Position numbers and translations under genes: made by a program. Below the pieces are notes generated by a model. It searched no databases. It was not told the origin of the DNA and was given only the letters and a program-made list of their open reading frames with translations. This document shows positions 1 through 45,298 of a stretch of DNA of 45,298 nucleotides, in pieces (position 1 is the first letter of the stretch; the number at the start of each line of letters is the position of its first letter). The stretch lies in the NCBI GenBank assembly GCA_012523295.1, contig JAAYIT010000307.1:1-45298 (forward strand), given 5' to 3'. The stretch is from Porphyromonadaceae bacterium. GTDB taxonomy: Bacteria > Bacteroidota > Bacteroidia > Bacteroidales > Paludibacteraceae.

Positions 1-2
1 CT

Positions 3-131
3 GAAATTTATATTTCAGGCAAAGTTCAAGAAAAAATTCAAATCGAAAAATATAAAAATACTCTTGAAATCACTTATAGAAAGGAATTTCAGAGAATTAA
101 AAAATTAAACAACCGGACACTAGTGATATGA
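3..131 (+). CDS. 3' end of an unidentified CDS entering from the left edge
   Basis: An open frame runs in from the window edge for 42 codons and stops at TGA 129-131. It reads ...TLEITYRKEFQRIKKLNN..., which is charged and protein-like but matches no family I recognise. Its stop overlaps the ATG at 128 in an ATGA arrangement, which would allow translational coupling to the small ORF that follows. Another frame over the same bases is also open to about position 108, so coding is not certain. The rest of the gene lies outside the window. Confidence 0.3.
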   Translation, partial: EIYISGKVQEKIQIEKYKNTLEITYRKEFQRIKKLNNRTLVI

Positions 132-202
132 AACAGCCATTTAAGAGAAGTCTTAAACCCAAGAGAATGGTTAATGGCGTGTTCCATACGACCTTAATGT
201 AA
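128..202 (+). CDS. 24-codon leader-type small ORF, copy 1
   Basis: This is a 24-residue ORF, ATG 128 to TAA 200-202, beginning MKQP and ending NGVFHTTLM. A second copy at 35570-35647 begins MKQP and ends DGVFQTPLM. Both copies share an internal R-M pair, with Arg encoded by different codons (AGA and CGT). Both end exactly 18 nt before the start codon of a carbohydrate-active enzyme gene (GH43 here, GH105 there). The shared start, stop, frame and spacing argue against chance. It may be a leader peptide, a small regulatory protein or a conserved RNA leader that happens to be open. The family is not known to me. Confidence 0.45.
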   Translation: MKQPFKRSLKPKRMVNGVFHTTLM

Positions 203-220
203 AAAATAAAATATAACCGT

Positions 221-1219
221 ATGAGATCAATTCAATTCAAGCTTGTCGTTGTTATTCTTATTATCAATGTTTTTAATGCTTTTTCTCAGACAAAACACAG
301 GACATACAGAGAAAGTATCCCGCTGGATTCAATACGACTGAGTGATCCGGCAATTTTAGCTGACAAAAGCACGAAAATGTACTACATGACGGGGACTGGA
401 GGTCTTTTGTGGAAAAGTAAAGATTTGAAAAAGTGGTCAGGACCATACGTTGTTATCCAAACTGATTCAACTTCTTGGATGGGAAAAAATCCGATGATCT
501 GGGCAGCCGAATTGCATTATTACAATGGAAAGTATTACAATTTTGCTACTTTTACAAATCGGGATGTGAAGATTGATACCGTTCGAGGCAATGTTATTGA
601 GCGGCGTGCTTGTCATATCTTGGTGAGTGATAAAGCCGAAGGACCCTACAGACCAATGAAAGACAAAGAATATCTTCCGGCAAATATGCCTACTCTGGAT
701 GGGACACTTTGGGTGGATAAAGACAAAAAACCGTATTTGGTTTATTGCTACGAATGGCTTCAAAACTGGAACGGAACGATTGAGAAAATAGAGCTTAAAC
801 CCGATTTAAGTGGTTCGATTGGAGAGTCAAAACTGCTTTTCCGCTCCAGCGACTCACCATGGAGCAGGGAGGTGGAAAATGGAGTTGTAAAGCCGAATAA
901 AGTCACCGATGGCCCTTATTTGTTTGAAACGAAAAAAGGAAAATTAGGGATGATATGGACAAGCTGGATAGATAATGTATATACGCAGGGAGTTGCCTAT
1001 TCACAAAGCGGTACGCTCGATGGACCCTGGATTCATGAAAAAGAACCGATTACACCACCAAACTTTGGGCATGGAATGTTATTTCAGACATTCGAAGGAA
1101 AATGGCTGATGTCAGTTCACAGCCATAAAGATATCAATGGCCGATATCACCGTGTACCACACCTTTTTGAAGTGGACTTGAGTGGCAAAAAAATGAAAGT
1201 AAAGGGAATCATGCCCTAA
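221..1219 (+). CDS. Glycoside hydrolase family 43 protein (arabinosidase/xylosidase-like)
   Basis: This is a secreted five-bladed beta-propeller glycosidase of 332 residues, a complete single-domain GH43. Residues 1-23 are a signal peptide (hydrophobic core, then NAFSQ). The catalytic base is probably Asp42 in RLSDPAIL. The WAAELHYYNGKYY block (about 94-106) and Asp160 in TLDGTLW, the likely pKa modulator, follow family patterns. The third acid falls in VTDGPYLF (Asp230), where many GH43 enzymes carry Glu. GH43 enzymes usually release arabinose or xylose from side chains of arabinan, xylan or pectin, and the substrate cannot be fixed here. The 24-codon ORF at 128-202 lies 18 nt upstream. The gene is separated from the main pectin locus by about 14 kb. 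Confidence 0.85.
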   Translation: MRSIQFKLVVVILIINVFNAFSQTKHRTYRESIPLDSIRLSDPAILADKSTKMYYMTGTGGLLWKSKDLKKWSGPYVVIQTDSTSWMGKNPMIWAAELHYYNGKYYNFATFTNRDVKIDTVRGNVIERRACHILVSDKAEGPYRPMKDKEYLPANMPTLDGTLWVDKDKKPYLVYCYEWLQNWNGTIEKIELKPDLSGSIGESKLLFRSSDSPWSREVENGVVKPNKVTDGPYLFETKKGKLGMIWTSWIDNVYTQGVAYSQSGTLDGPWIHEKEPITPPNFGHGMLFQTFEGKWLMSVHSHKDINGRYHRVPHLFEVDLSGKKMKVKGIMP

Positions 1220-1237
1220 AAAGTTAAGACTTGTTCT

Positions 1238-1924
1238 TTAGAGTCTGAAATTTAATCCTATCGTCAATATGTTTTTATCTTGCTTGAAGTCAGGATTGCT
1301 CATGTTCAGGCTGTATCCATATTGGAGTTGTAGTTTTATTTTTTCCAATCCGCCGCGAAGTGTGATAGTTGGTTCAAGTAAAAAATTGTTTTTATTGTCA
1401 GTCAGATACTGCACCTGATCTACTCCTTCATAGGTTAAATTTCCATTGATTCCGCTAAAATTCAAAAAGGCAATTCTTGGGTTGAATGAAGCTGAGAAGT
1501 ATTTATGCATGTATCCGATTCCGGGTTGAATTACTAATCGAAATGCTCGGGCAGAAATTTTTTCATTATTATCAGGAAATTGATTGTTCATACTCCCGAA
1601 TGCTAAGAGACCATAGACATCAAAAAGTATATTCTCTTGAAATTCATTGAAATATCCTACACCCGCTTCGGCTAAAAACCCTGAACCGCCGTTACCGTTT
1701 TCTAAACTTTTTGGTGCATAGACAGATCCGCTTCCTATCACAGCTAAATTGTCTGTTATTCCGTATCCTCCATGCAATTCATACATACCGCCTTTTCCTG
1801 CTGCTGTGATACTTGATTCTCCTTTTTCGGAAATCATGGGTGTGTTAAGTGTATTCGCAGCGTAATACGTTGGGCTGCAAGCTACAATTATCAAAAAACA
1901 ACTTGCAATAAATAGATTCTTCAT
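1238..1924 (-). CDS. Probable outer-membrane beta-barrel protein with lipoprotein-like signal
   Basis: A 228-residue protein of unknown function. The N-terminus has a hydrophobic segment ending in IIVACSP, so Cys16 could be lipidated. The rest is rich in alternating Gly/aromatic strands (HGGYGITDNLAVIGSGS, VGYFNEF, RLVIQPGIGYMHKYFSASF) and ends LTIGLNFRL. This is typical of small outer-membrane barrels whose last strand ends in an aromatic or Leu residue. It is convergent with the GH43 gene, with only 18 bases between the two stops. A weak promoter -7 box (TAATGTTG) can be read just upstream on the minus strand. No family name can be given with confidence. Confidence 0.6.
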   Translation of the reverse strand: MKNLFIASCFLIIVACSPTYYAANTLNTPMISEKGESSITAAGKGGMYELHGGYGITDNLAVIGSGSVYAPKSLENGNGGSGFLAEAGVGYFNEFQENILFDVYGLLAFGSMNNQFPDNNEKISARAFRLVIQPGIGYMHKYFSASFNPRIAFLNFSGINGNLTYEGVDQVQYLTDNKNNFLLEPTITLRGGLEKIKLQLQYGYSLNMSNPDFKQDKNILTIGLNFRL

Positions 1925-2061
1925 AATGTGTAGTTTAATGTTAAATTCATTCCAACATTAAAAACAACAAAAGTTTGAATAATGTTCAAAGATTTTAGTA
2001 AATATAGTTTTTATTGCTTGATTATAAGCGTTGGAGAAGGTTTTTAGATGGTTTTAGTTTC

Positions 2062-2095
2062 AAAAAACAACCGCAAGCAGGTTCATGGAGCTTGC
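2062..2095 (-). terminator. Rho-independent terminator downstream of hemH
   Basis: Read on the minus strand, GCAAGC (2090-2095) pairs perfectly with GCTTGC (2073-2078) around an 11-nt loop. GGTTG and a run of T (2062-2067) follow. It lies about 20 bases beyond the hemH stop codon. Confidence 0.5.
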
Positions 2096-2115
2096 CAAAG
2101 TTGATTAAATTTACT

Positions 2116-3081
2116 CTAAACTTCGCTTATTATCTTCCATACGGCTTCCACCCATACATCCGCATCGTTCAGCGACGGTACGAAAACAAATTTCTCTCCG
2201 CCGGCTTTCATGAACATCTCGCGTGCTTGAATGTCGATATCATAAAGCGTTTCCATATTATCAACGGGAAATCCGGGAGAAATCACGGCCACTTTTTTCC
2301 ATCCCAATTTGGGTAAACCGGAAATATCGGTATCTATAAAAGGTTTCAGCCAGTTTCTTCCGCGCTGCGAGGCATAGAACAACAACGTAAATTGCGATTC
2401 GATATTCAGTTTCTCGCAAAGGAGGTGGTTGGTTTTTTTTAACTGATACACATAATCGAATTTTTTTCCTTTTTTCCATGCCGCTTCCACTTGATTATTC
2501 GGAAGGCTGTGGTAGCTGAAAACTAATTTGTCAATGTCTTTCAGATAAGGTCGGGCGTGCTCCGTAAGTGCATCTATAAAAGCCGGATGGTCGAAATACG
2601 GCTCTATGATTTTTAATCGATACGAACGCGGACGTTTGTTAAACACCTTTCCGATTTCATCCATGGTGGTTTGTGTAGTCGATTGCGCGTAATGCGGAAA
2701 CAGCGGAAATACTATAACTTCACGCAAATGCGGCGATTTCTTTTCTAAATTTTTTAATGCCCGACTGATATCGGGATTACCGAATCGCATGGCTATTTCT
2801 ACAGGGATATTTTTCTTGTTTTCAAGCGATAAGGCAAGTTTTTGCATGAAATAGACGATGGGTGAAACTGTCGGCTCCTCTGTTCGCCAGATTTGTTTGT
2901 ATTTTCCGAATGATTTTTTGGCTGATAGCGGCGCTATAATATTTCTGGCTAAAAATTTAGATAGCCATTCCGGTTTGCCGAAGATTAGCGGATCGGAAAG
3001 CATGTCGCCGATGAATTTCCTGACATCACTTTTCGTGCATGCTGCCGGAGAGCCAATATTTATCAATAAAATTCCTTTCAT
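2116..3081 (-). CDS. hemH: Ferrochelatase
   Basis: Inserts ferrous iron into a porphyrin in the last stage of haem synthesis. The start was taken at ATG 3079-3081 (MKGILLINIGSP), giving 321 residues, the usual family length. An in-frame ATG further upstream (3207) would add 42 charged residues from the repeat-bearing spacer and is unlikely. Family marks include the N-terminal LLINIGSP strand, FPLFPHYAQSTTQTT (125-139), the metal-binding/catalytic His191 in FSYHSLP, and Glu277 in SPGFPVDNMETLYDID. No other haem gene is nearby. The next gene upstream belongs to the accessory run, so hemH marks the edge of the core genome. Confidence 0.93.
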   Translation of the reverse strand: MKGILLINIGSPAACTKSDVRKFIGDMLSDPLIFGKPEWLSKFLARNIIAPLSAKKSFGKYKQIWRTEEPTVSPIVYFMQKLALSLENKKNIPVEIAMRFGNPDISRALKNLEKKSPHLREVIVFPLFPHYAQSTTQTTMDEIGKVFNKRPRSYRLKIIEPYFDHPAFIDALTEHARPYLKDIDKLVFSYHSLPNNQVEAAWKKGKKFDYVYQLKKTNHLLCEKLNIESQFTLLFYASQRGRNWLKPFIDTDISGLPKLGWKKVAVISPGFPVDNMETLYDIDIQAREMFMKAGGEKFVFVPSLNDADVWVEAVWKIISEV

Positions 3082-3148
3082 TCCGAGCAAATAATCAATT
3101 CGTTGTTTTGATTTATTCTTATTTCCTTTTTGCAGTCGCTTGTTACAA

Positions 3149-3240
3149 TGACCGCTAATGTTCCGATTGTTGCCGAAGGTTAGTTTCCGTTGTATGGAAT
3201 ATTCCATTGGCGGGACGCGGTCTTGTCAAATCGAGACGAA
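3149..3240 (-). repeat. Diverged spacer repeat, copy A
   Basis: This stretch aligns along its length with 8207-8301. Shared blocks in order are TGACC at the left end, TTCCGTTG/ATCCGTTG, GGAATATTCCATT/GGAATGTTCCATT, GGGACG/TGGACG, and CGAGACGAA at the right end. The core contains a short hairpin, GTCTTG paired with CGAGAC (3220-3236). It lies in the spacer between hemH and the antitoxin remnant. Minus is the direction of the neighbouring genes. It could be part of an attC-like recombination site or another intergenic repeat family. Confidence 0.5.
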
Positions 3241-3323
3241 TCGGCCAAGTGGAGTAGGGGACGGAACGTAGTAATACACCTAAGCCGGATGAGCGTGAAA
3301 ACCAAATCTTATGCGTTCGTTTT

Positions 3324-3563
3324 TTATGCATTTATTGGGTTGATTTTTATTTGCCCGCCAATTGCTTTTAACACTTTCATTTTAGTTGCAAATTGTGGTT
3401 TCGCACCGTCAGATAATGTTTTATATAAACTGGGTCTGCTTATTCCTGTTTCTTCGGCAATTTTAGTCATTCCTATTGCTTTTGCAATATTGCCGATTGC
3501 AACAATAAAATCAGAATCATCGCCTTCTTCTAATTCTGTGTTACAGGTAATTTTTACAATTTT
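3324..3563 (-). pseudogene. N-terminally truncated HigA-like (HI1420-type) addiction-module antitoxin
   Basis: On the minus strand an open frame of 79 codons ends at TAA (3324-3326). It reads ELEEGDDSDFIVAIGNIAKA, then GMTKIAEETGISRPSLYKTL and FATKMKVLKAIGGQI. That is the Cro/C1-type helix-turn-helix of chromosomal antitoxins from RelE/HigB-like modules. The usual first 30 or so residues (the EYL.. segment) are missing, and no good start codon exists before the GMTKI Met. The frame opens inside the 3' end of the gene at 3554-4318. No toxin partner is seen. It is most likely a relic left by a recombination junction. Confidence 0.65.
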
Positions 3564-4318
3564 TTAATAATTTCATCTATTCGAGTGTGTCTTTTGTTAA
3601 TTTCTTCATCGTATTCCGAAGTTTCGTATATAATCGCTTTTGTTATTAATTTGTAGGCTTCAATTCTAAGTTTACTGTATTCAAGAAGTAATTTATTTTG
3701 TTTTTGAATTTCTTCAGGTATATTTTCAATACCGGAAATTCTGTTTAAAATATCGATGTTTTCTTCCCATTTTGGAATACCTGTTTTTTCTATAAAATAT
3801 ATAATTTCATGTTTTGGGCTGTATTCTAACATGTCAAATAATTTCATAGCTTCGGATTCGTTGTTCTCAAGTTTTTTTAGTTCAGCGTTATACGTGTCCA
3901 CGTCCCAATCTACGGGTGCATTGTAAACATAAGCAATAATTCCTCCGGCAAGAACAACTGTACAAATTAATCCTATCCCTGTTGCTCTCCAATTAGAATA
4001 GAATTCTTTGTTTTCTTCTTTATGTTTTTTAAGTATTTGTCCATGTGTCTTTTCTACAATCAAGTAAATAATTCCTGTATAAACAGCAGGAATTAGAACA
4101 TTCGGAATTTTATCTAAAATCGGTTCAGGAATCTGAAGGATACCATAAAACAGTAAAATTGTACTAACTATTCCAACAATTAAGGCTATTAATCCTTCTT
4201 TTTCTCTTCCAAGATTTAGTGAATTTTTTCGAATAAGAATTCCAGCGGCTAATGGTCCACCAAAATATGTCGCAATTGCAATTGCTCTCTGTGAATAAAG
4301 TTTAATTTTTTCGTCCAT
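3554..4318 (-). CDS. Conserved membrane protein of unknown function
   Basis: 254 residues. About four hydrophobic segments are visible: roughly 12-30 (AIATYFGGPLAAGILI), 42-62 (LIALIVGIVSTILLFYGIL), 70-90 (NVLIPAVYTGIIYLIV) and 112-132 (GIGLICTVVLAGGIIAYVY). A soluble helical C-terminal half follows, rich in Glu and Lys (136-254). I recall similar uncharacterised proteins from Bacteroidota with the same N-terminal pattern (YSQRAIAIATYFGGPLAAG). No catalytic motif is visible. The stop codon overlaps the open frame of the antitoxin remnant by about 10 bases, which suggests that remnant was joined here secondarily. Confidence 0.6.
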   Translation of the reverse strand: MDEKIKLYSQRAIAIATYFGGPLAAGILIRKNSLNLGREKEGLIALIVGIVSTILLFYGILQIPEPILDKIPNVLIPAVYTGIIYLIVEKTHGQILKKHKEENKEFYSNWRATGIGLICTVVLAGGIIAYVYNAPVDWDVDTYNAELKKLENNESEAMKLFDMLEYSPKHEIIYFIEKTGIPKWEENIDILNRISGIENIPEEIQKQNKLLLEYSKLRIEAYKLITKAIIYETSEYDEEINKRHTRIDEIIKKL

Positions 4319-4355
4319 TTTCTAAAATATTTTACGGTGGTGTCGCCACTAAATT

Positions 4356-4437
4356 GCCTATAACGGAGCCGGACGGGCTGCAAAGTTACGAAATACTTGT
4401 CAGCCTGCCTGATGCACCGTCTAATGTGAGCGGTTCG
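4356..4437 (-). repeat. attC-like imperfect inverted repeat in the spacer
   Basis: Two arms, 4363-4380 (ACGGAGCCGGACGGGCTG) and 4401-4420 (CAGCCTGCCTGATGCACCGT), are imperfectly complementary around a 20-nt loop. They are flanked by GCCTATAACGG on one side and TGTGAGCGGTTCG on the other. The element starts about 10 bases from the stop codon of the upstream gene on the minus strand. A long imperfect hairpin with short conserved outer boxes just after a stop codon is how integron attC sites look, but the outer boxes do not match the classical RYYYAAC/GTTRRRY pair exactly. Confidence 0.4.
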
Positions 4438-4445
4438 TTGTTTTG

Positions 4446-5264
4446 TTATTTGAGTCTTTTCATTGCTTTGCTTGCAAGTAAAGATTTCATTTGCGTAATG
4501 GCTACTTTGTTGAGTTGTAAAAGTCTTTCGTTTTGCGGTAAGCCTTGTCGGATTAGTAAAGCGTTCACGCTCTCCATGTTACTCAACACGACAAGTTGTT
4601 CCAATGTGGCGTAATCTCGAATGTTTCCTGTTTTATCGGAGTTACTCTCTCGCCATTCTTTTGCCGTAATGCCGAAAAGGGCAACATTCAGCAAATCGGC
4701 TTCGTTGGCGTAAACAAAATTTGACTGTTGCTTTGTCACTTCCTGCGGAATAAGATTCTCTTTGATTGCGTCTGTGTGGATTTGGTAGTTCACTTTGGCA
4801 AGGGTACGTTGCAGATTCCAATCTAATTTTAGACGGTTAGTTTCGTCATCTTTAAGTCGTTGAAATTCCTTAACCAGGTAGATTTGAAATTCGGGGCTTA
4901 ACCACATTGCAAAGTGAAATGCAATGTCTTTATGCGCGTACGTTCCGCCATATCGTCCTGCTTTTACAATCATTCCTATGGCTTTTGTTCGATCAATCCA
5001 TTGCCCAACAGACATTATAAATCTGTTCGTACCGGCTTCCTGACCAATTACCCCGAATTCGGGGTAATTAAAATCGGGGTTATTTACTCTTTCCCAAACA
5101 CCAAGATATTCTATCGTGTTTTTATTGGTTATCCATTTGCCTATTAGCCCACTACCTTCCCGAAAATTAACGGTCATATCCGTAAGGCTAATGTAATCAA
5201 TGTTCTGTTGACTGATAACCGAAATTTCGATCTCTTTTACTTGTAGAATCCTCCCTTTCGCCAT
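4446..5264 (-). CDS. KilA-N domain-containing DNA-binding protein
   Basis: 272 residues. The KilA-N domain fills about residues 1-130: KEIEISVISQQNIDYISLTDM, then EYLGVWERVNNPDF, WIDRTKAIGMIVKAGRYGGTYAHKDIAFHFAMWLSPEF and LVKEFQRLKDDE. A helical C-terminal domain follows. Such proteins occur in phages, mobile islands and defence-rich regions and are predicted to bind DNA, with the biological role mostly unknown. The frame is intact. The coding DNA contains a perfect 24-bp palindrome at 5046-5069 (around residues PEF). A second, truncated KilA-N start lies upstream at 5555-5689, so this family has been duplicated or shuffled here. Confidence 0.85.
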   Translation of the reverse strand: MAKGRILQVKEIEISVISQQNIDYISLTDMTVNFREGSGLIGKWITNKNTIEYLGVWERVNNPDFNYPEFGVIGQEAGTNRFIMSVGQWIDRTKAIGMIVKAGRYGGTYAHKDIAFHFAMWLSPEFQIYLVKEFQRLKDDETNRLKLDWNLQRTLAKVNYQIHTDAIKENLIPQEVTKQQSNFVYANEADLLNVALFGITAKEWRESNSDKTGNIRDYATLEQLVVLSNMESVNALLIRQGLPQNERLLQLNKVAITQMKSLLASKAMKRLK

Positions 5265-5554
5265 AAAAATCTTTGAATATTAGAGTTTATATAGAAGTCG
5301 TCTTGACTTATTAATAATCTGTTCTGTTTGGTTGTTTTAGGCCTCAGAGAAGCCTATTATTTGTAGCAAAATTAATGTTTTTTAGGTACGAACCCAATTT
5401 TGGGGTCGAATATTTAATGCTGAAATTAGCTGCGAATATTAAATTCCGCTGGGATTTTCCTTAGAAATCAAAACTCAAGATAACTTCATGACTTAGTTTA
5501 TTATTGCTCTTATAATTAGTGAATTGTTGATTTTTAAATAGCTGTCAATTAGCG
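5265..5554. other. Spacer upstream of the KilA-N gene
   Basis: No gene is visible. Two small hairpins can be read: TAGGC...GCCTA around 5338-5356 and CCCAATTTTGGG near 5390-5403. The rest is AT-rich and may hold the promoter of the KilA-N gene on the minus strand, but no clear TAnnTTTG box was found. Confidence 0.4.
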
Positions 5555-5689
5555 CTATATATTCTTACTTATATAACTTTCTAATGCGTGCTCAGCCATT
5601 TCCGTCAAAGAGATACAATCTTCATTGTTTGTATTGGTTACAGCTATTTCTGTATTTGAAACAATTATCTTTGAAATTGTTTTTGCCAA
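5555..5689 (-). pseudogene. Truncated second KilA-N protein (N-terminal fragment)
   Basis: A minus-strand frame of 44 codons, with a possible TTG start at 5687-5689 (then AKTISK) and a stop at TAG 5555-5557. It reads IIVSNTEIAVTNTNNEDCIS, then LTEMAEHALESY. It matches the opening strand pair of the neighbouring KilA-N protein (VKEIEISVISQQNIDYISLTDM) and then ends abruptly. The rest of the domain is absent. It looks like the stump of a deleted or replaced gene. Confidence 0.55.
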
Positions 5690-5713
5690 ATTTTACATTC
5701 TGTTTTTTTATCC

Positions 5714-5725
5714 GCGGTTAGCACC
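5714..5725 (-). repeat. GTTAGC spacer box after the helicase gene
   Basis: CGCGGTTAGCACC lies about 40 bases beyond the helicase stop codon on the minus strand. It shares the GTTAGC core with boxes at 7590-7602 and 8361-8368 and resembles GTTAGG at 9359-9364. It is listed as one member of a possible set of recombination or cassette-boundary motifs. Confidence 0.25.
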
Positions 5726-5763
5726 CTCTATCACCGTTTGTTGTAAGGGGTGTGTAGATAGGA

Positions 5764-7551
5764 CTATCCGTAAAGTTCTTCAAGTTCTAATTTCTTTATT
5801 CGTGAACGAATTGCACCCGTTGTCCGTCCAAGGTGTTTAGCTATATCTTTGACATTCACTCCTTCACAATACATTACGGTTAATTCATCATCTTGTAGTG
5901 TTGTCCAAGGTTTGTAAGCTTCTGTGTGTTTTGCTCTTATTTTTTCTAATGAATATGCTTTTTCTGTATCTTCTGAAACGTGTTTGACTTTTGATTGCTG
6001 TTTTTGTTCTGTTTCGTTATTGTTTTTGTTTTCATGAGCAGTTTTCATAACGTGTATTTCTTCCGAAGGCTTATAATCGACAGGGATTAATGGCGCCGGA
6101 ATGTAAAGACTGCTTCTTGCTCTTGTAACGGCGACATATAAAAGGTTTATTTCTTCGTTTAATTTAGTATAATCGACAATTTTATTTTCGTCATTTACCA
6201 AATTTGCCAATTTTTCTTCTGTGATAAAGTCATTTGCAAGCTGAATACTGTCGTATTCCATACCTTTACATCGGTGCACGGTTGAGAAAATTATTTCAGC
6301 TTTTTCTTTCTCATCGTCTTTTACATGCTTTTTTTTAAGCTCTTTAATAATTTGTGGAATTTTATTACCGTATTCTTTTACAATTTCCACCAACATTCCG
6401 AGTTGAAGGTCTTCGGTTTTTTGAATGTATTCTTCAAGCTCTTCGATGTTTTTCATTCCTTTTATAAGCTTGTCTTTGATTAACTTACGTTTTGAGTTAA
6501 ACAAATTCAACACATCAAAAAGAGACGCTCCTTCATCTGCATAAAAATACGAGTTGATATTCCCTTCAAAATAAACACTTTTTACTTTTCGTCCTGTCAC
6601 ATAATCTATTGCTTTCGATAATAAGGCTAAGTTTGTTCGAGCAACGACAGCTTTTGATTTTACGGTTTTAGGAGTACCTTTCCCTATTATTTCAAAAGCG
6701 GATTCATTTCCGATTATTTTTTTCCAATGCAAAATATTGACTGCCAAGTCGGCAATGTTTTGACTGAATCTGAAACTTGTGGAAAGTTTCATGGGTTTGA
6801 AATCGGATTTTTCAAGTGAATTTACGGCATACCGCCAACTGTAGATTTGCTGGTGTGTATCGCCGACAATTACTTTTGTAGCTTTTTGCTTAAAAAACAC
6901 ATCGAGCATTACGGCTGAAGCGTCTTGTCCTTCATCGAAAAGTATGTAATCGTAGTGCAGTTGAGGATTGGAAAGTTGAAACTTTTTGAGATAAAAATCA
7001 TGTGTGATTTCTATTTCTCCGCTATCCATTTTACTTAGAAATTCTCTGGTTTTTCTTTCAATGTAGTTGTAATACTTTGAAACTAAGGCTTCGGCTTTGG
7101 GCTCTGTTACGGTATTAAGATAATTGAGCTCTTGAACTTTTAGCTTGTCATTATTACAAAAATAAGAAACAAATTTATTTATGTGATTGGCAATAACATA
7201 CTCGATATGCTTTTCCCCGCTTCCCTTTATTTTAAGTATTTCGGCAACTTCGTGCGTCTTATATCCTTGCCCCCTTACTTTGTAGTTGGCGCCACGTACA
7301 ATATGGCGAAAAGCCAAAGAATGAGCGGTTTCTACAGCAACGTTGTGTAATCCTTTTTCCGCGAATTTCTTTTTAGCCTCGAGTTTAACCGATTTGTTGA
7401 ATGCGAGATAAAGGAACTTATTCGTTTTTGGTCTTGCTTGAGCGTATTCAACAATAGTCGTAGTTTTCCCCGAGCCAGCAACTGCATTAATTTTAATGTT
7501 ACCTGTCGAGTTGATTATTTCACATTGTTCGTTTGTTAAATTCATTGTCAA
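5764..7551 (-). CDS. UvrD/Rep-like superfamily 1 DNA helicase with C-terminal helix-turn-helix
   Basis: 595 residues. ATP-dependent 3'-5' helicase motifs are in order: Q-motif-like LTNEQCEII (5-13), Walker A AVAGSGKTTT (23-32), motif Ia region TAHSLAFRH (75-83), Walker B ILFDEGQD (203-210), and motif III GDTHQQIYSWRYA soon after. STVHRCKGMEYDSI and LLYVAVTRARSSLYI (motifs V and VI) follow in the C-terminal third. It is shorter than UvrD/PcrA (over 700 residues). The last 50 residues (PWTTLQDDELTVMYCEG, then VKDIAKHLGRTTGAIRSRIK) form a Myb/SANT- or sigma4-like helix-turn-helix, joined through a Lys/Glu/Gln-rich linker. It lies in the accessory run and could serve DNA repair, plasmid/phage functions or defence. 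Confidence 0.85.
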   Translation of the reverse strand: MTMNLTNEQCEIINSTGNIKINAVAGSGKTTTIVEYAQARPKTNKFLYLAFNKSVKLEAKKKFAEKGLHNVAVETAHSLAFRHIVRGANYKVRGQGYKTHEVAEILKIKGSGEKHIEYVIANHINKFVSYFCNNDKLKVQELNYLNTVTEPKAEALVSKYYNYIERKTREFLSKMDSGEIEITHDFYLKKFQLSNPQLHYDYILFDEGQDASAVMLDVFFKQKATKVIVGDTHQQIYSWRYAVNSLEKSDFKPMKLSTSFRFSQNIADLAVNILHWKKIIGNESAFEIIGKGTPKTVKSKAVVARTNLALLSKAIDYVTGRKVKSVYFEGNINSYFYADEGASLFDVLNLFNSKRKLIKDKLIKGMKNIEELEEYIQKTEDLQLGMLVEIVKEYGNKIPQIIKELKKKHVKDDEKEKAEIIFSTVHRCKGMEYDSIQLANDFITEEKLANLVNDENKIVDYTKLNEEINLLYVAVTRARSSLYIPAPLIPVDYKPSEEIHVMKTAHENKNNNETEQKQQSKVKHVSEDTEKAYSLEKIRAKHTEAYKPWTTLQDDELTVMYCEGVNVKDIAKHLGRTTGAIRSRIKKLELEELYG

Positions 7552-7589
7552 TGTTTCAAATTACCACGTAGTATTGTCGGCAAAGCCCA

Positions 7590-7602
7590 TGTTAGCGGTT
7601 CG
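7590..7602 (-). repeat. TGTTAGCGGTTCG spacer box
   Basis: This 13-mer differs by one base from TGTGAGCGGTTCG at 4425-4437 and shares TGTTAGCG with 8361-8368. It is flanked by CAAAGCC (7581-7587) and GGCTTT (7602-7607), giving a small stem. It lies in the 154-bp spacer between the helicase and the beta-flower-like gene. Confidence 0.4.
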
Positions 7603-7705
7603 GCTTTCTATTCTTCGTTGTTTCCCTGTTTTCTCCTGTATCAAGCATAACAACATGTCCTCGATTGTAAAAAGTGTTTATAATTTTTTTAATTAAAGAC
7701 ATTTT

Positions 7706-8143
7706 TTACTTCTTTCCTCGATACAAAAATTCTGTTAGAGAAGTTTTACTCCAACTGCTTTTCCAAATTGGTTGAATAGGCGTAATCTGTGTAACAGGTC
7801 TTATTGGTGTAGTTTTTTGTATGCCTTTAATTCTTTCAATTTTTGTAATCATATTTATCGCACCTTTTCTTGCACCCACAGCATAACCTTTTTTGTCATA
7901 AATTATACCGTCTTCATACCAACCCAAGAAACTACCATTAAAACCAAATACACATAAGTCGCTACCGTCTTTTTCAATAAATGCGACAGGAGTTCCGTCC
8001 CACATAAAAATAGTTGCGTCTTCATCATAGTCGATATAAGCCCTTGCTTCTCCGTCATTGTCATAAAGCGATACTTGCTGTGCGGATAGTGTTGATACTG
8101 TTAATATCGTTAGAATTAAGAATAATAACCTTTTCATTTTCAA
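7706..8143 (-). CDS. Small secreted protein with 4-fold beta-flower-like repeats
   Basis: 145 residues with a signal peptide (1-21, ending TLSAQQ). Four short repeated units follow at about 23-95: VSLYDNDGEARAYIDYDEDA, TIFMWDGTPVAFIEKDG, LCVFGFNGSFLGWYEDG and IIYDKKGYAVGARKGA. Each has the form hydrophobic-x-aromatic/D-x-x-G-x-x-hydrophobic-x-y-(D/E)-x-(D/G). This is the pattern I associate with 4-fold beta-flower proteins of Bacteroidota. A Pro/Ile/Thr-rich tail (TTPIRPVTQITPIQPIWKSS) ends the protein. Function is unknown. It is a complete gene within the minus-strand accessory run. Confidence 0.6.
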   Translation of the reverse strand: MKMKRLLFLILTILTVSTLSAQQVSLYDNDGEARAYIDYDEDATIFMWDGTPVAFIEKDGSDLCVFGFNGSFLGWYEDGIIYDKKGYAVGARKGAINMITKIERIKGIQKTTPIRPVTQITPIQPIWKSSWSKTSLTEFLYRGKK

Positions 8144-8206
8144 TAATTTTTAAATGTTTACTCTTTTCGGTTTTCAGCATTCCCGACTGCGTTTTTATTG
8201 TTAAGC

Positions 8207-8368
8207 TGACCACCAACGTCCGGCGGCTTTGCGTTCAGGCGGGTATCCGTTGCACGGAATGTTCCATTTGCTGGACGGAAGTCCCTGTAAACCGAGACGA
8301 ACGCACGCGCGGGCGACGAAACTCCGCACATCCGCGTTACACCGCCTGAAGCTAAAACTGTGTTAGCG
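8207..8368 (-). repeat. Long attC-like inverted-repeat element (spacer repeat copy E)
   Basis: This GC-rich spacer contains perfect 9-bp arms TTCAGGCGG (8234-8242) and CCGCCTGAA (8342-8350). Outside them lie partly complementary boxes, ACCAACG (8210-8216) and TGTTAGCG (8361-8368). The left 95 bases (8207-8301) align with the spacer at 3149-3240. The TGTTAGCG box is about 12 bases from the stop codon of the upstream minus-strand gene. Its size (about 160 bp) and layout recall long attC sites. The base composition differs sharply from the AT-rich genes around it. Confidence 0.45.
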
Positions 8369-8379
8369 ATCGTTCTTTA

Positions 8380-9276
8380 CTATAAAGCCTTGAATAATTT
8401 TATCTCGTAATATATAGCCACCATTGCCAGCAAAATAAATATGCAAACTTTTGTTATCAACGCTTGTATTGGCAATGCGATTCCGAAATGCATCTGAAAT
8501 AAAGTTTGTATCGGAACCATAAATCCTACAAATATGCAAATTGTCAATATTATCCCCAGTAATATATAACCCAAGTTACTCTTGATACTTAACAAGTAAA
8601 GACAAATAAAACATAATGGAGATATTATTCCCATATCCAACACGTACGTAATTTGTGTCGTATAAACTTCAATTAATTCTAATGGGCGACCATTGGCAAG
8701 TGACCCAATAATATCGGGCAACCATGCTACAAATAAAGAAATTCCTGAAACAATTAGAAATATTTTTATCCCCTTTTGAGGGATAGTGATATTGTTCTTG
8801 AGTCGAATTTGACCTATTCCGATAATTAATCCAAAGAAACTTAATCCGAATAAAGCTATATAAACCAAATGTAGCGCGTTGTATGTGATGCCGAACGCGA
8901 TACTTGTTGAGTAGTAAGTAAATATGGAAAGAATGGAGGTTAAAAACAATTTTGTACGTGTAATGTCTCGTTTATAATCCAATAGCGAAGAAATTATTAA
9001 TAAAGGAACACCAATAAACAGTATCGTAAAATCTGTTCCCTTAAATATCGGAGCCATAAAAAAAGAATCATGCTTGTATAATCCGTTTCCAAAGATTTTT
9101 ACAGAATCGCCGTATTGATTGACAAATATATGTGCTTCACCGGCATCAGAGTAAAACAATCCAATTGAAGTTGCAACTACTGAAAGGATTATTATTAAAA
9201 CTGATATTATGTGTAATGTGTGTTTCGTCTTTGCTTTTTTATTCTGATTAATGTCAGTTTCCGTCTTTGAAATCAT
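8380..9276 (-). CDS. Polytopic membrane protein of unknown function
   Basis: 298 residues with a short Lys/Asn-rich cytoplasmic start and about seven to eight hydrophobic segments. They fall near 21-43 (LHIISVLIIILSVVATSIGLF), 83-97, 112-130, 134-155, 172-192, 215-230, 235-258 and 268-292. A soluble stretch after the first helix (DAGEAHIFVNQYGDSVKIFG) probably faces outside. No transporter or enzyme motif is recognisable. It is bounded by spacer boxes at both ends, as the other accessory genes are. Confidence 0.6.
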   Translation of the reverse strand: MISKTETDINQNKKAKTKHTLHIISVLIIILSVVATSIGLFYSDAGEAHIFVNQYGDSVKIFGNGLYKHDSFFMAPIFKGTDFTILFIGVPLLIISSLLDYKRDITRTKLFLTSILSIFTYYSTSIAFGITYNALHLVYIALFGLSFFGLIIGIGQIRLKNNITIPQKGIKIFLIVSGISLFVAWLPDIIGSLANGRPLELIEVYTTQITYVLDMGIISPLCFICLYLLSIKSNLGYILLGIILTICIFVGFMVPIQTLFQMHFGIALPIQALITKVCIFILLAMVAIYYEIKLFKAL

Positions 9277-9357
9277 CTCTTTTTAAGCTAATAGATTTTT
9301 GGTCAGTACGTGAAATTATTTTTATGCATAAAAATGGGGAATATCAGCTAATACGAT

Positions 9358-9367
9358 GTTAGGTCGC
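9358..9367 (-). repeat. TGTTAGGTCG spacer box
   Basis: TGTTAGG lies 9 bases beyond the stop codon of the NmrA-like gene and fits GTTRRRY. Read on the minus strand, CCTAACATCGTATTAGCTG aligns with GCTAACACAGTTTTAGCTT of the 8207-8368 element (shared CTAACA..GT.TTAGCT), so the two belong to one family. Confidence 0.4.
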
Positions 9368-9372
9368 GTAAT

Positions 9373-10248
9373 TTATTGTATCTCAAATTGTTTCTTTTCT
9401 CTTTTTATAAATGTTTTTAAATCAGTCGGTTTTTTACCCGTTAATTGTTCGTAAAAAAATGATAGTTTTGGTTCTTTCTGAAATCGAGGTAGAAAGTGAA
9501 GTAAGATCATTACTATAATCATTCCTTTCGCCATTCCTTCTCGCTTTTTAATCCAAAAAAAACTGAACGGATTAACATTTCTATATTTTATCGGATTGTC
9601 AATTGATTTGTTAATCAGCTCTGTCACTTTTTCAAAACTTTCGTTTTCCAATCCGGTTATTTCAATCGCTTTATTTTTATAATCTCCGAACTTATCTAAC
9701 AGGATTGCTCCAACCTCTCCAATATTCTCTATGTCTATCCAGTTGAATTTTGCTTTTCCTGCTGGAAGAATAATTTCACGTTTCGTTTTAATATCTCCAA
9801 TCAGCGTCGTGGTCAAGTTTTGCATGAAATAACTTGGACGAAGGAAAATGAAATCCAATCCATTTTCAATTAGTAATCGCTCTATTTTGTTGTGAGGAAT
9901 CACGCTACTTTTCTCTGCCCCTTGAACTGATAAAAAAACTACTTGATTTATACCATTTTCTTTAAATTTTAAGATCAAAGGTTTAAAAAATGTATCAATA
10001 TCCGAAATATGCGGTGGTCGCAATAAGAACACCGTGTCGATTCCTTTTAAAGCATTGTCAAATGTGTCAAAGTCCTCGAAGTCAAAATGTGTGTAGCTTA
10101 AATTGGAGAAGTCCTTAAATGTTATTTTTGCTTTCTCAATATTTCGGACACCTGCTATAATTCTATTTGAAGGCGCAATCTTTGTTAGAAATCGAATAAT
10201 TTCAAATCCGATGTTTCCGGTAGCTCCTGTTATCAGTATATTACTCAT
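9373..10248 (-). CDS. NmrA-like/atypical short-chain dehydrogenase family NAD(P)-binding protein
   Basis: 291 residues. A Rossmann fold starts at once: ILITGATGNIGFEI with the G8xxG11xxG14 dinucleotide motif. VFLLRPPHISDIDTF and VVFLSVQGAEKSSVIPHNKI, then LIENGLDFIFLRPSYFMQNL, are the usual middle blocks of NmrA/HSCARG-like proteins. FNWIDIENIGEVGAILL is the conserved C-terminal helix block. The classical YxxxK catalytic pair is not evident, so the protein may be a redox sensor or an epimerase/reductase-like enzyme. It is the first gene of the minus-strand run and the last accessory gene before thrS. Confidence 0.8.
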   Translation of the reverse strand: MSNILITGATGNIGFEIIRFLTKIAPSNRIIAGVRNIEKAKITFKDFSNLSYTHFDFEDFDTFDNALKGIDTVFLLRPPHISDIDTFFKPLILKFKENGINQVVFLSVQGAEKSSVIPHNKIERLLIENGLDFIFLRPSYFMQNLTTTLIGDIKTKREIILPAGKAKFNWIDIENIGEVGAILLDKFGDYKNKAIEITGLENESFEKVTELINKSIDNPIKYRNVNPFSFFWIKKREGMAKGMIIVMILLHFLPRFQKEPKLSFFYEQLTGKKPTDLKTFIKREKKQFEIQ

Positions 10249-11105
10249 TTGCTATGTCCTTTTTTTATTTCTCATTTCAGACGATTTATTGTGCATAGTT
10301 GTCAGCGCTTTTATTTTAGTCTGTCCGGTTCAATTTGTTTGTTTTTGTTTCGGGTGTGGTTCTACACTTACCATCAACACACAAATGTACGTACTTTTTC
10401 TTAAAAAACAACATATTTTGTTAAATCCTTTAGTTGGTTGTGTAATTGACTGATATCAAATTATTTAACGTTTGGTTAAAGTGCGTATTATAGGCGTTTT
10501 ATATATATAAAAACATTGCTGATCGACAAAAATATTTACACATAATATATGTTTCTGATACACAGCGATATATAGTTTACAATCAACTTATGAGGTAGCT
10601 TTTTTTAACTTCGTAGAAGTTTACTTTGCATAATCCGCCAAAGGTCGGACAAACTCCCCAATTTTAATTGGGATGAAGATCTCTAAGTTAGTAATCAAAC
10701 ACTGAAAGTGTTTCCCGGCACTTGTTTTTGGGGAAACTCCTACAGAGTTTTGCCATATATTTTACCTTTCACCCCCAGATAAATCTGGGGGTTATTGTAG
10801 GAATTGCCCTACAGACAATCTTTAGTCGGTCAATAGTGATTTCTAATGAAATTTGTTAAAGTATCAACATCTTAACAAACATTATTTTTACGCACCTATG
10901 GATTTTAAAGATAAGCGGTTTAATTTCAAACCCGATGAGCATGCTGGGAAGAAGGTTTTTTGGATACGATATGTGAAAAATGGTGCCGCGTAAAAGTGCA
11001 GGGATTTTGAATAAAAACTTCTAAAAGCATTGCAGTAAGTTTGCAATTACAGCGTCAATGAAAAATAAAGCAAAAATTCATTTGTTTTTTTGAATTGACT
11101 GAATC
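10249..11105. other. Long spacer with a cluster of perfect small hairpins
   Basis: There is no convincing gene in 850 bp. Five perfect hairpins lie within about 200 bases: 10607-10621 (AACTTC/GAAGTT), 10657-10672 (CCCAATT/AATTGGG), 10697-10713 (AAACACT/AGTGTTT), 10772-10791 (CCCCCAGAT/ATCTGGGGG) and 10796-10813 (TGTAGG/CCTACA). A 31-codon ORF at 10898-10993 (starting MDFKDKRFNFKP) is possible but unsupported. The spacer joins the accessory run to thrS. Confidence 0.5.
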
Positions 11106-11136
11106 AAAAAAAAGACCACCCTTCCGAGCAGTCTTT
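11106..11136 (-). terminator. Rho-independent terminator of thrS
   Basis: On the minus strand AAAGAC (11131-11136) pairs with GTCTTT (11111-11116), and a run of T continues to 11106. It begins about 30 bases after the thrS stop codon, so thrS is probably transcribed alone. Confidence 0.65.
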
Positions 11137-11168
11137 AATTCGTAATAATTCATGTAAACACGTAATTA

Positions 11169-13118
11169 TCAAAAGGTTAGCGCCTCTTTCAAAATCTTTT
11201 CTACTTCTTTATTAATTGAGACAGCAAAATCATCAATTGATTGAGAATATTGTTCGCCGCCACCTTGCTTGCGTACGTTTACTTCACCGTTTTCGGCTTC
11301 TTTTTCACCTACGATTAGCATGTACGGAATCCGTTTTAATTCATTGTCTCGGATTTTCCGGCCTACTTTTTCATTTCGGTCATCGACAGAAACTCGAATG
11401 TCCCGAGCATCTAATTTCTTCGCTACTTCGTTGGCATAATCGTTGTATTTCTCACTGACAGGAAGAATAACAACCTGCTCCGGAGTAAGCCAAAGCGGGA
11501 ATTTTCCGGCAGTGTGTTCAATCAAAACAGCCACAAAACGTTCCATAGAACCAAACGGAGCACGGTGAATCATCACAGGTCGGTGCTTTTGATTATCCTC
11601 ACCGGTATATTCAAGTTCAAATCTTTCCGGTAGGTTGTAGTCCACCTGTATAGTTCCTAATTGCCACTTCCTACCAATGGCATCACGCACCATAAAGTCA
11701 AGTTTAGGACCGTAGAATGCAGCTTCACCTAATTCTACTTTTGCTTTCAGCCCTTTTTCTTCACAGGCTTCTACGATGGACTGTTCGGCTTTTTCCCAGT
11801 TCTCATCGCTGCCGATGTATTTTTCTTTGTTTTCCGGGTCACGAAGCGATATTTGTACTTCCACATTTGTAAAATCAAGTGCTTTGAAAATAATATTGAT
11901 AATATCCATTACTTTCAGAAACTCGTTTTTCACCTGATCCGGACGACAGAAAATATGCGCATCATCCTGAGTAAACGAACGCACTCGTGTAAGTCCGTGA
12001 AGCTCACCGCTTTGCTCATACCTGTAAACCGTTCCGAATTCAGCCATTCGAACAGGCAAGTCTTTGTACGAACGAGGTTTGTGTTTGTAAATCTCGCAGT
12101 GATGCGGACAGTTCATCGGCTTCAGCAGATATTCTTCGCCTTCTTCCGGAGTATGAATCGGCTGGAAAGAGTCCTGACCGTATTTTGCGTAGTGACCGGA
12201 AGTAATATACAGCAGCTTATTTCCGATATGTGGTGTGATAACTTGCTGATATTCGTATTTTCGTTGGATTTTTTTCAGGAAATCCTCCAATCTCAACCGA
12301 AGCGCAGTCCCTTTTGGAAGCCACATGGGCAAGCCTTTTCCTACAGTTTCGGAGAACATGAATAGTTCCAATTCTTTCCCGATTTTGCGGTGGTCTCGTT
12401 TTTTGGCTTCTTCAAGCATCACAAGATATTCATCTAACATTTTTTTCTTTGGGAAAGTGATGCCGTAAATGCGGGTAAGCTGTTTACGTTTTTCATCGCC
12501 GCGCCAGTATGCACCGGCAACACTTAGCATTTTAATGGCTTTGATTTCACCGGTATTTCTCAAGTGCGGTCCTCGACAAAGATCGGTGAAGTTACCTTGC
12601 GTATAAAGCGTGATTGTGCCGTCTTCCAAGTCGGAGATTAATTCAGTTTTGTATTCATCGCCTTTTTCTTCAAAAAGTTTCAAAGCATCAGTTTTCGATA
12701 TGTCTTGGCGTACAATATCTTCTTTCAAAGCTGCCAATTCTATCATTTTCTTCTCTATGTTCTGCAAGTCGCTTTCTTTGATTACGGCTGTTCCGGGATC
12801 CACATCATAGTAGAAGCCATTTTCAATAGCCGGACCGATCCCGAATTTTATTCCGGGATAAAGTTCTTGAAGCGCTTCGGCCATGAGGTGCGCCGAACTG
12901 TGCCAGTACGCATGTTTACCTTCTTCATCGTCCCATTTATAGAGCACAATGGATGAGTCGCTATTGATAGGGCGGGAGAGATCCCAAGTGTCTCCGTTAA
13001 CTCCAATGGATAGTACTTCCTGAGCTAATCTGGGGCTGATGCTTTCTGCAATTTCCTGACCGGTGACACCGTTTTCGTATTGACGGACATTGCCGTCGGG
13101 GAATGTAATGTTAATCAT
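11169..13118 (-). CDS. thrS: Threonine--tRNA ligase
   Basis: Charges tRNA-Thr with threonine in the cytoplasm. 649 residues, full family length. The TGS domain is at about 1-62. The editing domain carries [11 protein letters not shown] (His73/His77) and the TDLCRGPHL block. The class II catalytic core follows with MNCPHH (335-340; Cys337 is the expected zinc ligand), [31 protein letters not shown] and the motif 3 region [11 protein letters not shown]. The anticodon-binding domain is at about 550-640 ([28 protein letters not shown]). In many Bacteroidota thrS is followed by infC-rpmI-rplT, but here it ends at a terminator followed by accessory DNA. Confidence 0.97.
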
Positions 13119-13155
13119 AATTTTTACCTTACAAATGGTTTTTAAAATTTGAGTG

Positions 13156-13163
13156 CAAAGGTA
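13156..13163 (-). promoter_or_regulatory. thrS promoter -7 box
   Basis: TACCTTTG on the minus strand fits the Bacteroidota -7 consensus TAnnTTTG perfectly. It lies 38 bases before the thrS start codon. No clear TTTG -33 box is seen at the expected distance. Confidence 0.5.
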
Positions 13164-13672
13164 CGGAAATAAAATTAGAAATTGGTACTTCGGTAAAATC
13201 AGAAATCAAAATTGAAAAAGAAGAGGGGTGCTGGAAGTATGATGTTGGATGCTGGATGTAGGGTGTCATGTCCTGAAATAGGTTTACACCTAAGAAAGGA
13301 AAAACCATGACAAAAAACGAAACAGTTTAATATTTCGATTTTTCTGTTGGCTCTACCAAGCTTTCGCTGAGAAGACAGTCCAATTACTTATGATTATTTT
13401 TACAATTTTGAAAAGCCTTTGGGACAATCGGCTTCCAGCCGATTGATTGATAAATTCAAACGTTTAACACTCACAATCCAACTGTCAGAAGTGTAAGTGG
13501 CTCAAGAGAAGTTTTTGTTCTGTCTTTTGGTGAATAATTATAAAAATTTATTTATTTAGGGGCTATGACCTGTCTGCCACAGGCTGGCATTCTTGTCTGA
13601 CTTTTTTCTAAAAATCTATTTTCAATTTACATAATTCATTTCTTGCAGCTATCAAAACTCAAAACTAATGAA
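13164..13672. other. Spacer between thrS and the LacI-type gene
   Basis: There is no intact gene. Contents: a GATGTTGGATGCTGGATGTA low-complexity stretch (13241-13260), and a TGTCCTGAAATAGG..TTTACACC segment with a following ATG and a 7-codon frame (13269-13330). The latter resembles the end of an insertion sequence, from memory only. There is a perfect 9-bp hairpin CAATCGGCT/AGCCGATTG (13425-13445), and CCTGTCTGCCACAGG (13569-13583). The stretch looks like degraded mobile or repetitive DNA. Confidence 0.4.
13425..13445. repeat. Intergenic hairpin related to the one at 40351-40380
   Basis: CAATCGGCT-TCC-AGCCGATTG is a perfect 9-bp stem preceded by GGGA. The hairpin at 40351-40380 has the same plan (GGGAC..AACCG-CTT..AG..-CGGTT..GTCCC). 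It may be a dispersed genomic hairpin family. It is not followed by a T-run, so it is unlikely to be a simple terminator. Confidence 0.4.
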
Positions 13673-14770
13673 CTAATCATTATACTGATCAAGATAGACT
13701 AAATCGTTAAATTCTCGATACAAATCGATTGTTTCTTTAGTGAGGATATCAAGAGGAAGGATATTTGCAACCATTACGGGCATTTTGAAAATTAAGTGTT
13801 CTAATAAAAATTTCATAGCCAGATATCCTTGTCGCTCCGGTTTTTGACCTATCAGGAAATCGATAATACCATTTTTTAGTGATTTGATATTCTCATTTGT
13901 CAAGTCAACACAAACAAGTTTTATGTTATCTATTTTCTTCTTATTCAGGTAGTTGGCTATTACATTTCCACGAGAATTAAGTACCACAATTCCTCCGATA
14001 TCTTTGTTTTCCTCAAAGAATTCATCAAACATACCCTCGTTTTTTTCGGGTTCCGTGGCTGAAAAAGGTATTTTGTGGATTTTACTTTGCAATTTGTTTT
14101 CAACTAAATAATCCTGAAAACCACTTTTTCTTAAAATCGTTGAGTTAGCACTTTCATTTCCTACCCGCATAGCCTGCATAATTCCGATATCCTTCTTACC
14201 GCTTTTCATTATAGAATTAATCAGTTTACACATCAAGTAGCCTGATATATAATGATTTGCAGAAAAATAGGCGATAGGAGATGTCTGATCTACATCCGAA
14301 TCTACAAAAACATATGGAATTCCTTTTTCGGTGAGTTGGCTGCAAAACACTTGAGTTTCCTTTTGAAAAATCGGTCCGATAATAACAGCGTCATATTCCA
14401 ATTTCAATGCTTTTGAGTAAACCTCCTTGCAATTAAACACATCGTACTGGTTGTATGTCAATTTTTTGCAGCTTACATTGATATTTTCAAACTCATCCAA
14501 TGCTCTCAAAACTCCGGTATATATGCTGCCCCAATACTCTCCTTCAACAAATTTAGGTGAAACAAACAGAATATCGTATTTCTTTTTGAGTGAAATGCTT
14601 GACATATGAATATTAGGTCTGTAATTCACCTCTTTCAATACTTTTTCCACTGCTTCCCGGCTTTTTTTGGATACATTTCCTCTATTATGTACTATTCTGT
14701 CCACTGTTCCGGCAGAAACACCTGCTAATTTTGCAATATCCTTTATTCTGACTCTTTTCTGCGTTGCCAT
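13673..14770 (-). CDS. LacI-family transcriptional regulator, probable controller of the pectin locus
   Basis: 365 residues. The N-terminal helix-turn-helix VRIKDIAKLAGVSAGTVDRI (7-26) is followed by HNRGNVSKKSREAVEKVL and YRPN. From about residue 62 a type 1 periplasmic-binding fold follows (YDILFVSPKFVEGEYWGSIY, YDAVIIGPIFQ, GIPYVFVDSDVD, GGIVVLNSRGN), which should sense a sugar or oligogalacturonide. It is divergent from the PL1-SusC-SusD operon and 544 bp away. A promoter facing this gene lies at 14793-14824. The palindromes at 15137-15150, 15250-15263 and 44455-44468 have the central CG typical of LacI operators. Whether it represses or activates cannot be read from the sequence. Confidence 0.9.
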   Translation of the reverse strand: MATQKRVRIKDIAKLAGVSAGTVDRIVHNRGNVSKKSREAVEKVLKEVNYRPNIHMSSISLKKKYDILFVSPKFVEGEYWGSIYTGVLRALDEFENINVSCKKLTYNQYDVFNCKEVYSKALKLEYDAVIIGPIFQKETQVFCSQLTEKGIPYVFVDSDVDQTSPIAYFSANHYISGYLMCKLINSIMKSGKKDIGIMQAMRVGNESANSTILRKSGFQDYLVENKLQSKIHKIPFSATEPEKNEGMFDEFFEENKDIGGIVVLNSRGNVIANYLNKKKIDNIKLVCVDLTNENIKSLKNGIIDFLIGQKPERQGYLAMKFLLEHLIFKMPVMVANILPLDILTKETIDLYREFNDLVYLDQYND

Positions 14771-14792
14771 ACTTAATGTTTTATAATTTTCA

Positions 14793-14824
14793 CAAAATTA
14801 CAAACTAATTTTTGAATTATCCAA
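14793..14824 (-). promoter_or_regulatory. Promoter of the LacI-type regulator gene
   Basis: On the minus strand TTG (14822-14824), 21 bases, then TAATTTTG (14793-14800, fits TAnnTTTG). The start codon lies 22 bases beyond. Confidence 0.5.
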
Positions 14825-15093
14825 TTCGTTTTGAAATAAAGAATGTATAGTGACTAATAAAATTCTTTTTCATTTACTACTTAAAATGAATTCTGTGAAT
14901 AGACTTAATTTTTCTAATTTTAGTTCTTAGCTTCGAAAACGCAACCTATTCTAATCTCTTTCATTGGCTCAAATCAACGATAAATCCATCGCCAACGCAT
15001 ATAATAGCAGAATAGAAACATCAACTTATTTATGATTGTGTAAATAGTTGCGAGAAAACTAAAATTCGATAATTAACTTTATTTAAGTTTTAA

Positions 15094-15127
15094 TTGCATG
15101 CAAATGAAAATATAAATTGTATTTTTG
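15094..15127 (+). promoter_or_regulatory. Promoter of the pectate lyase-SusC-SusD operon
   Basis: The -7 box TATTTTTG (15120-15127) fits TAnnTTTG, with TTG at 15094-15096 as the -33 element 23 bases upstream. Transcription would start near 15133, leaving a leader of about 180 nt that carries two candidate operators and phased ATCAAA repeats. Confidence 0.5.
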
Positions 15128-15136
15128 CACTGTTAT

Positions 15137-15150
15137 TGTGTACGTGCACA
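15137..15150 (+). promoter_or_regulatory. Candidate LacI-type operator O1
   Basis: TGTGTACGTGCACA is a palindrome with one mismatched pair and a central CG. It would lie a few bases downstream of the predicted transcription start, a classic repressor position. It matches 15250-15263 and 44455-44468. Confidence 0.5.
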
Positions 15151-15162
15151 GTTATTTTTGAA

Positions 15163-15200
15163 ATCAAATAAAATCAAATATCATATCAAATATATCAAAA
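15163..15200 (+). repeat. Four helically phased ATCAAA repeats between the operators
   Basis: ATCAAA begins at 15163, 15173, 15185 and 15194, spacings of 10, 12 and 9 bases, close to one helical turn. The stretch lies between the two candidate operators. It could curve the DNA or bind a protein cooperatively, or be simple AT-rich drift. Confidence 0.4.
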
Positions 15201-15249
15201 ATAATTGCTATTGGTTTGATGACAATACAATAAAAAAACAAATCATTGT

Positions 15250-15263
15250 TTTGTACGAACACA
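15250..15263 (+). promoter_or_regulatory. Candidate LacI-type operator O2
   Basis: TTTGTACGAACACA differs by one base from TGTGTACGAACACA at 44455-44468 and is centred 113 bp from O1. It starts 4 bases after an in-frame ATG (15246), which argues that the true protein start is further downstream. Confidence 0.45.
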
Positions 15264-15314
15264 AAATTTTATTATTTCTACATTCTATATTTTAGATTTT
15301 TTTTTGAATATACC

Positions 15315-17186
15315 GTGAAAAAACATTTTATACTAACCTGCTTATTCATTGTTTTTGCTTTCTTGTCCCATAGTCAAACACCGGCTTTTCCCGGTGCGGA
15401 AGGCCATGGCAGATTTACCTCCGGTGGGAGAGCAGGTACTGTTTATTTTGTCACAAGTCTGGATGATACCAATACCGGGAATTTAACTACTCGTGAAGGT
15501 ACCTTACGTTGGTGTTTGGCGCGTCCGGGTGCGAAGACAATATTATTTAATGTAAGCGGTACTATCGTTCTTAATTCACAACTAAATATTACGGTTCCAA
15601 ATGTGACAATCGCGGGGCAATCGGCTCCGGGTGACGGGATTTGTATTGCTGGTTTTCCGGTTACGGTCTCTACGAGTAATGTTATCATCCGATTCATTCG
15701 TTTCCGAATGGGTGATGCCCGGAATATAAATAGCGATGGCGCTGATGCGTTTGGAATGCGAAGACATAAGAACGTGATAATCGATCACTGCTCAATGAGC
15801 TGGAGTACAGATGAATGCGTATCGATATATGAGAATGAAAATACAACTCTTCAATGGTGTATAATTTCAGAAAGCCTTCGATTGTCCGGACACTCAAAAG
15901 GCCCGCACGGATATGGTGGAATATGGGGTGGTAAAAATGCAAGTTTTCATCATAACTTGATGGCACATAATGACAGTCGGACTCCAAGATTCGGGCCGGG
16001 AGTCAACACGCAATTAAATGAATACACAGAAATGAAAAACTGTGTGATCTATAACTGGAGTGGAAATGGATGCTACGGCGCTGAGGCTATGAATGTAAAT
16101 ATTGTCAACAATTATTATAAGCCGGGACCTGCAACTCCTACTGGGAGCAAACGAGGAAGAATAATTGCCATAGATAAAAAGAAAAATTTGTCAACAACTG
16201 ATGGATTTTACCCGATTAATAATAAATGGGGTAAGTTTTATATAGCAGGAAATGTGGTTGACCCTAATACGAGCACATCTTCGACTGATAAAACGCACTG
16301 CATTAATGCGACAAATGATAATTGGACCTATGGAGTTTATAATCAAATCGGATCGGGTTATGGGATTACGGCAGCTGAAAAGTCAGCCTTGAAATCAGAT
16401 AATCCGCTTTTTGATTCGGGTGAAATTACAACGCACACAGCAGAAAAAGCATATGAAAAAGTATTACTTTACGCAGGTGCGAGCTTGGTACGCGATACGC
16501 ATGATCAAAGGATTGTATCTGAAACCAGCACAGGAACTGCCGCGTTCAAAGGTCTTTCGCCATATAATGGCTTGGGAACTGTAACATATCCGGCCGGAAC
16601 CGTAATTGGAAATACTACATTGACTACTACGACGACGATTGACTGGAAAAGCACATCACATCCCAAATGGGGAATTATTGACAGCCAAAATGATATTCGA
16701 CCTGCTGATGCTCCTGAAAATTGGTCGCCTTGGCCAACCCTGAATCAGGGTGAACTGAAAGCTGACTCAAATAAAGATGGAATTCCTGATGGTTGGATGG
16801 AAACAAACTATCCCGGCAAAACCTCAACGGATTTAAATGAGGAAGGTTACACCTATTTAGAGGTCTATTTGAATAGTCTCGTTGAACATATTATTGTGGA
16901 GCAAAATAAGGATGCGATTTTATCCTCGGTCAAGTCGAATCGAATTAATCCTTCAGAAATTTCCATTTATTTTAATTCAAATACGGATAAGCTATTTGTA
17001 AAATCGGCAGAGAAAATAGATTTAATAGAAATTTACGGAACAGCCGGAAATCTTTTGTTAAGCCATAGAATTTCTGAATTTTCAAAAGAATTCGATATTT
17101 CATCGTTGAGAAATGGAGTTTATATTGTACGTGTTTTGGTCAAAAATCAGACACAATCAGGAATTGAGAAAGTAATAAAAATATAA
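15315..17186 (+). CDS. Pectate lyase, polysaccharide lyase family 1, with T9SS sorting tail
   Basis: Cleaves homogalacturonan by calcium-dependent beta-elimination outside the cell. The start is set at GTG 15315, giving KKHFILTCLFIVFAFLSHSQ, a clean signal peptide. The in-frame ATG 15246 would add 23 poorly fitting residues and overlap an operator. The mature protein starts with TPAFPGAEG. Parallel beta-helix blocks NVTIAGQSAPGDGICI, VIIRFIRFRMGD, NVIIDHCSMSWSTDE, HGYGGIWGGKNASFHHNL and DSRTPRF identify the PL1 family. A Ca-type DSNKDGIPDGW loop closes the catalytic part. The last 80 residues (EISIYFNSNTDKLFVKSAEK ... LRNGVYIVRVL ... KVIKI) form a type A T9SS sorting domain. It is first gene of the operon, 32 bp before susC. 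Confidence 0.9.
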   Translation: MKKHFILTCLFIVFAFLSHSQTPAFPGAEGHGRFTSGGRAGTVYFVTSLDDTNTGNLTTREGTLRWCLARPGAKTILFNVSGTIVLNSQLNITVPNVTIAGQSAPGDGICIAGFPVTVSTSNVIIRFIRFRMGDARNINSDGADAFGMRRHKNVIIDHCSMSWSTDECVSIYENENTTLQWCIISESLRLSGHSKGPHGYGGIWGGKNASFHHNLMAHNDSRTPRFGPGVNTQLNEYTEMKNCVIYNWSGNGCYGAEAMNVNIVNNYYKPGPATPTGSKRGRIIAIDKKKNLSTTDGFYPINNKWGKFYIAGNVVDPNTSTSSTDKTHCINATNDNWTYGVYNQIGSGYGITAAEKSALKSDNPLFDSGEITTHTAEKAYEKVLLYAGASLVRDTHDQRIVSETSTGTAAFKGLSPYNGLGTVTYPAGTVIGNTTLTTTTTIDWKSTSHPKWGIIDSQNDIRPADAPENWSPWPTLNQGELKADSNKDGIPDGWMETNYPGKTSTDLNEEGYTYLEVYLNSLVEHIIVEQNKDAILSSVKSNRINPSEISIYFNSNTDKLFVKSAEKIDLIEIYGTAGNLLLSHRISEFSKEFDISSLRNGVYIVRVLVKNQTQSGIEKVIKI

Positions 17187-17218
17187 TTATGTAAATTAAA
17201 AATTAATCTTAATTAAAA

Positions 17219-20200
17219 ATGCAAAAAAACAAAATGAAACTTAAGAGTCTTCTGCTTTTTTCGGTAATGTTTATGCTGAGCATGAGCATGTTTGCTCAGC
17301 AAAGGAACGTGACCGGAACTGTAATAGACTCAGAAGGAGAGTCGATTATTGGGGCAACGGTTCAAGTAAAAGGAACTTCAAATGCTACCATTACAAACTT
17401 TGATGGACAGTTTACACTGACTGCACCGACAACTGCCAACATGTTAGAAGTGAGATATGTAGGCTTTAAATCAAAGGAAGTACCCATTACACCAGGTTCG
17501 ATGATGATTGTGCTGGAGGAGGATGTGACAGCTTTGGATGAGATGGTGGTAATTGGTTACGGATCTGTAAAAAAACGGGATTTGACCGGTTCGGTATCTT
17601 CACTGAAATCTGATGCTATTATTCAAGTTCCTGTAGCAAATGTGGTAGAAGCAATGTCTGGTCGTATGGCCGGTGTTCGTGTTACGACAGCCGACGGTTC
17701 TCCAGATGCTGATATACAGATTCGTGTACGTGGAGGCGGTTCGATTACTCAAGATAACTCACCACTTTACATTGTAGATGGTTTCCCGGTGAGCAGTTTT
17801 AGTGATATTCCGGCAGGAGATATTGAAAGTATCGAAGTATTGAAAGATGCATCTTCTACCGCTATTTATGGTGCTCAGGGTGCGAATGGAGTGGTTTTGA
17901 TTACAACAAAAAGAGCAAAAGCAGGAAAAGTACAAGTAACCTACAACGGTTATGTACAAAACAAAAGATTGGCAAAAAGATTGGACGTGCTCGACCCATA
18001 CGAGTATGTAAAGTTACAATATGAAATCGCCAGCTTCAATAATGATATTACCGGATTTACAAATAGGTTCGGTGTATTCGATGATATGGATCTATACAAA
18101 TATCAAAAAGGAGTTGATTGGCAAAAAGACATGTTCGGAAGTAATGTGCTTTCACAGCAACATAACGTTAGCCTTACAGGTGGAAATGATAAAACCCGTT
18201 ATTTGATCAGTGGAACTTATAACTTTGATGGTGGACTTATGCCTTATACTGACTTTAGCCGGTATAACCTGAGTTTCAAATTGGAACAAGAAATCTCAAA
18301 AGCATTAAAATTCTCAATGACTGCTCGTACTACGGATACTGAAACGAATGGTGACGGTTCTGCAGGAGGCACAAACAAAGTGAGATCTTTTGAAGCCGTA
18401 ACACGCGGACCGGTAAAAGGATTGCAAGATTTTGTAGAAGTTGATCCGGGTTCGATGACTGAGGAAGAATATGAACAATGGATTCAGGCAAACAGATCGC
18501 TTGCCGACAGAGCTCATGACTACTGGAGAAGAAGAAATAACCGCACATTCTATTATGATGCTGCTTTGGATTGGAAAATTATTGAAGGATTATCCTATCG
18601 CTTAGAAGGAGGATACGGATATGGTTTCAATGAAAATAAGAGGTATTTTGGAAAGACTACTCAAAACGCGATTAATGAAGATGGAAGACCATTAATAAAC
18701 TGGCAAAAACAAAACACAAAGCGCTGGAGATTAGCTAACATCGTTAATTATGAATTGTCGCTTCAGGATACGAACCGATTCAATTTTATGCTTGGCCAGG
18801 AAGTTACTTCATCAGTTAGTGATCACAACTATATGGTTGCAAAAGGATTTAGTGAAGACCTTTCTCCGGATAAAATCTTCGCAAATATCGGATTAGGTGA
18901 TGGAGGTAGAGAAATAAGCAGTGGATTGAATGAAGCAAATAATATGTCTTCGTTCTTTGGTCGTGTCGGATATAATTATTTAGATCGATATCTGGCTACA
19001 CTGACATTGCGTGCCGATGGCTCATCCAAGTTCGGACCGGGCAATAAGTGGGGATATTTCCCTTCAGCGGCTTTGGCTTGGCGTATTTCAGAAGAGCCGT
19101 TTATGGCTGATTATAAGGGCTATATCAGTGATTTGAAATTACGTGTAAGCTATGGTGAAGCCGGGAATAACCGAATATCATCCGGATTGTATAAGTTAGA
19201 TTATGCTATCTCTTCTTCCGGTACATATGCTATTGGCGACAAGCCAAATAACTACTATAAACCCAGAAACAATCAGCTCCCGAACCCGGTAATTACATGG
19301 GAGTCATTAGTAACTAAGAACATAGGTTTGGATTTTGGAGTCTTTAATCAGCGAGTTTCCGGTACAATTGAATATTACTGGAATACTTCAAGTGATTTGT
19401 TGCTTGACGTAAAAATTACAGCTCCGGGTTATTCGAGCATGATGAAAAACATTGGACAAACTACCAATAGAGGACTAGAAATATCATTAAACGGAAATAT
19501 TGCAAACAGCAAAAACTTTACATTAAACTCTAACTTTAACATTGGATTTAACAAGTCAAATGTTGATGCCTTAGATAGTGAAGGGAATTTCTTGCCGTTC
19601 AGAACAGGCTGGGCAAGTACAGACTTAAGAGGTGTGGATGAATATGAAGTACGTGTAGGTCAGCCATTGGGAATTATTTATGGATGGATTACCGACGGAT
19701 ATTACACAACTTCCGATTTCTCAGGATATGAAGGAGGAAAATACATTGTTGCACTTGATGAAAACGGAATTCCGGTTGCACCGACTACCGCGTTAAATTC
19801 AGGAAGAATCGGAATGCGTCCGGGAACAATTAAATTCAAAGATATTAGCGGTCCTGACGGAGTTCCTGATGGAGTGGTTGACGATTATGACCGTACAGTA
19901 ATTGGAAACGCGAATGCGAAGTTTGCCGGAGGATTTGGTTTTGACGGTACATTCTTGAAGAATTTTGACTATGCTCTGAACTTCTCATTTGTATATGGTA
20001 ATAATATCTACAATGCCAGTAAATTAGCTTCATCACAACAATATCGTACGAGCAATCCTAATTTATTAGGCATGTTCTCAAGCGATAATCGCTATACTTA
20101 TATTAACGAAGGTGGTGAAATTGTAACCGATTTGGCAGAATTAGCTGCAATGAACGAAGGCGCCAACGCGAAAGAATACTGGTCGCCGCTATCATTCGGT

Positions 20201-20497
20201 AACTCGAATGCTGTTATTCACAGTTGGGCAATTGAAGATGGTTCATTCCTTCGTTTGCAAAACATTACGTTGGGATACACGTTACCAAGAGAAATTTCTC
20301 AAAAATTTGCAAGCGAAAGATTCCGCGTATATGCTACATTAAACAACTTATGGGTATTGACAAAATACTCCGGATATGACCCTGAGGTAAGTACACCGGG
20401 AAGAGGCGGTACTCCTACTCAATTGATTCCGGGATTAGATTATTCTTCTTACCCGAAGAGTTTGTCATTCACGTTTGGTCTAAATCTTACTTTTTAA
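17219..20497 (+). CDS. SusC-like TonB-dependent outer-membrane transporter 1
   Basis: Imports oligosaccharides across the outer membrane with its SusD partner, driven by TonB/ExbBD. 1092 residues. Signal peptide to FAQQ (about 27); an internal ATG at 17234 (KLKSLLLF) is an alternative start. A CarboxypepD-regulatory-like domain (NVTGTVIDSEGESIIGATVQ ... YVGFKSKEV) occupies about 29-105. The plug then follows: DEMVVIGYGSVKKRDLTGSV, LYIVDGFPV and IESIEVLKDASSTAIYGAQGANGVVLITTK. A 22-strand barrel ends SLSFTFGLNLTF, with the terminal Phe typical of Bam-assembled proteins. SusD starts 27 bp later. With PL1 upstream and GH28/CE8 downstream, the ligand is probably oligogalacturonide. Confidence 0.95.
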   Translation: MQKNKMKLKSLLLFSVMFMLSMSMFAQQRNVTGTVIDSEGESIIGATVQVKGTSNATITNFDGQFTLTAPTTANMLEVRYVGFKSKEVPITPGSMMIVLEEDVTALDEMVVIGYGSVKKRDLTGSVSSLKSDAIIQVPVANVVEAMSGRMAGVRVTTADGSPDADIQIRVRGGGSITQDNSPLYIVDGFPVSSFSDIPAGDIESIEVLKDASSTAIYGAQGANGVVLITTKRAKAGKVQVTYNGYVQNKRLAKRLDVLDPYEYVKLQYEIASFNNDITGFTNRFGVFDDMDLYKYQKGVDWQKDMFGSNVLSQQHNVSLTGGNDKTRYLISGTYNFDGGLMPYTDFSRYNLSFKLEQEISKALKFSMTARTTDTETNGDGSAGGTNKVRSFEAVTRGPVKGLQDFVEVDPGSMTEEEYEQWIQANRSLADRAHDYWRRRNNRTFYYDAALDWKIIEGLSYRLEGGYGYGFNENKRYFGKTTQNAINEDGRPLINWQKQNTKRWRLANIVNYELSLQDTNRFNFMLGQEVTSSVSDHNYMVAKGFSEDLSPDKIFANIGLGDGGREISSGLNEANNMSSFFGRVGYNYLDRYLATLTLRADGSSKFGPGNKWGYFPSAALAWRISEEPFMADYKGYISDLKLRVSYGEAGNNRISSGLYKLDYAISSSGTYAIGDKPNNYYKPRNNQLPNPVITWESLVTKNIGLDFGVFNQRVSGTIEYYWNTSSDLLLDVKITAPGYSSMMKNIGQTTNRGLEISLNGNIANSKNFTLNSNFNIGFNKSNVDALDSEGNFLPFRTGWASTDLRGVDEYEVRVGQPLGIIYGWITDGYYTTSDFSGYEGGKYIVALDENGIPVAPTTALNSGRIGMRPGTIKFKDISGPDGVPDGVVDDYDRTVIGNANAKFAGGFGFDGTFLKNFDYALNFSFVYGNNIYNASKLASSQQYRTSNPNLLGMFSSDNRYTYINEGGEIVTDLAELAAMNEGANAKEYWSPLSFGNSNAVIHSWAIEDGSFLRLQNITLGYTLPREISQKFASERFRVYATLNNLWVLTKYSGYDPEVSTPGRGGTPTQLIPGLDYSSYPKSLSFTFGLNLTF

Positions 20498-20524
20498 TTG
20501 TCTAATCTTAATTACATAGAAAAA

Positions 20525-22495
20525 ATGAAAAAAATAAATATAATAGTTGCATTTTTTGCAACGATATTATTGACAGCAGGGTGTAATGATTTTCTCTCTC
20601 CCGAGGCGCCTTCATCATTTTATCCGGAATATGTATATTCCAACGTAAATGATGCTAAGAAAGGATTGTTGGGAGCTTACGCGCTTTTTGCCGAAGACCC
20701 TTACACTTCACGTATGTCAATCGTGTGGATGCAAAATACCGATGTTGAAGCTTTTAATCCGGGAAATGATTACTTAGCTGAAAACAACAGACGAACAGTG
20801 TGGAATCTCCAACCTTCAAAAAATAACGGATTTAACGATATTTACAACGCATGGCAAAATAACTACTTGGCAATAGACCGTGCGAATCAAACTATAGAAG
20901 GGATAAAAGCAAGTCCGGTAAAAGATAATCCGGAAATGAAAATGATGCTTGCCGAGGCTCACGTGCTTCGTGCTTACCGCTATTTTCTCCTTACCAACTT
21001 CTGGGGCGATGTGCCTTATTTCCGTGAAGCTGCAAAGTATGGAATGGAACTCGACGCTCCTAAAACAGATAAAAATATCATTTACAGCGGTATGATTCAG
21101 GATCTGGTAGATTACGAAGGAGATATGTTTTATGCCGATGAATTCTCTGATGGTATTGAAAGAATGAATCGTGACTTCGCGTTGGGAATGATCGCGAGAT
21201 TATCCCTTTTCAGAGCAGGATACGGAATGACTAAGGATGGTACAATGAAACGCGCGGAAGAGTACTTAGATGTAACAAATCCGGAGTTAACTGTAACTTA
21301 CACCAACTTAGCCGGAGAATCAAAAACTGCCTCTACTTCGAGAGATTATTATGAACTGGCAAAAAATTATGCTCAAAAATTGATCAATGAACGTCCGAGA
21401 GGATTGGGTGATTTTGCTACAATATTCCGCGATCAATGTGAATTGACTAAAAACCCTGAAGTCCTTTATGAAGTAGCGTTTGGATCCGGAGCTTCAAACA
21501 GCCGTGGTGATGTAGGATGGTGTGTGGGAGTTGGAGTATATGGAGGTTCGAAAGGTACTACAACTATCCAGACAGGTTTAACTCCAGTATATTACTACTC
21601 ATTTGATCCGAAAGATACGCGTCGTGCAGCTACCTGTACGCAAGTCGCTTACCAAAATGACAACCTACGGTCAGTTGAAGGTATTACCGACATTAAAGTT
21701 GCTAAATGGAATCGCTTATGGACAAATCAATCAGCAGGCTCTTCAAAATCAACCGGTGTAAACTGGCCGATTATGCGCTATACCGATGTGTTGCTTATGT
21801 TGGCGGAGGCTGAAAATGAAATAAACGGCGGTCCAACTGTATTGGCAAAAGATATGTTGAAAACAGTAAGAAGTCGTGCTTTTAAAGCAGAAGATCACGG
21901 AACGAGTGTGAATGGTTATGTAGATGGCATTAATTCAAAAGAAGCTTTCTTCGAAGCTATTGTGAATGAAAGAGCCTGGGAATTTGGTGGTGAAGGGTTA
22001 CGTAAATTTGACCTTGTACGCTGGAATATCTATGGCAAAAAAATAGCTGAGACAAAGCGTGAACTGGATTACATGGGACAAGCCGCAAACGAGCTTAACC
22101 TGGATAATCCTGAGGTTGCAAAGTACTCAAATATAGCTAACTACCTCTATTTCCAGCGAGTAGCAGGCGTAGTTACTTTATTGAATACAGACTTTAGACC
22201 GGAGGAAGTTCCGGCAATTATTATCAATGACAGAGATCCCGATACAGGAGAATATAATAACACAGGGGATGATGAATACATCAGAAGAGACTGGGCCAGA
22301 TCTTTATATAGATTGAAAGATGCTGAAGGAAATGACATTACTCCCGTATCAGCAGATTATACGCAGCGTGCATATTATGGTTATACAGACGAAACCGGTA
22401 ATTCAGCTGTTCCTTACTTACTACCAATCAGCGTAAGTACAATCAGCGCGAGCTCTGTTTTGAATAATGATGGATATGGACTTGGTGTTAATTAA
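20525..22495 (+). CDS. SusD-like starch-binding-family outer-membrane lipoprotein 1
   Basis: Surface lid that captures glycan for SusC. The start was taken at ATG 20525 because MKKINIIVAFFATILLTAGC is a lipoprotein signal with Cys20 lipidated. A TTG 27 bases upstream is less likely. 656 residues. The RagB/SusD TPR-like fold shows EAHVLRAYRYFLLTNFWGDV, PIMRYTDVLLMLAEAENEIN and NERAWEFGGEGLRKFDLVRW. It is translated between SusC and the beta-helix lipoprotein in one operon. The glycan-binding residues are not conserved enough in this family to read specificity. Confidence 0.95.
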   Translation: MKKINIIVAFFATILLTAGCNDFLSPEAPSSFYPEYVYSNVNDAKKGLLGAYALFAEDPYTSRMSIVWMQNTDVEAFNPGNDYLAENNRRTVWNLQPSKNNGFNDIYNAWQNNYLAIDRANQTIEGIKASPVKDNPEMKMMLAEAHVLRAYRYFLLTNFWGDVPYFREAAKYGMELDAPKTDKNIIYSGMIQDLVDYEGDMFYADEFSDGIERMNRDFALGMIARLSLFRAGYGMTKDGTMKRAEEYLDVTNPELTVTYTNLAGESKTASTSRDYYELAKNYAQKLINERPRGLGDFATIFRDQCELTKNPEVLYEVAFGSGASNSRGDVGWCVGVGVYGGSKGTTTIQTGLTPVYYYSFDPKDTRRAATCTQVAYQNDNLRSVEGITDIKVAKWNRLWTNQSAGSSKSTGVNWPIMRYTDVLLMLAEAENEINGGPTVLAKDMLKTVRSRAFKAEDHGTSVNGYVDGINSKEAFFEAIVNERAWEFGGEGLRKFDLVRWNIYGKKIAETKRELDYMGQAANELNLDNPEVAKYSNIANYLYFQRVAGVVTLLNTDFRPEEVPAIIINDRDPDTGEYNNTGDDEYIRRDWARSLYRLKDAEGNDITPVSADYTQRAYYGYTDETGNSAVPYLLPISVSTISASSVLNNDGYGLGVN

Positions 22496-22511
22496 TTTAA
22501 TTCTTAATAAA

Positions 22512-24107
22512 ATGAAAAATAAAATGATTTCAAAATTCAAGCTAATGCCGATGATTGTATTGACAGTTGTGTTGATTTTTTCGGCATGTAAAGAAGAGAG
22601 CTTAGGTGATCCTGACCGGCTTTTCCGTCCCATCATAAGCGGAAATGTAGGCGGAACTTGGGTTACAGCTAATTGGGATAGATTTGATGGTTCAGAGAGG
22701 TATCATATCGAATTTTCAGAATATGAAGATTTTTCAATTATCTTGAAAGATACTATCATTGATGGAACCTCCATTACTTTTGATGGATTGGATTATAACA
22801 CAGATTATTTTTTCCGGGTTAAAGCTCTTGGAAAAAATATCGAGTCGCGTCCAATGGAGTATAAAACAAGGACAAGTAAACTTCCGACAAAACTGAAAGT
22901 CCCCGCTTCAAACGATATGATTGATACGCAAGCAAGAATTATCTGGACTGAAGTTACTTACGATAGTTTACATGTTTTTAATGGTAAAGAGTATATCAAA
23001 ACAATCTTTGTTTCGGATGAAGATAATTTGGATAAAGTCCTTATTGTTACCGGATTAGATCCTTCTACAACCTATACAATAAAGGCTTACACAGCCGGAG
23101 AATATCAGGGAGAGCAGGACTATGCAATGGCTGATCCACAGGTCTTCGAAGGTGATTATGTCGATTTACGCGGAATTGACCCTGCTGAAGCATATTCAGT
23201 GCTTGATCAGGTGTTCTTTGACAGTATTGCAAATTTATATCCCGGTGGATATACTGTTGTGCTGGAAGGTGGAACTCACTACCAGATCCCTACGATCAAA
23301 TTATCTGCGAATACAAAAATTGTATCCGGATTAAGTTTCTTGGGACGTGCTGTTTGGGAGTTTTACGGTGAAGTAGGAGTAAATCCCGGTGTTAATTTGC
23401 AAAACATTACGCTGGAAGGATTAATCGTAACCGATCACCCTTCCGCATTGAGAAGTGCTTCCAATTACGGCGGTAAATATTTACTCGGAATCAGAGGAAC
23501 AACCGCTGATACGAAAATTGGCGAAATCAAAGTTGTAAACTGCGATGTAAGATACAAGCGAGGTTTTTTCAGAGCACAGGCACCGGTTGAAGTTGAACAA
23601 GTTACAATCGATAATTGTGTCATCGACTCAATGGGCGGATACGGAGTGGTAAATGCCGACAACGCAGGCTCTTACCTAAAAAACATCAAAATAACCAACA
23701 CTACAATTTCGAATTGTGATAAAATTTTGGTGGATACAAAATCCAATCCTTTAGAAATGTTAAATTCCGTTTATTTAGAAAATATTACGATTCTGACAAA
23801 AGGCGGAAATTACGTTCTTGATTATCCAGACAAACCGATACCCGGCGGAGTAACAATGAAAAAAGTTATCATTGGAAATGGTGATGGAGGCACTCCGAAG
23901 GGAATGCGAAACGCCGCGATGCTCTTTACGTTAGAAGACAATTACCGTGCTTCTGACGTGAATTGGACCAATCCGATTGAATTTGATGTGCTTTCTCAAA
24001 CAACACCGGAGATTTTCGAAAATCCGGCTGAATTGAATTTCAGATTTAATCCTTCGTTTACAAACGACAAAGTAGTCGGAAAAGTAGGCGACCCACGCTG
24101 GTGGTAA
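22512..24107 (+). CDS. Surface lipoprotein: FnIII domains plus right-handed beta-helix (DUF4957/DUF5123-type)
   Basis: 531 residues from ATG 22512, chosen because it starts 16 bp after the SusD stop and yields a lipobox (VVLIFSACKE). One fibronectin-III domain (TWVTANWDRFDGSERYHIEF ... YFFRVKALG) and a second FnIII-like segment (ARIIWTEVTYD ... TTYTIKAYTAGEYQG) occupy about residues 35-205. From about 230 a parallel beta-helix follows (YPGGYTVVLEGGTHYQIPTI, NTKIVSGLSFLG, NLQNITLEGLIV, VEQVTIDNCVIDS, LKNIKITNTTISNCDKI). It occupies the slot where other loci encode SusE/F or a surface glycan-binding protein. I see no PL catalytic set, so binding of pectin is the best guess, with weak lyase activity not excluded. 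Confidence 0.7.
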   Translation: MKNKMISKFKLMPMIVLTVVLIFSACKEESLGDPDRLFRPIISGNVGGTWVTANWDRFDGSERYHIEFSEYEDFSIILKDTIIDGTSITFDGLDYNTDYFFRVKALGKNIESRPMEYKTRTSKLPTKLKVPASNDMIDTQARIIWTEVTYDSLHVFNGKEYIKTIFVSDEDNLDKVLIVTGLDPSTTYTIKAYTAGEYQGEQDYAMADPQVFEGDYVDLRGIDPAEAYSVLDQVFFDSIANLYPGGYTVVLEGGTHYQIPTIKLSANTKIVSGLSFLGRAVWEFYGEVGVNPGVNLQNITLEGLIVTDHPSALRSASNYGGKYLLGIRGTTADTKIGEIKVVNCDVRYKRGFFRAQAPVEVEQVTIDNCVIDSMGGYGVVNADNAGSYLKNIKITNTTISNCDKILVDTKSNPLEMLNSVYLENITILTKGGNYVLDYPDKPIPGGVTMKKVIIGNGDGGTPKGMRNAAMLFTLEDNYRASDVNWTNPIEFDVLSQTTPEIFENPAELNFRFNPSFTNDKVVGKVGDPRWW

Positions 24108-24113
24108 AACTAT

Positions 24114-24153
24114 AAAAAAATGGTTTTACTAAAAGATGTAAAACCATTTTTTT
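24114..24153 (+). terminator. Rho-independent terminator of the PL1-SusCD operon
   Basis: TGGTTTTAC (24121-24129) pairs with GTAAAACCA (24138-24146), flanked by an A-run before and seven T after. The symmetric A/T flanks would let it work in both directions. It begins 6 bases after the stop codon. Confidence 0.8.
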
Positions 24154-24233
24154 AATCAAATTTTTCTTTTTAAAACGAAGCAAAACAAGTCTTTAACTAC
24201 GATTGATTTTGCTTGAAATATATTTTTTATTAA

Positions 24234-25859
24234 ATGAACTCAAAACTTAATTTTGTTTTACTTTGGGCAGTAGCAATACTGTTCGTTTCGTGTGTGTCAA
24301 GCACAACAAACGCTTATAAATACGAGTATCTATATAAAGATTTACCATTCGAAATGCCAAGGGTAAAAGCTCCCGTTTTTCCAAAAAATGAGGTAAACTT
24401 ACTTGATTTCGGTGGAAATCCGGATGGAATTACACTGAATACCGATGCATTCGAAAGCGCTATGCAAGCACTCTCCGATAAAGGCGGAGGTAAACTGATT
24501 GTTCCTAAAGGAGTCTGGTTTACCGGACCGATTGTTTTCCGTTCCAATATTAACATGCACTTGGAAAAAGGCGCTCTGATTCTTTTTTCGCCCGATTTTG
24601 ATCTTTATCCGTTGGTTGAAACTGTATTCGAAGGGTTGGATACTCGCAGATGTCAATCGCCGATTTCAGGACGAAATCTTGAGAATATCGCCATCACTGG
24701 TCAAGGATCCATTGATGGTTCGGGGCATGCCTGGCGACCGCTGAAAAAGGAAAAAGTAACCGAAAGAATGTGGAAACAAGTAGTTTCTTCAGGAGGAGTT
24801 GTGCGGGGTGGAAATTATTGGTTCCCAACACAAAACTCGCTTAATGGCCACGAAATGAGCGATATGAATGTACCTCGAAAAGATATGACCGAAGCTCAAT
24901 GGCAAGAAATACGTGACTTCCTCCGTCCGGTAATGATAAGCTTTATCGAGTGTAAAAACGTCTTGTTGGAAGGAGTACTTTTCGAAAACTCTCCTGCCTG
25001 GAACATCCATCCGCTGATGTGTGAAAATGTGATTTTAGACGGAATTTACGTGAAAAACCCGAGTTATTCTCAAAACGGAGACGGGTTGGATCTGGAATCA
25101 TGTGTAAACTCAATTGTTGTAAACAGCATATTTGATGTGGGCGACGACGCGATTTGTATCAAATCCGGAAAAGATGAAGATGGCCGCCGCCGAGCTCGTC
25201 CGACGGAAAATTTAATTGTGGATAACTGTAAAGTTTTCCACGGACACGGTGGTTTTATCGTAGGTAGCGAAATGTCAGGCGGAGTAAAAAATATTTCCGT
25301 AAAAAACTGTCAATTCCTTGGAACCGATGTGGGACTTCGTTTCAAAAGTACACGCGGTAGAGGTGGGGTAGTTGAGATTATCTACATTTCCGATATTTAT
25401 ATGTTCAATATTGCAACTGAATCATTCTTGTTTGACTTATACTACGGTGGCAAATCAGCTTCCGAGTCACTCGCTGCAGGAGATGAAACTCCGATAGAAG
25501 AAGTATTCCCGGCAGTAGATGAAACCACACCGGTATTTAGAAATATTTTTGTAGAAAATATCGTTTCCAGAAATGCCAGACGCGCGCTTTTATTCAACGG
25601 TATTCCTGAGATGAACATCGACAACATTCAATTGAAAAATGCATTTATTACCTCTAAAATTGGTGCAGAACTGTCTGAATCAAGTAATATTCATTTTGAA
25701 AATGTAACTGTTATCCCTGAAAGCGGAGCAGCTCTCAAATTGAATAATGTGAAAAACTTCAATGCCGATGGTTTCAAGAGTTCCGAAACATTGAACGAAC
25801 CTTATGAAATTACAGGAAAACGCAATGACAAAATCGTGATAAATGGCAAAAGCCATTAA
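24234..25859 (+). CDS. Polygalacturonase-like glycoside hydrolase family 28 lipoprotein
   Basis: Hydrolyses alpha-1,4-galacturonosyl linkages in homogalacturonan or rhamnogalacturonan. 541 residues with a lipoprotein-type signal (ILFVSC, Cys20), so it is probably anchored at the membrane. Beta-helix with the GH28 catalytic set: N281-G-D283 in SQNGDGLDLES (usual NTDG), the Asp pair 304-305 in VGDDAICIKSG, His336/His338 in VFHGHGGF, and R369-F-K371 in GLRFKS (usual RIK). LLDFGGNPDGITLNTDAFES is the N-terminal hallmark. It is its own unit, with terminators immediately before and after. An exo- or endo-mode cannot be decided, and the long insertion at 165-230 suggests exo-action or a rhamnogalacturonan substrate. 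Confidence 0.9.
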   Translation: MNSKLNFVLLWAVAILFVSCVSSTTNAYKYEYLYKDLPFEMPRVKAPVFPKNEVNLLDFGGNPDGITLNTDAFESAMQALSDKGGGKLIVPKGVWFTGPIVFRSNINMHLEKGALILFSPDFDLYPLVETVFEGLDTRRCQSPISGRNLENIAITGQGSIDGSGHAWRPLKKEKVTERMWKQVVSSGGVVRGGNYWFPTQNSLNGHEMSDMNVPRKDMTEAQWQEIRDFLRPVMISFIECKNVLLEGVLFENSPAWNIHPLMCENVILDGIYVKNPSYSQNGDGLDLESCVNSIVVNSIFDVGDDAICIKSGKDEDGRRRARPTENLIVDNCKVFHGHGGFIVGSEMSGGVKNISVKNCQFLGTDVGLRFKSTRGRGGVVEIIYISDIYMFNIATESFLFDLYYGGKSASESLAAGDETPIEEVFPAVDETTPVFRNIFVENIVSRNARRALLFNGIPEMNIDNIQLKNAFITSKIGAELSESSNIHFENVTVIPESGAALKLNNVKNFNADGFKSSETLNEPYEITGKRNDKIVINGKSH

Positions 25860-25862
25860 CCC

Positions 25863-25902
25863 AATATGCTAAACCGCTTTGATGTGGTTTAGCATATTTT
25901 TT
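25863..25902 (+). terminator. Rho-independent terminator after the GH28 gene
   Basis: AATATGCTAAACC (25863-25875) is perfectly complementary to GGTTTAGCATATT (25886-25898), with T-run continuing to 25902. It starts 4 bases after the stop codon. Confidence 0.85.
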
Positions 25903-25970
25903 ATATATTAATACAAAATTGTGTTGTTTTTCCACTTGAATTCAATTAACCACTCAAAATTTTAGACCAA

Positions 25971-28900
25971 ATGATAAAAAAATACACTTTCTCAGTTCTT
26001 TTTTTCTTAGCCGGACTTATAACTTTAAACGGTCAAACGGTAAATGAAAATGTCAAATTAACCTGGCCCTTTGACTTAGGAACAGCCGACCAGGCAGCTA
26101 CAATCTCTCCCGCATCGGCAGCAGATTATTTTTCCACAAACTGGACAAGCATTGGCAGCAATTTGAGATTTGCTGATTACAGAACAAGCAATGGAATCAC
26201 GTTTACACGCGTTCAGCCTACGGTGCAAAACAATTCAGTCACGGAAAATGATTTCGTAGCATTTAATTTCCGTACTAAAACAGGGTTGAAATTCAAACCA
26301 ACCTCGATATCTTTTGATTCGCAACGATACGGTACCGATGGGGGTCTGATTGATGTTGTTTGGGTTGCTGAAGATGGCGGTTCAACTTCATTAGCAACGG
26401 AGATTAAACCTGCTCGTGATAATTCAGGTGCAGCAACTCATACTATTATAGATTTAAGTACGCTCACCATTCCTGAGTCAGGTGGCGACTGCATCCTATA
26501 CATTTATATCTACAGTTTAGGAAATACAAAACAAGTAGGTTTGGCGAATATTGTCATTACAGGCAACATTCAAGGAACCATTGAAAATGTAGTTACTTAC
26601 ACGCTTACCACTTCGGCCAGTCCCGAAAATGCCGGAACGGTTACCAACTTCCCAATCGGAACTACATTTGACAGCGGAACAGAAATAGCGCTGACAGCTC
26701 AGCGAAATTTTGGATATCAATTCAAAGAATGGAGAAACGGAGATGATGACTCTGTTATCTCTACTGCAAATCCTGCAAATATCACATTGACCTCAGATAT
26801 GAATGTGAAAGCTGTCTTCGAACCTATAAATACTTATTCACTTCATGTAAATATACAAGGCGGAGCAGCTCCTTATATGGTAGAAGCATCTCCTGAAGGA
26901 AATGTCATAGATGGAATTACAATGTATGAAGAAGGTACAAATGTTACCTTAACAGCTTCAAATAATCCTATTCTTACTTTTACAAACTGGCTCACAGGCG
27001 AGACGAATGCTGTTTTGCCCGTAGTGATGAACCAAAATCAAGAAATTACCGCTGTATATAGTGCTGTGGATTATGTTGTGGGGTGGGATTTCTACAAACA
27101 TGGAAATAGTAACCGTCCGGCCGATTTTTATTCTACGTCGGATAACGAAATTTCTACATTGATTTTGAGAAAAGAAGATGGAACAACTTCGGGTTGGTTA
27201 GACAAATCACAATTGGCATCCGGCGGTTACGAAGGTGCACCCGCCGCAGTGAACTGGAAACCATTAACCGATAAGTTTTACTATCAAATCACCCTCGACG
27301 CGACAGAGTTTAAAAATCTTGTCGTAAAATCATCAATGCTCTTTAATTACAACGCTTATTCTATCCAAAATGTCGAATATTCCATTGATGGAACGAATTT
27401 CACTAAGTTAGGCAGCCTCGAAATGTCAAGTGCTAAAGTTTGGTATCCGTCAGAATTTTCACTTCCGGCAGATGCCGATCATGCTCAGAAAGTATATATT
27501 CGTTGGATTCCGGATTACACTTCTGCGGTTGTCGGATCTACTTCAAACAATGATGGTACGGCAATTTCAGCAATCTATGTGCTGGGATCAAAACAAATTA
27601 TCAACGATGGAGTGGCTCCGGTTTTAACTTCATCAGTTCCTGCAAATAATGGAGTAAATGCCTCTACAACCGGAAAAATCGTTTTGAATTTCGATGAAAA
27701 AGTACAAGTTGCAGAAGGAACGAAAGCTGTTTTAGGCACAAATGATTTGACACCGGTTGTTTCCGGACAAACAATCACTTTCAACTACGCGGGGTTGGAT
27801 TACAATACAACATATACTTTCAGCCTTCCGGCAAATACTGTATCCGATCTTTCAGGAAATACGCTTACTACGCCAATTGAAATTGTATTCAACACAATGA
27901 ATCGCCCAACAGTTATTAAAAAAGCATTTGATTTTGTAGTAGGTAAAGATGGTGATTTCAAAGCCGCTATTGCAGCCGCTACAGCCGCTTCTTCGACAGG
28001 AGAACGGTTCAGAATTTTCTTCCCTGATGGTGAATATGATTTAGGTACAAATACCGGTGACGCAAATCAAAAAACGGTAGTTTCACTGCCAAATATCTCT
28101 TATATCGGACAAAGTGCTGATGGAGTGGTGCTTTTCAACAAACCGACACAAGAAGGTATCGGGATTACGGCGACAATCAATTTTACATCAAATGCCAGCA
28201 ATATCTACATGCAGGATATAACGCTGCTGAACAAGATGGATTATCGCACCGGAACTCTTTCAGGGAGAGCAATTGCCTTACAAGATCAGGGAAATAAGAA
28301 TATCTACAAGAATGTAAACCTGCTTAGTAATCAAGATACTTATTACTCGGGTAATGGAAAACACTACTTTGAAGGCGGAAGTATTCACGGAACAGTTGAT
28401 TTTATTTGCGGTGGTGGCGATATTTTCTTTAATGAAGTACTGCTCTATTTAGAAGAACGTGCCGGAAACTGTATTACCGCACCGGCTACTTCAACTGAAT
28501 GGGGATATGTTTTCAATAACTGTACCATTGATGGATTCACAATTAATAACGGAGCTTACCGGTTGGGACGTTCATGGCAAAATGCTCCAAAAGCCGTCTA
28601 TCTGAACACTACAATGAAAGTTCTCCCAACAGCTGAAGCATGGGGAGATCCGATGAACGTAGTACCTGCATTATTTGCCGAATATAACAGCATTTCAGTA
28701 AGCGGATCTTTGGTTGATTTAAGTAACAGACGAACAACTTACACCAAAGACGATACGAATGTGACTCTGAATCCGGTGCTCACAAGTGCTGAAGCGGCTC
28801 AATATACTGTTGAAAATGTATTGGGAGGAACAGATGCCTGGCAGCCAAAACTTCATACCGATCAGGCTTTGGTTCCGACAATTGCGGGAAATGAAAAAAA

Positions 28901-29255
28901 TATTACTTGGGAAAATAATGATTATGTGCTTTGCTGGGCTATTTTCAAAGATAATATCTTCCAGACATTTGTTACAACTAACAGCTATGAAATACCGGCA
29001 GATGTGGAAAGTGGAATTTTTACGGTTCGTGCCGCTAATGAAATGGGTGGTTTGAGCGCCTATTCTAATACGTATCAATACGGTCAAACCGGAGTGAATG
29101 ACATTTTTGATAATGCAGAAATTATCAATCAGAAATACTTCACAATCGATGGAAAACAAATAACGAGAATCAACGATTTCAAAGGAGTTGTTATTGTTCG
29201 TTCGGTGTTTTCTGACGGAAAAGTAAAAGTTGATAAAATCATGAGAGATAAATAA
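25971..29255 (+). CDS. Large multidomain pectin methylesterase (CE8) with C-terminal secretion-type tail
   Basis: Removes methyl esters from homogalacturonan, opening it to PL1 and GH28. 1094 residues, about three times a plain CE8. Order: signal peptide (1-22); beta-rich module (about 25-205); two bacterial repeat modules (YTLTTSASPENAGTVTNFP ... FKEWRNG ... VKAVFEP, about 210-290, and a weaker copy to 365); another beta module (about 367-530); Ig-like SbsA-type domain (TSSVPANNGVNASTTGKIVL, about 550-640); CE8 beta-helix (about 650-960). Catalytic set: GRAIALQ, Asp789 in NQDTYY, Asp810 in GTVDFICGG, Arg867 in LGRSW (usually LGRPW). The tail, YFTIDGKQITRINDFKG.. to the end, resembles that of the last protein in the window. 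Confidence 0.9.
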   Translation: MIKKYTFSVLFFLAGLITLNGQTVNENVKLTWPFDLGTADQAATISPASAADYFSTNWTSIGSNLRFADYRTSNGITFTRVQPTVQNNSVTENDFVAFNFRTKTGLKFKPTSISFDSQRYGTDGGLIDVVWVAEDGGSTSLATEIKPARDNSGAATHTIIDLSTLTIPESGGDCILYIYIYSLGNTKQVGLANIVITGNIQGTIENVVTYTLTTSASPENAGTVTNFPIGTTFDSGTEIALTAQRNFGYQFKEWRNGDDDSVISTANPANITLTSDMNVKAVFEPINTYSLHVNIQGGAAPYMVEASPEGNVIDGITMYEEGTNVTLTASNNPILTFTNWLTGETNAVLPVVMNQNQEITAVYSAVDYVVGWDFYKHGNSNRPADFYSTSDNEISTLILRKEDGTTSGWLDKSQLASGGYEGAPAAVNWKPLTDKFYYQITLDATEFKNLVVKSSMLFNYNAYSIQNVEYSIDGTNFTKLGSLEMSSAKVWYPSEFSLPADADHAQKVYIRWIPDYTSAVVGSTSNNDGTAISAIYVLGSKQIINDGVAPVLTSSVPANNGVNASTTGKIVLNFDEKVQVAEGTKAVLGTNDLTPVVSGQTITFNYAGLDYNTTYTFSLPANTVSDLSGNTLTTPIEIVFNTMNRPTVIKKAFDFVVGKDGDFKAAIAAATAASSTGERFRIFFPDGEYDLGTNTGDANQKTVVSLPNISYIGQSADGVVLFNKPTQEGIGITATINFTSNASNIYMQDITLLNKMDYRTGTLSGRAIALQDQGNKNIYKNVNLLSNQDTYYSGNGKHYFEGGSIHGTVDFICGGGDIFFNEVLLYLEERAGNCITAPATSTEWGYVFNNCTIDGFTINNGAYRLGRSWQNAPKAVYLNTTMKVLPTAEAWGDPMNVVPALFAEYNSISVSGSLVDLSNRRTTYTKDDTNVTLNPVLTSAEAAQYTVENVLGGTDAWQPKLHTDQALVPTIAGNEKNITWENNDYVLCWAIFKDNIFQTFVTTNSYEIPADVESGIFTVRAANEMGGLSAYSNTYQYGQTGVNDIFDNAEIINQKYFTIDGKQITRINDFKGVVIVRSVFSDGKVKVDKIMRDK

Positions 29256-29264
29256 ACAGCTTTG

Positions 29265-29296
29265 AGCCTGACGGGTTTTCCGGGACCTGTCAGGCT
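29265..29296 (+). terminator. Hairpin after the large CE8 gene, probable terminator
   Basis: AGCCTGAC (29265-29272) pairs with GTCAGGCT (29289-29296), and the stem extends inward by GGG/CCT. There is no proper T-run after it, so termination may be weak. Confidence 0.5.
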
Positions 29297-29347
29297 TATA
29301 AAAACAGCCTTTTTAATCCCGGTCTATTAGTCTTGATTTTTATAAAA

Positions 29348-30136
29348 ATGAAATTATCTATCAAATACCTTGCTGTTTTACTGTTGGGTGTCCTCTTAAT
29401 CAGTTCAAGCAAACGTCCCGTGCATATTTTTATGGCAGGCGATTCCACTATGGCAGACAAAACTCTGACAAGAACAGTAACAGACAGTGCGACAGGCATA
29501 AAAACTACTTATCCATACCTTGAAAGAGGCTGGGGACAACTGCTTCCGGAGTTTTTGAACGAAAAAGCGATTGTTAAGAATTATGCCCGAAACGGCAGAA
29601 GTACACGTACTTTTATCGAGGAAGGATTATGGAGTGATTTGATTAAAAACACACGGAAAGGAGATTTTGTAATCATTCAGTTCGGTCATAATGATGGTGT
29701 GATTACCAAAAAAAGCTATACAAATCCGGCTCAGTTTCGGCTCAATTTTGTCGCCTTCGTGAATGAGGTAAAAGCAAAAGGAGCCACGCCTATTCTTTGT
29801 ACACCCGTTGCAAGGCGTAAGTTTGACTCAAACGGAATGTTGGAAAAAACACATGGGGAATTTCCTGATATAATCCGTGCTGTTGCAAAGCAAGAAAAAG
29901 TAGTATTGATAGACATGGAAGTTCTTACTTCAAAAATGCTTCAAGATGCGGGAGTGGAAGAGTCCAATAAGTTTTTTCACAAATTTTCTCCCGGCGAAAG
30001 TCCGTTCTTTCCTAAAGGACATGATGATAATACCCATTTCAATGAAAAAGGCGCTAAGAAAGTAGCCGAATTATTTCTAAAAGAAACACAAAAACACAAC
30101 CTTAAAAATCTTAAAAAACTGATAAAGCAGCGCTAA
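29348..30136 (+). CDS. Rhamnogalacturonan acetylesterase-like SGNH/GDSL hydrolase (CE12)
   Basis: Removes acetyl groups from rhamnogalacturonan I. 262 residues from ATG 29348 (KLSIKYLAVLLLGVLLISSS signal), and the in-frame ATG 15 bases earlier is a poorer start. SGNH blocks: block I FMAGDSTMAD with the Ser nucleophile, block II NYARNGRSTRTF with Gly, block III VIIQFGHNDG with Asn, and block V DDNTHFNEKGAKKVAELFL with the Asp-x-x-His pair. The size and blocks match the YesT/RgaE group. It lies between the CE8 gene and the second SusC gene. Confidence 0.9.
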   Translation: MKLSIKYLAVLLLGVLLISSSKRPVHIFMAGDSTMADKTLTRTVTDSATGIKTTYPYLERGWGQLLPEFLNEKAIVKNYARNGRSTRTFIEEGLWSDLIKNTRKGDFVIIQFGHNDGVITKKSYTNPAQFRLNFVAFVNEVKAKGATPILCTPVARRKFDSNGMLEKTHGEFPDIIRAVAKQEKVVLIDMEVLTSKMLQDAGVEESNKFFHKFSPGESPFFPKGHDDNTHFNEKGAKKVAELFLKETQKHNLKNLKKLIKQR

Positions 30137-30294
30137 AAACTTAGCTTTTAATTAACCTTATTTTACTTATTAATTTTTATTTGTTTGATAAATCTATTTC
30201 CAATAAAATGAGAAATACAGTATTGTTAATGGATGTTTTTTCAATTAAATATTATTAATTAATCTCTAATACTAATTTATTAAACACAAATGAA

Positions 30295-33200
30295 ATGAAA
30301 CATGTAAAATTGAAAGCTTGTTTTGTTGCAAGCTTACTATTGTTTTCAACTTTCGCTTATGGGAAAGGACGTACTGTCACTTCATCCGCTGATGCAGTGA
30401 AAAGTCACTCAATTAAAAGTAACGCGATCTTACAGCAGCAAGACAATCGGGTTACAGTCAGCGGACAAGTTTTAGATAATAATAATGAACCTATGATCGG
30501 GGTGAGTGTACTCGAAGAAGGAACCACGAATGGTGTGGCGACTGACATCAATGGGAATTATTCGCTGACAGTAGATGCGGAATCCAGGTTATTGGTTTCG
30601 TATGTTGGCTTTACTTCTCAAATTATCCCTGTTCAAGGCAGAACGAGCATTTCGATCGTATTGCAGGAAGATACACGATCGCTTGACGAATTGGTGGTTA
30701 TTGGTTATGGTGTAGTAAGACGAAGCGATCTTACCGGATCTGTCGGCTCGATTAAAGCTGATGATATTACCAAAATAGCCGGGAGTAACGCGTTACAAGC
30801 TGTGCAGGGTAAAGTCACAGGAGTTGACTTACAGCAATCAAGCGGTCAGGCAGGTGCGGGAGTAAGTATAAATCTTAGAGGAAATCGCTCCATTACTGCA
30901 TCCAACGAACCGTTGATTTTAGTTGATGGAACAGAATATGGAAAAACTATTGATATCAATCCAACAGATATTGAATCCATTGAAATTCTTAAAGATGCCT
31001 CTTCCACAGCTATTTACGGTACACGTGGAGCAAATGGAGTTGTAATCATTACTACAAAACGTGGTAAAGCAGGTGCGACGAAAGTTGCTGTAAATTCTTA
31101 TCTCTCGTTCAATACTCCCGTACATGTGCCAAGAGTAATGTACGGTGATAGAGAGGTACAACGTTTGATTGATAAAAAAAATTACCAAGCTGATAAAGCA
31201 TCAGGAAACTGGGGCGCAAGTAATATCACACCCGAACTGGAACTTACCGAAGTGCTTGAGGATTTTACCGAAATAGGAATTTATAACGATAAATCTTATA
31301 CCGATTGGTTAGATATTATTCTCCAAAACGGATTAACGAAAAATATTGAAACATCTGTTTCGGGAGGAAATGACAAAACTAACTTCAGTTTGTCACTTGG
31401 CGGAATGTTTGAAGAAGGTTTGATGAAAAAAGATCTTCAAAACAGATACAATGTGAAAACTACAATTGACCATCGGCTTAACCGGATATTCAAAACAGGA
31501 ACCAGCTTGCTATTTACGTACAAAGACCGTGCTGCTCGTAATTCGAGCGTTTTCAATCAGGCATTGAAAATGACCACAATTACACACGCGTATCGTAAAG
31601 ATGGTTCGATTATCGAGACTCCAAACCCGCGATACGCGGCTCACTCCAATCCATTGTTGGATGAAATTGAAGGAAACTACGTCAACAATACGGAATCTAC
31701 TCGATTTTTCGGAAACGGATATATTGAAATAAGTCCGATTACCAGTGCAGTTTTCAAGTCGTCTATGACTGTTGACCGTAGCAATGCACGTATTGGTGGA
31801 TATCAGGATTATCAGAGTGTGTCTCGCTATCAGGCTCCGGCTACTAGTTATATTTCTTCAGAATTTAATAATAATACTCGCTACACTTGGGAAAATACAT
31901 TGACCCATATTACTGATTTTGGAGGTACAAAACATGATTTGACTACACTTCTCGGACATAGTATGAATCAAAGTGTATTTGAATCAACTCACACATTTGG
32001 AGATGCAGGTAAAGAGCATTACTACAAGAGTTTGTATTATGACCTGACTCGAATATCTTCACCGACAACTGAATCAAACTACATTAAACAAGCGATGCTT
32101 TCTTATTTCGGACGTTTGAACTATAAATATGATGAACGATATTTGCTGACACTTTCAATGCGTGCAGATGGCTCTTCTACATTAGCTCCGGGACATAAAT
32201 GGGGATATTTTCCTTCTGCTGCCGTTGCATGGAGAGCCAGTGAAGAAGCATTCCTGAATAATGTGGATTGGTTAAATAACCTGAAATTTCGTGCTTCATG
32301 GGGTGTTTCGGGAAATGCTGCCGTTCATGCTTATTCTACAATGTCAACGTTAAGTGACATTCAGGTTTACTACTACTTGGGTGCGAAAAATATTTCGGGA
32401 AATTATCCGAGCGTATTTGGAAACACTTCTTTAAAATGGGAAACTACAAGAGCTACAAACTTTGCAGTTGATTTTGGAGTGCTGGACAATCGTATTTCGG
32501 GAAGTCTGGATTTTTATTTCTCACATACGTATGATTTGCTTTACCCGAGAAGCGCTCCGGCATCATCTGTATATCCGAGCGTAATTTCAAATATCGGTGA
32601 AACAAAAGGAAACGGAGTGGAATTATCTCTCTATACTTTATTGGTGAATAACAGCGATTTTACTTGGGATGCAAACTGGTCTTACACAACATTTAAAGAT
32701 CAGGTCGTGTCATTGTCTGAAGGTGTTTCAAGAAACATTATTGGAACAACCGGACAAATTGTGGGAGAGCCGGTTTCTATTTTCTACGATTACAAAGTGG
32801 ATGGTAACTGGGATGTGGGTGAATTTGAAGCGTTTAAAACCAAATGGTTAGCTGAAAATCCGGGTGGAGAACTTGCTTACCCATCTGCATATGGCGAACC
32901 GGGGACTTTGAAATTAATTGACAGAAATAACGATGGTCAATTAGACGATGATGATAAATTTGTTTACAATCGCTCTCCAAAACACATTTTTGGTATGAAC
33001 AACAACTTGAGTTACAAAAACTTCAATTTGTCAATATTTGCACTGGCACGTCTTGGCGCTACAATCGCCTATGATATGAACACTCAAATGAACTACGAAT
33101 CTGCAAACTGGGGAGATTTGGATTATTGGACTCCAACAAATACAGGTGCAAAGTTCCCAAGTCCGGGTGCGGCCAGTACTATTTTCGCAAGTTATGGTTC

Positions 33201-33432
33201 TGCTTTGCGATATGAAAAAGCCGATTATTTCAAAATAAAAGATATTACGCTTTCATACGCGTTGCCAACAAATATTGTAAAAAGTCTTCTTCTTTCAAGA
33301 CTTCAGGTGTATGGCTCGTTGAAAAACTACTTTACATTCAGCAATATCAATAATTATGACCCGGAGAGAAATGGCTCAATTTCATTCCCATTGGCAAAAC
33401 AAATGGTATTTGGCGTCAATATTGAATTATAA
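30295..33432 (+). CDS. SusC-like TonB-dependent outer-membrane transporter 2
   Basis: 1045 residues. Signal peptide to about 23 (FAYGKG), then an unusual Ser/Lys-rich stretch of about 30 residues before the CarboxypepD-regulatory-like domain ([20 protein letters not shown] ... [11 protein letters not shown], about 55-125). The plug follows: [30 protein letters not shown] and [30 protein letters not shown]. The barrel follows, ending MVFGVNIEL. An ATG at 30290 is in another frame and stops at once, so 30295 is the start. It is clearly diverged from the first SusC, so it probably takes a different pectic fragment. SusD 2 starts 47 bp later. Confidence 0.95.
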   Translation: [1045 protein letters not shown]

Positions 33433-33479
33433 CCTTATAGTAATATTTTTGTAATAACACATTAAATTTTGAATTAAAA

Positions 33480-35474
33480 ATGAAAAATCTCAAATATATT
33501 ATAGCAGCCGTTTTAATCATGACGTTGGCTGTTTCGTCTTGTTCAGATTTTCTTGAAGAAGATAACAAGGTAGGCCAAACTGCCGATCTTGTATATGGCA
33601 CACAGTCCGGTTTGCAAGGATTAGTAGCTTCATGTTACAGTTTTGCACGCGGATGGTATGGGAAAGAGGCTGGTTTAGGACTTTCTGAAATGGGAACCGA
33701 TCTGTTCTATTATGGATACGACAACAAACAAAAGTCGTTGAATTCATACAATATTTCTGCTCAAAGCTTGGATAATAATACGGCAGACAATCCTTGTTAT
33801 GATCAATATTGGGAAATGTTTTACGGAGCAGTTGATGTGTGCAATACAGCGATAAAGTATATTCCTCTAAATACCGTAATTACAGAATCGCTAAAAAATC
33901 AGTATCTTGGAGAAGTTTACTTCTTGCGTGCGTTTTATAATTTCCACCTGGTAAACATTTGGGGAGCCGTACCTTACAATGAAGAGACATTTTCTTCAGT
34001 TGTAACTACCGCGACACGTGTTCCCGAGGAAGTGATTTATAGCAAAATCCTGGGTGATATCGATAAATCAATCGAGTATTTCGAAAACTATCAAACGAAA
34101 ACTGATGGTCGTGCTAACTATTGGGCAGCCAAAGCATTGAAAGCTCGTACATTATTGTATGCAGCTTCCTGGCTTGGAAAGAACGCCCTTACAACGAATG
34201 CGGATTATTCAGGAAAAGATCTTTACTCCTTGGCAAAGGCAGAGGCTGATGCATTAATCGGGAGCGGACTCTTCTCATTCTATGATAATTATGCTGACAC
34301 CTGGACAATGAAAAACGAGGATTTTACCAAAAATAAAGAAGCTATCTGGGGCGTAAGCTATTCCGATGAACTGACTACAAATGTAAATGCGATTCCTTAT
34401 CGCTATAAAACCGGTTCGGATGGCAAGCAGCTTCAGTACAATGGGCTGATTACCCGTACAGGATATGGTCGGGGCGGGAATGCTATGCTTCTCATGTTTG
34501 TTTCAATGTGGAATAATGGAGCAAATGACCTTGGTGGAAACGGAAAAGAAACTTTTGTTCGCTCTACTGCTGATCCTACAATAATTGAGCATTACGTTAC
34601 GAAAGAAAAAGTAAATGTAGCACCCTATTACTCGATGTACGGACGTGGATTTACACGCTATTTGCCTTCGGTTTATTTGTGGCAGCTTCTTGAGAAAAAC
34701 CGTGCTACTGACCAGAGAACTGAAGCTACTCTATTGAATGCGTATAAAATTGCTCCGGGATTGGAAGGAAGTTCAAAAAACTATCCAAATATAAAAGATA
34801 CAGCTATTTACTACAGTCCGCTTGATGGAAATTCTCCGGAAGGAATAGCATTGCAAGCTTATGCAAAAGACAGATTTCGTGTTCAGTTTATGAGTGGTGG
34901 AGATATTCCTGTTTACACCTCTTCAAATCCTGCAACCGCATTGCCAACTGAAGCAGCTAAAACTACGTCTGATGTGTATGGAGACAAACGTTTTGATTCA
35001 TATAAAATCGGCGGATGGTGCTCATTTCCGGGAATTAAGAAATTCTTAGACGATGAGGTTGACACTCGTTACCTGACACATGACATTTCTTATCGTGATG
35101 CGGTAGTTTTTCGTTTAGCCGAAATGTATTTAATCAAAGCTGAAGCTGAGCTCGGAATGGGTAATTCTGCGGGTGCATTGGCTACGATTAATGAACTCCG
35201 TGCAAAACGCGCTATCGAAGGAAAAGATAATTCGATTTCAGGAACGGTAGATATCAACACAATTCTTGAAGAGCGTGCCATTGAACTTTGTGGTGAGCAA
35301 CAACGCTGGTTTGACCTGAAACGTACCCGCACTCTGGTTGAGCGTGTGAAAGCTTACAATGCGCAAGGTGCAGAAAACGTGGAGTCTTATCACTTGCTAC
35401 GACCAATACCGCAAGCTCAAATTGATGCTGTGACAAACAAAGACGAATTTAAACAAAATCCGGGTTATAATTAG
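33480..35474 (+). CDS. SusD-like outer-membrane lipoprotein 2
   Basis: 664 residues. Lipoprotein signal MKNLKYIIAAVLIMTLAVSSC with Cys21. SusD fold marks: YLGEVYFLRAFYNFHLVNIW, VVFRLAEMYLIKAEAELGMG, ILEERAIELCGEQQRWFDLK and the C-terminal LRPIPQAQIDAVTNKDEFKQ NPGYN signature. It pairs with the SusC gene just upstream. A strong terminator 35 bases after the stop ends the unit before the next leader ORF and GH105. Confidence 0.95.
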   Translation: MKNLKYIIAAVLIMTLAVSSCSDFLEEDNKVGQTADLVYGTQSGLQGLVASCYSFARGWYGKEAGLGLSEMGTDLFYYGYDNKQKSLNSYNISAQSLDNNTADNPCYDQYWEMFYGAVDVCNTAIKYIPLNTVITESLKNQYLGEVYFLRAFYNFHLVNIWGAVPYNEETFSSVVTTATRVPEEVIYSKILGDIDKSIEYFENYQTKTDGRANYWAAKALKARTLLYAASWLGKNALTTNADYSGKDLYSLAKAEADALIGSGLFSFYDNYADTWTMKNEDFTKNKEAIWGVSYSDELTTNVNAIPYRYKTGSDGKQLQYNGLITRTGYGRGGNAMLLMFVSMWNNGANDLGGNGKETFVRSTADPTIIEHYVTKEKVNVAPYYSMYGRGFTRYLPSVYLWQLLEKNRATDQRTEATLLNAYKIAPGLEGSSKNYPNIKDTAIYYSPLDGNSPEGIALQAYAKDRFRVQFMSGGDIPVYTSSNPATALPTEAAKTTSDVYGDKRFDSYKIGGWCSFPGIKKFLDDEVDTRYLTHDISYRDAVVFRLAEMYLIKAEAELGMGNSAGALATINELRAKRAIEGKDNSISGTVDINTILEERAIELCGEQQRWFDLKRTRTLVERVKAYNAQGAENVESYHLLRPIPQAQIDAVTNKDEFKQNPGYN

Positions 35475-35508
35475 TAGTATAATTCTCTAATTACAACTCA
35501 TTAATATC

Positions 35509-35550
35509 ACTCTGCCGACCTCCCGTTAACTAAGAGGTTGGCAGAGTTTC
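35509..35550 (+). terminator. Rho-independent terminator after the second SusCD pair
   Basis: ACTCTGCCGACCTC (35509-35522) pairs with GAGGTTGGCAGAGT (35534-35547) over 14 positions with a single wobble, followed by TT. The long stem makes a terminator likely although the T-run is short. Confidence 0.7.
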
Positions 35551-35569
35551 CCTGAAAAATAAAACAAGT

Positions 35570-35647
35570 ATGAAACAGCCATTAGAAGCAAATTTTCACG
35601 CAAAGCGTATGGAGATTGATGGCGTGTTCCAAACGCCCTTAATGTAA
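35570..35647 (+). CDS. 25-codon leader-type small ORF, copy 2
   Basis: ATG 35570 to TAA 35645-35647, starting MKQP and ending DGVFQTPLM. It is the partner of 128-202: the first 14 bases (ATGAAACAGCCATT) and the 3' block (GGCGTGTTCCA.ACG.CCTTAATGTAAAAAA) are nearly identical, while the middle differs and has one codon more. The gap to the next start codon is 18 nt, as in copy 1. GGCGT and ACGCC inside the 3' block can pair as a small hairpin in this copy and imperfectly in copy 1. It lies 20 bases after a strong terminator, so any transcript reading it must start nearby or read through. Confidence 0.45.
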   Translation: MKQPLEANFHAKRMEIDGVFQTPLM

Positions 35648-35665
35648 AAAAAAGAATTTAGACAG

Positions 35666-36841
35666 ATGAAAAAAGTACTTTTATTTTCGACAATTATTAT
35701 TGCTATTACAGCTTTATTCACGGGTTGTGCAGCAACCAATAAAAACTATGTCCGAATGGCAGATTCTGAAATGATCCGGAATCCTGAGAGCTGGATGGTT
35801 GATTTCTCAAAAACATTAAAATGGAATTACTGTCACGGCTTGGAGTTGGAGGCAATTTACGATGTTTATAAAAAAACCGGAAATAAAAAATACTATGACT
35901 ATGCGTTGAGTTATGCAGATACAATGGTCAATTCAGATGGAACTATCAAAACTTATAAACTTGAAGAATACAACATTGACCGATTAAATTCAGGAAAATT
36001 ACTTTTCCCGATTTACAAAGAAACCAAAGATGAAAAATATCGTCTTGCTATGGATTTACTGAAAAGTCAGATGGACACGCATCCACGTATTTCCAATGGC
36101 GGTTTTTGGCACAAGAAAGTTTATCCGCATCAGGTTTGGTTAGATGGATTGTATATGGCCGGACCTTTTCTTGCAGAATACGGAGCCACCTTTAATGACC
36201 CGAAAATGTTTGATGAGGTGACATTGCAACTGATTACAGCGTATGAAGACTTGGTTGATGAAAAAACCGGATTGCTCTATCACGGTTGGGATGAAAGCAG
36301 GGAACAGCGATGGTCTGATCCGATAACGGGGAAATCACCCAATTTTTGGTCGAGAAGTATCGGCTGGTATATGATGGCTTTGGTTGATGCACTGGACTTT
36401 ATACCGGAAAGTCACCCCAAAAGAGGCGAGATTATTGATATATTGAATAAAACAGCAGTTGCCATTGAGAATTTTCGCGATCCAATTTCCGGTATGTGGT
36501 ACCAGGTTACAGACAAAGGGCACAAACAAGGCAATTATTTAGAATCCACCGGTTCGATTATGTTCATTTACACATGGATTAAAGGTGCGAAGAACGGATT
36601 TTTACCAAAAGAATTTTTGAAAAAAGGCGAACAGGCTTATGAGCAGTATCTCAAACAGTTTTTGAAAGAAAATAATGACGGAACAATCTCGATAACAAGC
36701 TGTTGTGCTGTTTCTGGACTTGGCGGTGAGAAAAATTACAGAGATGGTAGTTTCGAATATTATATATCAGAACCCATAAGAGACAACGATCCAAAAGCTG
36801 TTTCTCCGTTTATTTGGGTAAGTATAATGCTGGATAAATAA
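35666..36841 (+). CDS. Unsaturated rhamnogalacturonyl/galacturonyl hydrolase, GH105 (YteR/YesR-like)
   Basis: Cleaves the unsaturated uronic acid left at the non-reducing end by pectin lyases. 391 residues. Lipoprotein-like signal ALFTGCAAT (Cys21) suggests a periplasm-facing or surface anchor. (alpha/alpha)6 barrel blocks: NYCHGLELEAIYDVYKKTG, LNSGKLLFPIYKET, NGGFWHKKVYPHQVWLDGLYM with the catalytic Asp160, LLYHGWDES, FWSRSIGWYMMALVDAL and SGMWYQVTDKG, all as in GH105. The gene is preceded by the leader ORF at 35570-35647. It acts downstream of the three PL1 lyases encoded in this window. Confidence 0.92.
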   Translation: MKKVLLFSTIIIAITALFTGCAATNKNYVRMADSEMIRNPESWMVDFSKTLKWNYCHGLELEAIYDVYKKTGNKKYYDYALSYADTMVNSDGTIKTYKLEEYNIDRLNSGKLLFPIYKETKDEKYRLAMDLLKSQMDTHPRISNGGFWHKKVYPHQVWLDGLYMAGPFLAEYGATFNDPKMFDEVTLQLITAYEDLVDEKTGLLYHGWDESREQRWSDPITGKSPNFWSRSIGWYMMALVDALDFIPESHPKRGEIIDILNKTAVAIENFRDPISGMWYQVTDKGHKQGNYLESTGSIMFIYTWIKGAKNGFLPKEFLKKGEQAYEQYLKQFLKENNDGTISITSCCAVSGLGGEKNYRDGSFEYYISEPIRDNDPKAVSPFIWVSIMLDK

Positions 36842-37101
36842 ATTGTTAGTCTCGGATTTGTCGATGTGATTATTTATAGTATTAAGCTAATAAAACTAAA
36901 TCCAATCGGATCAAGTTTCGTTCTCACAATTCAGCTTAACGGAGCTTTGCTTAATAACTGTTTTGTTAACAAGCTTGCAAAAGAATTTTACTAAAAAATC
37001 ACAAATAAAAGTAACACGTGATTACACTTTTGACTGATGCTTCGTCACCATTTTAATGGTCAGAAAGTGAAAAGAACACTGAAATATCTCAAAAATAAGT
37101 A

Positions 37102-37131
37102 TTGAAAATATAAATAACGGTGCTTAATTTG
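37102..37131 (+). promoter_or_regulatory. Promoter of the tandem pectate lyase genes
   Basis: TTG-N19-TTAATTTG, one base off TAnnTTTG in the -7 box, with ideal spacing. The start of transcription would be near 37137, about 107 nt before the coding start. Confidence 0.4.
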
Positions 37132-37134
37132 TCG

Positions 37135-37152
37135 CTTTACACTTAAGTAAAG
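37135..37152 (+). promoter_or_regulatory. Inverted repeat CTTTAC-N6-GTAAAG over the predicted start site
   Basis: Perfect 6-bp arms separated by 6 bases, placed at the predicted transcription start of the tandem PL1 genes. It is unlike the LacI-type palindromes, so if real it binds another regulator. Confidence 0.3.
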
Positions 37153-37243
37153 GCTGCACCGAATAAGTAAAACTCATAAAAAACCTATATTCTATTATTA
37201 ACCTGATTTCACATTAAAGTGAAGCGATTTTTTATAAATTAAA

Positions 37244-38926
37244 ATGTTAAAAATTCATCATTTTTTAGTTATTGTATCTTTGTTTTTCTTCACAGCTTCG
37301 GCTTTTTCTCAAACTCCTGCTTTCCCGGGCGCGGAAGGTGGCGGTAAATACACTACCGGAGGAAGAGGCGGAACTGTTTATTATGTAAATACACTTGCAG
37401 ATACGAACACCGGTAATGCTACAACCCGTGAGGGTTCGCTGCGTTGGTGTTTAGGCCGTTCCGGACCGAGGACTATTGTTTTTAAAGTTGGTGGAATTAT
37501 TAAGCTGAACAGCAGGCTCAGTATTTCCAAAGGGGACGTAACAATTGCCGGACAAACAGCGCCGGGTGATGGCATATGTATCCGTGACTACGATGTAGTC
37601 GTAAGTGCTGACAATGTAATTATCAGATACATGAGATTTAGGCTTGGAGATGCTATTTCTACACGTGAGCCTGATGCTATTGAAGGTAGATTCAGAAAGA
37701 ATATTATTTTAGATCATTGTTCCATGAGTTGGTCAATTGATGAGGTTGCATCATTTTATTCAAATGCTAACTTTACAATGCAATGGTGCTTTATCACCGA
37801 AGGATTAAATAAGTCTTTTCATGGAAAAGGAAACCATGGATACGGCGGTCTTTGGGGAGGGAAAAACGCCTCATTCCACCATAACCTTTTAGCACATAAC
37901 AATAGCCGGAATCCACGTTTCAACGGTTATAAACGTTCCGGATTAAGCTATAATAATCCGCAAGACGAAGAGAGAATGGATTTTAGAAACAATGTGATTT
38001 ATAACTGGGGCGGAAACAGTGGTTACGGAGGTGAGGCTGCCGGAAAATACGATATTGTTGCAAATTACTACAAGCCCGGACCACAGACTTCAAGTGGTAG
38101 TCGAAGCAGAATTGTTAATGTAGATATCGATGCGAGTTCAGCTTACGGACCACGCTGGGGTACGTTTTATGTCACCGACAATTATTTTCACAACAACCCA
38201 AGCGTGACTTCAAACAACTGGAATGGAGTAACATACGCTTCGGGAGTTGACAGAAATGCTTGTCGCGCAGATGTTCCGTTTCAAAACTTCCCGATTCTTC
38301 AACATACGGCAGAAAAAGCATTTGAAAAAGTATTGGCATACAGTGGTGCTTCACTCTCCAGAGATGCTGTTGATGCCCGAATTGTAAATGAAGTTCAGAA
38401 TGGCACTTACACCTATGTGGGTTCGAAAACAGGAATGAAAGGTATTATAGACTCGCAGAATGATGTTGGCGGATGGCCCGAATATAATGGCGGTGAAGCT
38501 CCGGTAGATTCGAATATCGATGGTATTCCAGATGGTTGGCTTGAGGAAAATTATCCCGGCAAAACTGCAAACGACAAGAATGAAGAAGGTTACACTTATC
38601 TTGAAGTTTACCTGAATAGCATAGTTGCCGACATTACTCATAATCAGTATCTTGAAGCGGATTATCCGACAGGTGTAAATGATGTTCTTTATAATTCAGA
38701 CCTGGTGACCTCATACTTTATTAACGGTGGAAATTTTATAAAATTAAATTCAGAATCGGTAGTTCGAAAAGTTAGTATCTACGATATTTCAGGAAAATTA
38801 TTGATGGAAAGAAATGTAAATGATTCTGAAGTCACAATTAACTCTACTATCCTGCCAAAAGGCATTTATGTCATAAAATCAACTCTTGAAGACAACAGAC
38901 AGGTAACCTCAAAATTAATGAAATAA
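37244..38926 (+). CDS. Pectate lyase, PL1, with T9SS sorting tail (second copy)
   Basis: 560 residues. Signal peptide ends TASAFSQ (23), and the mature protein starts TPAFPGAEGGG. PL1 blocks: DVTIAGQTAPGDGICI, VIIRYMRFRLGD, NIILDHCSMSWSIDE, HGYGGLWGGKNASFHHNLL and NNSRNPRF. A DSNIDGIPDGW calcium-type loop ends the catalytic part at about residue 430. The final 85 residues (NGGNFIKLNSESVVRKVSIY, DISGKLLMERN, LPKGIYVIKS) are a type A T9SS sorting domain, so secretion to the cell surface is expected. It is separated from the third PL1 gene by 4 bp, which indicates one transcript and probable coupling. Confidence 0.92.
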   Translation: MLKIHHFLVIVSLFFFTASAFSQTPAFPGAEGGGKYTTGGRGGTVYYVNTLADTNTGNATTREGSLRWCLGRSGPRTIVFKVGGIIKLNSRLSISKGDVTIAGQTAPGDGICIRDYDVVVSADNVIIRYMRFRLGDAISTREPDAIEGRFRKNIILDHCSMSWSIDEVASFYSNANFTMQWCFITEGLNKSFHGKGNHGYGGLWGGKNASFHHNLLAHNNSRNPRFNGYKRSGLSYNNPQDEERMDFRNNVIYNWGGNSGYGGEAAGKYDIVANYYKPGPQTSSGSRSRIVNVDIDASSAYGPRWGTFYVTDNYFHNNPSVTSNNWNGVTYASGVDRNACRADVPFQNFPILQHTAEKAFEKVLAYSGASLSRDAVDARIVNEVQNGTYTYVGSKTGMKGIIDSQNDVGGWPEYNGGEAPVDSNIDGIPDGWLEENYPGKTANDKNEEGYTYLEVYLNSIVADITHNQYLEADYPTGVNDVLYNSDLVTSYFINGGNFIKLNSESVVRKVSIYDISGKLLMERNVNDSEVTINSTILPKGIYVIKSTLEDNRQVTSKLMK

Positions 38927-38930
38927 GCTA

Positions 38931-40301
38931 ATGCAAATTATTAAAACAACAGTATTTTTTCTATTAATCTCATCAACCATATTTTCTCAAACTCCTGCAT
39001 TTCCCGGCGCTGAAGGTTCCGGTATGTACACTACCGGTGGTAGGGGAGGGAAAGTTCTGTACGTTACATCGCTCGAAGATTCACCTGAAGAAGGTACACT
39101 TCGCTGGGCGATAAGGAAAAAAGGACCGCGAACAATTTTGTTCAAAGTGTCAGGAATTATCCGCTTGAAAGAGCCGCTTTTTATCAATAACGGAGATGTT
39201 ACCATTGCAGGCCAATCAGCTCCCGGCGATGGAATCTGTTTAGCCGATTATGAAACCAAAGTAAGCGCTGATAATGTGATAATCAGATATTTAAGATTCC
39301 GACTCGGCGATGTGACCGAACAGCAAAGCGATGCGTTCTCAGGAGTAAGGAATAAAAATCTAATCATCGATCATTGCAGCATGAGTTGGAGCGTTGACGA
39401 ATGTTCTTCATTTTATGACAATGAAAATTTCACGATGCAATGGTGTGTTTTGGCTGAAAGCATGAAAAATTCTGTACATAAAAAAGGACCGCACGGTTAC
39501 GGCGGAATCTGGGGCGGAAAAAAAGCAACCTTTCATCACAATTTATTTGTGAGTAATGACAGCCGAAATCCACGCTTCTGTGGTAGCAGATACAGCAATC
39601 GACCTGATTTGGAGAAAATTGATTTCAGAAATAACGTGATTTATAACTGGGGATCAAATGCTACTTACGCAGCTGAGGGCGGCGAATATAATTTTGTAAA
39701 TAATTACTACAAACCCGGTCCTGCCACAAAATCGGATTTCCGATTCTTAGACCCATGGGCTGATAATGGCGGAAACAGGCAACCTGAAGGGGTTCACGGT
39801 GTGTTTTTTGTGAAAGGAAACATACTTGAAGGCAACAAAGAGGTTACGAGAAACAACTCGAAAGGTGTGATTATGAATAAAAACTTTGAAACTTATGCCC
39901 CCGGTGTCACTAAAAATGACATCCTTTCAAAGTCAGAATTTAAACTGCTTCCCGTGAAGACGCATTCTGCCAAAAAAGCCTTCAAGTATGTGTTGAAATA
40001 TGCCGGAGCATCATTAAAAAGGGATATCCTTGATACTCGCTATGTGCAAGAAACTCAAAACGGAACATTCACTTTTACAGGTTCAAAAGGCGGGAAAAAT
40101 GGATTGATTGACTCTCAAAACGATGTCGGCGGCTGGCCGGAATACAAATCTCTGCCTGCTCCGATTGATTCAAATAACGACGGAATTCCGGATGGCTGGT
40201 TGGAGAAAAAATATTCCGGAAAAAAATCAACCGACATAAACAAACAGGGTTACACCTATTTAGAAGTGTACTTAAACAGCTTAGTGAGTCATATAAAATA
40301 A
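38931..40301 (+). CDS. Pectate lyase, PL1, without sorting tail (third copy)
   Basis: 456 residues. Signal peptide MQIIKTTVFFLLISSTIFSQ, then TPAFPGAEGSG. Same PL1 blocks as its neighbour: DVTIAGQSAPGDGICL, VIIRYLRFRLGD, NLIIDHCSMSWSVDE, HGYGGIWGGKKATFHHNLF and NDSRNPRF. A DSNNDGIPDGW loop and YTYLEVYLNSLVSHIK form its end. The protein stops where the other two PL1 proteins continue into a T9SS domain, so it is likely periplasmic or released by another route. It follows the second PL1 by 4 bp and looks like a tandem duplicate that diverged in location as well as sequence. Confidence 0.92.
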   Translation: MQIIKTTVFFLLISSTIFSQTPAFPGAEGSGMYTTGGRGGKVLYVTSLEDSPEEGTLRWAIRKKGPRTILFKVSGIIRLKEPLFINNGDVTIAGQSAPGDGICLADYETKVSADNVIIRYLRFRLGDVTEQQSDAFSGVRNKNLIIDHCSMSWSVDECSSFYDNENFTMQWCVLAESMKNSVHKKGPHGYGGIWGGKKATFHHNLFVSNDSRNPRFCGSRYSNRPDLEKIDFRNNVIYNWGSNATYAAEGGEYNFVNNYYKPGPATKSDFRFLDPWADNGGNRQPEGVHGVFFVKGNILEGNKEVTRNNSKGVIMNKNFETYAPGVTKNDILSKSEFKLLPVKTHSAKKAFKYVLKYAGASLKRDILDTRYVQETQNGTFTFTGSKGGKNGLIDSQNDVGGWPEYKSLPAPIDSNNDGIPDGWLEKKYSGKKSTDINKQGYTYLEVYLNSLVSHIK

Positions 40302-40350
40302 ATTGATTATCCGTTTTTGTTCCTAATCTTAAATAATGTTTTTTTAGATT

Positions 40351-40380
40351 GGGACTAACCGCTTCAAGTCGGTTTGTCCC
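40351..40380 (+). terminator. Hairpin after the tandem PL1 genes, terminator or dispersed repeat
   Basis: GGGACTAACCG (40351-40361) pairs with CGGTTTGTCCC (40370-40380) with one T-T mismatch. It is not followed by a clear T-run. Its plan matches the hairpin at 13421-13445, so it may be a repeat family that also terminates. Confidence 0.45.
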
Positions 40381-40560
40381 GTTGTCTAATAACGTAAATA
40401 GGCAACCAACGCGAATATCGGGATGGTTACGATGTAACAATTCAAAATTGCAACAAATAGGAATGATTGCGGATAATCCTATAAAATTATTTGATTTTTT
40501 AAAAAAATATAGATGCTGATAGTCAGTTAGATAAATGATAATATCTTCGAAATATTTTTA

Positions 40561-40568
40561 TATCTTTG
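40561..40568 (+). promoter_or_regulatory. -7 box of the GH3 gene
   Basis: TATCTTTG fits TAnnTTTG perfectly and lies 67 bases before the GH3 start codon. No convincing -33 TTTG is seen, which would suit an activator-dependent promoter. Confidence 0.45.
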
Positions 40569-40590
40569 TGCTTTTGCGACAAAATATATG

Positions 40591-40605
40591 ATGTTCCGAG
40601 AACAT
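40591..40605 (+). promoter_or_regulatory. Palindrome ATGTTC-CGA-GAACAT in the GH3 leader
   Basis: Perfect 6-bp arms with a 3-base centre, about 17 bases downstream of the predicted transcription start. It is a candidate operator for a regulator other than the LacI-type one, since the spacing and half-sites differ. Confidence 0.4.
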
Positions 40606-40634
40606 ATGTTGTTTAATCTTAAAATCTAATTACT

Positions 40635-43244
40635 ATGAAATTTACAAAAAAAACATTTGTAATTCTTTCGCTATTTATCTTACCATTTGCACTTGTCAGT
40701 GCGCAACAAGAAATTTACAAAAATCAAAATTACAGCTTTGAGGATCGGGTGGAGGACCTTTTGAATCGGCTCACTGTGGAAGAAAAAGTGGGTTTGATGA
40801 TGGATAATTCTAACGCTGTTGAAAGGTTAGGAATAAAAACATACAACTGGTGGAACGAGGCTCTTCACGGAGTGGCGCGAGCCGGATTAGCTACTGTTTT
40901 CCCTCAACCGATCGGTATGGCAGCCACATTCAACGAGAAAGCTATTTATGATGTTTTTAGTGTAGTTTCAGATGAAGCCCGGGCAAAGCATTCCGCGTTT
41001 TCCGCAAAAGGAGAATTCGGTCGTTATCAGGGACTTACGATGTGGACTCCAACAATCAACATATTTCGAGATCCGCGTTGGGGAAGAGGAATTGAGACTT
41101 ATGGCGAAGACCCATATCTTACTTCAGTTATGGGTGTATCAGTTGTGAAAGGGCTGCAAGGGGAGAAAAAAGGGAGTTTTGATAAAATTCACGCTTGCGC
41201 CAAACATTTCGCGGTTCATTCTGGTCCGGAGTGGAACAGACATTCATACAATGCCGAAAATATCAGTTTGAGAGATTTGCACGAAACTTATCTGCCGGCT
41301 TTCAAAGCGTTGGTACAGGATGCTAAAGTGAAAGAGGTAATGTGCGCTTATAACCGGTTTGAAGGTGATCCTTGCTGCGGAAGCAACCGGCTTTTGGTCG
41401 ATATTTTAAGAAACAAATGGAACTTTAATGGAATTGTAGTTGCCGATTGCGGTGCTATTTCCGATTTCTTTCGTCCAAATGCGCATGAAACACATTCAAA
41501 TGCCGCAACCGCCTCTGCCGCTGCAGTCTTGTCAGGTACTGATCTTGATTGTGGATCAAGCTACCGCGCGTTGGTGGAAAGCGTAAAAGCAGGTTATATC
41601 ACCGAAAAAGAGCTTGATGTTTCTGTTAGAAGATTGCTGAAAGCTCGTTTTGAACTGGGAGAAATGGACGATAATGCAAATAATCCATGGGCCGAAATTC
41701 CGTATTCAGTTGTCGCTTCGGATGCTCACGACAAATTATCGCTTGAAATCGCACGTCAATCGATGACCCTGTTATTAAACAAAAATAATATTTTACCTCT
41801 GAAAAAAGGCGGTTTGAATATAGCTGTGATGGGTCCTAACGCAAATGACTCTGTAATGCAGTGGGGTAATTACAACGGAACTCCGAGAAAAACCATAACG
41901 ATTTTAGATGGAATTCGTTCGTACTTAGGAGCGAATGATAATTTGATTTTCGAGCAGGGTTGCAGTTGGGTTGAACAGACATTAATGGAGAGCGGATTCA
42001 GTCAGTGTGTTTCCGAAAATGGGAGAGGGTTCAGTGCGAAATACTGGAATAACCTGACAAGAGAAGGGGCGCACGTTGCCACAGCCCAAATTACTACACC
42101 CTTTATTTTCAATGCATCCGGCGCGACCGTATTCGCTCCGGGAGTGAATTTAACCGATTTTTCTGCTACATACAATACGGTTTTCACTCCTGAAAAAACG
42201 GGAGAAGTTGAATTTGAATTCTATGCAAATGGTTTTGTGCAACTTTTTATCAATGATGTGGAAGTGAAAAGTGTTCGTGCCAATCATGGCGGCAGAAAAA
42301 CTACTCATTCAATGAAGATGGAAGGGAATAAACCCTACAATATCCGAATCGATTTTGCTTACACAAGAGGTGATGCGCAATTAAATTTTGATTTCGGAAT
42401 GAAAGAAGAAATAAATATCCAAAAATCCATTGAAAAAGTTAAAAGTGCCGATGTTGTCTTATTTGTAGGGGGAATTTCACCCTCTTTGGAAGGAGAGGAA
42501 ATGGGAGTAAATCTACCCGGATTTAGAGGCGGTGATCGTACAGATATCGAATTACCGGCAGTTCAGTGGGAGTTAATCGCCGGATTGAAGAAGGCAGGCA
42601 AGAAGGTTATTTTTATTAATTGTTCCGGTTCGCCGATCGCTATGGAGCCTGAGGTTGAAAACTGTGAGGCTATTTTGCAAGCCTGGTATCCAGGACAATC
42701 GGGCGGAAAAGCAGTGGCAGATGTGATTTTTGGAAATTATAATCCCGCGGGAAGACTTCCTGTTACTTTTTATAAAAACAATGACCAGCTTCCTGATTTT
42801 GAAAATTATGACATGAAAGGAAGAACGTACCGCTATTTGCATAGTGCACCTCTTTTCCCGTTTGGCTATGGTTTGAGTTACACTACATTTAAATACGGTA
42901 AAGCAAAATTAAATAAGAAAACCATCAAACTTAATCAACCCCTTAGATTATCTGTAAATGTGTCAAATTCCGGTAAGATGGACGGTGAAGAAGTCGTACA
43001 GGTTTACTTAAGAAGAGTGGGGGATTTTGATGGCCCGATTCTTTCATTACGTGATTTTAAACGTGTTTTTATTCCAGCGGGAAAATCTAAAAAAGTTGAT
43101 TTCGAACTTTCCGGAAGTCAGTTGGAATGGTGGAATGAAGCGACCGGCGAGGTGGAGATTCATCCCGGTAAGTTTGAGGTCTTCGCAGGTCCGAATTCTA
43201 AAATTTATGACTTGAAGAAAGTAGGTGTAGTAGAGTTAAAATAG
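40635..43244 (+). CDS. Glycoside hydrolase family 3 protein with PA14 insert (beta-xylosidase/beta-glucosidase-like)
   Basis: 869 residues. Signal peptide ends LVSAQQ (25). The GH3 TIM barrel carries NWWNEALHGVAR (71-82), DPRWGRGIETYGEDPYL (146-162), AKHF (189-192) and the nucleophile Asp271 in GIVVADCGAI. The second domain (SMTLLLNKNNILPLKKG, VVLFVGGISPSLEGEEMGV, WYPGQSGGKAVADVIFGNYN PAGRLPVTFY) is interrupted by a PA14-like module at about 460-600. A FnIII-like domain ends the protein (GEEVVQVYLR ... LRDFKRVFIPAGKSKKVDFE). The NWWNEALHG group is often annotated as beta-xylosidase, which would act on xylogalacturonan or side chains, but glucosidase or other activity is possible. Confidence 0.9.
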   Translation: MKFTKKTFVILSLFILPFALVSAQQEIYKNQNYSFEDRVEDLLNRLTVEEKVGLMMDNSNAVERLGIKTYNWWNEALHGVARAGLATVFPQPIGMAATFNEKAIYDVFSVVSDEARAKHSAFSAKGEFGRYQGLTMWTPTINIFRDPRWGRGIETYGEDPYLTSVMGVSVVKGLQGEKKGSFDKIHACAKHFAVHSGPEWNRHSYNAENISLRDLHETYLPAFKALVQDAKVKEVMCAYNRFEGDPCCGSNRLLVDILRNKWNFNGIVVADCGAISDFFRPNAHETHSNAATASAAAVLSGTDLDCGSSYRALVESVKAGYITEKELDVSVRRLLKARFELGEMDDNANNPWAEIPYSVVASDAHDKLSLEIARQSMTLLLNKNNILPLKKGGLNIAVMGPNANDSVMQWGNYNGTPRKTITILDGIRSYLGANDNLIFEQGCSWVEQTLMESGFSQCVSENGRGFSAKYWNNLTREGAHVATAQITTPFIFNASGATVFAPGVNLTDFSATYNTVFTPEKTGEVEFEFYANGFVQLFINDVEVKSVRANHGGRKTTHSMKMEGNKPYNIRIDFAYTRGDAQLNFDFGMKEEINIQKSIEKVKSADVVLFVGGISPSLEGEEMGVNLPGFRGGDRTDIELPAVQWELIAGLKKAGKKVIFINCSGSPIAMEPEVENCEAILQAWYPGQSGGKAVADVIFGNYNPAGRLPVTFYKNNDQLPDFENYDMKGRTYRYLHSAPLFPFGYGLSYTTFKYGKAKLNKKTIKLNQPLRLSVNVSNSGKMDGEEVVQVYLRRVGDFDGPILSLRDFKRVFIPAGKSKKVDFELSGSQLEWWNEATGEVEIHPGKFEVFAGPNSKIYDLKKVGVVELK

Positions 43245-43263
43245 AATCTCGTTCGCTATTACT

Positions 43264-43297
43264 AAAAATCCGGAGCGTATATTGTTGCCGGAATTTT
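43264..43297 (+). terminator. Possible terminator after the GH3 gene
   Basis: AAAAATCCGG (43264-43273) pairs with CCGGAATTTT (43288-43297) with one mismatch, ending in T. It lies 20 bases after the stop codon. The stem is mostly A/T, so it is of moderate strength. Confidence 0.4.
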
Positions 43298-43421
43298 GGA
43301 TAAAAACGATTTTTTTCAAATTCCTTGTTCTTATCCTGATTGTAATCATATCTATCTGGCTTAATATCAACGTGATGAATATTTTTATTAGGCAGATTCG
43401 GATTCTTTATGTTAATATTTT

Positions 43422-44375
43422 ATGAGATTATTTTTTTCAACAGCACTGCTGCTTGTTTTATTCAGCATTTCTTTTGCCGAAACTCCGGTAAAGCACATTA
43501 CCGTCGATATAAACGGTACCGGAAACTTCACCTCACTCCAAGAAGCAATATTTTCCGTTCGAGCATTCGATCCGGATGGAGCTACTCAAATATTTGTGAA
43601 AAATGGAGTTTATCGTGAGAAAATTGTCATTCCTGAATGGGTGTGTAACGTGATAATCTTAGGTGAAAGCCGCGAGAATACAATTATCACCCACAATGAT
43701 CACGCGAATATCAACAAAATGGGAACTTTCAGAACTTACACGCTTCAAATTCGCGGAAACGATATAAAACTTGAAAATCTGACAGTTGAAAACAATGCAG
43801 AACAATTGGGACAAGCTGTCGCTCTCCACACAGAAGGAGACCGATTGATTTTCAAGCATTGTCGTTTTCTCGGCAATCAAGATACGCAATATTTAGCCGG
43901 AGAAGGGAATCGGCTGTATTTTGAAAATTGCTACATCGAAGGTACAACCGACTTTATCTTTGGTGGCGCTACGGCCTGGTTCGAAAAATGTGATATTTAT
44001 TGTAAAAAGAATTCATACATAACTGCAGCGAGTACCCCTGAAAATATCAAATACGGTTTTATTTTTAATCAATGCAAAATATCGGTAGCGAAAGAAGTGA
44101 ATTCAATGTACTTAGGAAGACCGTGGCGAGCATACGCTATGACAGTCTTTATGAACTGCGAGCTTCCCGGTGAGATTAATCCTGCCGGCTGGAATAACTG
44201 GCGAAATCCGGAAAATGAAAAAACAGCTCGATATGCAGAATATAACAATTCAGGTAAAGGCAGTGATACAACTCAGCGCGTGAAATGGATAAAAATATTA
44301 TCCAAAAAAGAAGGAAGAAGAATAACATTAAAAAGAGTATTCAATGACTTTTATTACAACATTCAACGACTATAA
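43422..44375 (+). CDS. Pectin methylesterase, CE8, single-domain
   Basis: De-esterifies homogalacturonan. 317 residues, plain CE8 length. Signal peptide ends SISFAE (20). Beta-helix with VDINGTGNFTSLQEAI at the start and the full active-site set: Gln131 in GQAVALH, Asp154 (general acid) in GNQDTQYL, Asp177 (nucleophile) in GTTDFIFGGA, and Arg233/Trp235 in YLGRPWRAYA. It keeps all consensus residues, unlike the large CE8 at 25971-29255, which has LGRSW. It has no sorting tail, so a periplasmic role on imported, still-methylated oligosaccharides is plausible. Confidence 0.93.
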   Translation: MRLFFSTALLLVLFSISFAETPVKHITVDINGTGNFTSLQEAIFSVRAFDPDGATQIFVKNGVYREKIVIPEWVCNVIILGESRENTIITHNDHANINKMGTFRTYTLQIRGNDIKLENLTVENNAEQLGQAVALHTEGDRLIFKHCRFLGNQDTQYLAGEGNRLYFENCYIEGTTDFIFGGATAWFEKCDIYCKKNSYITAASTPENIKYGFIFNQCKISVAKEVNSMYLGRPWRAYAMTVFMNCELPGEINPAGWNNWRNPENEKTARYAEYNNSGKGSDTTQRVKWIKILSKKEGRRITLKRVFNDFYYNIQRL

Positions 44376-44454
44376 GCTCGTTTGCTTGTTTGCTAAAAAT
44401 TATGTCTGATAATTAGACGTAAAGAAAATCTGTTAACTCCCTCACTAATTGATT

Positions 44455-44468
44455 TGTGTACGAACACA
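44455..44468 (+). promoter_or_regulatory. Candidate LacI-type operator O3
   Basis: TGTGTACGAACACA, a near-perfect palindrome with a central CG, matches O1 and O2 at 15137-15150 and 15250-15263. It overlaps a possible -7 box (TTGATTTG, 44449-44456) 117 bases before the last gene, about 29 kb from the regulator gene. Confidence 0.5.
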
Positions 44469-44584
44469 AAAAAACCTTAAAATATTAGTTTTACAAATAT
44501 TTTATTACTACTTTTACCCAATAATTGATTATTCTTGATTAATACATTATTATTTTACTAACAAACAAATTAATTTTATTTATT

Positions 44585-45286
44585 ATGAAGAAGATTTTAC
44601 TTTTTGTTGCATTAGCAACTTTTTCGTTAACCTCGTTTGGCCAGGCAAAGGTCTGGAATTTTAGTTTACCCCCATTTGGTGAAGAAGCGTCGTCAATTGA
44701 TTTTAATACAACTCAAGTAATTGATGGCTTGACTATTGGGACTAATGGAGAAGCTCTGTTTTCATTGGATGCAAATAAAAAAAGTTTAGACGGAATTGAT
44801 TACACACATCGTCTTAAAACCGGCGGTGGTGGAGCACCTGCTGAAGGTTCATTAATTCCTACTACCCGTTACTTGAAAATTGATGTTGCCGGAGATAGTG
44901 AAATTAATATCGCCATGATGGCTTCAAGTAGCTCTGCAACTCGAGTTTTGGTAGTAGTTAACTCGGACGAAACTCACACCGCTGAAATTCCTGATGTTAT
45001 AGGATCATCTATCGCAAATTATACTCATAATTATAAAGGTGGCCCTACTTCTCTTTATTTTTATTCACAAGACAGTGGAATTAACTTTTATTCTTTCTCT
45101 GCTACCAATTTAGCTACTTCTTCGGTTAAGCAAACAAACGCAGGCAAGAGAATCATCAGCGAAAAAACTTACAATGTCCTTGGACACGAGATACCAAGTA
45201 ACTCAAAAGGGTTGGTTATTCGAAAAATAACATTTGACGATGGATCAACCCAGTCTGTGAAAAACTACATCAGATGGGTGAAATAA
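44585..45286 (+). CDS. Secreted CBM-like protein with C-terminal secretion-type tail
   Basis: 233 residues, complete. Signal peptide MKKILLFVALATFSLTSFGQ. A beta-sandwich-like region follows (KVWNFSLPPFG, DGLTIGTNGEALFSLDANKK, YTHRLKTGGGGAP, TRYLKIDVAGDSEINIAMMA SSSSATRVLVVVN, GPTSLYFYSQDSGINFYSFS). It resembles accessory modules joined to pectate lyases and pectinesterases in Bacteroidota, but no catalytic domain is present. The last 45 residues (YNVLGHEIPSNSKGLVIRKI TFDDGSTQSVKNYI) resemble the tail of the large CE8 and probably direct export or anchoring. A LacI-type operator upstream suggests co-regulation with the pectin operon. It is probably a free-standing pectin-binding protein, though the true function is unknown. 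Confidence 0.6.
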   Translation: MKKILLFVALATFSLTSFGQAKVWNFSLPPFGEEASSIDFNTTQVIDGLTIGTNGEALFSLDANKKSLDGIDYTHRLKTGGGGAPAEGSLIPTTRYLKIDVAGDSEINIAMMASSSSATRVLVVVNSDETHTAEIPDVIGSSIANYTHNYKGGPTSLYFYSQDSGINFYSFSATNLATSSVKQTNAGKRIISEKTYNVLGHEIPSNSKGLVIRKITFDDGSTQSVKNYIRWVK

Positions 45287-45298
45287 AAATCTAAAACA

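Follow-up and report, generated by a model that had tools for sequence, protein, structure and literature searches.

Introduction

IS608, of the IS200/IS605 family, retains a TTAC target on its left flank and carries guides that pair with its cleavage sites and with the target, according to the accessible parts of two accounts (PMC5934647, PMC6006769). REP sequences and REPINs go together with RAYT transposases (TnpA_REP), and for the Bacteroidetes the portions of the literature available to us list a subclass 2.6 with ‘atypical secondary structures’ (PMC6006769, PMC3733652). The TAACTGA direct repeats of Beggiatoaceae, Cyanobacteria and some Bacteroidetes form arrays of a heptamer directly 5' of start codons, and a regulatory role is proposed for them in the accessible part of their description (PMC4679880).

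Here we describe a repeat of about 95 nt from a Porphyromonadaceae bacterium (GTDB family Paludibacteraceae), two copies of which lie in the 45,298-nucleotide stretch that was analysed (hereafter the window; assembly GCA_012523295.1, contig JAAYIT010000307.1, positions 1 to 45,298). The repeat is very probably a non-autonomous mobile element that inserts at T^ATGAA(A/T) in a fixed orientation, mostly at start codons. Like IS608, as far as the accessible accounts go, it inserts 3' of a short target kept on one flank (for the present repeat TTCAT, in bottom-strand reading), and it has hairpin ends and an internal guide that can pair with the target and the ends (PMC5934647, PMC6006769). Unlike IS608, it contains no transposase, and no tnpA with these ends was found; a single central guide serves both ends, where IS608 has a guide at the foot of each hairpin; and the target is a start-codon context.

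With REP sequences and REPINs, in the portions of the accounts available, the repeat has in common that it is short, non-autonomous, hairpin-forming, present in high copy number and either single or clustered (PMC6006769, PMC3733652); it differs from them in its length of about 95 nt, its two hairpins and its place at start codons. The subclass 2.6 structures, whose sequences are given in the supplement of PMC6006769, may be identical with the repeat. Membership of the REP/REPIN group was rejected on two counts: reading of the consensus of our alignment A1 and of elements from other families revealed no GTAG/GT[AG]G or CGTC at the hairpin foot, and no Y1 (RAYT) gene flanked by copies was found (30 loci, 9 genomes; 6 loci of the own genome). 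As with the TAACTGA repeats, copies stand directly before the start codons of unrelated genes; two stems and insertion at the start codon do not figure in the accessible part of the TAACTGA account (PMC4679880).

Rfam gave no match in the window at the gathering score and none at E 0.1 in 11 loci, and a search of the literature, with subscription papers, preprints and supplements outside its scope, found no description of such an element. The MITEs of Porphyromonas gingivalis, which are reportedly short, non-autonomous Bacteroidales elements of the inverted-repeat type, share the first three properties and are set apart by description as inverted-repeat MITEs. A classical MITE, moved by a DDE transposase, was also considered and rejected, since the two ends of the repeat do not form terminal inverted repeats and pair with the internal guide instead.

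Results

Two copies of the repeat in the window

A preliminary description of this DNA had reported twin short reading frames, each 18 nt before a glycan enzyme gene, and both were found again. ORF 128-202 (24 codons and a stop) ends 18 nt before the ATG at 221 of a GH43 gene (PF04616, E 3.2e-31), and ORF 35570-35647 (25 codons and a stop) ends 18 nt before the ATG at 35666 of a gene matching Glyco_hydro_88 (PF07470, E 8.9e-109), a model that takes in GH105 too. The features of the two loci are as follows.

128..220, + strand: element copy 1 (subfamily A), beginning with the ATGAAAC of its 5' end and reaching to the base that precedes the ATG at 221
128..202, + strand: mini-ORF of copy 1, 24 codons, a passenger frame
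132..141, + strand: SL1 5' arm of copy 1, AACAGCCATT, partner 173-183 (fold z-score and pair table)
140..157, + strand: inner hairpin of copy 1, TTTAAGA-loop-TCTTAAA (pair counts; A17/T29 and G17/C29 variants)
173..184, + strand: SL1 3' arm of copy 1, AATGGCGTGTTC, the left half of the central guide
185..191, + strand: SL2 5' arm of copy 1, CATACGA, the right half of the central guide (covaries in relatives)
217..223, + strand: SL2 3' arm of copy 1, CCGTATG, taking in the GH43 start codon
221..1219, + strand: GH43 host gene (PF04616), outside the element, with copy 1 at its start codon
35570..35665, + strand: element copy 2, subfamily B, one codon longer and more diverged (row L075 of A1)
35570..35647, + strand: mini-ORF of copy 2, 25 codons, a passenger frame
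35666..36841, + strand: GH88/GH105-type host gene (PF07470), with copy 2 at its start codon

Covariance model R1, whose training copies included copy 1, matched copy 1 at 127-225 (118.9 bits, E 4.4e-21) and copy 2 at 35569-35670 (75.3 bits, E 1.6e-12); copy 1 is likewise part of A1. No further copy in the window was counted with this model, the third match (9891-9994, E 0.46) being without the GTTCCAT core. In copy 1 the inner hairpin competes with the innermost SL1 pairs, and in copy 2 SL2 is broken, an internal CAAACGC standing opposite a 3' end ACAGATG. A SusD-type gene (PF07980, 33480-35474) lies directly 5' of copy 2, which places this copy in an apparent polysaccharide utilisation locus.

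Copy number and anatomy

The 3' block of the repeat, used as a pattern, has 49 exact matches in the 4.0-Mb, 417-contig genome and 168 (88 + 80) when up to three mismatches are allowed, with none for the reversed control; the covariance model finds at least 150 copies (150 candidates scored). The 85 stretches fetched from among the 168 matches hold 120 recognisable copies in 93 arrays, 67 of them single, 25 double and one triple. By eye, host N-termini resemble the ones found in DNA polymerase I, IspF, TrpG, glutamate dehydrogenase, dihydroorotase, biotin carboxylase, tRNA-dihydrouridine synthase and many lipoprotein-like proteins; with copies before genes resembling the first four, the repeat is not specific to glycan genes, and the copy catalogue rules out a feature limited to the pair in the window. 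The earlier view of a portable sequence at a fixed distance before unrelated genes, as opposed to an ordinary gene duplication, is borne out by the genome-wide matches, and the outcome named as speaking against it, a lack of further copies before other genes, is the opposite of what was found.

The unit, roughly 95 nt in general and some 93 nt in this genome, runs from ATGAAACAGCCATT to ...TCGT, followed directly by ATGAA(A/T); arrayed units have a period of mostly 92-96 nt and are joined by ATGAAA. Ten of the 93 arrays are without a complete 3' end, including five with a MITE-like insert, which leaves 83 arrays for the counts below, and A1 leaves out one of the 107 full copies (L113:654-763). 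The MITE-like insert, of about 150 bp, lies in the tails of five copies (L058, L060, L093, L098 and L103), has ends like ATGATTATCCG...CGGATAATCAT and in most cases an inner hairpin GGGACTAACCGC...GGTTTGTCCC. Behind it an ATG is reached in four of the five copies and ATAAAA in the fifth.

Two stems that covary between families

The central GTTCCATNNG pairs on its left with the 5' end of the element (SL1) and on its right with the 3' end CNNATG (SL2), so that the ATG of the downstream gene itself sits in the second stem. In this genome the 5' end pairs with the SL1 3' arm listed above and the neighbouring CATACGA with TCGTATG, the seventh SL2 pair being poorly kept (43/109). Since both ends pair with it, the central segment approximates the reverse complement of a unit-to-unit joint. 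The consensus folds more stably than its dinucleotide shuffles, with z-scores of -3.8 on the + strand and -4.1 on the - strand. RNAalifold returned no consensus structure on A1, in whose near-invariant copies the stems hardly vary; the stems are therefore supported by folds of single sequences together with covariation across families.

Both stems covary across the Bacteroidales. In congeners the SL2 arms compensate for each other (CATACG/CGTATG, CATGTG/CACATG and CATCTG/CAGATG). Among 150 listed matches outside this genome (G000), chance matches included, both variable SL2 pairs are Watson-Crick in 82, compared with a mean of 19.1 and a maximum of 37 in shuffles. For the rows with an A+T-rich spacer the figure is 79 of 112, against a mean of 44.9 and a maximum of 61 in 5000 within-genome shuffles; the 79 rows come from 19 genomes of 15 families and comprise ten pair types, one of the genomes (G095) looking like chance. 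One locus set was found by a pattern that fixes part of SL2.

For SL1, the arms of 143 distinct elements gave -9.49 kcal/mol in cognate combination and -6.58 when swapped, the best of 200 shuffles, which ignore relatedness, reaching -6.96; the 5' ends in this set vary (ACGAGCCATG, ACATCCATG, ACGCCCATG). The set from which these energies and the AUG accessibilities below were taken holds only sites with both variable SL2 pairs Watson-Crick and was not selected for SL1, so the SL2 energies and the accessibilities are non-independent and the SL1 energies are independent.

In many elements (for example L200 and L204) SL1 has CGAG opposite CGAG, a tandem G-A mismatch, which is exchanged for plain pairs in other subfamilies (ACATCCATG/CATGGATGT). 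There are also minimal elements (L273, L326, L327) in which SL1 is a short hairpin directly before GAGTTCCAT, which suggests that the interior of the element is dispensable.

Probable insertion at start codons

Sixty-five of the 83 arrays whose 3' end is complete run precisely up to the first codon of an ORF that encodes at least 60 aa (64 ATG, one GTG). No such ORF follows the remaining 18, in four cases because a longer repeat, described below, comes next; with the array taken out, all 18 fall outside any ORF of at least 100 aa.

Related genomes supply sites without the element. The polA-type gene, which in this genome is preceded by two copies in tandem, has the same ATG in 7/7 congeners (69-75% identical, 487 residues), and in none of the seven is there an element in the upstream 150 nt. 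At a serA-type gene of genome G076 the element is absent from 2/2 congeners (G182 and G216), both flanks being aligned at 71-76% identity; the empty sites read GCATAATATAAATAGGTATGAGAAAAG and GCATAATATAATAGGTATGAAAAAAG and the filled site GGTTAATATTATATCAA-ATGAAACGAGC...ACTC-ATGAAAAAAG. This serA-type locus is the one empty site with alignable upstream sequence. That the element is mobile and targets start codons is highly probable.

The target reads T^ATGAA(A/T), with the orientation of the insert fixed. A T precedes the outermost copy in 55 of 74 cases (47 of 66 without the eight copies that follow the CGT of an older element), the corresponding figure for native starts being 41 of 108. At the 3' boundary, 61 of the 65 gene arrays and also 17 of the 18 others have the hexamer ATGAAA or ATGAAT (AAGAAA in the eighteenth), which argues that ATGAA belongs to the DNA target and not only to gene starts; at native starts of the same loci, taken as the first ATG, the second codon is AAA or AAT in 22%. 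The 5' end of the element is nearly always ATGAAAC and the base after ATGAA on the 3' side varies, which indicates that the target is retained at one end of the insert.

On 23 whole or long contigs (225 kb), TATGAAW was counted at 18 possible starts and at 24 intergenic and 114 intragenic positions, and ATGAAW at 53, 92 and 466; the window alone has 1, 0 and 23 of the former and 9, 12 and 107 of the latter. Relative to these available sites, gene starts are over-represented among the arrays, which split 65 to 18. The target sequence alone is thus insufficient, and the loss of harmful insertions is needed together with a further preference or selection: the missing intragenic insertions are explained by loss of the harmful ones, and the excess over intergenic sites needs preference or selection.

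In 23 of 26 arrays the copy nearest the gene scores higher against the profile than its neighbour, and neighbours are often of different subfamilies. It seems that a new copy is added next to the gene and leaves the older one on the outside. Such stacking on the gene side fits an old 3' end followed by ATGAA being the better match to the guide; the alternative is a relaxed decay of the outer copies.

Distribution among relatives

At E up to 0.01 the covariance model found further copies in five of seven congeners, with 15 in G004, seven each in G001 and G003, and two each in G005 and G007; G006 and G002 gave none. With the variable bases left open, the pattern GTTCCATNNG-15..45-CNNATGAAA has matches, some of them due to chance, in 85 of 198 genomes from the order, its reversed control giving 0-2 matches per genome. 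The highest counts were 159 in G076, 127 in G204, 108 in this genome, 68 in G100, 31 in G161 and 28 in G047. The last two carriers of the element are Natronoflexus pectinivorans (G161) and Breznakibacter xylanolyticus (G047), both of which GTDB places in the Bacteroidales. Across the class, a stricter GAGTTCCAT pattern, which does not fit the subfamily of this genome, matches in 27 of 295 genomes, some of them by chance, with 17 copies in G385. The GTDB records with matches (at least 119 stretches) include Geofilum, Labilibacter, Carboxylicivirga, Marinifilum, Paludibacter, Prevotellaceae and two Chitinophaga.

In the two Chitinophaga (L288, L328) the gene immediately behind the element reads as rpmH, for ribosomal protein L34. 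Four viral contigs of IMG/VR match the element pattern (L353-L356); the match in L355 is an apparent real element before ATGAAA, and that in L356 looks like chance.

Mechanism and the search for a mobiliser

In bottom-strand reading, a retained (A/T)TTCAT comes before the element, which has GTTTCAT at its other end, and the central ATGGAAC can pair with both TTCAT ends, with one bulged base. The flanks are as in IS200/IS605 elements, with a target retained on one side (T^ATGAAW), ATGAAAC on the 5' side and an empty site without the element, and with ATGAAA on both flanks a short target duplication is possible. The stems and the shared guide are present, with covariation; their correspondence to the end hairpins and cleavage-site guides of IS200/IS605 elements is putative.

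In the mechanism that we propose, the element would be mobilised in trans by a Y1/HUH-type single-strand transposase, with the central guide pairing with both ends and with the target. The native leader stays upstream, now preceding the element's own ATGAAAC, and the element provides an A-rich leader just before the gene ATG, so that the gene stays readable. A retained target and a guide follow the logic of IS608, which makes a single-strand, Y1-type transposase the likeliest mobiliser; by this analogy the Y1/single-strand mechanism in particular is a strong possibility that still falls somewhat short of probable.

Y1_Tnp genes are present in nine of the ten high-copy genomes, the own genome included; G216, with about 20 element matches, has no Y1 hit. 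At 30 Y1_Tnp loci of nine genomes, a few of the 35 listed Y1 matches being without a locus, the GTTCCAT core never marked element ends on both sides, single copies of the core lying 1.1-1.2 kb from Y1 in L392 and L122, and a profile search of the six Y1 loci of the own genome found no copies on both sides. A neighbouring Y1 gene was rejected as the mobiliser, since no Y1 gene has element ends on both sides in the own or the high-copy genomes. At 11 sites without a near 5' end, a scan of ORF N-termini for a transposase between element halves brought none to notice.

A longer repeat, ATGAAACCCACATG..., whose end is of the same type, occurs at nine places in this genome, a contig end following within 89-126 nt in each. 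Seven of the nine are exactly at the 3' joint of the short element, one is in a CapD-like gene (by reading) at CTGT^ATGAA and one is elsewhere; the repeat begins ATGAAACCCACATGATTTTCC (L412-L420, on contigs C96, C412, C377, C268, C313, C139, C33, C27 and C291). It may be the autonomous partner, with its interior missing. The interior and the other end were not recovered from 40 further contigs, 18 of them with N at both ends, and the repeat is absent from IMG/VR, by exact pattern, and from PLSDB. Contig C31 opens with a similar reading frame that is uninterrupted, in which AAACTATATGAAG stands in place of the end of the longer repeat.

Two further related repeats share an end TTCAA(A/C)CCCTGATTCGC followed by AT at contig ends (L046 start, L088 end and L104 start; L033, L442 and L458 ends) and are probably insertion sequences.

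The alternative that survives best keeps the element mobile by another route, through a site-specific recombinase or the reverse transcription of an RNA leader and not through Y1. Arrays of mixed subfamilies and one-sided stacking do resemble the insertion of cassettes, and the excess at gene starts would fit a step at the mRNA level. However, no candidate gene was found beside the copies, Y1_Tnp being the one family systematically searched, and a one-sided retained target with an end-pairing guide is nearer to IS608 as described in the accessible part of its account (PMC5934647). Such a route has an appreciable chance, though we consider it doubtful.

Effect on the gene and regulation

The predicted probability that the gene AUG is unpaired has a mean of 0.16 and a median of 0.06 (n=158, elements chosen for an intact SL2), and is 0.46 when the CAT arm is replaced in silico. 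It is plausible that SL2, lying over the gene AUG, alters the initiation of translation. If the genes named by eye are essential, the element must permit enough of it.

We took as private those substitutions found in at most two copies each, 129 in 93 equal-length rows, and treated them as having arisen after insertion. They number 1.0 to 1.3 per site in the SL1 arm, the inner hairpin and the guide, 1.4 in the tail, and 0.5 in the four sites of the 3' arm, the retrieval of copies being biased to an intact core.

These data bear on a second alternative, a cis-regulatory leader RNA in which SL2 would hide the start codon until a signal, a protein or upstream translation opened it, the copies being kept as a regulon. 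The gene AUG within a covarying stem, with its lower predicted accessibility when the CAT arm is present, the fixed distance to the gene and the over-representation of gene starts beyond the available target sites are all in keeping with it. It is opposed by the target genes, which by eye have no evident common function, by the 18 of 83 arrays not before an ORF of at least 60 aa, by the similar rates of private change in stem and non-stem sites of young copies, and by the congeners without an element at the polA- and serA-type genes. We consider this reading unlikely. From the earlier proposal of a leader RNA that controls expression, a conserved structured leader remains, with two covarying stems and the gene ATG in the second; control of expression is a possibility.

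The enclosed reading frame

The mini-peptide is a passenger, and after insertion its frame is without coding constraint. Of the private substitutions, 99 fall inside the ORF; 7 abolish the start (4.1 expected) and 6 introduce a stop (3.8 expected), 20 are synonymous (18.5 expected) and 66 nonsynonymous (72.6 expected), and they are spread over the codon positions as 34, 28 and 37 (33.8, 31.9 and 33.3 expected), in rows mostly picked for at most one mismatch in codons 17-24, the last third of the ORF, where changes may be hidden. The frame is kept in 92 of the 110 aligned copies, a proportion that fits the neutral decay of young copies, which is also how the earlier remark that the copies keep one reading frame is to be understood. 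Of the four aligned copies from sister species, two have lost the frame or carry a stop, elements of other families have, by eye, early stops or other frames, and the mini-peptide has no match in Pfam. The arginine described earlier as conserved through different codons varies from copy to copy, the residue being R, K, E, D, Q, G, S or N.

A leader peptide (MKQP...GVFHT.LM) acting by its translation, for example through stalling or coupling, is consistent with the retention of the frame in most copies and with the distance of 18 nt from stop to gene that both copies in the window show, but is rejected as highly improbable because the start-loss, stop, synonymous and nonsynonymous counts are those expected under no coding selection, the frame being moreover lost or not kept in relatives and unmatched in Pfam.

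Discussion

The family resembles IS200/IS605 elements and REP sequences in how it may work; REP membership fails, and the transposase family is not assignable. We tentatively suggest, as a reading with a lesser chance of being right than of being wrong, a guide-paired mobile family extending over the class that has evolved to land on start codons: a central strand would splint the two ends and the target ATG, insertion would re-create a hidden start codon, and bursts of more than 100 copies per genome would bring large sets of unrelated genes under one common structure at the point of translation initiation, which would make the element a transposon and a builder of regulons at once.

Insertion at a start codon usually breaks the gene. 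Behind this element the gene can still be read, and this apparently holds for presumed essential genes too, those for ribosomal protein L34, DNA polymerase I and biotin carboxylase as named from their N-termini by eye. It is abundant in many lineages of the Bacteroidales, where annotations may mistake it for small proteins or leader peptides, and it offers a natural test of how translation starts in Bacteroidota when the AUG is in a stem. If the pairing of guide and target is confirmed, the family would provide a differently built case of single-strand transposition directed by base pairing, beside that of IS608.
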